From: Halobellus captivus
GTDB taxonomy: Archaea; Halobacteriota; Halobacteria; Halobacteriales; Haloferacaceae
Direction of reading: 5' to 3'
Length of the DNA: 59,030 nt
Assembly: GCF_003697845.1 (NCBI RefSeq)
Contig: NZ_RDQE01000016.1
Coordinates: 1 to 59,030 of the forward strand
Within the stretch, counting starts at the first letter, position 1, and every line of letters starts with the position of its first letter. A program made the position numbers and the translations under genes. Shown piece after piece: positions 1 through 59,030 of the stretch. Below the pieces are notes generated by a model. That model was not told the origin of the DNA and did not search any database. It worked only from the letters and a program-made list of their open reading frames with translations.

Positions 1-96
1 TCTCACCTCGCTCTCAATGTCTTTTCCATTCGCTCTCACCTCGCTCTCAATGTCTTTTCCATTCGCTCTCACCTCGCTCTCAATGTCTTTTCCATT
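1..96. repeat. Three tandem 33-bp direct repeats
   Basis: Units start at 1, 34 and 67. The first two are identical over 33 bp and the third matches for 30 bp before diverging. The array begins at the window edge, so more copies may lie upstream. The units are too regular for chance and are AT/pyrimidine-skewed. They contain no ORF. Tandem repeats near a partition locus can be plasmid iterons, but no replication initiator gene is visible here, so the role is open. Bases 97-295 hold nothing else that I can recognise. Confidence 0.9.
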
Positions 97-295
97 GCTC
101 CTTGCCCTGTTCTTAGATGATATTCTTATGGACGTACCACGCAGATTGTCTAGCTGTGAGCGAATAGGTTTGCGACTGTATGCCGCCACAGAATGAGAAA
201 TCTACTCGCTGCCAACTGGATTGGTGCTTGTTTTGAGATAGAACTCTGAGTTCTGCGACCCGGAAAAAGAGAAGCCAGTAGAGAGAGTCTAGTTG

Positions 296-3200
296 CTAGT
301 CGTCTCCCAGATCTTTTCGGAGTTTGTTGATGCCGAAGATTTTCTGCGCGCCTTCTGCGTCGAGTTCGTCGCTGATCTTTTGGAAGTTGGTAGTTCTAGC
401 TGCCTCAATATATCCGAGCTGACCAGCGAGCGACGACAGCAGTTTCCGCATCCCGTCGACATCTTTGACGACCCAGATGGCGTCGGCATCTGCGTCTCGG
501 AGTTTGAAGAAGTCGTCTACGACGTGCCGCCGCTTCTCCGGGGACAGCTCAACTTCGATGACTTTGTCCCGATCGTCGGGGGATTCCTCTGTCGCCTCGA
601 CGTAGAGATCGAATTTGAGTTCGCTGCCCTCGGGGGTGTAGTACATGTATGTCTCGTACCCGAGCCCGTCGTAATATGCGTCAATGAGCTTGACGCCGAC
701 CCGGTGTTCCGGACTTTCCCGACCGTACTCACCACCGTCTCGTGGCGCGAGATTCTTGTCGACAACGACGTTTGCTTCGTCTGTCGGCCAGTAGTACGCC
801 TGTCTGTTACCGAGTTCGAACTTCTCGAGGAAGCCCCACTCGATGAGATCAGGTGCCGTCTCGCTGTACGGGAGGACGTTCATCGTGTCCTTGATGTGGT
901 AGCCAGTCACCCCGTCTGTGAGTGCGTCGAAGACCATCCGAAGGAAGGATTTGTGGTCGCCTGTGAACTCTTCAGAGTCTTCAGGATTGTCTCCATCACT
1001 GTCCGAGTCCTCGTCTTCGTCCGCACCAGGACCGGTCTTCACGCCGCTGTCCATGTCGATCGCTTCGTGCTCGCGGTTGACGCAGTGTCGGTCTCGACTT
1101 CGTTCACGGACTTGTTCACCCCGTGAGCTGACGTTGAATGTTCCCGCACTATGCCCTGGCGGGATGGGAAGCGGACGGAGTGTCAGTATCTCTGGCTTCT
1201 GTTTGTGGAAGCCCGTCGACGGGAGTTGGACGAGCCATTCTCCGCGTCGGAGCCCCGCGATGCGGTCTTTGATCTCGTCGTTTTCGAGATCTTCGTGGAA
1301 CAGCGACTCGGCTAAGAGGTCGTCCGTCGCGACGTTGCCGATGATCTTCGTGTTGATGTTGTTGAGGATTTCTTTGTACGCCCGCCGGTTGTCCTGTGGA
1401 TTATCCCCCAGTACCTGCTCTGGATACTGCATGATGAGCCCGAGCGAGAGGTTGAACTCACGCCCTTTCGGGAGGAGTTCTCGGTAGACGATTTCATTAC
1501 GAGCGATGTTCGCAGACTCTTCGATGATGACGTTCGTGATGTATTCATCATCGTCTGGCGTCCAGATTGACTGCGCCGAAGTCCACAGGTTCGAGAGGAA
1601 CAGGACGGTGAAAACTTCGCTGCTGGCCCCGCGGAGACTCCCCGTGTCGATGAGGACGACCTTGTTTGAGTTGAGGATGCTCTTCATGTCGAGCATCGGA
1701 ATCTGCTCTTTGTTGTACCAGTTTGTGTCGTCGTTCCAGTACTCGTCATCGACTGTGTACGACAGCATATCCCAGATGAAGTCGCGCTCTTTCAGCTTTC
1801 GGATCCGGTTGAGGACTGCGTCAGTCGTGTTCATGAACTGGCGCGCGTCCTTCTCAAGGTGGGACTCGAGGATGGACGTCACCTGCGTGTCGACCGTTTG
1901 CGGGATGGCTTTGAGGACGGTTTCGTAGTCCTCGTCGAGGTCTTCGACTTGCTTGCCGTACTTCTGAAAGACCTGTGCGGCCTCCATGAGCTCACCGATT
2001 GAGAAGTAATCTTTCCCGTGTTCGCGGTCGAACAGCGCCTTGATTAGGTTGGTGAGGATTTCGTTCGCGACGAACGCTTGTTCGACTGTCTTCTTCCCGA
2101 GGACGAACCGAAGTAACTGAAAATAATGGTCGATGATATCCTGTTTGGCTGTCTCTCGGGTCCGTCCCGCACCCTCTGTGAGTGGCCGGAGATCGAAGAA
2201 TGGCATCCCTGGAACCTTGCCATCCGCCTCCGGAATCTGGATGTATTCGACGTCCGCGAGATTCCCGAACAGCGTCCGGTGACACCGCAGATAGTTCTCA
2301 CACATCTCGCCGTCCTTGGGATCGATGAGGATTGTCGGCCCCTCGAGATTGTGGTGGGTGGTGAGCATGTCGTTGAGTGTCGCGACCGTTTTCCCGCTCC
2401 CAGTAGTCGCCGCACGGATGTAGTGCTGGGTGAGATGATCTGCTGACAGTGAGAGCGCATCCCGTTTCGCGAGGTGGTCCCACCACTCGTTTTTGCTCTG
2501 GATGGTACTGATCTTGTCTGGCTCCTCGGAGTCATCTCGGAGTGCGGTGACGGCGTGACCGATCGTCATGCCGGTCGAGAACTCCTTGAATACTTCCTCG
2601 TTTGGCGAGGTGAGCGGCGACTGAGCTGTCGGTCTCCCGCCGGTCCCACCTCGGCTCGCTTTCGGCAGCGTGTCGATTGAGGGGACCGTGATGAAGTTTG
2701 AGAGCTCGTCGATGTTACAGACGAGAATCGGCTTTTGTCGCGACCAGGACTCGAGCCCGTTCGGGTAGGTGATCCCGTGGCTGAGCATCCGCTTGTACTC
2801 AGGTTCGTTCGTCCCGAGGTAGTTTCCCTCGATAGAGTAGAACTTCCCACTGAGCTGGTTGAGTGAATCTTGGAGATTCCGGGCGCACTCGGTGTCTGAG
2901 GTGGCCGCTCGGAGGGTGACGTTGTACGTGTGAGACGGGTCTTTCAGGTCGATCTGACCCATCCGTCCCGTGCCTGAGCGGTAGCCTGCTGTTTGTGAGT
3001 CGTGGATTGAGCCGCCGATTTCGTGGGGCGTATCGCTCCGGTGACGCTCCTGTCGCTCTTCGTCAGAGACGCCGAGGACCCCGTCGAGAAGCGTCCGAAG
3101 GACAAGGCCGCCGGTCGTGTGGACGCCCTGTTTGAGGTTTCCTTTCTGGCGTTCGGCCTTCGGAGACCAGTCTGCGCGTGGCTCGAAAACCGCTTGAAAG

Positions 3201-3868
3201 ACGACCGAGCCCTCCGTTTGGATGATGGTTTCGAGGAGATTGGAGAGTGGCGAGCGTTCGATCGTTTCGTTGTCAAACGACGAGAGTGTCGTCATCCAGT
3301 CCCGTCGCTTCTCCTCAACGCCCTCCCACCGCACCATCTCAGGAACGTCATCGAAGACGTCCGTGATGTCGAAGTTTTCCCGTCCGAACTCGAAGTTTTC
3401 TGGATACTGCGATCGCGTAGTGCTTTCGAGCCGGTCACAGGTGACTTCGCCGCGTTCTCCCGGCCCGATGAAGAACTTGAATTGGGCTTCATCCTCGGGC
3501 TTGTAGATGATGAACTCGAAGTTTGAGACGGGCTCAATGCCGGCGATATGGAGCTCCATATCGAGTGGGAGCTTACGCCCGTTTCCGTACCGATGGAGTC
3601 CGTAGAGTTCTCGTTTGACCGTCTCTGAGTTCACCTCCTCGCGCACCGGAGTTATCTGGATATATTCTTGCTCAGATTCGATCTGTTCGATGAAGTCTTC
3701 CGCTTCGTCAGTGTCGATCTCCCCGCTCAGTGAAGCATTAGCGGAGGTCTCGTCAGCATCAGATTTTGGTGTGGAGTCCGCTTTTTCCGCATCAGGAGGC
3801 GTATCCGGATTTGTTGGTTCACCGGATTCCGGAGGTACCTCATCATGTTTGTTTTCTTTTTTACTCAT
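296..3868 (-). CDS. Conjugation-type HerA/TraG-like DNA-pumping ATPase with C-terminal nuclease-like domain
   Basis: This 1190-aa protein starts with an acidic, low-complexity N-terminus (about residues 1-60). A P-loop ATPase follows, with Walker A ATTGSGKT near residue 490 and a Walker B-like stretch NVIIEESANIARN near residue 780. These motifs fit the VirD4/TraG/HerA class that moves DNA during conjugation. After a very acidic linker (about 960-1000) comes a winged-helix-like segment. The last 120 residues (about 1070-1190) carry FDLYVE and VIEVELSPEKRRH, spaced like a PD-(D/E)xK nuclease core. The nuclease reading is inference. No transmembrane segment is obvious. The gene lies downstream of and on the same strand as the ParA cassette, with about 0.5 kb between. 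It is probably the coupling or pumping ATPase of a conjugative plasmid, but no relaxase or VirB4-like partner is in the window. Confidence 0.75.
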   Translation of the reverse strand: MSKKENKHDEVPPESGEPTNPDTPPDAEKADSTPKSDADETSANASLSGEIDTDEAEDFIEQIESEQEYIQITPVREEVNSETVKRELYGLHRYGNGRKLPLDMELHIAGIEPVSNFEFIIYKPEDEAQFKFFIGPGERGEVTCDRLESTTRSQYPENFEFGRENFDITDVFDDVPEMVRWEGVEEKRRDWMTTLSSFDNETIERSPLSNLLETIIQTEGSVVFQAVFEPRADWSPKAERQKGNLKQGVHTTGGLVLRTLLDGVLGVSDEERQERHRSDTPHEIGGSIHDSQTAGYRSGTGRMGQIDLKDPSHTYNVTLRAATSDTECARNLQDSLNQLSGKFYSIEGNYLGTNEPEYKRMLSHGITYPNGLESWSRQKPILVCNIDELSNFITVPSIDTLPKASRGGTGGRPTAQSPLTSPNEEVFKEFSTGMTIGHAVTALRDDSEEPDKISTIQSKNEWWDHLAKRDALSLSADHLTQHYIRAATTGSGKTVATLNDMLTTHHNLEGPTILIDPKDGEMCENYLRCHRTLFGNLADVEYIQIPEADGKVPGMPFFDLRPLTEGAGRTRETAKQDIIDHYFQLLRFVLGKKTVEQAFVANEILTNLIKALFDREHGKDYFSIGELMEAAQVFQKYGKQVEDLDEDYETVLKAIPQTVDTQVTSILESHLEKDARQFMNTTDAVLNRIRKLKERDFIWDMLSYTVDDEYWNDDTNWYNKEQIPMLDMKSILNSNKVVLIDTGSLRGASSEVFTVLFLSNLWTSAQSIWTPDDDEYITNVIIEESANIARNEIVYRELLPKGREFNLSLGLIMQYPEQVLGDNPQDNRRAYKEILNNINTKIIGNVATDDLLAESLFHEDLENDEIKDRIAGLRRGEWLVQLPSTGFHKQKPEILTLRPLPIPPGHSAGTFNVSSRGEQVRERSRDRHCVNREHEAIDMDSGVKTGPGADEDEDSDSDGDNPEDSEEFTGDHKSFLRMVFDALTDGVTGYHIKDTMNVLPYSETAPDLIEWGFLEKFELGNRQAYYWPTDEANVVVDKNLAPRDGGEYGRESPEHRVGVKLIDAYYDGLGYETYMYYTPEGSELKFDLYVEATEESPDDRDKVIEVELSPEKRRHVVDDFFKLRDADADAIWVVKDVDGMRKLLSSLAGQLGYIEAARTTNFQKISDELDAEGAQKIFGINKLRKDLGDD

Positions 3869-3975
3869 GATGATATTCTCGACACACCCCCCCCTAAATA
3901 GCTCTTTTTGGGGGTCTACAAACTGTTCACTGTATTTACTATTCCAGGATTATCCAGATGGAACTACGGTAGCAC

Positions 3976-4042
3976 AGCTCTGTTAAAACCCTCAATAGGT
4001 GATACATTCTGACCCGGTTGCGGTCAATACAGGCGAGGAACC
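3976..4042 (+). repeat. Solitary IS-type terminal sequence (AGCTCTGTTRAAA family)
   Basis: The stretch starts AGCTCTGTTAAAACCCTC and continues about 65 bp with clear similarity to 54695-54760, including the shared run GCGGTCAATACAGG. The opening resembles the GGCTCTGTTGAAATC ends of the 701-bp element at 16519-17219 and IS6-family ends such as GGCACTGTTG. No transposase is attached, so it is read as a leftover element end. Confidence 0.55.
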
Positions 4043-4077
4043 GAACGGTTCATACATCCCAGATAGAATAAACAGAC

Positions 4078-4248
4078 ATGTCCGACCGAACCGACCGATT
4101 GCTTGCGGTCCTCGTTATATTGATGGGCCTGTTGGTCATCGCTCAAACGACCGTCGTTCCCCGAAATCAATCGCTTGGCACAATCGGCCTCATCGTCGGC
4201 GCTGCATCAATCGGGTACGCCGCATCTCAGATTGTTGCCGCTCGTTGA
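4078..4248 (+). CDS. Small two-segment membrane protein, unknown function
   Basis: This 56-aa ORF is read from ATG 4078 to TGA 4246. Residues about 8-24 (LLAVLVILMGLLVIA) form one hydrophobic helix. Residues about 34-55 (GTIGLIVGAASIGYAA) form a second, with a polar loop VVPRNQSL between them. The short N-terminus MSDRTDR is charged. Codon use is GC-rich in third positions, as expected for real haloarchaeal genes. It stands alone between an IS-type end and the partition cassette. I do not recognise a family; a small stress or membrane-associated protein is the most that can be said. Confidence 0.6.
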   Translation: MSDRTDRLLAVLVILMGLLVIAQTTVVPRNQSLGTIGLIVGAASIGYAASQIVAAR

Positions 4249-4395
4249 TTCGCACAGACGGTAGGCCAAGCGGTATCTTCGCAGTTCTCATCGACTGGAT
4301 GTTTCAGGTGAAAATATATCTGAAAAAAAAAAGGATTTCAACAGAGCCGACCAAGAGTAATTGTGGTCTAAGCGTAGTCAGAAGCGACGACGCAG

Positions 4396-4752
4396 CTACT
4401 CTATCCGTTCGTTTTCGAGCCGTTCGGCGACCTCCTCAGGGTGCTGTATCGCGACCTTCAACACCGCCTCGTGTAACTCTCGTCCCGTCTCGTTGCGGAT
4501 ATCCCGGTCACGGAGGTGGCGTTTCACCTCGATATCGAGGAAATCCTCAAACTTCTCGTGTGTGGATTTCCGTGGGTAGATCTGCGCTTGGACGGATTCG
4601 TCAAAAGAGAAGGCTGGCTGGTTTCTGTCGTCTACAGTCGACGTGCTCGTATCCTGGCCGGTGGTCTCATCGGCGTCGACGACGGGTCCGGACCCCTCTT
4701 CCTCTGTCGCTTGGTCTTTTCCCGCCTCGTTGAGGTCATCAAATCCGGTCAT
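4396..4752 (-). CDS. Small acidic partner protein of ParA, probable DNA-binding partition/adaptor protein
   Basis: The 118-aa product has an acidic, disordered-looking first half. A charged helical second half (about residues 55-118) contains YPRKSTHEKFEDFLDIE and a basic patch VKRHLRDRDIRN. Its start overlaps the end of parA by 4 bp (ATGA-type), so the two are translated together. Small proteins following ParA in this arrangement usually act as the centromere-binding or adaptor component of a partition system. I see no recognisable ParB motif or clear ribbon-helix-helix, so the role is inferred from context only. Confidence 0.6.
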   Translation of the reverse strand: MTGFDDLNEAGKDQATEEEGSGPVVDADETTGQDTSTSTVDDRNQPAFSFDESVQAQIYPRKSTHEKFEDFLDIEVKRHLRDRDIRNETGRELHEAVLKVAIQHPEEVAERLENERIE

Positions 4753-5615
4753 CGGTCGATCCCTCCTTGTTCGACGATCTGAGCGAGTTCGGCGTAGTTC
4801 TCCAGTTGGTCACAGCTCTCGTCGTAGTCACGGACGGGAAGAGCAGCGTCGTGCGCAGCGTCGATGGCGCCACGGAACCGGATCCCCGGAAGCCCACCCT
4901 CGTACTCACCGACGTCGATAGCGTCCCACTCCTCATGGGTGATGCGGGCGTAGGAAGGAATGATCTCGTCGGCGATATCGAGGGAGTTGAGCTGTTCGAG
5001 CAGACCCCGATCGCGGGTGTCCTGATCAATCCGGCTGTTAAGCGCTGTTGGTGTCACCGCGAGGATGTTCAGTTCGAAGTACTCCCGGGCTTCCTCAACG
5101 AGCCGTTGGATCGTATTCGAGAGGCCAGAGTCGTAGCCACTCTCAGGTTTGAGCGGAATGATGATGTTCCGCGTGGCGTACATTGCGTTGTCGTTCAGCT
5201 TCCCCCGGTTTGCTGGGCAGTCGACGACGATGTAGTCGTATTCGTCACCGAGTAGCGGATCGACGAGATGCTTGCGGAGCCGGGCGCTCCCCATCGTTGC
5301 ATTCCGGAGTTCGTTCTCGACGGATTCAAGTTCGGTATGGGCTGGGAAGAGGTCGAGACCGTCGACGACGTTCGTGATGTACTGGATCGGCTCCTCGCTG
5401 TCGACGAGGACACGCTGTGTATGGTTCACCCCACTTGTAAACTCGTCTTCGAACCCGAGTTGGCGGGTCATGTGCCCGTTGTCGTCGAGGTCAATAACGA
5501 GCGCGCTCCCATTGCGGTGGGCGAGTTCGCGCGCCGTGTTGATGGCGGTAGTCGTCTTCCCGAAGCCGCCTTTCAACACGCCGACGCTGACCGCCCGTGG
5601 TTCTGTTTCAGACAT
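4749..5615 (-). CDS. parA: ParA/Soj-family partition ATPase
   Basis: The 288-aa protein carries the deviant Walker A of the ParA/MinD family, KGGFGKTT at residues 15-22. The Walker A' region ALVIDLDDNGHMT follows, with the Walker B-like DYIVVDCPANRG around residues 130-140. It has no N-terminal helix-turn-helix extension (the motif starts at residue 15), as in short type Ib-like or haloarchaeal plasmid ParAs. ParA ATPases move plasmids or cargo along the nucleoid. The gene sits directly downstream of an iteron array (5618-5890) and upstream of a small overlapping partner gene, the classic par-locus order. ATG 5615 is supported because the Walker motif follows at the usual distance. Confidence 0.9.
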   Translation of the reverse strand: MSETEPRAVSVGVLKGGFGKTTTAINTARELAHRNGSALVIDLDDNGHMTRQLGFEDEFTSGVNHTQRVLVDSEEPIQYITNVVDGLDLFPAHTELESVENELRNATMGSARLRKHLVDPLLGDEYDYIVVDCPANRGKLNDNAMYATRNIIIPLKPESGYDSGLSNTIQRLVEEAREYFELNILAVTPTALNSRIDQDTRDRGLLEQLNSLDIADEIIPSYARITHEEWDAIDVGEYEGGLPGIRFRGAIDAAHDAALPVRDYDESCDQLENYAELAQIVEQGGIDR

Positions 5616-5617
5616 AG

Positions 5618-5890
5618 GTATGGTAGCTAAGGTAGCTATGGCATCTGTGCCACCTGAGGTAACTGGTCCAGTTCACTCAATTGCCATAGTCCCTGTTTCT
5701 GCCTGAAACAGCGTCTGCGCCGCACTTGAATCTATCTATGCCAGCTACCCTCAGTAAAGTAGTTACCTTAGCTACCTCAGCTACTTTGGCTACGGCATCT
5801 GTTTATGATAACTACGGTAGATATCCCTGCGAGGTTAGCTACGGCAGGTGCCTAAGCTACCTAATGTAGGAGAGCTATCACCGCTATCAG
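5618..5890. promoter_or_regulatory. 9-bp-phased GCTAC iteron array upstream of parA, candidate centromere/operator
   Basis: GCTAC-type motifs recur at 5744, 5762 (GTTAC), 5771, 5780, 5789, 5811 (ACTAC), 5838, 5856, 5874 (GCTAT) and 5883 (GCTAT). Spacings are 9 bp or multiples of 9, with one 22-bp jump. The reverse complement GTAGC/GTAAC occurs at 5623, 5632 and 5659, again 9 and 27 bp apart. The array fills most of the gap between parA and the divergent HTH gene. Short iterons beside parA usually form the partition site and often also the operator of the par operon. Confidence 0.75.
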
Positions 5891-5931
5891 AGGTATCTCA
5901 GATTGGATCTGTGTGACCTCATCCTGCCGAT

Positions 5932-5943
5932 AGATTTTTAACA
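5932..5943 (+). promoter_or_regulatory. TATA-like element for the HTH/PIN operon
   Basis: GATTTTTAACAT centres about 26-28 bp upstream of ATG 5964. This is the spacing expected for a leaderless haloarchaeal transcript that starts at the ATG. Confidence 0.5.
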
Positions 5944-5963
5944 TTCCGCGGAAATTAAAATAT

Positions 5964-6551
5964 ATGGCTGAATCCGCAGTATCACATTCACACCCGCTTG
6001 ATACGATGCTGGCCGTCTCCGATGTGATTCGGAACGACCGGCTCGCCAAACTGTATGCTCGTGTCCTCGAACTTGACTCGCCAACCGTCGAGGAACTGTC
6101 AGAGGGCATCGAGAGTTCGACGACAACCATTTACGAGGATGTCAAATATCTCGCGGAGATCGATCTCTTGGAGCGGGTTACGGAGACGCAACCGTACCGC
6201 TATCGGGCGAGTCAGGTTGATATGACGATTCAGGCCGGCGGGGAGACGTTCCAGATCACGCCGACGCTCCTCGTTGCTCTCGCGGAACGCCAATCGAACG
6301 AGAATATTAGCCTCTATATCGACCGTCACGGTGTCAGCGGACTCGCAACAGCGATCGAATACGGTCGGGCGTACACGCAGTCGAAAATGAACGCTCGGAT
6401 CATGTCCCGTGAACAAGAGATACCTGTTCTTGAAGCAGAAACCATCCTCCAAGAACTTCAGGAGATCATTCTGGAGGCTGAGCCTGACATCTCGACAAGC
6501 CTCAATATCGAGGAGCTTGACGCTGCTGTCGACGAACGATTAGACGAATAA
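5964..6551 (+). CDS. Winged-helix regulator/antitoxin-type protein upstream of a PIN toxin
   Basis: This 195-aa protein has a winged-helix segment at about residues 20-75 (DRLAKLYARVLELDSPTVEELSEG, then STTTIYEDVKYLAEIDLLERV). After that comes a C-terminal domain of unknown fold. It is paralogous to the broken gene at 7155-7780: both keep the order HTH, then TITPxLxxxxA with a following xxxxxxxHGVxxxAxAxxY region. The following PIN gene starts 5 bp after its stop, so the two form a bicistron. That fits a type II toxin-antitoxin pair in which this protein binds DNA and represses the operon. The antitoxin function is inferred from arrangement. It is divergent from parA across the iterons and may share control there. 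Confidence 0.7.
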   Translation: MAESAVSHSHPLDTMLAVSDVIRNDRLAKLYARVLELDSPTVEELSEGIESSTTTIYEDVKYLAEIDLLERVTETQPYRYRASQVDMTIQAGGETFQITPTLLVALAERQSNENISLYIDRHGVSGLATAIEYGRAYTQSKMNARIMSREQEIPVLEAETILQELQEIILEAEPDISTSLNIEELDAAVDERLDE

Positions 6552-6556
6552 TATCC

Positions 6557-7090
6557 GTGCCAGCGCAACTGTTCCCATCTGTGGAGAGTCATATTATTGA
6601 CGCAAACCTCTTCATCCGATTCGAGCGGCACAACACCGTCAATCTGCTTGAGCGGGCTGTCACCGAGCAGAATCTCGTCCTCCTGTTACCCACACGTGTC
6701 TATGAAGAACTCACGCCTGAATCACATCCCTACAACACTCCTCCGATAGAGGATGCGATCGAAGCTGGCTGGGTACAGCTTCTCGAAGAGGTCGACTATT
6801 CTAATCCGGTCGTTTCTGCGACGATGGACCTAATTCGTCAGTATATTTCTGCTGCCACCGATCGTCCCGAGCACACGATAGAGCAAGCAGATGCGGAAGT
6901 GGGTGGGGCAGCAGCAACACTCCTCGAACAGGGACGGACAGAATCGATCGGCATCTACACGAATGATTTGCCCGCGTTCCGCGGGATTGAGCGCGCCCTC
7001 TCACAGCATGGCTACGATGACGCAGTTCAACTCGTCAAGGCCTTCGACTTCGTCACGTCCGTCGAAAACCGGTACCAGTTCTCTGGATGA
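6557..7090 (+). CDS. PIN-domain protein, probable ribonuclease toxin
   Basis: The 177-aa product reads from GTG 6557. PIN-type acidic residues are present: IIDANLFIRF (Asp near 15), an early conserved YEELT (Glu near 50), IEQADAEVGGAAATLL (Asp near 118) and IYTNDLPAFRGIE (Asn/Asp near 139). PIN domains are Mg-dependent RNases and often serve as toxins. The preceding winged-helix gene is 5 bp upstream in the same direction. A 5'-truncated relative lies at 37233-37529 on the minus strand. The GTG start is chosen because it places the first catalytic Asp near the N-terminus and suits the short intergenic gap. Confidence 0.75.
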   Translation: MPAQLFPSVESHIIDANLFIRFERHNTVNLLERAVTEQNLVLLLPTRVYEELTPESHPYNTPPIEDAIEAGWVQLLEEVDYSNPVVSATMDLIRQYISAATDRPEHTIEQADAEVGGAAATLLEQGRTESIGIYTNDLPAFRGIERALSQHGYDDAVQLVKAFDFVTSVENRYQFSG

Positions 7091-7154
7091 TCGCTTTCTG
7101 ACGCACTGACCACAGAGGATACGGCCATCATTCGTCGTTGATCTCGACAGAGCT

Positions 7155-7780
7155 CTACTTGTCGTCAAATTCTTCGAGGAGATCGCTCTCGACTTCATCG
7201 AAATCATCTGGTGTGTACGTCGTCGGGGGCGACTCGTCGTCACCAAGATCGAGAATCAAATCGATGGCTTCGACAAGATCATACGCAGTTCCAGAAGGAA
7301 GGTCTGCGAGGTTCGCGATCTGCCGGATTGTGACATCACCCTCACTGTGTGCTTTCACGAGGTCGTATGCGAGTGCAAACGTGACGATGCCGTGGTCTTC
7401 GAGAACCCGCTCGATCGCTGGATATTCGTTCTTCTGTGCGATCACTTCGATAAGTTCAGGCGTAATCGAGACTTCTGTCTCGCGGACTGTCAATGTCATT
7501 TCGAACTCTTCAGCGGTGTATACGGCAGTCCTGATATCATGGTCAACTTTGCTGATCAGGCCCGCCTGTTCCAGTTTATGCAGATAGTCGTACATCGTCT
7601 TCTTCGAGACTGTTGTTGTTTCAACGAGTTCAGGGCCTGTGGTAAGTCCCGGACCGCCGAATCGACGTATAGAGACTAGCGAGAGACGGGTTCTCGAGTA
7701 AATTCTGCGAACGTAGGGATTCCGGTGATCATCCCCGGAGTGTCACCCGCGTTTCGCACGTGTTTTGAATCGTAGCTCAT
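7155..7780 (-). pseudogene. Broken paralogue of the winged-helix antitoxin-type gene
   Basis: The intact 3' portion (from ATG 7595) encodes KKTMYDYLHKLEQAGLISK plus the C-terminal domain seen in the 5964-6551 protein. It lacks the first half of the HTH. Upstream in another frame an N-terminus is readable from ATG 7780 (MSYDSKHVRNAGD, then MITGIPTFAEFTREPVSR). It stops at an in-frame TAG at 7676-7678. Just past it, LYVDSAV in the first frame and GPGLTTGPELVE in the second look like the two halves of the missing helix region. The gene therefore has at least one stop and a frameshift near 7640-7680. Sequencing error is the alternative. Confidence 0.7.
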
Positions 7781-7926
7781 CTTGTATAGAGTTACGAAAC
7801 TAGAAACGTTCGCGACGGAAATGAGTCACTAGTTTGGATAAGAAGAGGGGAGATGGGGTTTCGCTATGAGTGAGAATTAGTTCTGCTGTGACGCACCTAG
7901 ATACGGCAGGTAGTTCCACAAGCGCG

Positions 7927-8382
7927 CTAGTCGTCACCAACGCTGAACTGCGTGTATTCACTCACAGTATTCAAGACGACGCTTGTATTAGACTCCTGTA
8001 CATCCGCATCACCTAAGAGACGCTTGATCTGATTGTTCATATCGTCGGAGTCTGCGAACTTTCCAATCGCGATAATGTCGTAATCGCCAGTCGTCTCATA
8101 CACACTCATCATCTGTGGTTCATCGCGAAGCGCGTCTGTAATATCCGGTAGCCCGGGGCCATCGACTTTGAGCTGGAGAATGGCAGTCACGTCGTAGCCA
8201 AGTTTGCTGTAATCGACAATTGGCGTGTAACCCTCAATTGCGCCTGCTTCTTCGAGATCTGCTAAATGGTTCGAGACCGTCGTCACAGACACATCAAGCT
8301 CGTCGCTGAGATTGCGCAAGCTCTCACGGCCATCTCCTAGAAGCTCGTTTACTAGTTCCGTATCGAGGTTTTCGTACGCCAT
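7927..8382 (-). CDS. Lrp/AsnC-family transcriptional regulator (copy 1)
   Basis: This 151-aa protein has an N-terminal HTH of the AsnC type ([20 protein letters not shown]) and a C-terminal RAM-like ligand/oligomerisation domain ([19 protein letters not shown], then [16 protein letters not shown]). Lrp-type proteins form octamers or dimers that sense amino acids and control metabolic genes. ATG 8382 (MAYENLD) is preferred over an upstream ATG at 8454, because the paralogue at 56772-57227 aligns from exactly this point. The extra upstream residues overlap a repeated IS-type sequence. The protein differs from the second copy at only a minority of positions. No adjacent target gene is obvious. 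Confidence 0.88.
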
Positions 8383-8447
8383 TGATCCTATTTTGATCTG
8401 TAGAGGCCATAATTGTTTTACTTGAGCTCTGGTGAATTGATATTTAT

Positions 8448-8493
8448 CAGACATATTCTCGCCTGAGCCAGCTGGTCGATGAGAGTTGCGAAT
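8448..8493 (+). repeat. Partial copy of a dispersed IS-end-like repeat
   Basis: CAGACATATTCTC followed by CAGCTGGTCGATGAGAG closely matches 32360-32406 and resembles the inner parts of 54820-54888 and 56690-56760. The outer GGCTCTGTTGAA terminus is missing. It lies just upstream of Lrp copy 1. Confidence 0.55.
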
Positions 8494-8542
8494 TACTCGG
8501 GGTGAAGATTTTATTACAACATAATGTCAAGCATGTTTTCAG

Positions 8543-9844
8543 TCATTTCTTGTTCACGCGATGGTCTGTCTGCGAGAACGCTTCGGTCGCCATGTCGGCA
8601 CGCTCGGCCGCCTCGATATGCTGGTAGGCCTCGCGCACCTGTTCCTCACTGTTGTCGAGATACCGCGCGGCCGCGGCGTAGCCGAACTGCCGAACTAGCA
8701 CTTCTCCGACACCCCGACGCCCGCCGTGTAGTTCGAGATAGTCGCCATCGAGTGAGAGGTCCAGTTCGTCGCGACGCTCGGCGAGTGTGTCGTGTGTCCA
8801 GAGCCGTTCCATGATCGACCGGGCACCGTCGGTGGTGAGCGGCTTCGGCGCGTCGAGGTCGTGCTCAGCAGCGACGATCAGGTCAGGTGCCCCGTTTCGA
8901 ACACGCTCGATCGCGTTGTCGCGGAGACCGACAGTGGCGAGTCCATTGGCGACGTGTGAGGCAAGCGAGGGGCGGTGTAGCGTCGTGAACACCGGCCACG
9001 AGTCCGGCACGTCCAGCACCTCGGCGTACCGCTGCAACGGGCCGATAACGGGCTCGGGGAGTGATGCCTCCTTCCACTCACGGCTCTTTCGGAACACGGT
9101 GACGCTGCTGTCCGCGAACGACACGTCACGCCAGCGAATCCCGTTGCGGCCCTCACGGTCCTCCTTCGGCGCCGAGAGGAACTCCGAGCCGCGCAGGCCC
9201 GTGTAGGCGACGACGTACACGAGCGCCTGTTCGCGACACCGCTGGTAGGCCTCGAACCGGGCGCGCTGTTTGGCCTGCCACGCCTCGCTCTCTGGATCGC
9301 CCCGCTCGGCGTGTGGAACTTCGATCGCGCCGAGCGCGTCGAACGCTTCGGAGACGCACCGGTCAACGAACTGCGTGATCAGGTCACGGTGGATCGGCTC
9401 CCACGCCTGCTGGTCTCCTGGACGTCGGCCGTCGTTCTCGGGGAGCGGGTCCTCGGCGTCCGACTCCCGGGCGTAGTGCCGCGGGATGTACCCCTGCGCG
9501 TGCGCCCATCCGCACCACGACGCGACGTGCGCGTAGTAGGTGAGCACCGTCCCGGCGGCGTACCCGGCGGTTGAGAGATACCGCGCGTAGTCCGAGAACA
9601 CCGTCGTATCGAGGTCTGCGAACCGGACGATGTCGCCGTCGACGACGCCCGCCCACGACTCCGGTGGGGAGGCGTTCGCCGGGTCGGCAGTCTCGCCGAG
9701 ACACCAGCGGCGGAATCGCTGGAGCTCCCGCTCGGCGTCGGCACGATACGCGCCCTGCTCGCCAGCGTCGCCTTTACCCTTGTCGGTGAGGTATTTCGTG
9801 AACGTGTCGTCGATCGCGGTCTCGACGGAGCGGCGGCCCGTCAT
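8543..9844 (-). CDS. Tyrosine recombinase/phage-type integrase
   Basis: The 433-aa protein has an N-terminal SAM-like core-binding domain (about 1-150, with SDYARYLSTAGYAAGTVLTYYAHV). A C-terminal catalytic domain follows. The first Arg lies in AYTGLRGSEFL (about residue 222), HxxR in LELHGGRRGVGEVL (about residue 375), and the nucleophile Tyr in VREAYQHIE (about residue 410). These enzymes cut and rejoin DNA at attachment sites, for integration, excision or dimer resolution. The coding sequence is markedly GC-richer than the flanks. No tRNA gene or attachment-site duplication is visible next to it, so whether it serves this element or is a remnant of another cannot be decided. Confidence 0.85.
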   Translation of the reverse strand: MTGRRSVETAIDDTFTKYLTDKGKGDAGEQGAYRADAERELQRFRRWCLGETADPANASPPESWAGVVDGDIVRFADLDTTVFSDYARYLSTAGYAAGTVLTYYAHVASWCGWAHAQGYIPRHYARESDAEDPLPENDGRRPGDQQAWEPIHRDLITQFVDRCVSEAFDALGAIEVPHAERGDPESEAWQAKQRARFEAYQRCREQALVYVVAYTGLRGSEFLSAPKEDREGRNGIRWRDVSFADSSVTVFRKSREWKEASLPEPVIGPLQRYAEVLDVPDSWPVFTTLHRPSLASHVANGLATVGLRDNAIERVRNGAPDLIVAAEHDLDAPKPLTTDGARSIMERLWTHDTLAERRDELDLSLDGDYLELHGGRRGVGEVLVRQFGYAAAARYLDNSEEQVREAYQHIEAAERADMATEAFSQTDHRVNKK

Positions 9845-10334
9845 TGGACCACCGAGGTGTGGGGGTTACGCCGGTGGGACGCCGCTGCGGACGCGGGGTT
9901 CCGGCTGGAGCGACAGTCTGGGGAAGCGTCGGCCATAATTCTGAATCTGCCTCATTTTGAGCCACGGGTGGGGGTCACTAAGAGTTTACTCTGTCTTACT
10001 GAGTTAAGACCAAGTAACGCATTTCGCGGAGCCAGCTCGATTGTGAGCGCAGATCGCTGGGATTCTGGTGAGAGAAGGGTTGTACTCTGATTGACCCCAA
10101 AAATAAATCGTATGCCGCTATAGCAAAATTGGAAATGTGAGTTCCCACAGTTTCGGAGGATAGGCTAGTTTTAGATCGAATCGCCATCAAGTCGTGGTGA
10201 TTCTCAGCAGTCGGGGATCGATTTTGAATCCCTACTCTCGAACTACCGGACGAGCGTACGAAATTGCGTGGATTTTGGCGCTGCTGAATACGGTTGTCAC
10301 TCTTGAGCGGCGGACCCAGCGAGAGCTCAACCGA
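9845..10334. other. Gene-less stretch, no recognised feature
   Basis: This 490-bp stretch lies between the integrase and the transposase fragment. Open frames here are shadows without recognisable domains. It could hold an attachment site, but I see no tRNA and no repeat matching another part of the window. Confidence 0.5.
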
Positions 10335-10721
10335 TTAGTCGTGCGGGATCAACGCCGAGGCAACGAGCTCAACACACTCACCCGCAGTCAACACGGGTGC
10401 GTAGTCCATCTCTCCGTCGACACCTGCTTTCAGCAGGAAATCGGTGAGCCGCCAGATATTGTACAAGAGGACCGCGAACACGAAGTAGAATAGGCGAACA
10501 CGGTAATCTTTCGAGGATGTCTTGGCGAGAAAGTCGCCCTTGATCGATTTGTACTCACTCTCGATCTGCCACCGGCGGCTGTAGCGCTGACAGAACGTCT
10601 CGGCTTCCTCGGGACCGACTCGGAGATTCGTCGCGAAGACGGCCGTTCCCTCTCCACTCGTCGACGGTACGTACAGGAGCCGCATTGGATGCGAGCCCGC
10701 CTCAACGTGGACAGAGGCCGA
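10335..10721 (-). pseudogene. C-terminal fragment of an IS4-family ISH transposase
   Basis: The readable part ends in a typical IS4 C-terminal signature. RYSRRWQIESEYKSIKGDF (Y-x3-R-x3-E-x6-K style) holds the catalytic Glu, followed by the hydrophobic VRLFYFVFAVLLYNIWRL. Upstream, LLYVPSTSGEGTAVFATNL is the strand before it. The two catalytic Asp residues and the whole N-terminal half are absent: similarity stops around 10721, where unrelated promoter sequence for the next gene begins. It is therefore a truncated, inactive remnant. Confidence 0.8.
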
Positions 10722-10778
10722 TTCCCAGGTTCCTATATAACGGTGTGGCGTTTTATATGTCCAAATAATATTGTGCTT

Positions 10779-11186
10779 ATGGGTACAAACCATACAACAG
10801 AGTCGAACAGTATTATTCAGTGGCCGTCGGAATCAGTGGGGTATGTGGCGGTTCTTTTGGCTTTCATTACGGGGATCATTCATCTCGTGGCGACGACACG
10901 GGCTATTGAGATGAGCGTTGTGCTGGCGGTCCTCTTCGTACTCAACGGACTGGGTTTCCTCGGCGGAGCAGCACTGTATTTCACCCGGTTCTGGCGACGC
11001 TCGTTTTTCCTCGCGGCTGCAGTGTACTCATTAGTGACGATTCTCGCGCTGTTCCCGTTCCAAGGTTGGGGGGTCGAAGCGTTCTACATGAACGGGGCGA
11101 TTAACCCAATTGTCACCGTCACGAAAGTTGCGGAAGCTTTCCTTGTGATCGCGTCGGTTTACTTGTATAGCAGCACAAGCAATTGA
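10779..11186 (+). CDS. Four-segment integral membrane protein, unknown function
   Basis: This 135-aa protein starts at ATG 10779 (MGTNHTTESN). It has four hydrophobic helices at about residues 18-36, 40-62, 67-88 and 108-128. The second carries VLAVLFVLNGLGFLGGAALYF. A tryptophan/proline-rich loop LFPFQGWGVEAFY precedes the last helix. A TATA-like stretch AAATAATATT lies just upstream, so the upstream in-frame codons belong to the transposase scar and not to this protein. It resembles small haloarchaeal membrane proteins of uncharacterised families; I cannot assign a role. It stands between two IS remnants. Confidence 0.7.
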   Translation: MGTNHTTESNSIIQWPSESVGYVAVLLAFITGIIHLVATTRAIEMSVVLAVLFVLNGLGFLGGAALYFTRFWRRSFFLAAAVYSLVTILALFPFQGWGVEAFYMNGAINPIVTVTKVAEAFLVIASVYLYSSTSN

Positions 11187-11430
11187 CATCCTCCCCGCCC
11201 TGAAGGAGAGAATCCCCGACCGCGTTGGGATAATTCTTTTTCCCGGTCTTGAATACGTAGGAGTGGTTCACTCCGAATCAACGCCTGTGGAGACTGCGCT
11301 CCCTGTGGACACCGTTGTGTCTGTAAAGCGCGCCGTGGAAACAGGAAGCCCCACCCTCAAGGAGCAAACGGCTAACACCGTGAGCGAGTAGGATGGGGTA
11401 GTTCACCGACCCACCCACCTAGCAGGTCTG
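11187..11430 (+). mobile_element. Scar of IS200/IS605-IS1341 type element: end hairpin plus TnpB C-terminus
   Basis: Bases 11185-11215 contain GACATCCTCCCCGCCCTGAAGG, the usual end motif of haloarchaeal IS605/IS1341 elements. From about 11250 to the TAG at 11389-11391 a frame reads HSESTPVETALPVDT and then VETGSPTLKEQTANTVSE, the conserved C-terminus of IS1341-type TnpB. CCCCACCCTC (11350-11359) can pair with GAGTAGGATGGGG across the stop codon, the position where omega (guide) RNA scaffolds lie in live elements. The rest of tnpB is gone. The following ~120 bp to cydB hold nothing that I recognise. Confidence 0.7.
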
Positions 11431-11510
11431 TATCTAGCTTACCGTCGCAACGGTCCACGTCCGAACAGATGTCAAAAAGAACGTTGGTGCCAACGCGGTG
11501 GTATCCACGT

Positions 11511-12512
11511 TCAATTTTTGTATCCCTCACCCTCGATCGGACCGCTAAACACGCCATAGAGGAATTTGAAGTACCACAGTACAAGGAGAAGCGCCGGAAA
11601 TCCGAGAATCGTCACGAGATTCAGCGCTAACGGTGAGACAACCGCTTCTCGAACCGTCAAGCCAGTTGGCGGATAGATATTCGGATACAGCAGGAGCGCG
11701 ACCAGCAGGCTCAACAGCGCAGGAAGCCCGAGTGCGCTCACCAGCCAAGCACGGTACTCGCCGCGCAGGGCAAGAACACTTCCCCCTCCTCCCGCAACAA
11801 CCGACAAGACGACAATCGCACCTACGGGAAGTGAAAGAACTGTTTCGGCAGCACCTCCGGCATCAGTTACGACAACAGTTGTCAGCAGAGCTATAACTCC
11901 GATCAAGTACGCCAGCGTCGCAATGATTCCGTACGTGCGCAGGTCGGACGCTAGCCGTGGTCTGGTTTTAGCTGTCAGAAAGGCTGCCCCGGTGGCGACC
12001 GAGACGGTCACCAGGCCGACACCGGTCAACAGTGCCGGCAGCGACAGCGTCGGCGCGTCGAAGATCCACCGACCGGCGAGAGTACCGAACAGCAGCGGCG
12101 CGAGAAAGCTCCCCCCGATAAAGGAGTAATCCCAGTACCGCTTCCAGCGCTCGTCGTCGCGCTGTTCACGCATTTCTGGGCCGAGCCCGCGGAACAGCAG
12201 CGCGAGCACGAACCCGAGCGCGAGCAGGTAGTGATCGGCCAAGACCCGCGAGTACACTCGCGGGAACGCCGCTAGCAGCATCGTTCCGAAGGCGACAACC
12301 CACACCTCGTTTGCGTCCCAAACCGGACCGAACGCCGTCAAGAGTGTCTCCTTCTCGTGTTCGTCGTCGCGAGTCGCGTACAGCATCCCGATTCCGAAGT
12401 CGAACCCGTCGAGGACTACGTACATCGCCAGCGCAAACATGACGGCACCGAACCAGATCTCGGGGAGTGCGTCGACGAGATACGCGTCGACGAGCAACAC
12501 AAGCTCAGTCAT
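11511..12512 (-). CDS. cydB: Cytochrome bd-type oxidase subunit II
   Basis: The 333-aa polytopic membrane protein begins with the family signature IWFGAVMFALAMYVVLDGFDFGIGML. FGPVWDANEVWVV follows, typical of CydB. It partners CydA, donating structure to the quinol:O2 oxidoreductase that reduces oxygen to water in the cell membrane without pumping protons. Its start overlaps the end of cydA by 8 bp, so the pair is an operon transcribed leftwards. Length is normal for the family. No CydX-like small subunit or CydCD assembly transporter is visible nearby. Confidence 0.93.
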   Translation of the reverse strand: MTELVLLVDAYLVDALPEIWFGAVMFALAMYVVLDGFDFGIGMLYATRDDEHEKETLLTAFGPVWDANEVWVVAFGTMLLAAFPRVYSRVLADHYLLALGFVLALLFRGLGPEMREQRDDERWKRYWDYSFIGGSFLAPLLFGTLAGRWIFDAPTLSLPALLTGVGLVTVSVATGAAFLTAKTRPRLASDLRTYGIIATLAYLIGVIALLTTVVVTDAGGAAETVLSLPVGAIVVLSVVAGGGGSVLALRGEYRAWLVSALGLPALLSLLVALLLYPNIYPPTGLTVREAVVSPLALNLVTILGFPALLLVLWYFKFLYGVFSGPIEGEGYKN

Positions 12513-13953
12513 CGTCGCTCACCTTCGGGACCGGACCGTACCAGCGATCGTCGTCCGATGCCCTCACTCCGAGCTCACTGAGCTCGTCTTCGACCAGCCA
12601 CCGCAGCACATGAAGGGCTACCAAGATCAATCCGATATAGATAACGACGAAGCCGACGAGCGTCAGAGTCGCTTCGGTTCCGCTCAATGTCGAGGAAACG
12701 GCCTCACTAGTTCTGAGTTCGCCCTGAATGACCCACGGTTGTCGGCCGATCTCGGTGACGTACCACCCCGTGAGAAGCGCCGCGTAGCCGAGCGGCGACG
12801 CAGCGATCATCGTCTTCAGGAATCGACTGCTCTCCGAGAGGCGTCCGTTGTAGATGAGATACCCGCCCCATAGTGCCAGCCCGATGAACAGGAATCCGAG
12901 TCCGACCATGAACCGGAACGACCAGAACACTATCGCTACGGGCGGGTTCTCCTCATACTCGTTTAATCCAAGCACTTCGGCGTCAAAGTCACCACCGGTA
13001 GCGAGGAACGACCCGACCCCCGGAAGACTCACAGTAAAGAGGTTCTCGGCTTTCGGATCGGTGATTGCGTCAATGCTCTTTGGGAACGCGAGCAAGTGTA
13101 AGTCCGCCGTGCCGGTATCGTAGTGAGCTTCCATGGCTGCGAACTTCTGCGGCTGTGTATCTGCGACGTGACGCCCATACGCGTCACCATGGACTGCTTG
13201 CAGAGGAGCGGTGACGAGCAGGATGATAACCGCGAGTTTCAACGCAGTGTTCCACGCAGCGGCATCGCGCTTCTTCCAGACGATGTACGCCGAGACCCCG
13301 GCGACCAGCAGCGCGACAGAAATAACCGACGCATTGACCATGTGTACATACATCCACGGCATCCGGGGCGTGAAGAACGCAGCCAGCGGGTCGGTTAGCT
13401 TTGCGACCTCCATACCGTTACGCGTGATCATCTCGAAGCCCTGTGGAGTCTGCATCCAAGCGTTGACGATCAGGATCCAGAAGGCCGACAGCCAAGCCCC
13501 GACTCCCACCAGTACCGACGAGAGAATGTAGGTCCGATCGCTGACGCGTTCCTGACCGAACAGCAATACCCCGAGGAAAACAGCCTCAAGGAAGAACGCC
13601 ATCTTCGCTTCGAATGCGAGCGGCCCACCGATCAGCTCTCCAGCCACCTCGGCGAACTGCGGGAAGTTCGTCCCGAACTGGAAGCTCATCGGGATGCCAG
13701 TGACCGTTCCCATGACGAATCCGGCGGCGAACACCTTTACCCAGAATGATCGCAGCCGTGTGAACCGCTCGTCGTCGGTCCGAACGTCCTTCCAAGTGAA
13801 GTAGACGATGAACGGCGCCAGCCCGACCGAGAGCGAGGCGAAAATTATGTGAACGCTGATCGTCCAGCCGAACTGCGCACGGCTCGCAAGCTCCGGCGAG
13901 AGCTGTAGCGCCCATCCCTGAATCAAGACGTCGGGAAGCACCGTCGAGAACAT
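12505..13953 (-). CDS. cydA: Cytochrome bd-type oxidase subunit I
   Basis: The 482-aa protein shows the CydA haem ligands. His35 lies in TISVHIIF, and His204 in PWMYVHMVNASV. A Met lies in FWSFRFMVGLGF. The conserved FEAKMAFFLEAVFLG supplies the Glu near the high-spin haem, and GWYVTEIGRQPW is the canonical late motif. The Q-loop between helices 6 and 7 is short, as in CIO-type enzymes. It is first gene of the cydAB operon. Upstream, divergent and about 0.2 kb away, is an HTH_10 regulator reading the same way from 14918, a candidate controller. High-affinity bd oxidases serve low-oxygen or oxidative-stress growth. Confidence 0.95.
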   Translation of the reverse strand: MFSTVLPDVLIQGWALQLSPELASRAQFGWTISVHIIFASLSVGLAPFIVYFTWKDVRTDDERFTRLRSFWVKVFAAGFVMGTVTGIPMSFQFGTNFPQFAEVAGELIGGPLAFEAKMAFFLEAVFLGVLLFGQERVSDRTYILSSVLVGVGAWLSAFWILIVNAWMQTPQGFEMITRNGMEVAKLTDPLAAFFTPRMPWMYVHMVNASVISVALLVAGVSAYIVWKKRDAAAWNTALKLAVIILLVTAPLQAVHGDAYGRHVADTQPQKFAAMEAHYDTGTADLHLLAFPKSIDAITDPKAENLFTVSLPGVGSFLATGGDFDAEVLGLNEYEENPPVAIVFWSFRFMVGLGFLFIGLALWGGYLIYNGRLSESSRFLKTMIAASPLGYAALLTGWYVTEIGRQPWVIQGELRTSEAVSSTLSGTEATLTLVGFVVIYIGLILVALHVLRWLVEDELSELGVRASDDDRWYGPVPKVSDDD

Positions 13954-14168
13954 AGGTATATTTGATCACGGAAATAAAAGAGAAGTTGTATAATTCCCCC
14001 GTTCGAGGACTGTACTACGGTGGTTTATATCCACAGAGCCGTAGCTTCTGTAGTCAATACGAGACGGTCACGGGTAGCGCCGGAGGCGGAGCTCAGAACA
14101 CCGTTTCATATCCTCGATGCTGGGGCTTTTCAGCAATCGTGATATCTACCGCTCGTAGCCAGCACCGT

Positions 14169-14918
14169 TCACAGTGTTCGCTCGACAAATTCCGACACGA
14201 TACGATCCTCTGCGGTTCGTAGTCGATATTGAACCGTAGAACGGGGTTCATCAAGTATCGACGCAAGATCGGAGACAGAAACTTGTCTCGGCCGTTCGTA
14301 GTAGCCGTGCTTGACCGCCGCCTTCAGCACTTCCCAGTGTTCTGGCGAGAAGTCCGTTGCGAGGCGTTCGGTCGCCTTCCAGTCGCTGCCAGTAGTGATA
14401 TGCGACACCGAAAGCGACACGCCCTCCCGAAGCTGTGCTTCCAGTGTATCGTAGATGTCTCCAATAGGAGAATTACCAGGAAAGAGAATGCGCCACCGGT
14501 ACTCGTCACCGACTCGGCGGGATTCGAATATGGTTCCTGTCTGAATATGATCGAGTACGATATGCGGAAGTGAATGACAGCTGTCAATTTCCCGGCGAAG
14601 TGTGTAGATAGTTCGGCTGGTCTCTTGCCGATCTAGGACGCAATATGACCGGTCCGTATCACAATCTACGACGTCGAAACACTCGTTACAGCGGGTTTCG
14701 TTAAGAAACACCTCATCGAACGCGTCCAGCGCTTCGCTCGTCCCCTTCGCGTAGTCGAGCCGCCACATATAGCTGTCATTCACGAAGATCGCGGACGACC
14801 ACAACGAGAGGCTCTCGTATTGTCGGAACACATCCATCAACTCATCGGCTCCTGACTCGAACTGGAGGACAAACTCAAACTCACGTGTCTCTTGGGCGGG
14901 TTCAGGCTCACCGTTCAT
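14169..14918 (-). CDS. HTH_10 (bacterio-opsin activator type) regulator
   Basis: The 249-aa protein ends with the HTH_10 pattern SPEHWEVLKAAVKHGYYERP, then VSVSDLASILDEPRSTVQYRLRTAEDRIV. The N-terminal 170 residues form the usual sensor-like domain, with several Cys (NETRCNECFDVVDCD) that could bind metal or react to redox state. It is upstream of and on the same strand as cydAB, and divergent from the Dps-like gene. A 16-bp direct repeat occupies the divergent gap. Control of cydAB and/or dps is inferred from position only. Confidence 0.85.
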   Translation of the reverse strand: MNGEPEPAQETREFEFVLQFESGADELMDVFRQYESLSLWSSAIFVNDSYMWRLDYAKGTSEALDAFDEVFLNETRCNECFDVVDCDTDRSYCVLDRQETSRTIYTLRREIDSCHSLPHIVLDHIQTGTIFESRRVGDEYRWRILFPGNSPIGDIYDTLEAQLREGVSLSVSHITTGSDWKATERLATDFSPEHWEVLKAAVKHGYYERPRQVSVSDLASILDEPRSTVQYRLRTAEDRIVSEFVERTL

Positions 14919-15005
14919 TCATCTATTGCTAAATAGTAGATATACAAAAGAATTGTTTTTACTGCTGTTTCATTCTTTTAACATCAAATTTCATCTATTG
15001 CTAAA
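14918..15005. promoter_or_regulatory. 16-bp direct repeats between HTH_10 gene and Dps-like gene
   Basis: TTCATCTATTGCTAAA occurs perfectly at 14918-14933 and 14990-15005, 72 bp apart, in an AT-rich divergent promoter region. The first copy touches the start codon of the HTH_10 gene and the second lies about 40-55 bp before the Dps-like ATG. Such paired sites suit binding by one regulator at both promoters. Confidence 0.6.
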
Positions 15006-15044
15006 GCAATTCTGATTACTGTTACCGGGGTATGTAGAGATGCG

Positions 15045-15704
15045 ATGGCAAACGAGAAAGAACACGGCAGCGGTTCCGTGGAACCGGGCGACACGAGCAA
15101 GCGAGTCGGCGCCGAGGTCATTCGCGAACGAGGCGTCGACCCCGAGGAGCTCCGAGAGAAGCTGATCGACGCGATCGGCGCGGAGTTCACGACCTACTAT
15201 TACTACACGAACCTCCGGATGCACCTCGCCGGGGAGGAGGACTACAAGGAGATCACCGAGGACGCCCGTCTCGAAGACCGGGCCCACTTCGAGCTCGTCG
15301 TCCCCCGGGTGTACGAACTCGAGGGGTCGCTGCCGAACGACATCAGGGACTTCGCCGACCGGGCCTCCTGTCCCGACGCCGAGGTACCGACACCGATGGA
15401 CGACAGCGGCGGCTTCGACACCGAGGACCTCGCGGTGGAAGACATCCTCGAGGTACTGCTCGAAGCGGAACGGTGTGCGATTCGCACTTGGAGCGAGATC
15501 TGTGATATGACCCGTGGGGCCGATCCGCGAACCTACGACATGGCCCAGCGGATCCTCAACGAGGAGATGGACCACGAGGCCTGGTTCATCGAGCTGCTGA
15601 GCAAGGAGCGCGACGACGAGATCAACCCGGCCGGGCACTTCGCGCGCGGCGAACCGGGCGACGCGCCATACACGAAGAACAACCCGTTCAACGACTCCGC
15701 CTGA
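15045..15704 (+). CDS. Dps-like ferritin-superfamily protein (DPSL type)
   Basis: This 219-aa protein is a four-helix ferritin-like fold. Carboxylate/His positions are seen in [17 protein letters not shown] (first helix, about 45-60), [34 protein letters not shown] and [14 protein letters not shown]. Dps and DPSL proteins store iron and detoxify peroxide by oxidising Fe(II) in a hollow dodecamer. Cysteines in ASCPDAE and ERCAIRTW sit where thioferritin (DPSL) proteins place a redox pair, which favours DPSL over classic Dps. The gene is followed by a ferredoxin 35 bp downstream, pointing to an iron/oxidative-stress operon. It is coded in distinctly GC-rich sequence. Confidence 0.85.
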
Positions 15705-15739
15705 GCGAGTAACAACGGCCTCCACTCTCCCCCTCATTT

Positions 15740-16123
15740 ATGACACAGTCGTCGGACGATACGTGGACCGTCACGATCGTCGTTCCCGAGGAGTCGTCGC
15801 TGGACGAAGCCGGCGAAACACACGAATTTGCGGTCAGTGAGAACGAGACGATTCTGGCGGCCGCGCGTTCGGCGGGTGTGTGGCTCACAGCTGACTGTCA
15901 ACAAGGTTGGTGTATCACCTGTGCTGCTCGTTTGGTTGACGGCGACGTTGTCCATCCAAACGCGCGTCGGTACGATACTGAAGACCGGGAGGCAGGCTAC
16001 GTACTCATCTGTACTGCGAAGCCGCGGGCGGACTCGACACTTGTTGTTGAGCAGTACGATGAGTTCCTCGAATTTCGAGCAGCCAATAACAAACCCCCAG
16101 GAAACTCGAAGCTAAGTGACTAA
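15740..16123 (+). CDS. Plant-type [2Fe-2S] ferredoxin
   Basis: The 127-aa protein carries the CX4CX2C...C cluster motif: CQQGWCITC at about residues 53-61 and the fourth Cys in YVLICTAKP. It has an acidic haloarchaeal N-terminal extension. It would carry electrons for oxidoreductases in the cytoplasm. Here it lies between a Dps-like gene and a RidA gene, whose start overlaps or abuts its stop. The Rieske dioxygenase at 23190 has no local ferredoxin, and this one could serve it, but that is speculation. Confidence 0.92.
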   Translation: MTQSSDDTWTVTIVVPEESSLDEAGETHEFAVSENETILAAARSAGVWLTADCQQGWCITCAARLVDGDVVHPNARRYDTEDREAGYVLICTAKPRADSTLVVEQYDEFLEFRAANNKPPGNSKLSD

Positions 16124-16124
16124 C

Positions 16125-16499
16125 ATGTCCGAAAACATAACCCGAAAAGAACGAGATAGTTCGTTAACAACTCCGTACAGTGTTCGAAATCGCGGTTTAC
16201 AACTGGTATGTTTCGATGGTCAAGTGCCTAGCAAAGAGACAGTGTTAGATCAGGGTGTCCGAACACAGACACTCGAGGCGCTTGAACGCGTTCGCACTGT
16301 CGCTGCTGAAGCTGGCGTCAGTCGTCAGGAACTAATGCGAACCACAGTATACCTGACTGACATGAGCCAATTAGAGGCAGTTACGCAGGCGTACGACGAA
16401 TTCTTTGAGGGTCAACGGCCGTCACGGACCTTCGTTGGCGTCGAGCAGTTGCCGAACGATGCTACAGTTCAAATTGAGGCTACTGGTGTATGTAAATGA
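16125..16499 (+). CDS. RidA/YjgF-family enamine/imine deaminase-like protein
   Basis: The 124-aa protein shows the family order: GLQLVCFDGQVP, then VRTQTLEALERVRTVAAEAG, VYLTDMSQLEAV and a final RPSRTFVGVEQLP with VQIEATGV. The Arg of RPSRT corresponds to the substrate-binding Arg of active RidA proteins. These proteins hydrolyse reactive enamine/imine intermediates. ATG 16125 begins one base after the ferredoxin stop. A GTG at 16116 would overlap that gene and is the alternative start. Downstream lies an inserted IS-like element. Confidence 0.88.
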   Translation: MSENITRKERDSSLTTPYSVRNRGLQLVCFDGQVPSKETVLDQGVRTQTLEALERVRTVAAEAGVSRQELMRTTVYLTDMSQLEAVTQAYDEFFEGQRPSRTFVGVEQLPNDATVQIEATGVCK

Positions 16500-16518
16500 G
16501 GTCCTATTACAACTAAAC

Positions 16519-17219
16519 GGCTCTGTTGAAATCCTCAGCAGGTGATATGTTTTTGCAGCTGTGCTGAATATAGAGCGCATACCGGTCACGTAGCCCTGTC
16601 TGTATCAGCGTAACATATAGAGCGGTTTCTTCGTACTGTATGGCTGCGCGCTCTGTTTCGTAATGAGCAGTTCTCGGATAATCGCCCCGAATGGCGGTCT
16701 CGTCCCAGTCGCCAAGATAGACACATTTTTGATGAACAATTCGAAATATCGTGCTATGGCAGCCCGTAACAACCGAGGTAAAAGTGGGAGCCCTGCCACG
16801 TTACCTGATGTGGTACCATTCGACTTGTCTCATCTAACCCGGCAGAGTTGGGAGTTGGGCAACTCCACCGTTCAGGACGAACAAGCAGCGATTCTTGGTA
16901 AATGGACTCATCAGAATAATCAGTGGCGGCTGTCGATTTTCGAGATTACCAGTGAAACAGCCATTATCTGTATCCGGACTCCTGTCGGTCGAGAACGATT
17001 TTACGGGGCGATTCAATCGGAACTCAAACCAGCTATTCAAAAACTCGAAGTGAATCCATCTTGGCAGCAAGTTCGGTAAGCACGCGTGTCTTAGGTATAC
17101 AAGCACATTCTATCGGCTGATTCTGGAATCTTTTGAGAAAATACGCAGTTCTTGTGCTGACTACACGCTCTGTATCTCGCACGCCGGTCCTATCAGTTCC
17201 TAATGATTTCAACAGAGCC
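16519..17219. mobile_element. 701-bp non-autonomous IS-like element with target duplication
   Basis: The left end GGCTCTGTTGAAATC (16519) and the inverted right end GATTTCAACAGAGCC (to 17219) match perfectly for 15 bp. Similarity stays weaker for about 60 bp inward. ACTAAAC flanks both ends directly (16512-16518 and 17220-17226), a 7-bp target duplication, or 8 bp with one mismatch. The ends resemble IS6-family termini, but no DDE transposase is inside. The only good ORF is 16663-17079. It is best read as a MITE-like passenger mobilised by a related transposase. Confidence 0.75.
16663..17079 (+). CDS. Uncharacterised protein carried in the 701-bp element
   Basis: This 138-aa ORF fills most of the element. 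It has no transmembrane helix, no DDE residues and no recognised motif. The second half (GKWTHQNNQWRLSIFEI, then GRERFYGAIQSELKPAIQKLE) looks like a compact alpha/beta domain. An internal ATG about 31 codons in (MAARNNRGKSGS) is an alternative start. Being cargo of a transposable unit, it could be a regulator or a decayed gene; I cannot tell. Confidence 0.45.
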   Translation: MSSSRIIAPNGGLVPVAKIDTFLMNNSKYRAMAARNNRGKSGSPATLPDVVPFDLSHLTRQSWELGNSTVQDEQAAILGKWTHQNNQWRLSIFEITSETAIICIRTPVGRERFYGAIQSELKPAIQKLEVNPSWQQVR

Positions 17220-17456
17220 ACTAAACCAGTAGGGTTCTCTTACTAGTAGCGTTCAAATAAGCAAGGGATCATCGGACCGGCGCACCCACGGGGGCCGCGA
17301 ACAGACATCGATCGGCTCGTCGACGACCTCGAACGAGTGGCCACCACGTGACAGGTCGGGGGGTTCCGGGAGGCCAGCCACCGCCGGGTTCCCCCTCTTA
17401 GTTGTTGTTTGGAGCCGCCACCTGTATCGAGCCAGCGAAAAGGATCCAGAGCTCGA

Positions 17457-18257
17457 TCAGTGCCCCATCGCGCCCCCGAGGGGCTGGTAATGCGGGAACA
17501 TCGGATGTGGGAGGTGAACTCCGAGTGCCATCAATCCGTGCGCGAACAGCACGTATCCTAACACGACGAACACCACGCCGAGTAGCCGATGAACGCGTCG
17601 CCGGTGGGCCACGTCGATCGACTGGATAATCGTCCCATAGAGGAAGACGGCCGGAATCGTCCCAATACCGAGGGCACCGAGAGCGATTCCACCGGTGGTC
17701 GGAGAGCCACTCGCAAAGGCGAACAGATACGCGGGATACAGCATTGGGCAGGGAAGAAACGCGTGGACGGCCCCGAGACCGACAATACTCGGGCTGTTGA
17801 CGTGCCGGTGAACTCTCGTTGCGAGCCACGACGTGACGCGCTGGACGCCCGGGATACGAATATCGCCTCCGCTTCCGCCGATGACATACCGAACGCCCGT
17901 CGCCACAATGAATCCCCCTACCGCAAGACCGACAGCACCTCGCAGGAAATCAGCGATCGGTGTTAGTTGGTCAGCGGTAACGAACACGACGCTCCCGAGC
18001 GCGCCGAAGACGGCCCCGAGAATTGCGTACGTCGTCGCCCGCCCGACGTTGAACAGGAAGTGCTGGCGAACCTCGTAGGTCGTGAGATGACCGGCACATC
18101 CGTCGTTGGCTGCTATTGTTCCGCCATCAGGCTGTGGCGTCATTTGTTTCGAGTACATCGTTACTAACGGCCCACACATCCCGATACAGTGTGCGCCGCC
18201 GAGCACGCCGATGAGAGCGAAGAGTACGACGTCAATTCGGAGGAGTGACTCGATCAT
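17457..18257 (-). CDS. SafE/UreH-type (TauE-like) membrane transporter, probably metal trafficking
   Basis: The 266-aa protein has about six hydrophobic helices. The family hallmark GGAHCIGMCGPLVTMYS is at residues 20-36. LPCPMLYPAYLFAFASGS is the matching half-repeat. Proteins with HCxGMCGP next to cytochrome oxidase or copper ATPase genes act in copper or thiol transfer to respiratory enzymes. Some relatives export sulfite. A His-rich tail (GVHLPHPMFPHYQ) ends it. The bd oxidase lies 3.5 kb away and a broken copper-type ATPase at 41685-44187. The 17220-17456 gap contains only a short possible gene remnant. Confidence 0.8.
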   Translation of the reverse strand: MIESLLRIDVVLFALIGVLGGAHCIGMCGPLVTMYSKQMTPQPDGGTIAANDGCAGHLTTYEVRQHFLFNVGRATTYAILGAVFGALGSVVFVTADQLTPIADFLRGAVGLAVGGFIVATGVRYVIGGSGGDIRIPGVQRVTSWLATRVHRHVNSPSIVGLGAVHAFLPCPMLYPAYLFAFASGSPTTGGIALGALGIGTIPAVFLYGTIIQSIDVAHRRRVHRLLGVVFVVLGYVLFAHGLMALGVHLPHPMFPHYQPLGGAMGH

Positions 18258-18498
18258 AGTCGACCTCGGTTGCGTACAGGTTTGTGTCGTCTGGTGTACC
18301 TCTCGAACAAAAGAGTACTAATACTATCGGATAGAAGGCACGCATCAATTTCCATCCTCCGAGGTTGTGCGCGAAACCACGCAAACACCCTTGTTTGTTC
18401 CCGTGGGATTCCCACGCAGTCAGGCGGTTAAGTATGGCTTAGACCAGTTTTCACCGGGGTTACAGGATGTTCAAGTGGCTTCCGTCCCACGATTCTGT

Positions 18499-18716
18499 AT
18501 GGTAGGACCACTCGGTGTGGCAGCAGCATTAGTCGGCGCAGTGATCGTCTTCGACACGGACGAAGATCACGACGACGTAGTCCAGAAGACGGCCGACAAC
18601 CTCGAACCAAAACTCCCGAACACGCGACCTTGTACGCCGATCACCTCGACGGCGACTATCCGAATCCGCAGGGTGCGTTCACCGATATCAACAACACAGT
18701 TTGGATAGACGCTTGA
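18499..18716 (+). pseudogene. Frameshifted remnant of a short unidentified gene
   Basis: From ATG 18499 a frame reads GVAAALVGAVIVFDTDEDHDD, then TADNLEPKLP, and loses sense near 18620. The +1 frame continues convincingly as EHATLYADHLDGDYPNPQ and NNTVWIDA to TGA 18714. Joining the frames would give about 72 residues. I do not recognise the family. The call rests on the protein-like character of both halves. Confidence 0.4.
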
Positions 18717-18861
18717 ACCACTCAACGAAGTCGAGGAGATCGACTTCCACCATAATCGACCTCCTCGGCTTCGTCTTTACTGATTTAACGGTCTATCCCG
18801 ACGCTGTCTGTCTATTCAACACAGCAGAATATTGATCTCTGTTGAAGTTCGTGGTGGAAAA

Positions 18862-20151
18862 TCAGGGCCACAGACCACGCGCCTCTATCGCCGCCCCGAT
18901 ACGTTTAAGCGCAACTACGTACGCTGCTTCTCGCCACCGAAGGGAGGATTCTTCGACTTCGGCTTTGACGCTATCCCACGCAGAGACCATCTCCGACTCC
19001 AGTTCGCTAACGACACGCTCCCTAGACCACTGGCGGTGGTTGATGTCCTGAAGCCACTCGAAATAGGACACGGTCACGCCGCCGGCGTTCGCGAGAATAT
19101 CTGGTACGACACAGACGCCTCGATCGGCGAGGACATCGTCTGCGTCGGCAGTAGTCGGGCCGTTCGATCCTTCGACGACAATATCTGCCTGGATCTGGTC
19201 GACGTTACGGGTCGTGATGACATTCCCGACTGCAGCTGGAATGACGACGTCGACATCCAGCTCCAAAAGCTCCACGTTGGTGAGCGTCTCCGGAGCATCG
19301 TGGTTCAAAACACCTTCCGGATCTTCCTTATGTGACGGAACGGTTTGGGCGTCGAGGCCGGTGTCATCGTAGATCGCTCCGTTCACGTCACTAATAGCAA
19401 CGATTGTTGCACCCCATTCATCGAGAAGTCGAGCAGCGTTCGCACCAACGCTTCCGTACCCCTGAACAGCAACCGTCGACTCCTTGATGTTTTTCCCATA
19501 GTACGCCATCGCCTCTCGGGCGATTATCGCAACGCTTCGGCCGGGTGCCTCTTCACGACCATAGCTTCCACCTACGACCGGCGGCTTGCCCGTTACAACA
19601 CCTGGAACTGTCTCTCCCTGTTGCATACTGTAGGCGTCCATAAACCACGCCATCGTTTTCGCGTCGGTTCCCATATCGGGTGCTGGAATGTCCTGTTTTG
19701 CCCCAACCTCATCCCGGATCTCTTCGGCAAACCGACGTGTGAGACGTTCCTTTTCGTCGACACTGAGATATTTAGGATTCACGACGACACCCCCTTTGCC
19801 CCCGCCAAATGGGAGATCCATGACGGCGCATTTCCAGGTCATCCACATCGACAGTCCAATACACTCCTCCGCGGTGACGTCTGGGTGGTATCGGAGCCCG
19901 CCCTTGTAGGGTCCCCGAACGTCATCGTGCTGTGCGCGATAGCCGGTGAAAACCTCAACCTCACCGTCGTCGCGTTCGAGGGGTATCGAAACTTCAACTA
20001 CTCTTGACGGGTGTTTGAGACGTTCGATGATCCCACGGTCGAGATCGACATGCGTCGCCGCATTATCGAGTTGGCGGCGTGCTGTTTCTAGCGCGGATGT
20101 GTGTGCTGTTTCGTCATCGGGAGTCTGTTCTGTAGTCTGTGTGGTTGTCAT
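18862..20151 (-). CDS. gdhB: Glutamate dehydrogenase (Glu/Leu/Phe/Val dehydrogenase family), copy 1
   Basis: This 429-aa protein has the full family signature. [13 protein letters not shown] and [13 protein letters not shown] contain the substrate Lys residues. [20 protein letters not shown] carries the catalytic Asp, and [21 protein letters not shown] is the NAD(P)-binding glycine-rich loop. It converts glutamate to 2-oxoglutarate and ammonium or the reverse. The hut cluster 6 kb away yields glutamate from histidine, so a catabolic role is sensible. A second copy at 48269-49570 is close to identical in the core. The gene stands alone on the minus strand, facing away from nhaC. Confidence 0.93.
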
Positions 20152-20486
20152 AGCTGAGTGCGAGTGTGGCCGTGTTTCGGCACAGCTATGTCCCTACTGT
20201 AACCCAGAAAGACCCGGGTGCTGTTGAGACCGACTTCCGGTTCCTGTAAGTGGGCAACGCGTTTCACACTGGGCAATATAACCGAAATAGCAAAGCGAGA
20301 GGGGCTCCAAATGGCCAATAGTTTATGTACCAGATACCGCTTCGGACAGGATTCACCTGTACCCAGCACTGCGGATCCACCTACACCAGTTAGGTTACAA
20401 GTTCAATATAGAATACCCCATGTTCACATAGCACTTTCTACTGAAGGCATAATGGAACTGACCCACTACTTTACTTATAATACCCC

Positions 20487-20498
20487 TTCCATATGGAA
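20487..20498. promoter_or_regulatory. Palindrome TTCCATATGGAA upstream of nhaC
   Basis: The perfect 12-bp palindrome lies in the AT-rich 20152-20618 gap, just after a TATA-like TTATAATACC. The 10-bp core TCCATATGGA recurs at 22833-22842 and 23141-23150. The rest of the gap holds no gene I can support apart from the short ORF at 20539. Confidence 0.6.
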
Positions 20499-20538
20499 AA
20501 ATCGAATACATACAATCTAATGGCATGGTAAATCATGT

Positions 20539-20625
20539 ATGACACAACCACTCACTATTGAGGGTGTGAATACAGGGATTGGCTCGATTAAACAGAAGAA
20601 CCGAGAGGAACCAAGTCAATGGTAG
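20539..20625 (+). CDS. Possible 28-aa leader peptide overlapping nhaC start
   Basis: ATG 20539 opens a frame MTQPLTIEGVNTGIG ending EEPSQW. Its TAG (20623-20625) overlaps the nhaC ATG at 20619 by 7 bp in another frame (ATGGTAG). The overlap would permit translational coupling. It may be chance; no homologue is known to me. Confidence 0.3.
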   Translation: MTQPLTIEGVNTGIGSIKQKNREEPSQW

Positions 20626-22091
20626 AGTTCGAGCCTCGTTTATTTGAAGACATCCCCCCAAAGGATCGACCATCGCTCGTCGAGTCGGTTGTACCCATTG
20701 TAGGAATGATTGCGTCTCTCAGCGTCGGTATCGTTGGGTTCGGACTCGGCCCGCAGTTCCCCCTGCTCTGGGGTATCGCCTTTACCGGTCTGTTCGCCTG
20801 GTACCAGCTCGACTGTTCGTGGGAGGATCTGTACGACGGCATCAGCGACAGTCTCCTTATGGGGATGCGGGCAATTCTCATCATCTTCCTCGCCTACACG
20901 CTCGTGTCCACCCTGATACAGGCCGGGACGATCCCGACACTCATGTACTATGGAGTTGAGATACTCACCCCCAAGGTATTCCTTCCGGTGACTGCCATCC
21001 TCGTCGCAACCATCACGCTGGCCATCGGTTCCTCGTGGACTGCGGTTGGTGCACTTGGCGTGGCCTTCATCGGTATCGGCTCTGGTCTCGGGATCCCCGC
21101 ACCAATGACAGCTGGTGCCATTCTCACCGGCGCGTACACCGGTGACAAGATGTCCCCCCTCTCGGATACAACGAACCTCGCTGCAGCGGTGACTGATACC
21201 GACCTCTACGACCACATCAGGGCGATGCGGCCCGGCTCCACTCTCGCATTAGGTATCTCACTCGTACTATACACAGTGCTCGGGTTGAGCGTCTCGGGAA
21301 GTATCCCCGATGGGCGTATCGCGGCGATTCAAACGGCTATCGAAACTTCCTACGTGGTAACGCCACTCGTCTTTGTTCCACTACTCCTCATCCTTGGTCT
21401 AGCGATGTATGGGATCCCGGCGATCCCGACGCTCGGTGCAGGTATCTTCGCGAGTGCCCTGATATCGATTCAAATACAGGGCGTCCCCTTCGCCACTGCA
21501 TGGGACGCAGCAGTATACGGGACAGGTCCAACAACAGGGATGGAGCTCGTCAACGGATTGTTGGAGAGTGGTGGTATGGTCGACGCCTCGTGGGCGATCA
21601 CTATCGTCATCGCCGCGCTCTCGCTCGGCGGGATGTTCGAACGAACCGGTATCCTCGCAGTCCTTGCTCACCATTTAGCTCGTCTGTGTCGGGGAGCGGG
21701 GAGTACCACCGGTGTGACGGCATTTTCGGCACTGTCTATGAACGTTCTCGCCGCCGAACAGTACATCAGCATCGTCGTACCGGGGATGTCGCTTCGGAAC
21801 CTATACAACGAGCAGGGACTGAAGTCGCAGAACCTCTCACGTGCCGTCGAAGCCGCCGGGACAACGACAAGCGCGCTCGTCCCCTGGACTAGTGGAGCCG
21901 TCTTTATGTCCGGAGTACTCGGTGTCCCGACGATGCAGTACGCACCGTACTATTTCTTCGGATTCCTTTCCCCTCTCATTTTGCTAGTCATGGGGGCAAC
22001 CGGCTGGCAAATTATGTACACAGACCAGCATAAATCTGTAAGCACCACATCAGCAGAGGACGCTACTGTGCCAGTCGCGAGCGAGGACTGA
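20619..22091 (+). CDS. nhaC: NhaC-family Na+/H+ antiporter
   Basis: The 490-aa protein has about twelve hydrophobic helices. NhaC-type motifs include AIGSSWTAVGALGVAFIGIG, PAPMTAGAILTGAYTGDKMSPLSD and the late AAGTTTSALVPWTSGA. NhaC proteins exchange sodium for protons. Close relatives also exchange organic substrates, for example malate/lactate antiport. Here the gene sits beside a regulator and a dioxygenase that share the TCCATATGGA palindrome, so an organic-substrate role is possible. ATG 20619 matches the family start (SLVESVVPIVGM soon after). It is convergent with the HTH_10 gene at 22152. Confidence 0.88.
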   Translation: MVEFEPRLFEDIPPKDRPSLVESVVPIVGMIASLSVGIVGFGLGPQFPLLWGIAFTGLFAWYQLDCSWEDLYDGISDSLLMGMRAILIIFLAYTLVSTLIQAGTIPTLMYYGVEILTPKVFLPVTAILVATITLAIGSSWTAVGALGVAFIGIGSGLGIPAPMTAGAILTGAYTGDKMSPLSDTTNLAAAVTDTDLYDHIRAMRPGSTLALGISLVLYTVLGLSVSGSIPDGRIAAIQTAIETSYVVTPLVFVPLLLILGLAMYGIPAIPTLGAGIFASALISIQIQGVPFATAWDAAVYGTGPTTGMELVNGLLESGGMVDASWAITIVIAALSLGGMFERTGILAVLAHHLARLCRGAGSTTGVTAFSALSMNVLAAEQYISIVVPGMSLRNLYNEQGLKSQNLSRAVEAAGTTTSALVPWTSGAVFMSGVLGVPTMQYAPYYFFGFLSPLILLVMGATGWQIMYTDQHKSVSTTSAEDATVPVASED

Positions 22092-22151
22092 CGAACACTT
22101 GTCGGCGACAGACAATTTGGATGTCACGTCAGGTTACGGAGCAGTATCGTT

Positions 22152-22796
22152 TCAGAGGTGCGTGGCGAACGTGTCGGCAAGTTTCTCCTCGGCACGTCTG
22201 AGATGGTGTTCAACTGTCCGTCGGCCGATTCCCACTACATCCGCGATCTCAGTCGTGGTTATATCGCGCGGTATCTCGTAATAACCACACTCATGGGCAG
22301 TAAGAAACACCTCGCGTTGGCGGTCGGTGAGTTTTGGAAGATGTGATTTCATCGAAAAGACCGGCGTCTCCGATTCCGCCTTCGCCAGTTCCTGTTTGGA
22401 TTCGACAAAGACGCTGTAGTCAGCCGAAATGTCCCGATAGAATGACGAGAGGTTCGCTGGGTCGAGGGCAAGCACGCGAACGACCTTCATGCCGTCCTGG
22501 TACTGCCACGGAGGCAAGAGCAGACAGTTGTTGGCCACAAGATATGGTTTGATGTAGTTGCCAACCCCCTCTTCCAGACACGCCTCTGTAACAACAACCT
22601 GTCCCTCGTCATCACTAAGCTGTTCGTGCACACCCACTTCCGAGCGGACCTGAGCTATCACATCCTCCTGTCGCTCGCCGGTGACATAGAGTAAATCACA
22701 GTGGTCGTTACACCAGAGCCTGATTTCCGTGTCCGTCCTCGCCGTCGACTGCGAGTACGGACTGTCCCCGTCAATGTGAAACACTGCCTTGTACAT
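22152..22796 (-). CDS. HTH_10 regulator, likely controller of the Rieske dioxygenase
   Basis: The 214-aa protein ends with an HTH_10 domain: LTDRQREVFLTAHECGYYEIP, then DITTTEIADVVGIGRRTVEHHLRRAEEKL. The N-terminal domain contains RLWCNDHCDLLYVTGE. ATG 22796 (MYKAVFHIDGDSPYS) is chosen because the paralogue at 31648 starts with the same residues. A TATA-like ATTATTTAAATATA on the minus strand lies about 25-35 bp upstream. The longer frame to 22934 is unsupported. It is divergent from the dioxygenase, as its paralogue is from hutU, so it most likely regulates that operon. Confidence 0.85.
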   Translation of the reverse strand: MYKAVFHIDGDSPYSQSTARTDTEIRLWCNDHCDLLYVTGERQEDVIAQVRSEVGVHEQLSDDEGQVVVTEACLEEGVGNYIKPYLVANNCLLLPPWQYQDGMKVVRVLALDPANLSSFYRDISADYSVFVESKQELAKAESETPVFSMKSHLPKLTDRQREVFLTAHECGYYEIPRDITTTEIADVVGIGRRTVEHHLRRAEEKLADTFATHL

Positions 22797-22831
22797 GAAG
22801 TCCAATTTGTGTTTGGTATATTTAAATAATC

Positions 22832-22843
22832 CTCCATATGGAG
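22832..22843. promoter_or_regulatory. Palindrome CTCCATATGGAG at the HTH_10 promoter
   Basis: The perfect 12-bp palindrome lies 36-47 bp before ATG 22796, immediately upstream of the TATA-like element of the regulator gene. It shares its core with sites at 20487 and 23141. This position suits activation or autoregulation. Confidence 0.65.
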
Positions 22844-23140
22844 TTGGTGCCGACGTTGAACTGTATCCCGAAGAAACGGTCTTCGCTTCAATTCCAAACT
22901 GGATACAAAACACCTTGACCCCGGAGCTTGACACGGCGTCCGATCGGTCTATTGATATTTAATTAACACAATCACGCAGTTGCGTGGTATGAATGCCCCC
23001 GTGCCCACCGATACGACATCCCAGCGAGTTTAATACGTGAACAGCTGCCGACAGCGGGTCCATGCTCAAAGCTGCTGGATTGGTTCTTCAAGCGATGGAG
23101 TCACTGGAATCAGTCTCCATCGATCATGTATAAAGGATGG

Positions 23141-23150
23141 TCCATATGGA
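23141..23150. promoter_or_regulatory. Palindrome TCCATATGGA at the dioxygenase promoter
   Basis: The site follows a TATA-like GTATAAAGG (23128-23136) and precedes ATG 23190 by about 40 bp. It therefore lies between the TATA box and the likely transcription start. Confidence 0.6.
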
Positions 23151-23189
23151 GTAAGAAAGGCTACCCACAATTATGCCGAAAGACGAAGT

Positions 23190-24575
23190 ATGGCAACAGG
23201 GACCATTCAGGAGGATGTTCCGGACAGAGTACAGTCCATTATTGACGACGTCGGAAAGGTCTCAGAGACTGGCGAGATTCCCACACGAATCCACAACGAC
23301 AGCGAGATCTTCGAGCTAGAGCGCGATCGGGTGTTCGGGGAGAGTTGGGTATTCATCGGCCACGAATCGGAAATACCGGAGGCGGGCGACTACGCCAAGC
23401 GGTACATTGCCGACAATCCAGTCATCTTCGTCCGCGATGAAAACGACGAAATTCGGGTGCTGTTCGATGCCTGTCGGCATCGAGGTACGACCGTCGTGAG
23501 GGCGGAACAGGGAAACACAACCCACTTCCGGTGTCCCTACCACAACTGGACGTACAAGAATACGGGCGAACTCGTCGGTGTTCCGCACAAAGAACAGTGC
23601 TATCAGGAGCTGGACACATGTGAATATGCGCTCCAGTCGCCACCGCAGGTCGACACCTATGCTGGGCTTGTTTTTGCGTGCCTCTCAGAAGACACGCCCC
23701 CCCTCGAAGAATACCTCGGCGATTTTAGATGGTATCTGGATATAGCCATGAATTTCGCGGAGGGAGGCCTAGAGGTCGTCGGCGAACCGATTCGCTGGGA
23801 GGCCGATACGAGCTGGAAGATTGCTGCGGACAATTTTACTGGTGACGCCTATCACGTGCCTGCTGCACATAAGTCGACGATGGACCTCGATATCTTCCCC
23901 TCAGATCTGACGGCGCTCGCGGGCAACCGCACCTCTCTCGACGTAATCGATTGTGGCGGCCATTCATGTTCCTTCTCGTATTTCGAGGAGAGTCCGGGGG
24001 GATACCCGGAGGAGATATACAGCGACGATCACCTCTCGGAGTTGCAGTATAAAATCGCAAAAAACCACGTGTCCATCGTCGGTACTGTCTTCCCAAATCT
24101 CTCGTTTAACAATACGCTGAAGAACGCTGATCCGGACAACCGAGAACTGACAAAATTCCTGACTATACGCAAGTGGCAGCCAGTTGCTCCGGATAAGACC
24201 CAAATCTGGAACTGGATTCTCGTCCCGAAAAACGCCTCTGAGGAGTTCAAAGAGCAGGCGTACGACACCGGCATCACGACCTTCAGCGTATCTGGTAACT
24301 TCGAGGTGGACGACTTCGCAGTCTGGGATGGTATCACGGAGGCCGCAGGAAGTTCGTTCACCCGAAGAAGCAATCGCCAATCGAATTATCAGATGAACAT
24401 GGACGAGATGGGTGATGCCGAGGACATCTCCGACGAGTGGGATGGTCCAGGCACAGTCATCAACTCTGCCTTCGAGGACGGCACAATGCGGACGTTCTAC
24501 CAGAGCTGGTATCGGACAATGACCGGACAGCGTATCGACGGGTCGGACGACAACTCGGAACACCGAGGTGCATAA
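23190..24575 (+). CDS. Rieske aromatic-ring-hydroxylating dioxygenase, large (alpha) subunit
   Basis: The 461-aa protein has the Rieske cluster motif C95-x-H97 (CRHRG) and C115-x2-H118 (CPYHNW). The mononuclear iron site is in DNFTGDAYHVPAAHKS (Asp219 bridging, His222 and His227), with the third ligand expected near the C-terminus. These enzymes add both atoms of O2 to an aromatic ring using electrons from a ferredoxin. ATG 23190 (MATGTIQEDVP) is preferred to upstream starts because residues before it look non-coding. The beta subunit gene starts 1 bp after its stop. No reductase or dedicated ferredoxin is in the operon, so the substrate and electron donor cannot be named. Confidence 0.92.
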   Translation: MATGTIQEDVPDRVQSIIDDVGKVSETGEIPTRIHNDSEIFELERDRVFGESWVFIGHESEIPEAGDYAKRYIADNPVIFVRDENDEIRVLFDACRHRGTTVVRAEQGNTTHFRCPYHNWTYKNTGELVGVPHKEQCYQELDTCEYALQSPPQVDTYAGLVFACLSEDTPPLEEYLGDFRWYLDIAMNFAEGGLEVVGEPIRWEADTSWKIAADNFTGDAYHVPAAHKSTMDLDIFPSDLTALAGNRTSLDVIDCGGHSCSFSYFEESPGGYPEEIYSDDHLSELQYKIAKNHVSIVGTVFPNLSFNNTLKNADPDNRELTKFLTIRKWQPVAPDKTQIWNWILVPKNASEEFKEQAYDTGITTFSVSGNFEVDDFAVWDGITEAAGSSFTRRSNRQSNYQMNMDEMGDAEDISDEWDGPGTVINSAFEDGTMRTFYQSWYRTMTGQRIDGSDDNSEHRGA

Positions 24576-24576
24576 G

Positions 24577-25089
24577 ATGACGAACCACGAACTACGTCTC
24601 GACTGCGAGGAGTTCCTTCACCACGAGGCAGAATTACTCGATGACAAACGTCTTCACGACTGGTTCGAGCTGCTCACCGAGGATATAGAATATCTCGTTC
24701 CGCGTCGGGTGACACGGGAGCGTGGGTCCGAACGTTCAGAGTTCAGCGGCAAGGGGTTTCTCTACCGCGACGACCACGGAACCCTATCGACGCGCGTCGA
24801 GCGTTTTGACAATGACTACGCGTGGGCGGAGAACCCTCCATCACGGACGCGTCGGTTTGTCTCGAACGTTCGTGCGAGCGAACTCTCAAACAACGAGGCG
24901 GACGACGTTGCGGTGAAAAGCAACCTGTTGCTCTATCGGAGTCAGGGGGATACCGCGGATCACGATCTCATCGTTGGTGAGCGAGAGGACCGGCTCCGTC
25001 GTGTTGACGGTGAGTTTAAGTTAGCTAAGCGGACGGTCTATCTCGACCAGACAGTCCTCGCAACCCGTAACTTATCATTTTTCCTCTGA
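24577..25089 (+). CDS. Ring-hydroxylating dioxygenase, small (beta) subunit
   Basis: The 170-aa protein matches the SnoaL-like beta subunit: FLHHEAELLDDKRLHDWFELLTEDIEY near the N-terminus, RVERFDNDYAWAENPPSRTRRFVSNV in the middle, and the closing VYLDQTVLATRNLSFFL typical of the family. Beta subunits build the alpha3beta3 hexamer and do not carry metal. ATG 24577 lies 1 bp after the alpha stop; an upstream GTG at 24568 would overlap it. Presence of a beta subunit excludes the alpha-only oxygenase classes. Confidence 0.9.
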   Translation: MTNHELRLDCEEFLHHEAELLDDKRLHDWFELLTEDIEYLVPRRVTRERGSERSEFSGKGFLYRDDHGTLSTRVERFDNDYAWAENPPSRTRRFVSNVRASELSNNEADDVAVKSNLLLYRSQGDTADHDLIVGEREDRLRRVDGEFKLAKRTVYLDQTVLATRNLSFFL

Positions 25090-25104
25090 GCACGAACCAC
25101 CAAT

Positions 25105-25536
25105 ATGAACCTCATACAACTCACCGAACTGACCGCGAATGGCGACAGGATACGCCTGCATCGGATTGAGACTCCAAAGGGAGAGCGTCTCGAAATCGAA
25201 ACACCCACTTCGTCGATTCGGTTGGACGCAGTCGCCCTCGAGGCGCTTACCTGGCAGGACAACGACGCACTTGCCGCCTTACCAGATGCGAACACCACTC
25301 AACGGTCACCCACCGGAACTGGCGAGCTGTCCGAACGCATCCGATTGACGACCATTTCGAATGAGTTTGGGTTCATCGTCGTCTACGAGATGCACACGGA
25401 GGCGGGCATCCGGATCGATCTCGAAGCCGAAAAACAGGGCGAGTCGATTCGACTCTGTCCCGCAGAACTCGAAACCCTCGCCGAACAAGATCACGACCTC
25501 ATTACAGAATGGGTCAAGACCGACCTCAACGATTGA
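25105..25536 (+). CDS. Uncharacterised two-repeat protein in the dioxygenase operon
   Basis: The 143-aa acidic protein starts 15 bp after the beta-subunit stop. Its two halves are related. Residues 3-55 (ending SIRLDAVALEALTWQDNDAL) align with residues 80-135 (ending SIRLCPAELETLAEQDHDLI), sharing a G-x-R/E-I/L-x-I/L-E strand and a final SIRL-x4-LE-L-x2-QD-D. It has no Cys cluster, so it is not the missing ferredoxin. It may be a structural or substrate-sensing accessory; I recognise no family. Confidence 0.65.
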   Translation: MNLIQLTELTANGDRIRLHRIETPKGERLEIETPTSSIRLDAVALEALTWQDNDALAALPDANTTQRSPTGTGELSERIRLTTISNEFGFIVVYEMHTEAGIRIDLEAEKQGESIRLCPAELETLAEQDHDLITEWVKTDLND

Positions 25537-26126
25537 AAATCGATAGCTAACGTAAGCTGTGGACCACGTATTGTTTTTGAAGTGCTTTTGGAAATTGTGG
25601 GCATCGCAAGTTACAGCAGTGGCCGAACAGCATGCTGAGAAAATCGTTGTTCCGTCGGTACTCACGGTGACGAACGCCGGGGGTAACTTCATCGCTCAGC
25701 ACCCAATAACCGTCACGCGGCTGCCGAACATTCCTATTTCTCGAAAAAATGCTAATATTGCGGCTGACTGGAGATATTCTCCCAAACCCGCGAATCGATC
25801 CAGCCCGAACACCCACTGGACGATCTCCAGGCAGCTGACAGGGCGAGACTCTTCACCTTGGCGGTGTTTTTTCCGCTCGAAGGAGGTCAAATCGTCGGGA
25901 TGGGGGAGTTAACGGCAGCATTCCACAGAGACGACGAAATCGCACAGACAGCAGTCGGGAAATTTGTCGGCCGGACCACACAGCGTCCCTCGGACCGCAT
26001 TCACGGGAGTCGAAATGGGAGCATAAGGTCTATCGGAACTCTCTCTTCCGATTCGGCTCCGTTTGCTTCCCGAGACGTCCCGACGCTGCCTACTGGTTCA
26101 GAGAAATAAAAGTCGGAGCGTCCTCC
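25537..26126. other. Gene-less stretch between dioxygenase operon and hut operon
   Basis: Both neighbouring operons end here (convergent). Open frames exist on both strands, for example 25559-25912 plus, but none shows a domain, a plausible start region or consistent codon bias. It may hold decayed coding sequence. Confidence 0.45.
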
Positions 26127-27701
26127 TCAGTCTAGCGGCTCCTCGAGTTCTGTTTCGACGGCTTCGAGTAACGTATCGGAGCGAAGGAGCGCCAGCATAG
26201 ATTCTATGTCTCGATGGATCGGCCGATCTCCATCTAGATGAGCAACGTGTTCGCGAACGATCTGGTAGGCAACGTTGGTCCCTACGCCGGGGGAACAGTC
26301 CTCAACGAAATCGATCGCCTGGGCCGCACAGGCCAGCTCGATCCCGACAACACGGAGCGTAGCCTCGACCGTTTCTCTGGCAACATAAGCGCTCTGTGCA
26401 CTCATGCTGACGTGGTCCTCCTGATTTCCGCTGACGGGGATGCTATCCATCGATGGACGCCCCTGCGAACGATTCGTACTCACGAGATCGGCTGCCGTGT
26501 ACTGTGCGATCATATAGCCCGACTGAAGGCCGCTCCCCGTGGTCAGAAACGGAGGTAAATGCGCCTCTTGCACGTTGGGGTTGAGCATTCGATCCATCCG
26601 CCGCTCCGAGATCGAGGCTAACTCCGCGAGACCGCTCGTGACATAATCCAGCCGCAAAGCCAACGGTTGTCCATGAAAATTCCCGCCAGAGAGGACAGCA
26701 GCCTGCGCAGTGCCGCTTGCGCGGTCGTCCGCGTCGTCTGCAGGAAATACGAGTGGATTGTCTGTCGCACTGTTGAGTTCCGTCTCAACGGCCTCGCGGA
26801 GGTGTTGAACCGAGTCGCGGACAGCACCGTGTACCTGTGGCAGACAGCGGAGCGAATATGCGTCCTGCACTCGGTCACAGTTACGGTGCGATTCGACGAT
26901 TTGGGAGTGTCGGGTGAGCCGACGAATGTTTCTCGCGCTTTCTGTTTGCCCCTGGTGTGGCCGGACGCGCTGGATGCTGGGGTGTGAGCTCGCGGTCGTG
27001 CTCATCGTCGCTTCCGTTGTCATCGCACCGGCGATATCTGCCGCCTGCATCGCACGTTCAGCATCACACACGACGAGCGAGGCTAACCCGACAGTCAGTT
27101 GCGTCCCGTTGATGAGCCCCAATCCTTCCTTTGCACGAAGCGTCACTGGGTCGATGTTCTTCCGCTTCAGAGCCTCGCCTCCCGGGAGCCGTTCCCCGTC
27201 CACAGTGGCTTCACCCTCTCCGGTGACGACGAGAGCGAGATGGGCGAGGGGTGCGAGATCGCCGCTCGCACCGAGGCTCCCCTTGGCCTTCACAACGGGA
27301 TGAACCGCTTCGTTTAGCATCTTCACGAGAACGTCAATGATCCGTTCCCGGACACCGCTATACCCTTTCACCAGCGCGTTGAGGCGGGTAACGAGCATTG
27401 CTCGGACCTCTTCTCGGGTGAGATCGCGGCCCGTCCCGGCAGCGTGGCTCCGAACGAGGTTTTGCTGGAGGCTTTCGATGTCGTTATCCGGTATCCGTTC
27501 CTGAACGAGTTCTCCGAACCCTGTATTCACACCGTAGACCGCCTCCCCGGATTCAACGATGTCGACGATGCGCTGGCGCGACTCCCGAACACCTTCACGG
27601 ACGTCCTCCGGGACTTGAACGGGGGCATCGTGGCGTGCGACGCGGTCAACGTCGCCTGGCGTAAGTGATTCCCCATCGACGACGACCGGGTCAGCAGTCA
27701 T
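26127..27701 (-). CDS. hutH: Histidine ammonia-lyase
   Basis: The 524-aa protein carries the MIO-forming triad in KGSLGASGDLAPLAHLAL. Other family motifs are YGVNTGFGELVQERI, GLINGTQLTVGLASL, QDAYSLRCLPQVHGA and SGGNFHGQPLAL. It converts histidine to urocanate and ammonium, the first step of histidine degradation. ATG 27701 overlaps the end of hutI by 11 bp; an alternative start at 27719 adds six residues. It is last in hutUGIH. The segment around MSTTASSHPSIQRVRPH matches the usual position of the lid loop but is less conserved. Confidence 0.95.
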   Translation of the reverse strand: MTADPVVVDGESLTPGDVDRVARHDAPVQVPEDVREGVRESRQRIVDIVESGEAVYGVNTGFGELVQERIPDNDIESLQQNLVRSHAAGTGRDLTREEVRAMLVTRLNALVKGYSGVRERIIDVLVKMLNEAVHPVVKAKGSLGASGDLAPLAHLALVVTGEGEATVDGERLPGGEALKRKNIDPVTLRAKEGLGLINGTQLTVGLASLVVCDAERAMQAADIAGAMTTEATMSTTASSHPSIQRVRPHQGQTESARNIRRLTRHSQIVESHRNCDRVQDAYSLRCLPQVHGAVRDSVQHLREAVETELNSATDNPLVFPADDADDRASGTAQAAVLSGGNFHGQPLALRLDYVTSGLAELASISERRMDRMLNPNVQEAHLPPFLTTGSGLQSGYMIAQYTAADLVSTNRSQGRPSMDSIPVSGNQEDHVSMSAQSAYVARETVEATLRVVGIELACAAQAIDFVEDCSPGVGTNVAYQIVREHVAHLDGDRPIHRDIESMLALLRSDTLLEAVETELEEPLD

Positions 27702-28911
27702 TGTGGACCACCTCACCATTCTTCACAACCGTTTGGACGTTTTGCACACCGAAATTATACGGGAGGTGCTGATAGTCGGGCACGTCGGCGACGACTAGAT
27801 CGCCTGGCGATCCCTCTCGAAGGGTTCCTAAGCCGTCCGTTCGGTCGATAGCGTTCGCAGCCGTTACAGTTGCGCTACGGAGGGCCGACGAAGGTGTCAT
27901 ACGCATACCGTTGCAGGCGAGTTCGATCGTGAATTCCATACTTTGTGAGTAACAGTTCGGATTGAAGTCGGTCGCGATAGCGACTGGGACGTCAGCTCCT
28001 TCGAAGGCCGGTGCATCTGCGTAGTCAGCTGCAAGCGAAAAGGCAGTCCCCGGCAAGAGAACGGGCGTTACGTTTGCCTCGCCGAGCGCCGTGATGTCCG
28101 CCTCGGTCGATTGTAGCAAGTGGTCCGCGCTCGTGGCCCCGATGTCGGCAGCCAACTGCGATCCGCCGAGTCGCTCAAACTCGTCGGCGTGTATTTTCGG
28201 CGTCAGCCCCTGTTCTACTCCAGCTTCGAGAACACGTCGGGACTGATCCACCGAAAAGACGCCCGCCTCACAGAAGACGTCACAGAACTCGGCGAGATCG
28301 TGTTTCGCCACGACAGGTAACTGCTCTTCGACGACACGGTCAACGTACTCTTCGGGAGCCGTGTCTTCAGGCACGGCGTGAGCGCCCATGAATGTCGGCA
28401 CCACGTCAATCGGATGCCGGCCGGCTGCCTCGTCGATTGCTTCGAGCATCTTTACTTCAGTCTCGACATCGAGTCCGTAGCCCGATTTTACCTCAGCGGT
28501 CGTCGTCCCATGGGCGAGCATGACGTCGAGCTGTGCGAGCAGGTTCTCGACAAGTTGGTCGCGAGAGGCGTCACGCGTCGCCCGCACAGTTCGTAAGATA
28601 CCGCCACCTTCCGCGAGAATGTCCTGATAGTCCGCCCCCGCGAGTTTTGCAGTGAATTCATCGGCACGATCGCCCGCGAACGCAGCATGTGTGTGTGGGT
28701 CGACGAATCCGGGAAGCACCGTTCTGCCGGCAGCGTCGACCGCGTCCGTCGCATTCTCGGGGGGGTGGTCGCGTGTAACTTCCTCGGTCGACCCGATCGC
28801 GGTGACGACACCGTCTTCGATTGCCACGGCACCGTCTCGGAACGTTACCATCTCGCCGTCGTCCGTCGGATTAGCAACCTGGGCCGCGTCGTGGACGACA
28901 AGGTCGGTCAT
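27691..28911 (-). CDS. hutI: Imidazolonepropionase
   Basis: The 406-aa amidohydrolase has metal ligands in [31 protein letters not shown] is the substrate loop, [12 protein letters not shown] contains the third His, and [12 protein letters not shown] carries the catalytic Asp. It hydrolyses 4-imidazolone-5-propionate to N-formimino-glutamate. ATG 28911 overlaps the hutG stop by 4 bp, so translation is coupled within the operon. Confidence 0.95.
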
Positions 28912-29822
28912 GCTGACCACCCCGAGAGGAAGTGCGCCACGGTACGTGCTGCAGCGTCAACAGTTCGTCCATCAGTATCGAGTGGTGGCGCACACTCGAC
29001 AAGTTCGAAGCCCCCAATTCGTTTGTCCTCGGCGACGAGACGAATAAGGCGGAACAGTTCACGTGGCAGCAACCCTCCGGGTGTTGGGGCGCTAGAACCA
29101 TCATAGATCGCATCAAGCACGTCGATATCGACACTACAATAGATTCGGTCGACGTTGTCGAGCCCGGAGAGTGCCCGATCGACGGCTTCGGGAAGATCAG
29201 CCGTTACCTCCTCGGCAGTTACGACCGTTCCTCCATTCTCACAGACGTACTCGTGATAGGCCGTACTCGTCTCGAAGTGTCGAGCACCGATACAGGCGTA
29301 GCTGTCGAGGCCGGCTTCGTGTAACTGGCGGTAAGGCGTCCCACTCGTCGGACCATCTCGGACCTCTCGAACGTCAAGATGGGCATCAACGTTGAGCACG
29401 CCGACGCTCGAATCCTCGAGTAGCGGGGAGACATTCGGGACGGTCAGTGAGTTGTCGCCGCCGAGGAAGACGGGTAGTGCGTCAAGTGCATGAATCGATT
29501 CCGTAACCCCCCGTATCGCGTCCTGCACCTCGCCAACTGAACCTGCTGGGATGTCGACATTCCCGAGATCAGCGACGCTTTCGACGGGGCCTATATCGAA
29601 GTGATGGGTCTTCATCCCTGCCAGCGCGTTCCGGAGAGCTTCGGGACCCTCAGCGGCGCCACGCCTGGAGATAACCGCGCCGTCGTACGGCTCGCCGAGG
29701 AGGACTACATCGAACTCACCAGCGGTGTCGAGGTCGGCTGGGCTGACAACGTCGCCGAACTGTTCATCTACGGGGTCAGATGACGACCCAGCCCATCCCG
29801 ACGGTGCAGTGAGGCCTGTCAT
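28908..29822 (-). CDS. hutG: Formimidoylglutamase (arginase family)
   Basis: The 304-aa protein belongs to the ureohydrolases: [23 protein letters not shown] and [14 protein letters not shown] mark the dinuclear metal site, and [13 protein letters not shown] the late Glu. It would release formamide from N-formimino-glutamate, giving glutamate. In the first motif the usual metal-binding His (GGDHS) is Asn here. The third motif lacks the common Pro. Overlaps of 4 bp on both sides place it second in hutUGIH. Confidence 0.9.
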
Positions 29823-31561
29823 TCGTCCTCACGCATCGGGATGCGAACGTCCGAAGTAGTTGCTTCGTCAAGCGCTTCCTCATACCCAGCGTCGGCATGC
29901 CGGATAACCCCCATACCGGGGTCAGTCGTAAACACACGTCGGGCCTTATCAGCGGCGAGGTCTGACCCGTCGAGGACGACGTGGTTGTTCGTGTGGAGGG
30001 AGTTACCGATACCGACACCACCCCCATCGTGGACGCTGACGATGTCGGCGCCAGCAGCGCAGTTGAGCAGGGCATTAAGGATTGGCCAATCGGCCACGGC
30101 GTCCGAACCATCTTGCATCGCCTCGGTTTCTCGGTTCGGACTGGCCACGCTGCCAGCATCCAGGTGATCGCGTGTGACAACAACTGGGGCGGCGATCTCG
30201 CCCTCGGCGACAAGTTCGTTGATCCGGAGTGCGAACCGCGCCCGCTCGGTCAGGCCATCGTCGCTCTGGTAGCCAAGCCAGCAGACGCGGCTGGGGAGCC
30301 CCTGGAACGAGACCTGTTCCTGTGCGAGGTCTATCCAGCGATGCAGCTGATCTTTTTCAGGGAAGAGCTCCTTGACAGCCTCGTCAGTCCGGTGGATGTC
30401 CGCTTCGTCTCCTGAGAGGGCAACCCAGCGGAACGGTCCCTTCCCCTGGCAGAACAGGGGTCGGATATACGCCGGAACGAACCCCGGGAAATCGAACGCG
30501 TTTGTTACGTCCCGATGTTCCTCGACCTGTCCACGGATGTTGTTTCCATACTCGAAGGCTACTGAACCTCGCTCTTGCATTTCGAGAATGCCCTCGACGT
30601 GACGTTGCATCGTGTCGAGGCTCTCTTCGACGTATCGATCAGAGTCTGCCTCACGTAACGCGTCAGCCTCTTCGATAGTATACCCCGCGGGGTAGTACCC
30701 TTCCAGTTCATCGTGTGCGCTCGTTTGGTCCGTGACGATATCCGGGACGAAATCACGCTCGAGCAGGCCGTCGAACATATCGGCAGCGTTCATGTGGAGC
30801 GCGATTGAAAGTGGCTCGCCACTCGCTTCCGCGTCTTCGGCCAGCTCGATAGCCTCGTCAAGGTCGTCCGTCTTCTCCATACAATAGTCCGTCTCGAGTC
30901 GCCTGTCGATCCGATTTTCGTCGACCTCGGCCGCAATACATACACCGTGATTCATCGTCACGGCTAGCGGTTGGGCACCACCCATGCCACCGAGCCCGGC
31001 GGTGACCGTGATTGTCCCTTCGAGCCCTTCCCGCTCAGGGAAGTGTTGACGGGCGGCCTCGGCCAGCGTCTCGAAGGTTCCCTGAATAATGCCCTGAGTT
31101 CCGATATATGCCCACGAACCGGCGGTCATCTGGCCGTACATAATGAGCCCCTTCGATTCGAGTTCGTGGAAGTGTTCCCAGTCGTCCCAGGCGCCGACCA
31201 GGTTCGAGTTCGCAATAAGCACCTGTGGCGAACGCTCATGCGTCTTGAACCGTCCGACTGGTTTGCCCGACTGGATCAGGAGGGTCTCGTCGTCCGCAAG
31301 CGTTCGGAGCTCCGAGAGGATAGCATCGTACGCATCCCAGCTCCGGGCTGCCCGACCGGTGCCGCCGTACACCACGAGATCCTCTGGCTTCTCTCCGACT
31401 TCCGGATCAAGGTTGTTGTTGAGCATTCGGAGCGCGGCTTCCTGCCGCCATCCTTCACACTCGATATCGGTTCCAGTTGGTGCGCCCTGGTAGCCGAACC
31501 ACTCCGAGGATGGGGTTCCGATATCATGCGTCGAGTCAGAATCGGCCTGTTGTCGTTTCAT
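29819..31561 (-). CDS. hutU: Urocanate hydratase
   Basis: The 580-aa protein matches urocanase. [20 protein letters not shown] is near the N-terminus, [18 protein letters not shown] follows, [16 protein letters not shown] is the NAD-binding region, [17 protein letters not shown] comes mid-protein and [16 protein letters not shown] near the C-terminus. It hydrates urocanate to imidazolonepropionate using tightly bound NAD+. It is the first gene of hutUGIH. It starts about 90 bp from the divergent HTH_10 gene, and the gap holds a dyad centred near 31610. A TATA-like CTAAATTATC on the minus strand is about 25-35 bp upstream of the ATG. Confidence 0.96.
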
Positions 31562-31584
31562 GTGTATGTGTACCTAGGAATAGT

Positions 31585-31635
31585 CGACCGATAATTTAGG
31601 TTCTCCTTTTGGAAATGATTTTAAATAATCGGTCG
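31585..31635. promoter_or_regulatory. Divergent hut promoter with 14-bp inverted arms and central TCC-N4-GGA
   Basis: CGACCGATAATTTA (31585-31598) and TAAATAATCGGTCG (31622-31635) pair at 13 of 14 positions. Each arm contains the TATA-like element of one divergent gene. Between them, TCCTTTTGGA (31604-31613) resembles the TCCATATGGA palindromes near the dioxygenase. The layout suits shared control of hutU and the regulator by the regulator itself. Confidence 0.65.
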
Positions 31636-31647
31636 GAATATCCACCC

Positions 31648-32292
31648 ATGTACAAGGCGGTATTCCGGATCAAAAGCGATAGTCCCTATGCAAGCTCGAC
31701 GTCGCATAACAACACCCAGATCGAGCTATGGTGTAACGACCACTGTGACTTACTTCATATCGCTGGCGACCAACAAGAGGAAGTTATCGAACACGTCAGT
31801 TCGGAGGTTGGCGTCCGCGAACGGATCGAAAATGATGGCGGCCAGACCGTGATCACTGAAGCTTGCCTGAAAGAATATGGGGACGACTATATTGAGGCCC
31901 ATCTCGCCGCGAATGACTGCCTTCTCCTTCCCCCGCTCAGATACGAATATGGCGCGAAAGTTGTCCGCGTGCTGGCGCTCGACCCAGCAAATCTCTCCAG
32001 ATTGTACAAAGACATCTCGGCGGAATATGAAGTGACGGTTGAGTCTAAGAAGGAGTTGACAACCGTCAGATCAGAGACGCCCGTGCTGTCAGCCAGCACG
32101 TTTCTTCCGTCACTTTCCGATCGGCAGCGGGATGTGTTCCTTACTGCGTTCGAGCAGGGATATTATCAGATTCCTCGCGAAACGACGACGAGTGAGATCG
32201 CTGATACCGTGAGTGTTGGTCGCCGGACAGTTGAACACCACCTAAGACGTGCCGAAGAGGAGCTTGCAAAATCATTTGTAGAGTACCTATAA
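31648..32292 (+). CDS. HTH_10 regulator divergent from the hut operon
   Basis: The 214-aa protein is a clear paralogue of the 22152-22796 regulator, starting MYKAVFRIKSDSPYASSTS and sharing ELWCNDHCDLLHI and VVRVLALDPANLS. It ends in the HTH_10 domain LSDRQRDVFLTAFEQGYYQIP with IADTVSVGRRTVEHHL. ATG 31648 fits a leaderless transcript from TTTAAATAAT at 31619-31628; an in-frame ATG at 31609 lies before that TATA-like element. Position strongly suggests it controls hutUGIH, probably in response to histidine or urocanate. The ligand is inference. Confidence 0.88.
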   Translation: MYKAVFRIKSDSPYASSTSHNNTQIELWCNDHCDLLHIAGDQQEEVIEHVSSEVGVRERIENDGGQTVITEACLKEYGDDYIEAHLAANDCLLLPPLRYEYGAKVVRVLALDPANLSRLYKDISAEYEVTVESKKELTTVRSETPVLSASTFLPSLSDRQRDVFLTAFEQGYYQIPRETTTSEIADTVSVGRRTVEHHLRRAEEELAKSFVEYL

Positions 32293-32337
32293 GAAAATCT
32301 TAAAGAGGATATCAGTTTGATAGTTATTTTCTCATCC

Positions 32338-32406
32338 GCCCTGTTAAAATTTTCTTCTTCAGACACATTCTCATCTGAAACAGCTGGTCGATGAGAGATA
32401 CGTATT
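32338..32406 (+). repeat. Copy of the dispersed IS-end-like repeat
   Basis: GCCCTGTTAAAAT is followed by CAGACACATTCTC and CAGCTGGTCGATGAGAG. It resembles the reverse complement of 56690-56760 through its whole length and 8448-8493 in its inner part. It sits just downstream of the hut regulator without any transposase. Confidence 0.55.
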
Positions 32407-32868
32407 GACTGATCCAAGTAGAGATGAACTCGTCATTCATATTTACTCTGGGAGACGACATTCAACCACTGTTCCATTCCGAGGTGATTCGTTTTCCTCG
32501 GAGGTTCGCCGAATAACGTACTCCGTGACATAATATTGGACAGGTATCCAACGCAGGGTCTCAGAGACAGAACCACCGAGTGGATATATAACGAGCAGGA
32601 CAGGTGTCCCATTAACATCGAAATACGCTCCCGGCGGAGATCCATTATTAAGTGAAGCATTTGGTGGAAGGTTTTCAATCAATTGTCTGTAGTGATCCGT
32701 AGAAGAGGTAATATATTCTTCATAGCCCAAATCTGCGGCTGATTTTAATACTTCTTGGAATCTCTGGTCTTCGATTTCATCAATCGATATGTACTCAAAA
32801 TCATCGGGTACCGCACTCTCATCAATATCTATTCTGGATGTATCTTTTGGGATGCCATCAGAATCAAC

Positions 32869-33558
32869 CGTCGTGTTAAGTTAAGCATGATTCCACCAGA
32901 CGGCGTGGGCTTGCAACCACGTTTCCGCGGTCGGTGGATCGACGTGGCTGAAACAGTTTGAAAACGAAGAGGTTCGTCGTTGTACTTCTCTAAAGACACG
33001 TTCGACTGAATTTCTGAAGCCGTGTTGTTCGACGCGGTAGCTGTAGTTTTCGCGGCGGAGACCACCGATCAGATCGTCTGCGTCATCAACGAGAAACAGA
33101 GCATCTTCGACATCGTGTTTCTTAGCTAATTCGGTGAGAAATTCTCGTGCGATCGGAATCGTGTACGTCGGAAACAGCCGTGAATGAAGGATTCTGTTCG
33201 TTTCAGGATCGACGGCAGCGTACAGCCAGTACTGCTCGTCGTTGATCCGGATCGCTTTCTGATCGACCGCAACGCGATCCGGGCTCTCACCATCAGCTGG
33301 CTGTAGATCGGCTTTCTGCACCCAATTGTGAACAGCAACACGACTTCGACTGACACCCAACTCCTCAAGAAGAATAACTGTATTCGAAAGTGATAGACCA
33401 GCAAGGTGGTGGCGAATACCCTTTTCAATGATCTCGCGGGGTGTCCGCTCTCGCTCCACAAAATCCAAGTCGATCCACTCGGTAGAGCCGGTGAGGCGGT
33501 CGCTTTCGGGCATAGGAATTCGAAAGATCGACCGCCTCAGTCTTAACTTAACACCGCG
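32869..33558 (-). mobile_element. Intact IS6-like ISH element (copy A) with 8-bp target duplication
   Basis: The element is 690 bp, flanked by GAATCAAC at 32861-32868 and 33559-33566. Its ends share GTGTTAAGTTAAG just inside four variable bases (CGTC and CGCG). It carries one transposase gene. The single-gene size and 8-bp duplication match the IS6 family. Confidence 0.85.
32881..33513 (-). CDS. IS6-like transposase (copy A)
   Basis: The 210-aa DDE transposase has an N-terminal HTH-like region (SNTVILLEELGVSRSRVAVHNW). Catalytic residues fall in VAVDQKAIRI (first Asp), LFLVDDADDLI (second Asp) and RVFREVQRRTSSF (Glu). Length is normal for haloarchaeal IS6 enzymes, and the frame is open end to end. 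It may be active, because the target duplication is perfect. Confidence 0.9.
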   Translation of the reverse strand: MPESDRLTGSTEWIDLDFVERERTPREIIEKGIRHHLAGLSLSNTVILLEELGVSRSRVAVHNWVQKADLQPADGESPDRVAVDQKAIRINDEQYWLYAAVDPETNRILHSRLFPTYTIPIAREFLTELAKKHDVEDALFLVDDADDLIGGLRRENYSYRVEQHGFRNSVERVFREVQRRTSSFSNCFSHVDPPTAETWLQAHAVWWNHA

Positions 33559-33605
33559 GAATCAACTTCGAATGCCTCTAAATCCAGGATCATTTCAGTG
33601 TGGGG

Positions 33606-34226
33606 GTGTTCAGATAAGGATGAAGAGTGAAGCGGTTCGTTTTCTGAGTGATCTATGCCCGAAAACGACCGCCTCAATGAGTATTTGGACGAGATTGAAT
33701 TAGAGTTTGTGGAGAAGCAACACCGAAGCTGTTGATGAAACTCAGTATTCAGCTGCATTTAGCAGGATTGTCGCTTTCGAATACTGTCTTGTTTCTTGAG
33801 GTTTCGGTGTTGAACGGACACAGTCGACTGTCCACAATTGGGTTCACAAAGCAGATCTACAGCCCGAATCTGGCCGGAACCCGGATCACGTTGCGATTGA
33901 CGAGACCGTGATCCGATTCAACGGCCAAGAATACTGGCTGTACGCTGCTGTCGACCGACATACAAACGAATTACTGCATACACAGCTTGAGCCCACGACA
34001 GATACCGTTCTCGCACGTCAGTTTCTCGATGCACTTCAGAAGAAACACGACGTCGAAGACGCTATTTTTCTCGTCGATGGCTCCCCATCACTCCAGAGTG
34101 CCTGCCACCGAGAAGGACTCCGCTTCCAGTACCAAGAACACGGGAAGCGAAATAGTTCCGAACGTGTCTTTTGCGAAGTAAAACGTCGAACCTCTTCGTT
34201 CTCAAATAGCTTTAGCAACGCTCACG
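33606..34226 (+). mobile_element. IS6-like ISH element (copy B), right end missing
   Basis: The left end is GTGTTCAGATAAGG, identical in type to the ends of copy E. The 3' part is cut off at 34226, where copy C begins. About 70 bp are missing compared with the 690-bp copy E. Confidence 0.75.
33655..34226 (+). pseudogene. Frameshifted, truncated IS6-like transposase (copy B)
   Basis: ATG 33655 opens MPENDRLNEYLDEIELEFVE, then the frame breaks near 33715. It breaks again near 33800, where GAGGTTTC replaces the GAGGTATTC of copy E. From there HNWVHKADLQPESGRNPDH, FLVDG and RVFCEVKRRTSSFSNSF are readable. Copy C replaces the last ~30 codons. The closest relative in the window is the transposase of copy E, and the product is inactive. 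Confidence 0.85.
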
Positions 34227-34917
34227 GGTCGCGTTAAGTTAGAGGATGAGGCGCTCGACTTTAGAGTGTCTATGGCCGAAACCGAGCGCCTCAGCGAATG
34301 TATCGCGTGGATCGACTTGTCGTTTGTGGAGCAAGATCGAACGCCGCGATGGGCGATTGAAGTAGGGATCCGCTGTCATTTGGACGGTATGTCACTGCAT
34401 GAGGTAAGTAAGCATCTTGAACTATTTGGGATCGATCGGAGTCACGTCGCTATCCATAACTGGGTTCATAAAGCCGATCTACAGCCGATCTCGACCGTCC
34501 CCGAGGATCAACTCGCGGTTGACGAAAAGATGATCCGCCTCCACGGCCAGAAGTTCTGGCTGTACGGCGCGGTTGATCCACAGACGAACGAAATCCTTCA
34601 CGTGAGCCTCTATCCGACCGCAAATAAACAGACAACACGATGGTTTCTGACTAAGCTACACCGGCGCTACCAGCTCGATAGCGTGGAATTTCTCGTCGAT
34701 GACGCAGACTATCTCGGATCGGTTCTGGCTGAAGACGGCTATCGATTTCAAATCATTCAACATGGAAATAGAAATGCCATCGAACGTGTATTTTGGGAAA
34801 TAGAACGACGAACATCATCGTTTGCGGATAGTTTCAGCAATGTCGCGCTAGAGACAGCTCAAAATTGGCTCGAAGCCTTTGCCGTCTACCACAATTCACG
34901 CCAAAGTTAACGCGACC
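34227..34917 (+). mobile_element. IS6-like ISH element (copy C), complete
   Basis: Ends are GGTCGCGTTAAGTTAG and, inverted, AGTTAACGCGACC; length is 691 bp. The flanking 8-mers do not match, so its neighbours have been rearranged since insertion or it arose by recombination. Confidence 0.75.
34272..34910 (+). CDS. IS6-like transposase (copy C)
   Basis: The 212-aa transposase belongs to a different subtype from copies A/D and B/E: MAETERLSECIAWIDLSFVE at the start, then SHVAIHNWVHKADLQP. Catalytic positions are in LAVDEKMIRL, EFLVDDADYLG and RVFWEIERRTSSF. The frame is complete. ATG 34272 matches the start of the relatives; an in-frame ATG two codons earlier is possible. Confidence 0.9.
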   Translation: MAETERLSECIAWIDLSFVEQDRTPRWAIEVGIRCHLDGMSLHEVSKHLELFGIDRSHVAIHNWVHKADLQPISTVPEDQLAVDEKMIRLHGQKFWLYGAVDPQTNEILHVSLYPTANKQTTRWFLTKLHRRYQLDSVEFLVDDADYLGSVLAEDGYRFQIIQHGNRNAIERVFWEIERRTSSFADSFSNVALETAQNWLEAFAVYHNSRQS

Positions 34918-34921
34918 TATT

Positions 34922-35465
34922 CGGTCGTGTTAACTTAGGCATGGTTCCACCAGACGGAGTGGGCTTGTAACCATGTTTCTGCGGTTGCTGGATCGACGTG
35001 ACTAAAACAGTTTGAGAACGAAGAGGTTCGTCGTTCTACTTCTCTAAAGACACGTTCGATTGAATTTCTGAAGTCGTGTTGCTGGACGCGGTAGCTGTAG
35101 TTCTCCTGGCGGAGACCGCCGATCAGATCGTCTGCGTCATCAACGAGAAATAGAGCGTCTTCGACATCGTGTTTCTCGGATAACTCAGTGAGAAACTCTC
35201 GAGCAATCGGGATCGTATATGTCGGAAATAGCCGAGAATGGAGGATTCTGTTCGTTTCTGGATCGACAGCAGCGTACAGCCAGTACTGTTCGTCGTTAAT
35301 ACGAATCGCTTTCTGATCGACCGCAACGCGATCCGGGCTTTCACCTCAGCTGGCTGTAGATCGGCCTTCTGTACCCAGTTATGAACGGCGACACGACTCC
35401 GCTCGACACCCAAATCTTCAAGAAGCGTAACTGTATTTAAAAGTAATAGTCCTGCAAGATGCCTC
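34922..35465 (-). mobile_element. IS6-like ISH element (copy D), truncated
   Basis: The end GGTCGTGTTAACTTAGG and the interior match copy A. The half containing the transposase start was removed at 35465, where copy E begins. Confidence 0.75.
34935..35465 (-). pseudogene. Truncated, frameshifted IS6-like transposase (copy D)
   Basis: The sequence follows copy A closely from the stop at 34935. A 2-bp deletion at about 35345 (TCACCTCAGC against TCACCATCAGC in copy A) shifts the frame. The N-terminal ~40 codons are missing. Readable parts include HNWVQKADLQP and the catalytic core in two frames. It is inactive. Confidence 0.85.
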
Positions 35466-36155
35466 GTGTTCAGATAAGCTGATTCCATGCGAACGCGAAC
35501 GATCTCAGCCACTCGTCAGCAGTTTCTGCTTCGGCGTTGCTGAAACAGTTTGAAAAGCTGGTAGTTCTGCGTTTTATCTCACGAAAGACACGTTCGACAC
35601 TGTTCCGATTTCCATGTCGTTCGTATCTGAAATCGAGGCCATGTTTTTCACATGCTCGGTGAAGTGGAACCGCACCATCAACGAGAAAGATCGCGTCATC
35701 CACGTCGTGTTTTTCGCGGAGTTCCGCGAAATACTGATCTGCGATCACGTTTGTTCTTGTCGGCTCAAGCTTTGTGTGGAGTAAATCGTTTGAGCCTGGA
35801 TCGACGGCAGCGTACAGCCAATAGTGTTCATCGTCAAGCTGAATCACCGTTTCATCGACCGCAACGTGATTCGGGCTCCGACCAGATTCTGGCTGTAGAT
35901 CGGCCTTGTGAACCCAGTTATGAACAGTGGATCGAACCCGATCAACACCGAATACCTCAAGAAACGAAACAGTATTCGAAAGCGATAATCCAGCAAGGTG
36001 GAGCTGAATACTAAGCTTCATCAACATCTTCGGTGTTGCCTCTCGCTCCACAAACTCTAAGTTGATCTCGTCTAAACAGCCGCTGAGGCGGGCGTTTTCG
36101 GGCATGAATCACTTTGAAAACGCACCGCCTCACCTTTCAATCCTTATCTGAACAC
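35466..36155 (-). mobile_element. IS6-like ISH element (copy E), complete
   Basis: The element is 690 bp between GTGTTCAGATAAG (35466) and CTTATCTGAACAC (to 36155). The flanking 8-mers differ (GATGCCTC and CGTCTCCC). The left flank is the broken copy D and the right flank is the truncated membrane gene. Confidence 0.8.
35470..36105 (-). CDS. IS6-like transposase (copy E)
   Basis: The 211-aa transposase has an open frame with DDE residues in VAVDETVIQL, IFLVDGAVPL and RVFREIKRRTTSF. It is the intact homologue of copy B, in inverted orientation to it. This pair could support inversion or deletion of the sequence between. Confidence 0.9.
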   Translation of the reverse strand: MPENARLSGCLDEINLEFVEREATPKMLMKLSIQLHLAGLSLSNTVSFLEVFGVDRVRSTVHNWVHKADLQPESGRSPNHVAVDETVIQLDDEHYWLYAAVDPGSNDLLHTKLEPTRTNVIADQYFAELREKHDVDDAIFLVDGAVPLHRACEKHGLDFRYERHGNRNSVERVFREIKRRTTSFSNCFSNAEAETADEWLRSFAFAWNQLI

Positions 36156-36197
36156 CGTCTCCCAAGCCTCTCTCTTGCGACCCTTGGTCTTCTGTTA

Positions 36198-37154
36198 ATG
36201 GTCGAAATCCACTACCTGACGACGCTCCGACTGGCGCCGTGGTTCACCATCGTACTCACCGGTATTTTCACACTCGCGATGGCGGCAGTCCTCAATATCG
36301 TCCGCTGGATCTCCGATACTCTGTTTGGGACGACGTTTCTGCTCAACGGGCGCACGCAGGATGCGATCAATACGGCGGTGATGATCGAGTTTGTCGCCGC
36401 GGCTATTGCCGGAGTCATCGCTGGCGGCATCTTCTATCTACACTTTCAACGGTCGTCTGTTCGGACTGGTAATCGATTACAGGCTGACTCGGCGACACCC
36501 GGTACAGAAATAAACACTCAATCGCCCGTCCTGAGCGACAGGTTAGGCATCTCACCACAGCGGCAACGACAAGCCGTCCGCATGATGCAAGCAGGGTTAG
36601 CGCTAGTATTTGGATACGGACTCTGGACAGTCCAAGTTCCGCTCCTGATAAATTCGGGGGTTGCATTGGTCATTACGTTTGTCCCGGCAGTGATAGAACG
36701 GGACTACGGTATCCCGATCGAACCAGCACTCGCTCTTTGGCTAACTGGCGCAGTTTTCCTCCACGTTCTCGGAACTGTCGGGCTCTACGGCTTGATACCG
36801 GCATGGGATTCACTTACGCATACACTTTCGGCGACAGTCGTTGCCGCAGCAGGGTACACGTTCCTCAGGACGATCCACCTCCACGCCTCATCGATTCACT
36901 TCCCTCCTTGGGCGATGTTCGTGTTCACCCTCATGGTCGTCCTCGCGACCGGCGTAGTCTGGGAGGTTCTCGAGTTTGTCCTCGATCGAAGTGCGCTCCT
37001 CTTTGGGGCTGACCCCGTGCTCGCGCAGCACGGAATTGACGACACGATTATCGACTTGATCTTTAATGGGATCGGTTCGATACTTGTCGCAATGTGGGGC
37101 ACGGTTTATCTAACGACAGTATCAAAGCGTCTCGCTAGTCAACTCACACAGTAA
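36198..37154 (+). CDS. DUF2238/YjdF-like membrane protein, 5' end displaced by an IS
   Basis: The 318-aa form has about eight hydrophobic helices. The conserved core near the C-terminus is AWDSLTHTLSATVVAAAGY and VVWEVLEFVLDR, followed by QHGIDDTIIDLIFNGIG, as in YjdF/DUF2238 proteins of unknown function. The frame is open leftwards through the end of copy E to a TTG at 36114, so the native 5' end has been cut off. ATG 36198 is the first ATG and falls inside the first helix. Expression would need the fused TTG or this internal start. The protein may be truncated but the core is intact. Confidence 0.65.
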   Translation: MVEIHYLTTLRLAPWFTIVLTGIFTLAMAAVLNIVRWISDTLFGTTFLLNGRTQDAINTAVMIEFVAAAIAGVIAGGIFYLHFQRSSVRTGNRLQADSATPGTEINTQSPVLSDRLGISPQRQRQAVRMMQAGLALVFGYGLWTVQVPLLINSGVALVITFVPAVIERDYGIPIEPALALWLTGAVFLHVLGTVGLYGLIPAWDSLTHTLSATVVAAAGYTFLRTIHLHASSIHFPPWAMFVFTLMVVLATGVVWEVLEFVLDRSALLFGADPVLAQHGIDDTIIDLIFNGIGSILVAMWGTVYLTTVSKRLASQLTQ

Positions 37155-37232
37155 GCTGTATCTCCTTTCGACCCTATCCCTCACCACGGCTCGAAACCAG
37201 ATCTTCAGTGAACCGGAACCTAATCACGAACG

Positions 37233-37529
37233 TCACCGAGTCCCCATATCCTCACTCGCGAGCACGGTTTCGGCCCCCTCGCCGGCCGCGATATCGGTCG
37301 TACAGATGTAGACCTCGGTCGCCGTCCGCGTACTGAGGTGCTGGGCAGCGAGGGCGGCGTCCGCCCGCTCGATCTCGTCGGCAGGGCGGTCGCCACCATT
37401 CGAGATGTACCGCTGGACGCCGTCCATCACCCGGGAGATGACAGGATTGAGGAATTCCAACGGTGTCGCCATCGTCGCCCAGCTATCGTCTATCGCGGCG
37501 TCAACGATCGGGGCTTCGACGGGGCGGCG
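37233..37529 (-). pseudogene. 5'-truncated PIN-domain gene
   Basis: The frame matches the C-terminal two thirds of the 6557-7090 PIN protein. NPVISRVMDGVQRYIS and EIERADAALAAQHL carry the third acidic position, and YICTTDIAAGEGAETVL the fourth. The first Asp and the N-terminal strand are absent, and a stop lies in frame just upstream. Without the first catalytic Asp it should be inactive. No antitoxin-type gene is beside it. Confidence 0.75.
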
Positions 37530-37758
37530 CACGAGTCATGACTGGACCGCGGTCCACAACAGACTGGAACTGCCGTAGATGGCGACGCTGTCCACACTCT
37601 CAAGACAGATCTCGCTGTCGTCATGTGAGCAATCATCGTTCAGTGGATCGGCGAAGAAGTGGATAATCTCGCCAGGCATGTGAGCGCGATCAACTACGTC
37701 ATTGAGTGGCAATCTCACCTATGGTTTATCTAATCAGCATCAGAGTCTTGATAGTACC

Positions 37759-39369
37759 ATGAGTTTTGATGCCGAAGCAGTACGTGCTGACTTCCCTATC
37801 CTAGACCGGCGCGTGAACGGCCATCCACTCACCTACCTCGACAACGCCGCGACCACGCACACTCCCCGCCAGGTGTACGACGTCTTCGAGGAGTTCTACG
37901 CGGGGTACAACGCGAATATTCACCGTGGGATCCACGAGCTCAGCCACGAGGCGTCGCTCGCCTACGAAGAGGCACACGACCGCGTCGCCGACTTCCTCGG
38001 CGCGGACGGCCGGGAGGAGATCGTCTTCACCAAGAACACCACCGAGAGCATCAACCTCGTCGCGTACGGCCTCAGCCAGCACCTGGGCGAGGGCGACGAG
38101 ATTGTCGCGACGGAGATGGATCACCACGCCTCGCTCGTCACCTGGCAGCAGATCGCCAAGCGCATGGGCGCGACCGTCCGCCACGTCCCGGTCACGGCCG
38201 ACGGCCATCTCGACATGGAGGCTGCCCGCGACATCGTCACCGACGACACCGCGGTCCTCTGTGCCCCCCACGTCTCGAACGTACTCGGGACGGTCAACCC
38301 GGTCGCGGACATCGCGGCTCTCGCACACAACCACGACGCGTACACGGTCATCGACGGCGCTCAGTCCGCCCCGACGCGGCCCGTCGACGTGGGCGCGATG
38401 GACGCGGACTTCTTCGCGTTCAGCGGGCACAAGCTCGCCGGCCCGACCGGGATCGGGGGGCTGTACGGGAAGCAGGAGCTGTTGGAGGACCTCGACCCGT
38501 TCCTCTTCGGCGGAGAAATGATCCGGAACGTGACGCTCACCGACTCCACGTGGAACGGACTACCCTGGAAGTTCGAGGCCGGCACGCCGCCCATCGCGGA
38601 GGGCATCGCGCTCGGCGCGGCCGTCGACTACCTCGCTGAGCTCGGCATGGACGCCGTCCGCGAGCACGAGAACAACCTCGCGCAGTACCTGCTCCGGGAG
38701 CTCGCGGACCGGGAGTTCATCCGGGCGTACGGCCCCGGCGTCGGCGAGGAGCGCACCGGCCTCGTATCGTTCAACGTCGAGGGCGTCCACGGGCACGACC
38801 TCTCCAGCCTCCTCAACGACCGCGGCATCGCCATCCGCGCCGGCGACCACTGTACGCAGCCGCTCCACGACCGACTCGACATCCCCGGCTCCGCTCGCGC
38901 GTCCTTCTACGTCTACAACACCCGCGCGGACGTGGACCGCCTCCTCGACGTCGTCGACTCGGCCCGCAAGGACTTGGACGCGTACCTCGCCTCCGACCGC
39001 TACCACGACTACATCAGCGACCACTACCACCGCCCCCGCAACTCGGGCGCGCTCACTGACCCGACGTTTGTGAAGTCCTCCGAGGAGACGACCTGCGGCG
39101 ACGACGGCGAATTTCACGTGACGATCACTGACGGGCGTATCGAGGAGATCGCCTTCGAGAGCCGGAGCTGTGCGGTCAGCCGGGCCGTCGCCAGCCTCCT
39201 CTCGGAGGACCTGAAGGGCATGGCGGTCGAGGCCGTAGCCGACCTCGACGGGCACGTCGCCCACGCGCTCGATGGGCAATACCCCGACCTTCGACGCGAG
39301 TGCGTTGAAGGCCCCGAGGACGTCATCCGCGAGGCAGCCCGTGAATACGTCGAGGAACACGGCACGTAA
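37759..39369 (+). CDS. SufS cysteine desulfurase fused to a SufU/IscU-like scaffold domain
   Basis: The 536-aa protein joins two enzymes. Residues 1-410 are a SufS-type desulfurase: PLP Lys225 in SGHKLAGPTG and persulfide Cys365 in RAGDHCTQPLH. Residues about 415-536 are a SufU/IscU-like domain with Cys446 (TTCGDDGEF), Cys471 (RSCAVSRAVASL) and Cys515 (RRECVEG), all three cluster/zinc ligands. The first enzyme takes sulfur from cysteine and the second accepts it. Elsewhere these are normally separate adjacent genes. ATG 37759 (MSFDAEAVRADFP) is chosen over a start 19 codons upstream. Coding is GC-rich, unlike the flanks. Confidence 0.9.
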   Translation: MSFDAEAVRADFPILDRRVNGHPLTYLDNAATTHTPRQVYDVFEEFYAGYNANIHRGIHELSHEASLAYEEAHDRVADFLGADGREEIVFTKNTTESINLVAYGLSQHLGEGDEIVATEMDHHASLVTWQQIAKRMGATVRHVPVTADGHLDMEAARDIVTDDTAVLCAPHVSNVLGTVNPVADIAALAHNHDAYTVIDGAQSAPTRPVDVGAMDADFFAFSGHKLAGPTGIGGLYGKQELLEDLDPFLFGGEMIRNVTLTDSTWNGLPWKFEAGTPPIAEGIALGAAVDYLAELGMDAVREHENNLAQYLLRELADREFIRAYGPGVGEERTGLVSFNVEGVHGHDLSSLLNDRGIAIRAGDHCTQPLHDRLDIPGSARASFYVYNTRADVDRLLDVVDSARKDLDAYLASDRYHDYISDHYHRPRNSGALTDPTFVKSSEETTCGDDGEFHVTITDGRIEEIAFESRSCAVSRAVASLLSEDLKGMAVEAVADLDGHVAHALDGQYPDLRRECVEGPEDVIREAAREYVEEHGT

Positions 39370-39588
39370 ATCATCACTGTCTCCACTACGAATCCACTCT
39401 CCCACTTTCTCCTGAACTGACTCTACAATGATTGCTTGATTTTCAAATACGTCTGGTAAGATACTCGAGTCTATCCATAGAGCCGCTAAATTCGAACACC
39501 ACATGTTCTGGCTTAACGCGATGAACGACATGGATCAACCATCTTTTATCGTGGCGGACTAGTAGCCATCCACATAGGTGATCCCAGT

Positions 39589-41469
39589 GTGGCACAGGAG
39601 TTCCTGATACCACTGGTTGCGGGGATCATCGGACTTGGTGTCCTCGCACAGATTCTCGCGGCTCGGCTCCAAGTACCGAGCATCATCTTCTTCCTGTTGG
39701 TCGGGGTGATCATCGGGAGACCGGGACTCGGAATCGTGACCAGCGAGACATTCGGGACCTCCCTTTCAGCAATCGTCGGGCTCGCGGTCGCGATCATTGT
39801 GTTCGAGGGCGCGTTCCATTTGGAGTTTGAGCGCATCCAGAAGGCGCCACGGGCAGCTCTCCGTCTCGTGACGATCGGTGCTGTCATCGCACTGGTCGGC
39901 ACCGCGGTGGCAGTCCGGTTCCTAGAGGGGTTACCTTGGACGCTCTCGTTCGTGATCGGTGCGCTGCTCGTCGCCACGGGGCCGACGGTCATCTCTCCGA
40001 TTCTTGAGGTCGTCCCGGTCAGAGACCAAGTCGCGGCGGTCCTCGAGACCGAAGGGATCGTCAACGACGTGACCGCCGCGATCACGGCCGTCGTGCTCTT
40101 CGAAGCCGTGGATCCGACGGTCACCGCAGAGGGGCTCGTCCGCGGCTTCGCGCTCCGACTTGGCGACGGACTCCTCGTCGGCCTCATCGTCGCGGGCGTC
40201 CTCTACTACCTCCTCCGGTACGTCGACCTCTCGCCCGGCGCGGCACCGCGGAACGCGAGACTGCTTGTCCTCGCCGGCGCGTTGGCCGCATTCGCCGCTG
40301 CGAACCAGCTAGCAAGTGAAGCAGGTGTCGCCGCTGCCGCTACTGCTGGCCTCGTTCTCGGGAATATGGACATTCCGTACAAAGAGGACATCACCGACTT
40401 CAAAGGCGATATTACTCTTCTCGTGTTAGCATTTGTATTCATCGCGCTCGCCGCCCAGTTGCCGCCAGCGGCGATATTCGATGTGGGCCTCGCAGGGATC
40501 GGCGTGGTGGTGCTCGTTGCCGTGGTAATCCGGCCACTCCTAGTATTCCTGTCGACTGTAGGTGAGCGATTCACGCTCTCAGAGCGCGTATTCATCAGCG
40601 CCATCGGGCCGCGCGGGATCATCCCAGCGTCGGTCGCAACGCTATTCGCCACAGATCTTAGAACAGCCGCCACTGAACTCAACGATCCTGCCCTCGCACA
40701 GCAGGCGGATCTGTTGATTGGAACAGTCTTTCTGGTCATCTTTGTCACTGCCCTCGTACAGGGTGGTCTCGCACGCTACATCGCACAATACCTCAACGTC
40801 ATACCCATGAGAGTCATCATCGTTGGAGGCGGCCAGGTGGGCCGCGCGCTCGCCAAACGCCTCGAAGACCGCGGCGAAAACGTCGTCATCATCGAGAACG
40901 ATGAGGCGACAGTCGAATCGCTCCGAAACGACGGCTTCTCCACCGTCATCGGCGACGGAACGGACACGGAGCTGTTACGCAAGGCGGGGGCGGACAACGC
41001 CAAGATCGTCGTCGCCGCCACCGGTGACGACGACGCGAACCTCCTCGTCGCACAATTGTCGAAGACGAACTTCGGCGTCGAACGCGTCTTAGCGAAGGCG
41101 AACAACTCCGACAACGTCGAGGCGTTCGAGGACTTAGGCGTGAGTACCATCTCGGCCGCGATGTCGGCCGCGTGGGCCCTCGACAACCAGATCGAGCGAC
41201 CGGACTTGGCCCACTGGATGACCGAGGTCGGTCACAACGGCGACGTCCAACAGCTCGAAGTCACCAACGAGACGTTCTTCGGCAAGAAGGTCAAGGAGGC
41301 AGGATCGATGCTGCCCGACGGCTGTCTAATTGCCGTCATCAGCGACGGGGACCGGAAGTCGGTCGAGGTCCCCGGCGCGGAGACGGTTATTGAGCGCGGC
41401 GACCACGTCACACTCCTCGGTCAACGCGAAGCCGTCCGAGAGGGGATGGAACTGGTCACCGGAGCCTGA
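39589..41469 (+). CDS. CPA1-type cation/H+ antiporter with TrkA (RCK) regulatory domains
   Basis: The 626-aa protein begins with about twelve membrane helices (residues 1-400), including TGPTVISPILEVVPV and the ion-site motif ETEGIVNDVTAAI. A Rossmann TrkA-N domain follows (MRVIIVGGGQVGRALAKRL at about 405) and then a TrkA-C domain (about 540-626). It exchanges Na+ or K+ for protons and is gated by nucleotide or ligand binding to the RCK part. The GTG at 39589 is used because the first helix begins within ten residues. It appears monocistronic. Confidence 0.9.
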   Translation: MAQEFLIPLVAGIIGLGVLAQILAARLQVPSIIFFLLVGVIIGRPGLGIVTSETFGTSLSAIVGLAVAIIVFEGAFHLEFERIQKAPRAALRLVTIGAVIALVGTAVAVRFLEGLPWTLSFVIGALLVATGPTVISPILEVVPVRDQVAAVLETEGIVNDVTAAITAVVLFEAVDPTVTAEGLVRGFALRLGDGLLVGLIVAGVLYYLLRYVDLSPGAAPRNARLLVLAGALAAFAAANQLASEAGVAAAATAGLVLGNMDIPYKEDITDFKGDITLLVLAFVFIALAAQLPPAAIFDVGLAGIGVVVLVAVVIRPLLVFLSTVGERFTLSERVFISAIGPRGIIPASVATLFATDLRTAATELNDPALAQQADLLIGTVFLVIFVTALVQGGLARYIAQYLNVIPMRVIIVGGGQVGRALAKRLEDRGENVVIIENDEATVESLRNDGFSTVIGDGTDTELLRKAGADNAKIVVAATGDDDANLLVAQLSKTNFGVERVLAKANNSDNVEAFEDLGVSTISAAMSAAWALDNQIERPDLAHWMTEVGHNGDVQQLEVTNETFFGKKVKEAGSMLPDGCLIAVISDGDRKSVEVPGAETVIERGDHVTLLGQREAVREGMELVTGA

Positions 41470-41684
41470 GTCCTACGAGCGTGGGGTTGAGGATCCTTCT
41501 TGGATCGGGAACGACAAACACAGTTCTCGGGATCGTCTTCAGCATGTTCGGAAACGGCTTGTTTGTGATCGCTGATCACTAACATCGATCGCTGCTTTCC
41601 GGCGAGTGGGCTTGGTCTTTCGAAAGGGAGTTCATCGTGCTGATCGCGGTACGTGACCCACCCTTTCGGTAGGTCCGACCCGGC

Positions 41685-44187
41685 CTAGGCTGACGGTGAT
41701 TCCCTGAAGAGACTTCGAGAGGTGTTCAGGGCAAGGACTCCGCCACAGACGGTGACAGCGACCGCTGCGGTCATGGGGTTGAATAGGCCGATGAGCGCGG
41801 CCGGTATCGCAATCGCGTTGTACACAAACGCGAGTCCGACGTTCTGCCGAACGCGGCGCCGTGCTGCCTGAGCGAGTTCGAATGTGGTCTCGACGAGCGA
41901 GAGGTCGTCGTCGACGATGACAATATCGGCCGCATCCGCGGCGAGCGCCGTCCCGCCGCCTAGCGAAATCCCGAGATCTGCCTGTGCAAGAGCCGGTGCG
42001 TCATTGGTTCCGTCCCCGACCATTGCGACGCGCTGGTTGAGTTGGAATCGTCGGATTGCCTCGATCTTCCCTACCGGTGACACGCCCGCAAATACGTATG
42101 AGATCGCATCCTGTTCCATAAGAAAGTCTGTCGCCTCCTCATCATCACCAGTGAGGATGGCAACTTCGATCCCACGCTCGTGGAGACTGGTGACCGTATC
42201 TAGCCACCCTTGCCGTGGGTTGTCGCCGACCACGACGACCCGTCTGTTTGTCCGTCAAAGCCGATCACGTCCGGGAGACGGCCAAATTCACGGGCCTCGC
42301 GAGCCTGTTTTTGAATCGCAGCCGTGACTGTCCAGCCCTGTTCGGCGAACAGGTCGAGGTTCCCGACAAGCACCTCGCGACCCTCGACGGCTCCGGAAAC
42401 GCCCGTTGCGTGTGTCCGGAAGTCGCACACCTCACGGCAGTCGGGAGTCACTCCGGCGTGGTCAGTGTTGCCTGTATCGATCTGGGCTGTACTCGCGTCG
42501 CCAGCGGTCGAGTCGACCGCGGCGACGATGGCTGCTGCGGCCGGATGCGCGGCGAGCCGTTCGAGCGCGGCTGCATCGGAGAGTGCTTCGTCTGATGCGT
42601 TGACATCGACGATATCCATCTCGCCCGTCGTGAGCGTCCCGGTCTTGTCGAATACAACCACGTCGACATCCCGGAGTCGCTCGAAGATAGTGTCATCGAG
42701 CACGACGATGCCGCGCTCCATCGCGTCGCGGATGCTCGTAGCAACCGAGAGCGGCGTTGCGAGTCCGAGTGCCAGGGACTGGCAACAAGCAGCGCGAGCA
42801 GCACGCTCATCACGCCCGCCGACAGCGGTCCGCCGCTGGCGACAGTCCAAGCGCCAATCACGATAGCGACGACGCCAACGAGAATGACGAGCCGGTACGC
42901 GAGCTTGTCGGCGCGACGCTGAATCCCGTGGTCAGCGCTCTGGATCGACCACAGCGAATCGGTGATGCGGTCGACACTGCTCGTTACCGGGTCACCGACT
43001 TCGATAATCGCGGCGCCGTTGGTGACGACCGCACCGCCCACGATTTTGTCGCCCGTTCCCTTCGCGACTGGGAGTGCCTCGCCGGTGACGACCGCCTCTT
43101 TGACGCTACAGTCGTCGCCAACAAGCATTCCGTCAACCGGGATCCGTTCGCCCTCGCGGACAAGGATTCGATCGCCGGACTCCAGCGAATCGACCGACAC
43201 CTCTGTCGCGGCGTCGCCGTCATCAAGTCGTTGGGCGCTGTTCACCTGCGAGACGGTGAGATCTGTGAGCCGTTCCAACGCTCGCTGTTTGATCGATGTC
43301 TCATAAAATGAAACGCCCGAGACGACTGTCGCGACAACGAGCGTCAGGTCATAAAAGATATTATTATCCCCAAGAAGGACCGCGCCCGTACCGTAGCAAA
43401 ACGCGCTGACGACAGTGACCGCGACGAGGAGGTCCGTCGTCGGGCGACGCATTTTGAGGCTGATGTACGCCCCCCGTAACACCGGCATTCCGGTGAAAAA
43501 CAACACGATTGCGGTCAACACGAAGTAGATACGTAAGAACAGGAAACCGCTGCTCCCACTCAGTTGGAAGGCGCCTTCGAAGGCGTTGAGAAACACAGCG
43601 TCAAGGTAGGGCGCGAGATGGGCTGGATACATGATAGCCACGTACGGGACCATCAGGAACGCGCCGAACACGATCCCAGCCGCGTAGCGGAGTCCGAGGA
43701 CCTCATCGCTTCGGCGTTTGCGGAGTCCGTCTGCTTCCCGCGAGCGGCGCGTGCCGCTTGCGTCACCATCCGTACTCACATCGGATCGGAGAAACGCAGT
43801 GTAACCCGTTCTACTCAACACGTCACGGAGATCGTCCACTGACACCGCATCCGTATCGTGATATACGCGGATCGTCTCAGTGACGTAACTCGCCTCTGCG
43901 GCGATCACGCCGAACTGTATGTCGGCGATGTGTTCGAGATACGCTTCGCACGTCGGCGAGTACATCCCGTCGATCCGAAAGAACGTCCGCGTGACGCCAT
44001 CAGGGAGAGAGCGATCGGTATCTGGCTCCACATCAAGACGGTCCGATGCGCCGGTATCATCGAGGAGCCCGTGAATATCCCGACACCCAGTGCTACAGAA
44101 CGACTCATCGAATTCTCCCGCGATCGAGTCACTAGCGATCGGATCCTGACATACGTCGCACTCGTTGGTGGGACTATTGGCACTCAT
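41685..44187 (-). pseudogene. Copper/heavy-metal P1B-type ATPase gene with two frameshifts
   Basis: Three overlapping frames make one CopA-like pump. The first (44187 to about 42780) has a Cys-rich N-terminus (CDVCQDP, FCSTGCRDIHGLL), a degenerate metal-binding domain (GMYSPTCEAYLE), helices and VVTGEALPVAKG. At about 42780 one base is lost inside the SPC metal-translocation motif (CCCTGGCACTC). The second frame continues ALGLATPLSV and VFDKTGTLTTGE. A second shift near 42238 leads to VVVGDNPRQGW, GDGTNDAPALAQADLGIS and the end. Catalytic motifs are otherwise intact. The pump would be inactive unless the shifts are sequencing errors. Confidence 0.85.
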
Positions 44188-44294
44188 TTAGACAACGTAT
44201 TGGAACAACATCAATCGATTTGAAGAGCATGGTAATAATTCTTAATGGATATTCTGCTGGCCAAGCTGACAAATAGAAGACAGCCTCGGAACAC

Positions 44295-44490
44295 GTGTAA
44301 ACGTCGTCGGGCGGAGGCGCACCGATAAACGTGCGCTTGAATCGCGGGACATTGAACGTAAACGGTGATTACGAGCCTGCCAGCGATGGCCAGAACGGGA
44401 GTCCATGCGAAATCCCCACCCTCAACGAAGCGAACGGCGAAGCCATGAGCGAGTAGGGTGGGTTAGTTCACTAACGGACGGTTTAGGACA
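44295..44490 (+). mobile_element. Second TnpB C-terminus/end scar (IS1341 type)
   Basis: A frame reads NGDYEPASDGQNG, then IPTLNEANGEAMSE, and stops at TAG 44454-44456. It resembles the TnpB tail at 11250-11391. After the stop GGTGGGTTAGTTCAC matches GATGGGGTAGTTCAC there. CCCACCCTC and GAGTAGGGTGGG can pair across the stop, as in omega-RNA scaffolds. The remaining gap 44188-44518 holds nothing else. Confidence 0.65.
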
Positions 44491-44518
44491 CGGGACTGTG
44501 AAGCGTTATATTGAACGA

Positions 44519-45685
44519 ATGGAATTGATACGAACACTCCGAGATTCGCCGGCCGCGGCGGTAATTTTCGCAAGTACGCTCATCGCAGTCATGGGTGTCT
44601 CACTCATCAGCCCGGCACTCCCAGCGGTACAGGAAGCGTGGAATATCTCAGAGTCACAGGCAAGCCTCTTACTATCAGCGTTTACGCTTCCCGGGATATT
44701 TCTGACACTCCCTATCGGACTGTTTTCCGATCGAATCGGTCGAAAACCGATTCTGATCCCAGCGCTCGTCGTATTCGGACTCAGTGGGGGCAGTATCATC
44801 TTTATCCCCGATTTCACGCTTATTCTTGTACTACGAGCGATCCAAGGTGCGGCGAGTAGTGCGATTGCGATGCTCACGGTTACCCTCCTCGGTGACCTCT
44901 TTACCGGTGAACAACGGCGCGTGTTGATCGGCACAAATGCGGCAATTCTCGCAGTTGGCGCTGCCGGCTATCCACTGCTTGGTGGGGTTCTTGCAACACT
45001 AGCATGGTCAGCTCCATTCGCATGTTTTCTCCTTGCCCTGTTCGTCGCAGTTCCCGGGATGACGTTGCTTGAAGAGCCCAACCAAGACGGGACTAAATCG
45101 AACTCAAGTATCCGTGAGTTCCTCACTGGATCGACTCCGATGGCTCCCTTCGCTGTTCTTTACCTCGCTATCTTTGGAATATTTGTTATTCTGTATGGGG
45201 CACAGCTTACTGCTGTTCCGTTTCTGCTTGCCAACGAATATCAGCTCTCGTCAGCAAACATCGGCCTTCTCGTGGGGCTGCCTGCGGTGACAATGGGATT
45301 GACCGCAATGCAGGGCGATAGAGTGCTTCAAGTACTCACGAGCTTTCAGTCAATCGCGCTCGGATTCGTGAGTTACGGGATTGGACTTACCGTTGTCGCT
45401 CTTGCGGACTCCATCTACGTGATCGCTGGTGCACTCCTCCTGTTCGGTTTGGGTCAGGGGCTCGCGGAGCCAATTACAGATACGGCACTCAACGAACGAG
45501 CACCGGACGAATTTCGCGGGAGTATTATGAGTATTCGAACAAGCGTACTCAGACTCGGCACTACTGTCGGTCCGCCACTTAGTGTCGGGGCTGCAGCACT
45601 GTTTGGCTATCGTCAAACCCTGTTAGTGTCTGGTGCCGCTGCCTTCTTGATCGGAGTAACGTGGTTTACGGTGAGACGTCAGTGA
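44519..45685 (+). CDS. Major facilitator superfamily transporter, multidrug-efflux type
   Basis: The 388-aa protein has twelve predicted helices. The MFS motif A region is GLFSDRIGRKPILIPALVVF between helices 2 and 3. ALPAVQEAW precedes helix 2, as in drug/H+ antiporters. ATG 44519 (MELIRTLRDSPAAAVIFAS) puts the first helix at the right place. The in-frame codons upstream lie in the TnpB scar. The substrate cannot be told from sequence. It stands alone, convergent with hemD. Confidence 0.85.
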   Translation: MELIRTLRDSPAAAVIFASTLIAVMGVSLISPALPAVQEAWNISESQASLLLSAFTLPGIFLTLPIGLFSDRIGRKPILIPALVVFGLSGGSIIFIPDFTLILVLRAIQGAASSAIAMLTVTLLGDLFTGEQRRVLIGTNAAILAVGAAGYPLLGGVLATLAWSAPFACFLLALFVAVPGMTLLEEPNQDGTKSNSSIREFLTGSTPMAPFAVLYLAIFGIFVILYGAQLTAVPFLLANEYQLSSANIGLLVGLPAVTMGLTAMQGDRVLQVLTSFQSIALGFVSYGIGLTVVALADSIYVIAGALLLFGLGQGLAEPITDTALNERAPDEFRGSIMSIRTSVLRLGTTVGPPLSVGAAALFGYRQTLLVSGAAAFLIGVTWFTVRRQ

Positions 45686-45724
45686 ACACTCAAAGTCAGC
45701 TAACAGATTGGAGACGGAATGTGT

Positions 45725-46462
45725 TCATTGGTGGGTATCCAGAATTCGACGTACGGTGACCTCGGCAAGCTGTGTGAACCCCACTGTATCCGGCATAACA
45801 TCAACAGCGATCCCATGCTTGTCGACAGCACGTTTTGTCGGTGCTCCTATCGCTCCAACAATCGTCTCCTCTAGCTCGCGTTGGAGTGCAGCGACAGCGT
45901 CACGTTCAGTCGCAATTTGAACGAAGTGCTCTATCGTCTTTGGCGAGGTGAACAGTATACCGTCCAGCTTACCGTCTACCGCAAGTGAAACCGACTGTCC
46001 CGCAGTCTCCGGTCGTTCCAGGCGATATAAGGCTGTTTCGCTGACAATTCCACCAGCTGCTTCCAGTCCTTCAACAAGTACTTCGCTGCCGTGTGCACTC
46101 CGAGCAAGTTCAACGGTTTGGCCCTCGACTTCAGTAGATAACTCGTCGACGAGTCCTGTGGATGTGAATGTCGATGGAACGATATCGACTGAATAGCCCC
46201 GATTGCATAATGCGGTTGCAGTCTGATCTCCGACAGCACAAACAGTGGTTCCTCGTTGTTTCCATCCCGCTGTCGCAGCTATATCGACACCGGTCTCGCT
46301 TGTGAAGATACAGTAGTCCGCATGTTGGGGAACCTGACCGGTCGGTGTGATTGCCAGCATTGGGTCTGGAATCGGGGATACATCGAGTGACTGGAGATAC
46401 TCGACCGCCTCAACGATACGGCTGTCGTCGGGTCGGAGAACAGCCACCGTCGGCTGGGACAT
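45725..46462 (-). CDS. hemD: Uroporphyrinogen-III synthase
   Basis: The 245-aa protein has the two-domain HemD layout. Typical segments are DYCIFTSETGVDIAA (position of TSxNGV), VCAVGDQTATAL, ALYRLERPE, GILFTSPKTIEHFV and VGAIGAPTKRAVDKHG. It cyclises hydroxymethylbilane for haem, sirohaem and cobalamin synthesis. It starts 17 bp from the divergent deoxyhypusine synthase frame. The usual partners hemC and sirohaem genes are absent, so it may be an extra copy. The bd oxidase in this window adds haem demand. Confidence 0.88.
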   Translation of the reverse strand: MSQPTVAVLRPDDSRIVEAVEYLQSLDVSPIPDPMLAITPTGQVPQHADYCIFTSETGVDIAATAGWKQRGTTVCAVGDQTATALCNRGYSVDIVPSTFTSTGLVDELSTEVEGQTVELARSAHGSEVLVEGLEAAGGIVSETALYRLERPETAGQSVSLAVDGKLDGILFTSPKTIEHFVQIATERDAVAALQRELEETIVGAIGAPTKRAVDKHGIAVDVMPDTVGFTQLAEVTVRRILDTHQ

Positions 46463-46553
46463 ATTGAACAGTTAGCTGATGCTGGACTTGTGTGTATCGA
46501 GAATCGGCGACCCGTCTCGAACGATTCAAACCGGCATCCTGCTAATTGCCGGT

Positions 46554-47528
46554 ATGGACGAGGAGTCTCACGACCACGTTGTTCCGGGAAGTGCTGAAGA
46601 GTTGACCACGCCAGACGTGCAGGGCTACGACTTCCGTGGCGAATTCGATTTTCAGGAGATGCTGGAAGCGTATGCAACGACGGGCTTTCAGGCGACGCAA
46701 CTCGCAGAGGCCATCGACATCGCCGAGCAAATGCAAGACGCCGATGCCACGATCTATCTCACATGCACGTCGAATATCATTTCGTCGGGATTGCGTGAAG
46801 TCGTCGCCTACCTCGTTCGTGAAGGGTACGTCGACGTGCTTATCACGACCGCGGGATCGCTGGCGGAGGATGTTATCAAAACGGCGAAGCCGTTCAAAAT
46901 GGGAGATTGGGATGCGGATGAAGCAGTTCTCCGGGAACAGGGAATCAACCGTCTTGGGAATCTGTTCGTCCCTTCCAACCGTTACGTTTGGTTGGAGGAG
47001 TACCTATACGACTTCTTCGAGGAGTTCTTCGCTGAAGAAAAGGTTCGGACGCCGACATCGTTTGCCCGAGAGTTAGGGGAGACACTCGACGATCAGGATT
47101 CGGTTCTGAAACAAGCAGCGGACAATGATGTTCCCGTCTACTGTCCGGCACTGACGGATTCCGAGGTGGGGAATTTTCTCTACTATTACCGACAGGGGTA
47201 CGATTCGGAGGTCGGAATCGAGATTCTCGACGATTACGACTCGCTCATTGAGGACGGAATGCTCGCCGATACGACGGGTCTGATCGCAGTTGGAGGTGGC
47301 GTGCCGAAACACCACGCGATTATGACGAACTTGTTCCGCGGTGGGGCCGATTACGTCGTCTATATCTCGACCGGTATGGAAGGGGATGGGTCACTCTCTG
47401 GCGCACCCCCGAACGAGGCAGTATCGTGGGGGAAGATCAAAGATGATGACCGGACAAATTATACGCAGGTCGAAGCAGAGGCGACGCTCGTCTTCCCACT
47501 GCTCGTGGCGGGTGCTTTCAGCGAGTAG
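46554..47528 (+). CDS. dys: Deoxyhypusine synthase
   Basis: The 324-aa protein shows the family core: TIYLTCTSNIISSGLREVV for NAD/spermidine binding, DVLITTAGSLAEDVIK, SEVGNFLYYYRQGYD, and the catalytic Lys in VGGGVPKHHAIMTNLFRGGADYVVYIST. It transfers the aminobutyl group to a lysine of aIF5A. ATG 46554 (MDEESHDHVVPGSAEELTTP) fits the family start; the frame extends upstream without ATG. The enzyme is normally a single essential chromosomal gene, so its place among IS elements is notable. Confidence 0.93.
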   Translation: MDEESHDHVVPGSAEELTTPDVQGYDFRGEFDFQEMLEAYATTGFQATQLAEAIDIAEQMQDADATIYLTCTSNIISSGLREVVAYLVREGYVDVLITTAGSLAEDVIKTAKPFKMGDWDADEAVLREQGINRLGNLFVPSNRYVWLEEYLYDFFEEFFAEEKVRTPTSFARELGETLDDQDSVLKQAADNDVPVYCPALTDSEVGNFLYYYRQGYDSEVGIEILDDYDSLIEDGMLADTTGLIAVGGGVPKHHAIMTNLFRGGADYVVYISTGMEGDGSLSGAPPNEAVSWGKIKDDDRTNYTQVEAEATLVFPLLVAGAFSE

Positions 47529-47850
47529 AGATGATACACCCGAACATGAACCACGCAGCCGGCTTGTTGCGTGATCAGTCACGAGACGGATGGGACTTAT
47601 CAGTATCCTGTACAGTGAACCGACCGGCCATCGGTAGCAAGCCCCTGTGTCTGGATCCACTTGAGCAGTTCTTGAGAACAATATAATAAGGATGGTGGTG
47701 CGCCTATAGGCCGAGCGTCTAACGTGTTTGATACTTGTGCGGCGCTGAATCCTTCCCTACTCGCTCGCTCCACTTGCTCGTTGAGGAAGGGGCCTTAGCG
47801 CCTCAATTCAAGTAACCAATTTCTTCCGTATTTCAAACTATTTATTGTTC
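47529..47850. other. Gene-less gap with a long inverted repeat
   Basis: GGCGCTGAATCCTTCC (47741-47756) pairs imperfectly with GGAAGGGGCCTTAGCGCC (47785-47802) around a 28-nt loop containing CTCGCTCGCTCC. It resembles terminal hairpins of IS200/IS605-type elements in haloarchaea, but no transposase sequence adjoins. Nothing else is seen in the gap. Confidence 0.5.
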
Positions 47851-48264
47851 TTATAGAAGATTACTTACTATCTCAGTGAGATATGCTTGGACGGCTCCGA
47901 ATGTGACTCGCATGGTAGCGGCCCCAAATCCAAGAGCGATGAAACTCACCACGACAACGAGATCAGCCTTCGAATCGTTGGGACTAAGCAAGAGCGTGAG
48001 CGCCGCAAGCGTCCCCGACATCGTACTGATGAAGAGCCCTGTTAGAAATGACAAGGTCGTAAAAAATGGGTCAGTGAAACCCATAACGGAGTACGTTGGT
48101 TCATAGATTCCGATGAAAGATAAACTGAAACCGATGACGACGTATCCGATAAAGCAGGTAGTGATGAGGATAGTCCCGGGGCTAACGAGTTGATACAGTC
48201 GAAACAGTCCCCGTTCAAACGGGGTAGTTGGCTGACGGATCCGCCTGAATGGGCAATAGTCCAT
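47851..48264 (-). CDS. Small integral membrane protein in the glutamate dehydrogenase operon
   Basis: The 137-aa protein has four hydrophobic segments: about residues 28-50 (GTILITTCFIGYVVIGFSLSF), 62-82, 84-92 merging with ALTLLLSP, and 100-125. ATG 48264 lies 4 bp after the gdh stop, so the two are likely cotranscribed; the longer frame to 48351 overlaps gdh and is rejected. No family is recognised. A link to ammonium or amino-acid transport is possible but unproven. Confidence 0.65.
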   Translation of the reverse strand: MDYCPFRRIRQPTTPFERGLFRLYQLVSPGTILITTCFIGYVVIGFSLSFIGIYEPTYSVMGFTDPFFTTLSFLTGLFISTMSGTLAALTLLLSPNDSKADLVVVVSFIALGFGAATMRVTFGAVQAYLTEIVSNLL

Positions 48265-48268
48265 CTCC

Positions 48269-49570
48269 CTACGGCCAGAGTCCCCGTACCTCGTGGGATT
48301 CAGCGATCCGTGAGAGCGCAACAATATAGGCTGCATCACGCCACGTGACATCGCGGTGCTCGTATTCGTCTGTGACTGCCTGCCAAGCGGCTTGCATCTC
48401 CGTTTCGAGTTCGTCGTTCACCCGTTCGAGCGACCACGATCGGCGATTGATATCCTGGAGCCACTCGAAGTAGCTCACCGTGACTCCGCCAGCATTAGCG
48501 AGAATGTCTGGAATCACTGGAATGGCCTGCTCTGCGAGAATCGCACTCGCCGTCGAAGTGGTGGGACCGTTTGCGCCTTCGACGACGAGGTCAGCGGCGA
48601 TCGCACTCGCATTTGCTTCGGTGATCACGTTTCCGAGAGCGGCAGGGATGAGTACGTCAACATCGAGTGTGAGCAACTCATCGTTTGAGATCACGTCGTC
48701 TGCGTATTTCGTGACGGCTTCAGGCTCCTCGTCGTGTGATGGGACGGTCGCCGTCTCGATCCCGTCTGGATCGTACATTGCGCCGTTCACGTCACTGATT
48801 GCGACGACCATTGCTCCCCACTCATCAAGCAGTCGGGCGGCGTTCGCACCGACACTACCGTACCCCTGAATTGCGACCGTCGTTCCCTCGAGATCGCTTC
48901 CATAATATTCGCAGGCCTGCTTGGTGATGATCGCGACACTTCGTCCAGGCGCTTCCTCACGACCTTCACTCCCTCCAATGACTGGTGGCTTCCCGGTGAC
49001 GACTCCCGGTATCGTTTCACCTTCCTGCATCGAGTACGCGTCCATCAGCCACGCCATCGTCTGCGGATCAGTACCCATATCCGGCGCGGGAATATCGCGA
49101 TTCGGCCCGATAACATCGCGAATTTCCTGGGCAAACCGACGAGTGAGTCGCTCTTTTTCTCCCGAGCTCAACTCTTTCGGGTTGACTGCGACGCCACCCT
49201 TGGCACCCCCGAACGGGAGATCCATAACAGCGCACTTCCAGGTCATCCACATGCCGAGTCCGACACACTCGTCTCTACTCACCTCGGGGTGATACCGGAG
49301 CCCTCCCTTAAATGGGCCTCTGACACTGTCGTGTTGAGCTCGGTATCCGGTGAACACATCGACCGTACCGTCATCGCGTTCGATTGGGACTGTTACTTCG
49401 TGGACTTTTTTCGGATATCTGAGCCGTTCGACGATACTGGGGTCGATATCCAAGTGACTGGCAGCATGATCCAACTGACGGCGGGCGGTCTCAAGTGCCG
49501 ACTCAGGCTCGATTGGTTCTGTCGACTCGTCGTCCGATTCGTTGTGGGTGCTCTCAGATTTTGATGCCAT
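48269..49570 (-). CDS. Glutamate dehydrogenase family protein, copy 2
   Basis: The 433-aa protein is closely related to copy 1: [46 protein letters not shown] and [21 protein letters not shown] are all present with the catalytic Lys and Asp. It interconverts glutamate and 2-oxoglutarate. ATG 49570 lies 2 bp after the stop of an upstream 47-aa zinc-ribbon gene; an ATG at 49576 would overlap that stop. The two copies probably differ in cofactor or direction, as in other haloarchaea with several GDHs. That cannot be read here. Confidence 0.92.
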
Positions 49571-49572
49571 GA

Positions 49573-49716
49573 TCATTCAAGTGACATTCGCCGGTTTCGC
49601 ATCGGGCCGCCACAGTCGGGACATTGGCCCGGGCTGTCTTCTGTGATGATGATGCTGCCACACTCGAAGCATTCGTATGGGGTTTTTTCGTCTGATTCAG
49701 GGTCGACATCTATCAT
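49573..49716 (-). CDS. 47-aa rubrerythrin-like zinc-ribbon protein
   Basis: The peptide reads [20 protein letters not shown] then [17 protein letters not shown]. Two CxxC pairs (CFEC, CPDC) form a rubredoxin-like knuckle. Small proteins of this sort are abundant in haloarchaea, and some act as regulators. Its stop is 2 bp from the gdh ATG, so the genes form one operon (zinc ribbon, gdh, membrane protein). It could modulate the adjacent dehydrogenase; this is inference. Confidence 0.8.
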
Positions 49717-49825
49717 AGTGGGTTCACGAGTGCCAGCCGGTGATATAGGGCACTCTATGTAAGTGTAATAAGTGTATAAGGGAATATTCAGCTGTTAACC
49801 ACAAAATACTTCCTGAAATATAGGG

Positions 49826-52708
49826 TTAGTTATTGAACTCTTCGGTTCCCGAAATTGAGACATTGTGCTCCTCGAAGAGCGTTTCGAACAGTTTGCGCTG
49901 GACAGTCCGAGAGTGTTTATAAAATGCCGGAGGGGAGATGCCGAGTGTCTCCGCAACATCTTCACCTGTGTTCTCGCGTGGTGACTCGAAGAACCCGCTG
50001 TAGTATGCCGTCTGGATCACCTCGAGTTGCCGTGAGGTCAGTTTCTCGAGGAACTTCGAGTACAAGTCGCGTTCCATGGACTGATCCAGCGTCTGCTTCG
50101 AACGGAGTTCGACGGTAGAGAACGTCTCTCGGACGAGTTGGGTGATGGTCCGGACATCGATACTGTCCGGAATATCGATGACAAGGCTTGTGGATGTCGG
50201 GTCGGCGGTTGCCTCGTGGAAGACAGCACCATGATCGGCCAGCTCCAGGGCGAGAAACGGTTGGGTAAGCCGCAGCCGGAGCACACTCCCCTCACCATCC
50301 GTACTAATCTGTTGTACGTCGTCAATCCCGACCAACTGCGAGGCGGCGTCTACAACGTCAGGTACTGTACCGTCGTCGACAGTCACGAACACGTGGCTTC
50401 CCTCTGTGGATTGCTGAACGCCGCCCTGATACGAGAGGGTACACGCCGCGTCTCGAGCGAGCCGTGAGAGAATGAATGCCGGATCATCGATGGCGAATTT
50501 GACGCGCGTCATCGATGTCGTGAGCAGTGCATTCTTTCGCTCGATAGCACTGAGCGCGGACGCGATGGTTTCGCCGAATTCAGCGAGGACAGCCTTCGTC
50601 GTGTCGTCGAACGCGTCCTGGGTTGGTGCGTAGACAGTCAACACGCCGTGCGTGAGGTCGTTGTACACGAGCGGGATGCTCAATACAGAGAGGTAGTCAC
50701 GAGCGAGTGCGGCTTTCCGCCAGGGATCCTCGCGGAGTCCGGCAGCGACGTTCGTCACCATCGTCACGTCGCCAGTGGCCGCGGTTTGCCCGGCTGGCTC
50801 TCCAGCTGACGCGTCGATGGCGAACGCTTGGCTATCCAGATACCCCTGTTCGCTGCCTGCCCAGGCTCGTGGCTCGACGGTGTCGGTGGTCCGGTCAATC
50901 GTGCCGAGCCAGGCGAACCGGAATCGGTCCTCGCCGGTCAACAGCTCACAGACCGTATGATCGATCTCCTCTCTCGTCTCGGCTTGGACGAGGGCTTGAT
51001 CGATCTCCCGAATCGTCTCGTTGATGCGATTCAGCGCAGTGAGCTGTTCGTTTTGCGCCTGCAGTGTGCGATCTTGCTTTCGAAGCCGGGACTCTCGTGT
51101 GACGCGGTCGAGGGCTGCCTCGGCGGTTGCAGCGAGAAGATCAGCCAGTTCCCGGGTTACGTCGTCGAAGACGCCGACTCGGTCCGAGCCAGCAACGAAC
51201 ACGCCGTGGTTGCCGAGTGGAATGTAGGCTGTACTGCGAAGATCAGTCGCCTGGTTTTCGAGCCGGTCTGCCTCGTGAACGTCGTCGAAGAACAGCGCTT
51301 CGTCTTCTACGAAACTGTAACCTGAAAGCGTTTCGCCGTCGGCGTGTACGGTGGGGAGCGGGCCAGTAAGTTCTCTCATCGTCGCCGAGCGGGCCGTGGG
51401 TCGAAGCTCGTTGGCATCAGCATCGAAGAGATAGAACGCACTCGCATCCAGATCGAGGACGACAGGTGTGTCATCGACGACATGCTGGGCGATTTCCTGA
51501 TGCGTTTCGGCGTACAGAAAATCACGGGCGGTCTCTTGGAGGGTCGCAAGCGCCTCCTCGCGTTGCTTGCGTTTCGTAATATCCCGACAGCTGAAGAGAA
51601 GTGTCCCGTCTTGAATCGAGACCTCGCGAACGTTGATCAGAAGCGTGTGCTCACGACCCGCTTTGTCCGTCGCGGTCGTCTCGATGTTCTTAAGCACGCC
51701 GTCTTCTGCGAGCTCCTCACAGTCGAAGAGGTCCGTACCGAGGAGGTCGTCGATCGTCCCTTGCTCGTGAATCTCGTCGGCCGTGTAGCCGAAGATGAAG
51801 TGGACGTTGGGACAGACGTAGGTGTACTCGCCGGCCTCGTTCGTGATGAGGACGGTGTCGGTCATGTTGTTGAGTGTGACGCGGTGGAGCTCCTCTGATT
51901 GTCGGAGGTCGCGTTCGAGATCGACGCGCTCGGTGATGTCGACGCCCTCAACGACGATTGAAACGAGATCTCCACGCTCGTTCTCGACTGGGCGCACGGA
52001 GAGATCGATGACGCGTGGATCCCCAACGTGTGGCGGCTGTGTGACGACCGCGTTGCCGAATCTCCCATCGAACGCGTTCTCCACGATTTGTTGTACGTCC
52101 GTGCTCTTCGTACCAGTCTTTGCCCACCACGGAAGCGTCCAGAACGGCTCACCGACGATCGTTTCAACATCCACATCGACCATTTCCCGGGCTGTCTCGT
52201 TCACACGCGCAAGTGAACCATCCGGGTCGAGCACCCACGTCGCGGTCCGCGAATCGTTGAATATGGCGTCGAACTGTCTTGCGCGGTCCAGTTGTGTGGC
52301 CGACCGCCGTGCAGATCGGATGACCCGTTCAGTTCGCTCGATGAGTTCGTCGGCCATCCCTTCTATCGGGTCCGTGAGCGCGATGTAATCCGTGACACCG
52401 GCTTTGATAGCGTCGCTGGCAATAGCTTCGCTCCCAGCGGCGGTACAGAGTACGACCGGGAGCGTCGTGGTTTCGGTGCGGATCTCCTTGAGGAGTTCCA
52501 GCCCTGTTGCCCCTTCGAGCGTGTCTCCGCTAATGAGACAGTCAATGATCCGATTTCGGACTATATCACTCGCTTCCGCCTTGGTTCCAACTGTATGTAC
52601 AGTCGCGTCAGTCCGTGTCTCAAGCGTTACAGCGAATCGCGTAAGCCAGTCATTGACTCCGACGAGTAGTACCGTCGACGAATTGAGGACGGGTTGGGAA
52701 TCGACCAT
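49826..52708 (-). CDS. Multi-sensor HTH_10 regulator (receiver-like, PAS, PAS, GAF, GAF, Bat domain)
   Basis: The 960-aa protein opens with a receiver-like domain (VLLVGVNDWLTRFAVTLE, then GATGLELLKEIR). Two PAS domains follow (about 150-270 and 275-395), then two GAF domains (about 400-560 and 590-750), a BAT-type domain and a final HTH_10 (LTSRQLEVIQTAYYSGFFESP, then DVAETLGISPPAFYKH). It lacks a histidine-kinase core, so it probably senses small molecules or redox state and acts directly on DNA. ATG 52708 (MVDSQPVLNSSTVLLVG) starts the receiver; the 20 extra upstream codons are unlikely. It is divergent from the MFS gene at 52968, its likely target. Confidence 0.88.
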   Translation of the reverse strand: MVDSQPVLNSSTVLLVGVNDWLTRFAVTLETRTDATVHTVGTKAEASDIVRNRIIDCLISGDTLEGATGLELLKEIRTETTTLPVVLCTAAGSEAIASDAIKAGVTDYIALTDPIEGMADELIERTERVIRSARRSATQLDRARQFDAIFNDSRTATWVLDPDGSLARVNETAREMVDVDVETIVGEPFWTLPWWAKTGTKSTDVQQIVENAFDGRFGNAVVTQPPHVGDPRVIDLSVRPVENERGDLVSIVVEGVDITERVDLERDLRQSEELHRVTLNNMTDTVLITNEAGEYTYVCPNVHFIFGYTADEIHEQGTIDDLLGTDLFDCEELAEDGVLKNIETTATDKAGREHTLLINVREVSIQDGTLLFSCRDITKRKQREEALATLQETARDFLYAETHQEIAQHVVDDTPVVLDLDASAFYLFDADANELRPTARSATMRELTGPLPTVHADGETLSGYSFVEDEALFFDDVHEADRLENQATDLRSTAYIPLGNHGVFVAGSDRVGVFDDVTRELADLLAATAEAALDRVTRESRLRKQDRTLQAQNEQLTALNRINETIREIDQALVQAETREEIDHTVCELLTGEDRFRFAWLGTIDRTTDTVEPRAWAGSEQGYLDSQAFAIDASAGEPAGQTAATGDVTMVTNVAAGLREDPWRKAALARDYLSVLSIPLVYNDLTHGVLTVYAPTQDAFDDTTKAVLAEFGETIASALSAIERKNALLTTSMTRVKFAIDDPAFILSRLARDAACTLSYQGGVQQSTEGSHVFVTVDDGTVPDVVDAASQLVGIDDVQQISTDGEGSVLRLRLTQPFLALELADHGAVFHEATADPTSTSLVIDIPDSIDVRTITQLVRETFSTVELRSKQTLDQSMERDLYSKFLEKLTSRQLEVIQTAYYSGFFESPRENTGEDVAETLGISPPAFYKHSRTVQRKLFETLFEEHNVSISGTEEFNN

Positions 52709-52967
52709 TATTCGATCACTTGAATACAGGGAACGCTTCCCTCGAGCCCGGTTCGAATTCGTCCCCAATTCTGCTGCTGGCCTAGGCCAGAATGAATGTA
52801 CATTGGTGGTTAATCATCTAACAGTAAGAGAATAAAAGGATTTACCATCTAACCCTTAAAGGTATGCGGAGCGATACACAACATGGATACACTATCATCA
52901 GAATTCGTTATAGGCACCTGTCGATACCCGATTTCTGTGATTCACCATCCGTCCACATTATCGAGTA

Positions 52968-54203
52968 ATGACTACCCAACCGACCCCCCAGCATCAAGAA
53001 CCCACTAATAGCGATCCACATCAGAAACATCAGTCGACGTGGGGTATCGTCGCCGGCGCGAGCCTCATTTCGACAGGGTTGGCAGCCTACGAGATCGTGC
53101 CCGCGAGCGTCTCCCCGCTTATTCGTGACTCGCTGGGTATCGGACCAACAATCGCAGGCTTCCTCGTCGGCATCATGTTCGGTACTGCAGTGATTGTAAG
53201 CCTTCCAGTTGGTGCGGTGCTTGACCGGACAGACTCTAGAAACGTGATGGCACTCGCCGTTCTCACACTACTCGTGGCTGGAACGTGGGGGTGGATCGCT
53301 GGACGACAAGGGGACTACCGATCAGTAATTGCCTCACGAGCGCTCGGTGGAGTCGCCTACGTCGTCGTGTGGAACGCGGGCATCGATATCGTGAGTCGAG
53401 CAGCGACCAGCGAGAACCGGGCAACGGCTGTCGGTATCTTTACGGCGAGTGGCCCGGTCGGATTTGCGCTCGGGCAAGGGACTGGCCCAGTGATTGCGCA
53501 TCGATTCGGGTGGCCTACAATCTTTATCGCGTTCACGGGGCTCACAGTCATCGGTCTCGTTGTGTTCTGGCCGGCCAGTCGAGGGATCGGAACGAGCCGA
53601 GGAGCCGCTCCCTCGATTCAGGAGTTTGGTGCGGTTCTCCGGAACCGGAAGGTATGGTCAGTCGGGTTGCTCGGGTTTCTCGGCTATTCGTTATACTTGT
53701 TCGTGAATAGCTGGGGTGCGTCGTATTTGACGACCGAACTCGGCCTGTCACTCGCAGTGAGCGGGCTCTTGGTGGCCGTATTCCCCGCAATCGGGGTCGT
53801 CTCCAGAATCAGTAGTGGCCTCCTGTCTGATCGAGTATTCGGGGGTCGTCGCCAACCCATCGTTTTTGTGTCCTTCGCAGTTTCTGCTCCGCTCGTACTG
53901 CTGTTCACGCAGTTCCGGTCACTTCCACTGCTCGTTACATTCCTGCTGCTCACCGGATTTGCTGTTCAGCTTACGCTGGGGCTGTCCTTTACGTATGTTC
54001 GGGAGGTCGTTGATTCACGGGTCGCTGCGACAGCCGTCGCGTTCCAGACTAGTGTTGGGTTAGCGGGGGCGTTCCTTGCACCGATTGCAGGCGGGGTTAT
54101 TGTCGACAGAGCCGGCTTTGATACGGCATTTCTCCTCGCTGGAGGTCTCGCCATCTGTGGAATTGTGGTTGCATGGCGAGCTCCAGAGCCAGGCTACTCG
54201 TAG
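52968..54203 (+). CDS. Major facilitator superfamily transporter
   Basis: The 411-aa protein has a hydrophilic His/Gln-rich N-terminus (about 25 residues) and twelve helices. The motif A region is LPVGAVLDRTDSRNVMALAV. GPVGFALGQGTGPVIAHRFGW lies at the helix 5 antiporter motif position. The layout suits an organic anion or nitrate-type carrier, but the substrate is unknown. The divergent multi-sensor regulator 260 bp away is a likely controller. Confidence 0.85.
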   Translation: MTTQPTPQHQEPTNSDPHQKHQSTWGIVAGASLISTGLAAYEIVPASVSPLIRDSLGIGPTIAGFLVGIMFGTAVIVSLPVGAVLDRTDSRNVMALAVLTLLVAGTWGWIAGRQGDYRSVIASRALGGVAYVVVWNAGIDIVSRAATSENRATAVGIFTASGPVGFALGQGTGPVIAHRFGWPTIFIAFTGLTVIGLVVFWPASRGIGTSRGAAPSIQEFGAVLRNRKVWSVGLLGFLGYSLYLFVNSWGASYLTTELGLSLAVSGLLVAVFPAIGVVSRISSGLLSDRVFGGRRQPIVFVSFAVSAPLVLLFTQFRSLPLLVTFLLLTGFAVQLTLGLSFTYVREVVDSRVAATAVAFQTSVGLAGAFLAPIAGGVIVDRAGFDTAFLLAGGLAICGIVVAWRAPEPGYS

Positions 54204-54335
54204 CAACGGATTCAACTAATCCATTATGATTCCTGCTCCCGTAGCTCTTTGGCCTTCACTTGAGCCGGCACAGGGTCTGCGTCCGCTTCTGGTGGACGCT
54301 CTCGTAGGCAACACTCCTGGAGGGTTTCCAGATCT

Positions 54336-54578
54336 GGAATCGTTGCGATCCCTGCCTTGATCAGGCTCGTGTTCGCGCTCGCGGGCTACCTCGTCCACGA
54401 CGTTCACGAGACGGTGCCGTTCGTCCTGCTCGACTCGCTCGAAGCGATCGACTCGGACCGAATCGCGCGCGTCGTCGACTACTTCCGAAGCCACGCCGAC
54501 TACCTCGTCGCCGCGCTCCTCCCCGAGGACGCCGCCGCCCTCCCCGACGAGTACGCCTACGTCGAACAGATCGACTGA
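54336..54578 (+). pseudogene. C-terminal fragment of an archaea-specific SMC-related ATPase gene
   Basis: The frame reads LVFALAGYLVHDVHETVPF, then LLDSLEAIDSDRIARVVDYF and YLVAALLPEDAAALPDEY. This matches the Walker B/D-loop region (VLLDSLEAID) and tail of haloarchaeal SMC-like proteins. All upstream parts, including Walker A and the coiled coil, are missing. The reverse strand has a longer but meaningless frame. The fragment ends 14 bp before an IS200/IS605-type end. Confidence 0.65.
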
Positions 54579-54591
54579 TTTCCATCTTGAC

Positions 54592-54650
54592 ATCCTCCTG
54601 CGCCTGAAGACGGAGGAACCTCGCCGGTGGGTGTTTCAGGTTTTGACATC
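54592..54650 (+). mobile_element. IS200/IS605-type end remnant
   Basis: TTGACATCCTCCTGCGCCTGAAG is followed by GGAGG, which pairs with CCTCC. It resembles the end at 11185-11206 (TTGACATCCTCCCCGCCCTGAAG). A second TTGACATCTTCCCCC follows at 54644. No transposase is present. Confidence 0.55.
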
Positions 54651-54694
54651 TTCCCCCCCGAAGCGCGAGACTTTCTCCTCGATTCTCCGAAAGT

Positions 54695-54760
54695 AGCTCT
54701 GTTGAAATCCTCAATAAGTGACATATTCTGCCCCAGCGGCGGTCAATACAGGTGATACAC
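54695..54760 (+). repeat. Solitary IS-type terminal sequence, homologous to 3976-4042
   Basis: It starts AGCTCTGTTGAAATCCTCAA and shares GCGGTCAATACAGG with the copy at 3976. It lies 125 bp before the left end of the inverted-end cassette. Confidence 0.6.
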
Positions 54761-54819
54761 AGAACGCTTAGCACAGACGACCAAAACCACACACCCAGAT
54801 AGTTAGCACTTACACACGG

Positions 54820-54888
54820 GGCTCTGTTGAACTCATTCTCCAGGAATATTCTCCTCTGAAACAGTTGTTCACTGAAGAATATAACAAC
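54820..54888 (+). repeat. Left end of a cassette flanked by inverted IS-type ends
   Basis: GGCTCTGTTGAACTCATTC continues with CTGAAACAGTTGTTCACTGAAG. It matches the reverse complement of 56690-56760 over about 60 bp. No target duplication was found. Confidence 0.65.
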
Positions 54889-54927
54889 CCTTGCTGAGTG
54901 AAACAATGTGAATACACTCGTCCTCTG

Positions 54928-55893
54928 CTAGGACGACTCGTTCGTCGAATGTGTCTCGGTGCCGCAAGCCATGAGAGTTGACAGAGTATTCACGGTGAGT
55001 TCTCCCTCAGAATCAATTTCTGCCCGTGTTGACGACTGGTTACAGTCGAAGTTTTCGGGCGTTACCTGCTCGCTGGCCGTCATCTCTGTTTCGAGTACAT
55101 CAACCGATAGCGTGTATGTCCCGCTCTCAGTGAGGGTGATCAGTACTGTACTCTCAGGTTCGACCGTGTAGAGTCCATCAAATTGCGCTGTCGAGTCGTC
55201 CTCAACGAGCATCCTGGCCGTCCACGTTTCTTCCGACGGATTCCGGAGCATGAACATGTGGGTGAATTCCCCCGTATCTGCGGGAATCGGATCGTCACCA
55301 AGTGTGTGCGACACGACCTCGTCGGAGGGAGCTGTGTCGGAAACAACACCGGGACACGCCATCCGCGTGGAAATACTCGTTGAGTCGAGTGTGCCATCCT
55401 CCTGAACGTTGACCGTCGTTTTGGTCACGTTACAGGTGAATTGGTGAGGGTCGAGAGTGACTACTTCAGTCGCATCTAACTCAGGAACCGTTACTCGAAC
55501 GGTGTACGTACTGAGATCGGTAAGCGACGCAACGATACTCGCGTTTGCTTGGAGCTCCACCGATTCCTCAAACACTGTCTCGCTGGCAGTCGAAATTGTA
55601 ATCGTTCCGTGATGGGTCTCCTCCGTGGGGTTCCCGAATGCGACGTGGTGAGCTGTTCTGAGACCACGCTCTTCGATCGATCCGGTCCCGATAGTTCGCT
55701 CAGCGGTGTCACCGGCTTTGATAAGTGTCTGCTCCGACATTTGGTCAGTATCGTCTTGTGTGCTCTCGGAAGTGTTCGATTCTGGTTCAGAGTCTGATTC
55801 GGACGATGCGCTCAATGCTGCTTGGGAGGTACAACCCGCTGCTGCTGTTGAGAGGCCAATCCCCGCACTTGCCAGAAACATTCTACGTTTCAT
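54928..55893 (-). CDS. Secreted Tat lipoprotein with two repeated domains, unknown function
   Basis: The 321-aa precursor has a twin-arginine signal with lipobox (MKRRMFLASAGIGLSTAAAGC), so Cys21 should be lipid-modified and the protein anchored outside the cell. A Ser/Glu/Asp-rich linker follows (about 22-55). Two related beta-rich domains come next (about 80-190 and 205-315). Each ends in a Cys-containing segment (FTCNVT...MACPG and FDCNQS...LMACG), suggesting one disulfide per repeat. The gene lies within the inverted IS-type ends with an HTH-membrane gene 71 bp upstream on the same strand. The function is not recognisable. Confidence 0.75.
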   Translation of the reverse strand: MKRRMFLASAGIGLSTAAAGCTSQAALSASSESDSEPESNTSESTQDDTDQMSEQTLIKAGDTAERTIGTGSIEERGLRTAHHVAFGNPTEETHHGTITISTASETVFEESVELQANASIVASLTDLSTYTVRVTVPELDATEVVTLDPHQFTCNVTKTTVNVQEDGTLDSTSISTRMACPGVVSDTAPSDEVVSHTLGDDPIPADTGEFTHMFMLRNPSEETWTARMLVEDDSTAQFDGLYTVEPESTVLITLTESGTYTLSVDVLETEMTASEQVTPENFDCNQSSTRAEIDSEGELTVNTLSTLMACGTETHSTNESS

Positions 55894-55964
55894 ACACTAC
55901 CATTAGACGGGGGAGACATCGTCCTATCCCAGATTCAAAGGCGTCTTTGAGTCCCAGAAAGCAC

Positions 55965-56600
55965 TCACGCGGGAGTGTGACTCTGTGTTGGACGATACGT
56001 CCGCCAGTACCACGTTACAAAGAGAAACAAGATTAGAACCATACTAACTCCTAGAATGAACCCGCCAGGGCCGGTTCCGAACGTAACGAGTGTCTCCCAC
56101 AGAGTTGGATCCGGCTGTGGAAGTTCCCCGCCTCGAGATACTGGTACGGGTGTTGATACTGACCAGCGTGCGTGAACGATGACACTGACAACGCCGACGA
56201 TACCAACTGCGCCAAAGACACGACGCAACGCGGTTGTAAGTGACGGGGTTGTTCGTTCTGCTCCCGCAAAAAGGACAAGCGCGCTATTTGTCGGAGCGTA
56301 CACATCCATCTCGCGCCCTTGCTCGGAATACCACGTCTCAATGACTTCCACTAACTCTGCGTCTTGAAGCCGGTCGAGGTGGTAGCTAGTATTCTGTACT
56401 GAAGAGTCAATCTCAGCAGCAATGTCCGACGCCGTCATCGGTTCTTCATAGATCCGATTAAGGATACGACGGGCCGTTGTTGACGCGACTGCCGATAGAA
56501 TCTGCTCCGCAGATTCGTCTTCAAATTCAATGAGTCTAGGCTCTAATCCGCGATCAGATGCTGATCGGGGTGTAGGTTTTAGAGGTAGTAGTGAGGACAT
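55965..56600 (-). CDS. Membrane-anchored winged-helix (ArsR-like) regulator
   Basis: The 211-aa protein has an ArsR-type winged helix at about residues 32-100 (RRILNRIYEEPMTASDIAAEI, then QNTSYHLDRLQDAELVEVI). Two transmembrane helices follow, at about 128-146 and 174-194. Such haloarchaeal proteins couple DNA binding to a membrane signal. It reads in the same direction as the lipoprotein gene and could regulate it. The two genes together occupy the cassette between inverted ends. Confidence 0.8.
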   Translation of the reverse strand: MSSLLPLKPTPRSASDRGLEPRLIEFEDESAEQILSAVASTTARRILNRIYEEPMTASDIAAEIDSSVQNTSYHLDRLQDAELVEVIETWYSEQGREMDVYAPTNSALVLFAGAERTTPSLTTALRRVFGAVGIVGVVSVIVHARWSVSTPVPVSRGGELPQPDPTLWETLVTFGTGPGGFILGVSMVLILFLFVTWYWRTYRPTQSHTPA

Positions 56601-56689
56601 AGTCGTCCAATTTGTTTACGCTCTAATATGACTAATGAAGACTCAAAGAGACGTTTGTGTCTGAGTTGCCGAATTGCGCAATCATGACT

Positions 56690-56760
56690 CTGTTGGCACC
56701 CTTCAGCCAACAGCTGTTTCAGCCCATATTGTGTCTGTAGAATAAGATTTCAACAGAGCC
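56690..56760 (-). repeat. Right end of the inverted-end cassette
   Basis: On the minus strand it reads GGCTCTGTTGAAATC, then CTGAAACAGCTGTTGGCTGAAGG, the mirror of 54820-54888. Its outer 15 bp equal the ends of the 701-bp element at 16519. It lies 11 bp from the stop of Lrp copy 2. Confidence 0.65.
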
Positions 56761-56771
56761 CCAAAAGTAAC

Positions 56772-57227
56772 CTAGTCATTGCCAACGCTGAATTGCTCGT
56801 ATTCTTTCACTGCATTCAACACAACACTTGTATTCGATCCTTGGACATCTGCATCAGTCAATATTCGCTTGATCTGGTCGTTCATATCATCTGTATTCAG
56901 GAATTTTCCAATCGCGATGATGTCGTAGTCCCCCGTCGTCTCGTAGACGCTCACGATCTGCGATTCATTGTGAAGTGCTTCTGTAATATCCGGGAGTCCA
57001 GGCCCCTCAACCTTGAGCTGGAGAATTGCGGTCACGTCGTAGCCGAGCCGCTCATAGTTAACAATTGGAGAATACCCTTCAATGGCACCGGCTTCTTCCA
57101 GGTCGCTCAGATGGTTCGACACTGTCGTTACAGACACATCAAGCTGTTCGGCAAGACTACGCAAACTCTCACGCCCATTTCCTAGAAGTGCATTGACCAG
57201 CTCTTTGTCAAGATTTTCGTACGTCAT
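56772..57227 (-). CDS. Lrp/AsnC-family transcriptional regulator (copy 2)
   Basis: The 151-aa protein aligns without gaps to copy 1 (7927-8382). [21 protein letters not shown] is the HTH, and [19 protein letters not shown] with [16 protein letters not shown] the ligand domain. ATG 57227 (MTYENLD) parallels copy 1; the frame runs to 57251. The substitutions are mostly conservative, so this is an old duplication and both copies are probably functional. An IS-type end adjoins its 3' side, as one adjoins the 5' side of copy 1. Confidence 0.88.
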
Positions 57228-57367
57228 TGTTAACTTCTTTATTTGAACCAAGGATAAGAGTGTTAGTTACTATGGCAATACTTCAGAATTCGCTATCCAG
57301 AATTACCATTCACTTCCTTGGGACCGTTCTTCTGTTACTGAGTAATGTGTCAACACACTCAAGTCAG

Positions 57368-58732
57368 CTAAATGATGCCGCCGATCACGAGTAGTCCGAC
57401 GACAAGCAGCAGCGTCGCAACCACGCTCCCGCCAGCCAGCAGCTTGTTCTCCATCGCCTTCTCGTGGATCGGCATCTCGGCGTACTCCTTGCGGAACGCG
57501 TCAAGGTTCTCCTCGTCGTAGAAGTACTTCGTCTTCAGCGCGAACCGTTCGGTCACTGCACAGCCGGTACAGACCGACTCCCCTTCGAGCCGTTCGGTCT
57601 TGATGTGAGTGTCACAGGCGATCGCCCCGCAGTTTGGACAGTAGGTGTACGTCCCGTCGACGCCGCTCGTCTCGCAGTGGACGCAGCGATGAATCCCATC
57701 CTCCAGAGTAACCCGTGAGGGGCCAGCAGCATAGTATTCGTAGGGATACGAATACTCCAGTATCTCTATCGTCTGCCGAATCTCAGGTAGATAGACCGGC
57801 TCAATCGATTGTACAGAGATATCCGAGAGGTTCGGCTCACACGTCTTGTTGTACGTGACGTTGTTGTCGCCGGTGTAGGTCACCGTCGTTGTGTGGTGCT
57901 GCTGGAGCCGCTCGACAGCCCACTCCTTGTACTCGGTCTGGGTCTGTCCGAATCGGCGCTCCTCGATGTCGTCGAACACCTCCCCAAACCGTTCCAAGTC
58001 GAGTTCGATCCTCGTATGGAGGTTCTCGGTGACCAATGTCGCGACATCCTCGTCGACGACCTGTGGGTTCCCACGTTCAGCGTGTACCACGAACCGTGTC
58101 CGATCGTTGATCTGGTGGATGACGCCGACGGACGTCTCGAAAACAGCGTTCGTGTCGGCGGTAACCGCGACCACCGGTCGGAACGTCACCGCTGAGTGCG
58201 GTGGTGAGAGATCGGCAGCCTCGATGTTCTCAATATCCCGGAACGCTTCCTGGACGGGTGCGTCGACGTCAGCGGCCGGGTCGTATGGACGAAGGGTCTC
58301 GTCGCAGAGAATTTCGATGCGACCGTTGTAGAGGTCGAGGCCGATCTCGTCGGCGATCTCTCGGAGGTCCTCGCCATCGAGCAACTCGATTGGGTGTGGG
58401 TCGTCGTTTTGTTGGAGACGGTCAGCGTACTCCTGAGCGGGACTCGTAAACCGGCCGGTCGTGACTACCATTCCGCGTTTCGGGCCATCGAAATCGAACG
58501 TCGCGATCGCCGAGTGGAGCTTCTGGACGACCGGCCGCCCGACCGTCCCCGTGTGTTTGCACTCGACGACGATCGCGCGTCGTGTCCCGTCGACGACCTC
58601 TTCCATGATGACATCGCGACCCTCGTCGGCTGTCTTCTCAGCCTGTCGGACGTTCTCGTAGCCGAGGTTGCGGAAGACATCCTCGATCAGATCCTCGAAC
58701 TCAAACCCAGAGAGATCGTCCAGAACAGCCAT
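57368..58732 (-). CDS. Membrane-anchored Mrr-like restriction endonuclease with zinc ribbon
   Basis: The 454-aa protein starts with an Mrr_cat nuclease domain (about 1-125). FEFEDLIEDVFRNLGY is the first helix, DEGRDVIM provides the catalytic Asp, and VVECKHTG the Glu-x-Lys pair of PD-(D/E)xK enzymes. A middle region of unknown fold (about 150-345) follows. Next is a cluster of CxxC pairs (CVHCET, CPNCGA, CTGCAV) that should bind two zinc ions. The last 25 residues (GGSVVATLLLVVGLLVIGGII) form a membrane helix. Mrr enzymes cut modified DNA. A membrane anchor with zinc ribbons is unusual and suggests defence against incoming DNA at the cell surface. ATG 58732 is used; six extra codons are possible. 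Confidence 0.85.
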   Translation of the reverse strand: MAVLDDLSGFEFEDLIEDVFRNLGYENVRQAEKTADEGRDVIMEEVVDGTRRAIVVECKHTGTVGRPVVQKLHSAIATFDFDGPKRGMVVTTGRFTSPAQEYADRLQQNDDPHPIELLDGEDLREIADEIGLDLYNGRIEILCDETLRPYDPAADVDAPVQEAFRDIENIEAADLSPPHSAVTFRPVVAVTADTNAVFETSVGVIHQINDRTRFVVHAERGNPQVVDEDVATLVTENLHTRIELDLERFGEVFDDIEERRFGQTQTEYKEWAVERLQQHHTTTVTYTGDNNVTYNKTCEPNLSDISVQSIEPVYLPEIRQTIEILEYSYPYEYYAAGPSRVTLEDGIHRCVHCETSGVDGTYTYCPNCGAIACDTHIKTERLEGESVCTGCAVTERFALKTKYFYDEENLDAFRKEYAEMPIHEKAMENKLLAGGSVVATLLLVVGLLVIGGII

Positions 58733-58796
58733 TCTAAGGTACGGATACAATCCCGTTCATCTGACAAATATGTTGCCGTCTCATCGTGATCTTTCC

Positions 58797-58934
58797 TCAA
58801 GACGGTGAACATTGTTCCTGCTGTCGCTCATATGTCGCGAGTTTTTTGATCCGCTCATTTGTCGGTGAATGCGTCCGGAACAGCCAACGTTCGAACTGAT
58901 AGAGTCGTTTTCGAAGCCTCCAGTACGAGGGCTC
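58797..58934 (-). pseudogene. C-terminal fragment of an HtpX/M48-like protease gene
   Basis: The frame reads YWRLRKRLYQFERWLFRTHS, then PTNERIKKLATYE. The pattern FRTHPPTEERIxxL is the conserved C-terminal end of HtpX-type zinc metalloproteases. An in-frame stop just upstream (58935) cuts it off from any HExxH catalytic region, so it is a remnant. Confidence 0.55.
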
Positions 58935-59030
58935 TCATTCGTCTTTAGCTAAGACTCGCACCTCGGTTGCGTAGCGGTAGCGAGTGTCTCTTGCAGGATC
59001 GGTCGTTGCTTGTGGATCTTCTGCGCGTCG
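58935..59030 (-). CDS. Possible 3' end of a gene running off the right edge
   Basis: A frame open to the window edge reads AEDPQATTDPARDTRYRYA, then EVRVLAKDE, ending at TGA 58935-58937. The composition is protein-like but only 31 codons are seen, so no family can be named and it may be chance. Confidence 0.3.
   Translation of the reverse strand, partial: RRAEDPQATTDPARDTRYRYATEVRVLAKDE

Follow-up and report, generated by a model that had tools for sequence, protein, structure and literature searches.

We identified in a 59,030-bp stretch of DNA (contig C8 of a 3.59-Mb genome; hereafter the window) a 2066-bp mobile unit that is flanked by target-site duplications, has empty counterpart sites and encodes no transposase. 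It carries a conserved pair of genes, each preceded at a fixed distance by a palindrome that, within one mismatch, has no further occurrence in the host genome. We consider it probable, with real room for doubt, that a host-type module was captured by ends of the IS5 family and moved in trans, and that its cargo is a regulator-lipoprotein control circuit with two palindromes.

Boundaries, mobility and class of the cassette

The initial annotation had placed the cassette at 54820-56760, between inverted IS-type ends. Those two ends are real. An exact GGCTCTGTTGAA occurs at 54820 (+) and at 56749-56760 (-), and the arms extending from them (46 nt) are 72% complementary. With at most one mismatch, the motif had 6 matches in the window versus 0.24 expected; the 12-mer had 17 copies genome-wide, and its reversed control had none. 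It also terminates the element at 16519-17219, so the kinship with that 701-bp element was correctly recognized. The left boundary of the unit, however, is 54695, where there is a second end, of the LE type (AGCTCTGTTGAAATCC). A scan of end pairs that took in the 8 bp outside each end showed 54695/56760 to be flanked by CCGAAAGT/CCAAAAGT (7/8), while no flanking duplication was found for the pair 54820/56760. The span 54820-56760 was ruled out as the transposing unit because it lacks a duplication and the co-terminal copy in H. saccharovorum is longer. The features that define the unit are as follows.

54687-54694, + strand: target-site duplication, left copy, CCGAAAGT
54695-56760, no strand assigned: whole mobile unit, 2066 bp, delimited by H. 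saccharovorum homology, duplication pairing and the empty site in genome G108
54695-54760, + strand: left end, LE type, AGCTCTGTTGAAATCCTCAATAAGTGACA...GGTCAATACAGG; homologous to the H. californiense LE and similar to the LEs of the C37 and idi-2 elements
54820-54889, + strand: extra internal end, RE type, taken as the left end in the initial annotation; flanks without a match
56693-56760, - strand: right end, RE type, GGCTCTGTTGAAATCTTATTCTACAGACAC...; 82% over 68 bp to the H. californiense RE
56761-56768, + strand: target-site duplication, right copy, CCAAAAGT; 7/8 match, chance 3.8e-4

The LE and RE types can be distinguished from their inner sequences. Since the ends at 54820 and 56760 are both homologous to one RE of the H. 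californiense copy, they form an RE-RE pair, and the orientation of the window cassette is inverted relative to the LE. Bacterial TIMEs are described as composites formed from two miniature elements (PMC4133298), and composite formation of this kind would be one route to the extra RE of the window copy. The cassette directly adjoins an orphan C-terminal gene fragment (54357-54642), which recurs at 89-96% across many Halorubrum genomes and is followed by an IS200/IS605-like terminal sequence. Two Lrp-like regulator genes, at 56772-57251 and 7927-8324, are 77% identical in the compared part of their DNA.

A blastn search with window 52901-59030 showed that H. saccharovorum DSM 1137 (G127, L054/L071) matches 54694-56758 at 95% over 2067 bp and has no match in either flank, the locus being unrelated. 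That copy sits between GTAGCTAT and GTAGCAGT, a 6/8 duplication. When the window flanks were joined without the unit and with one duplication, they matched end to end at 95% in G108 (C45 63326-64027), where the junction carries a single CCATAAGT; the joined H. saccharovorum flanks matched G140 (C11 54089-54774) at 81%. The empty sites in these two congeners establish two independent insertions of the cassette, and the decay of the duplications (7/8 and 6/8) indicates that neither insertion is recent.

Further copies differ in their ends. The H. californiense copy (G110, L061) has the order LE-regulator-lipoprotein-RE with clean LE and RE, and its flanking sequences contain no matching duplication. 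The ends of the H. salsamenti, H. tebenquichense and H. coriense copies are degenerate or single. At the H. salsamenti locus (L055, ~6900-9100) the ends are of a different, degenerate form (GGATCTGCTGAAACC and GACTCTGCTGATA), as though another end subtype had given the module new borders. In the search with and without ends that the initial annotation had proposed, ends were found on some Halorubrum copies, and none were found on the Halorhabdus, Halomicrobium, Natrinema and Haloferax copies. Its description of a mobilisable cassette without an internal transposase is borne out by the two insertions, the duplications, the empty sites and the presence of only two genes between the ends. The contrary case that it had raised, in which the pair is always chromosomal and the ends are absent elsewhere, does not apply, as the H. 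saccharovorum and H. californiense copies have the ends.

Only one intact cognate IS is present genome-wide (C16 207-1382; 1176 bp), with ends GGCTCTGTTGAAATCCTT and GGCTCTGTTGAAACCCTT and an 8-bp duplication, TCAGAATT (8/8). Its transposase scored 212.6 bits versus an NCBIfam IS5 cut-off of 140, and the element is 94% identical to ISHla2 and 95% identical to ISHxa2. The IS6 family, our first idea from the terminal inverted repeat, was dropped once the C16 element proved to be IS5. The terminal GGCTCTGTTGAAATCC is common to the cassette ends, the C16 element, ISHla2 and ISHxa2, while in their inner sequences the cassette LE and RE depart from the C16 copy. ISHla2 and ISHxa2 encode a transposase, whereas the cassette does not.

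The cassette is a mobile insertion cassette (MIC), an established class (defined in PMC3129680) exemplified by MIC231 of Bacillus cereus, as listed in the references of PMC2266710. Like other MICs, it has IS-derived terminal inverted repeats (here GGCTCTGTTGAAATCC, common with C16 IS5 and ISHla2), unrelated passengers without a transposase, and a duplication of the length made by the cognate IS (8 bp; 7/8 in the window, 6/8 in H. saccharovorum and 8/8 for C16), and it occupies different sites with empty counterparts. The initial annotation therefore went too far in calling it of a kind not recognized. It differs from known MICs in being archaeal, in its IS5/ISHla2-type ends, in its extra internal end and in its cargo, a two-gene module with its own repeated palindromic sites. 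With 2066 bp and two conserved genes it falls outside the MITE class, and with no internal transposase it falls outside the transporter IS (tIS) class. Haloarchaeal MITEs (Haloquadratum HqIRS, ISH2; PMC3119063) likewise lack a transposase and have inverted ends akin to those of known transposons, and HqIRS32/ISH2 bears a small ORF; unlike the cassette with its two conserved full-length genes, they are too short for a transposase, reaching ~520 bp (PMC3119063). No paper on passenger-carrying cassettes of such size in haloarchaea was found in the literature searched. MICs are known mainly from bacteria and are seldom annotated, and the present one provides an archaeal case with boundaries, duplications and empty sites.

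A conserved regulator-lipoprotein module with two palindromes

The cargo consists of two genes and the two palindromes that precede them.

54928-55893, - strand: Tat lipoprotein, 321 aa, with two beta-sandwich domains and one Cys pair in each
55932-55953, - strand: palindrome before the lipoprotein, GACTCAAAGACGCCTTTGAATC, at -60 from the start
55965-56600, - strand: membrane-anchored winged-HTH regulator, 211 aa, with two C-terminal TM helices and no cysteine
56640-56661, - strand: palindrome before the regulator, GACACAAACGTCTCTTTGAGTC, at -61 from the start

The initial annotation had described a Tat lipoprotein with two Cys-paired repeats and a membrane-tethered ArsR-like regulator, and both descriptions held. 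The lipoprotein begins with an RR and GC lipobox signal followed by a low-complexity linker. Its two repeats share 29% identity (E 1e-13), and the invariant cysteines C154/C180 and C284/C310 probably form one disulfide in each. In the predicted structure, the domains span ~54-190 and 208-310, mostly with pLDDT > 90. A fold search returned generic beta-sandwiches only (PepT ectodomain, TssJ and transthyretin; Z ~7), from which no function was taken, and a sequence search for solved homologues returned none. A META domain (PF03724) scored 24.5 bits versus a cut-off of 24, with the match confined to 33 of its 109 positions in the region of the Cys motif.

The regulator combines an HTH_20/ArsR-like domain (HTH_20, 49 bits; HTH_5, 31.9 bits; both above gathering) with an HVO_1552_C domain, and has hydrophobic segments at ~123-146 and 178-200 and a strongly conserved N terminus, MSSLLPLKP. 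In a structure search, its winged HTH resembled the archaeal ArsR homologue PH1932 and the heat-shock regulator of P. furiosus; the TM part of the model is of low confidence (pTM 0.44). As a metalloregulator it scored 36.8 bits with the NCBIfam model, below the cut-off of 55, and with 0 cysteines it has no thiolate metal site. With a DNA-binding domain and TM segments in one chain, it belongs with the transmembrane (one-component) transcription regulators defined in PMC10269533. Like HVO_1552-type regulators (Pfam PF24267), it has an HTH and an HVO_1552_C membrane part scoring over gathering. Such paralogues are widespread (167 of 195 genomes) and may adjoin unrelated genes (e.g., C23:96298), while the cassette regulators form a distinct, lipoprotein-linked subgroup among them. 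No papers on HVO_1552 were found in the literature searched.

We then examined how the two genes are distributed. Lipoprotein relatives were present in 33 of the 170 genomes of the family, and occur in Halorubrum, Haloferax, Haloprofundus, Halorhabdus, Halomicrobium and Natrinema and on a Halobaculum plasmid. Among 22 named loci, L085 was left out for its truncated lipoprotein; at 19 of the remaining 21 full-length lipoprotein loci, a scan of the genome contigs placed the regulator immediately upstream in the same orientation. L083, L084 and L057 have full-length lipoprotein genes with no adjoining regulator. Of the 14 regulators that scored > 250 bits in 195 genomes sampled across the order, 13 adjoin a lipoprotein gene, and weaker regulator paralogues are almost universal (167 genomes). 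Halomicrobium katesii has two divergent lipoprotein paralogues ~12 kb apart (L080 and L084; 68% and 49% to the window), with the regulator beside one only.

Between mobile copies and those without ends, homology begins at the upstream palindrome (~56660) and ends at the lipoprotein stop codon (~54923-54932), and the conserved unit is therefore palindrome-regulator-palindrome-lipoprotein. The neighborhoods of seven loci contained no shared third gene. Transfer between genera is not claimed from the shape of the tree, in which a Halorubrum clade was not rejected (AU p 0.37).

The palindromes, traced from the second inverted pair of a repeat finder, form a 22-bp dyad with the consensus GACTCAAAG-N4-CTTTGARTC. 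All 13 non-Haloferax lineages carry one palindrome 60-61 bp ahead of each of the two start codons, and each site scored 15-17/18 in the non-Haloferax loci (p <= 0.005 versus single-base shuffles). In 12 of the 13 lineages, the two best palindromes within 4.7-6.7 kb are those at -60/-61 of the regulator and of the lipoprotein; in the 13th, Halobaculum, both sites are present and the lipoprotein site has a 5-bp spacer. The palindrome-to-start spacing is fixed, and the intergenic gap varies from 71 to 87 bp. In Haloferax, the genes are close-packed and only a diverged upstream site is found. A genome-wide search of the host with at most one mismatch found no occurrence beyond the two cassette sites. 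In the literature searched, we found no description of such a module with two private palindromes.

A proposed circuit and alternative explanations

The private palindromes together with the gene pair suggest a self-contained circuit, the simplest reading of which is that the regulator would bind both palindromes and control itself and the lipoprotein. We propose that a two-gene host-type module was captured between IS5-family (ISHla2-type) ends and that transposase would be supplied in trans, most likely by the 1176-bp C16 element or its kin, transposition leaving an 8-bp target duplication. The regulator would be held in the membrane, its winged HTH facing the cytoplasm, and as a dimer may bind the 22-bp palindrome that precedes its own start and that of the lipoprotein by ~60 bp, thus setting the levels of both, more likely by activation than by repression. 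The lipoprotein would be exported by Tat and anchored outside, where it probably displays two Ig-like domains; it could either meet an external cue or act at the surface, and might feed back on the regulator through the membrane.

In function, the regulator is most likely similar to ArnR of Sulfolobus. Like ArnR/ArnR1 of Sulfolobus acidocaldarius (PMC6396743), it has an N-terminal HTH and two C-terminal TM helices, and it shares with ArnR palindromic boxes upstream of the promoter and the control of a surface protein, the latter two being predicted for the regulator here. Relative to the flaB start site, the boxes of ArnR are located between -43 and -84 (PMC6396743). Whereas ArnR contains HAMP and sensor domains and controls promoters of the archaellum and pili, the regulator here is shorter and ArsR-like, and its predicted targets are the neighboring lipoprotein and itself. 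No HAMP or sensor domain was found in it, with only ~35 residues between the HTH and TM1, which places it outside the ArnR family.

The sign of control is where the main alternative lies. Many ArsR/HTH_20 regulators are autorepressors that bind palindromes. The cassette could accordingly carry an ArsR-like repressor that keeps both genes off until an envelope or metal cue arrives, and the HTH_20/ArsR group of the HTH and the two near-identical sites, as in classic autoregulation, are consistent with this. Haloarchaeal mRNAs are mostly leaderless. The palindromes end ~39 bp ahead of the start codons, on the upstream side of where BRE/TATA would be expected, and activation is favored on this ground, as this is the position of an archaeal activator (ArnR, PMC6396743). 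The regulator also lacks any cysteine for a thiolate metal site. We consider the repressor explanation unlikely, though not negligible.

The circuit reading bears on the initial suggestion of a surface-signalling or defence cassette. Surface signalling is plausible, with support from the membrane-anchored regulator, the surface lipoprotein and the two private palindromes. Defence found no such support. In a cassette for defence or superinfection exclusion, the lipoprotein would mask or block a viral receptor and the regulator would control the cost; its mobility, its patchy occurrence (33 of 170 family genomes), its surface-anchored product and an adjoining Mrr-like nuclease gene (57368-58750) would fit. 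However, the Mrr gene lies outside the element and did not accompany the pair at the other inspected loci, and the gene pair is retained without ends in several genera. In addition, the lipoprotein had no match among defence families, where the regulator had only generic HTH matches (Csa3/CARF) attributed to its wHTH. No relatives were found in phages or viral contigs, and a phage or virus origin was rejected. Altogether, a defence role appears improbable. The product of the adjoining gene has an Mrr-type nuclease domain, a zinc ribbon and a C-terminal TM segment, and gave moderate matches to the candidate defence family PDC-S02.

It is highly improbable that the genes provide no useful trait and persist as a selfish stabilisation (addiction) pair of the element: although a sister cassette bears an addiction-type gene (HicA, L169), a secreted lipoprotein with a transmembrane regulator is unlike any known toxin-antitoxin pair, and lipoprotein-only copies exist (L083, L084). 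Least credible, and in effect already refuted, is a gene pair flanked merely by chance by solo IS ends with no transposing unit, for although most copies outside the window clade lack ends and the end motifs are frequent in Halorubrum, a co-terminal copy occurs at a different locus in a different species, with duplications in both and empty sites in two congeners.

If the proposed regulator-lipoprotein circuit is correct, the cargo would be an apparent plug-in membrane-signalling circuit whose DNA sites are unique in the host genome within one mismatch. The cassette could thus serve as a clean natural system for asking how membrane-anchored archaeal regulators reach DNA and how surface traits spread among haloarchaea.

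Transposase-free elements with related ends in Halorubrum

Other elements with such ends carry other genes. A 1125-bp transposase-free element on C22 (L099 5129-6253) encodes an M48/HtpX-like membrane peptidase and has the duplication ACCTGTGA (8/8), and a 2026-bp one on C18 (L098 4822-6847) contains a complete gene for type 2 isopentenyl-diphosphate isomerase, with a 7/8 duplication. In the window, the 701-bp element at 16519-17219 has a 7/7 duplication (ACTAAAC), no transposase and a 138-aa ORF for which no Pfam match was found. A 373-bp element at 3976-4348 has LE- and RE-type ends, a small membrane-protein-like ORF and no target duplication.

To extend the analysis beyond this genome, we counted ends and transposases in 52 Halorubrum genomes. 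There were 1046 ISHla2-type ends (control, 0) and 65 matches to cognate transposases, in 34 of the 52 genomes, an excess of ends of ~16:1 that refers to the cognate family only. From the first genomes listed, 20 end pairs (L162-L181) were chosen for having no known cognate transposase inside, and 10 of them had duplications of 7-8/8. The cargo of the 20 included HicA, a histidine kinase, an MFS transporter and an HTH protein that may have a PIN-like partner, as well as four proteins with lipobox-like signals and several small membrane proteins.

These results tentatively point to a transposase-poor system throughout Halorubrum, in which one IS5 (ISHla2-type) family would mobilise many unrelated genes, with a bias to surface lipoproteins, small membrane proteins and toxin-antitoxin genes, and in which some cassettes would be complete circuits of private regulator, DNA sites and target; we judge this broader generalization possible, but on balance doubtful. 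If it is true, a working surface trait would be transferable by transposition alone. The excess of ends over transposases suggests that such cassettes may make up a large unannotated share of the Halorubrum accessory genome. The window also contains, at 10455-10931, what remains of a DDE transposase gene, interrupted by an internal stop.
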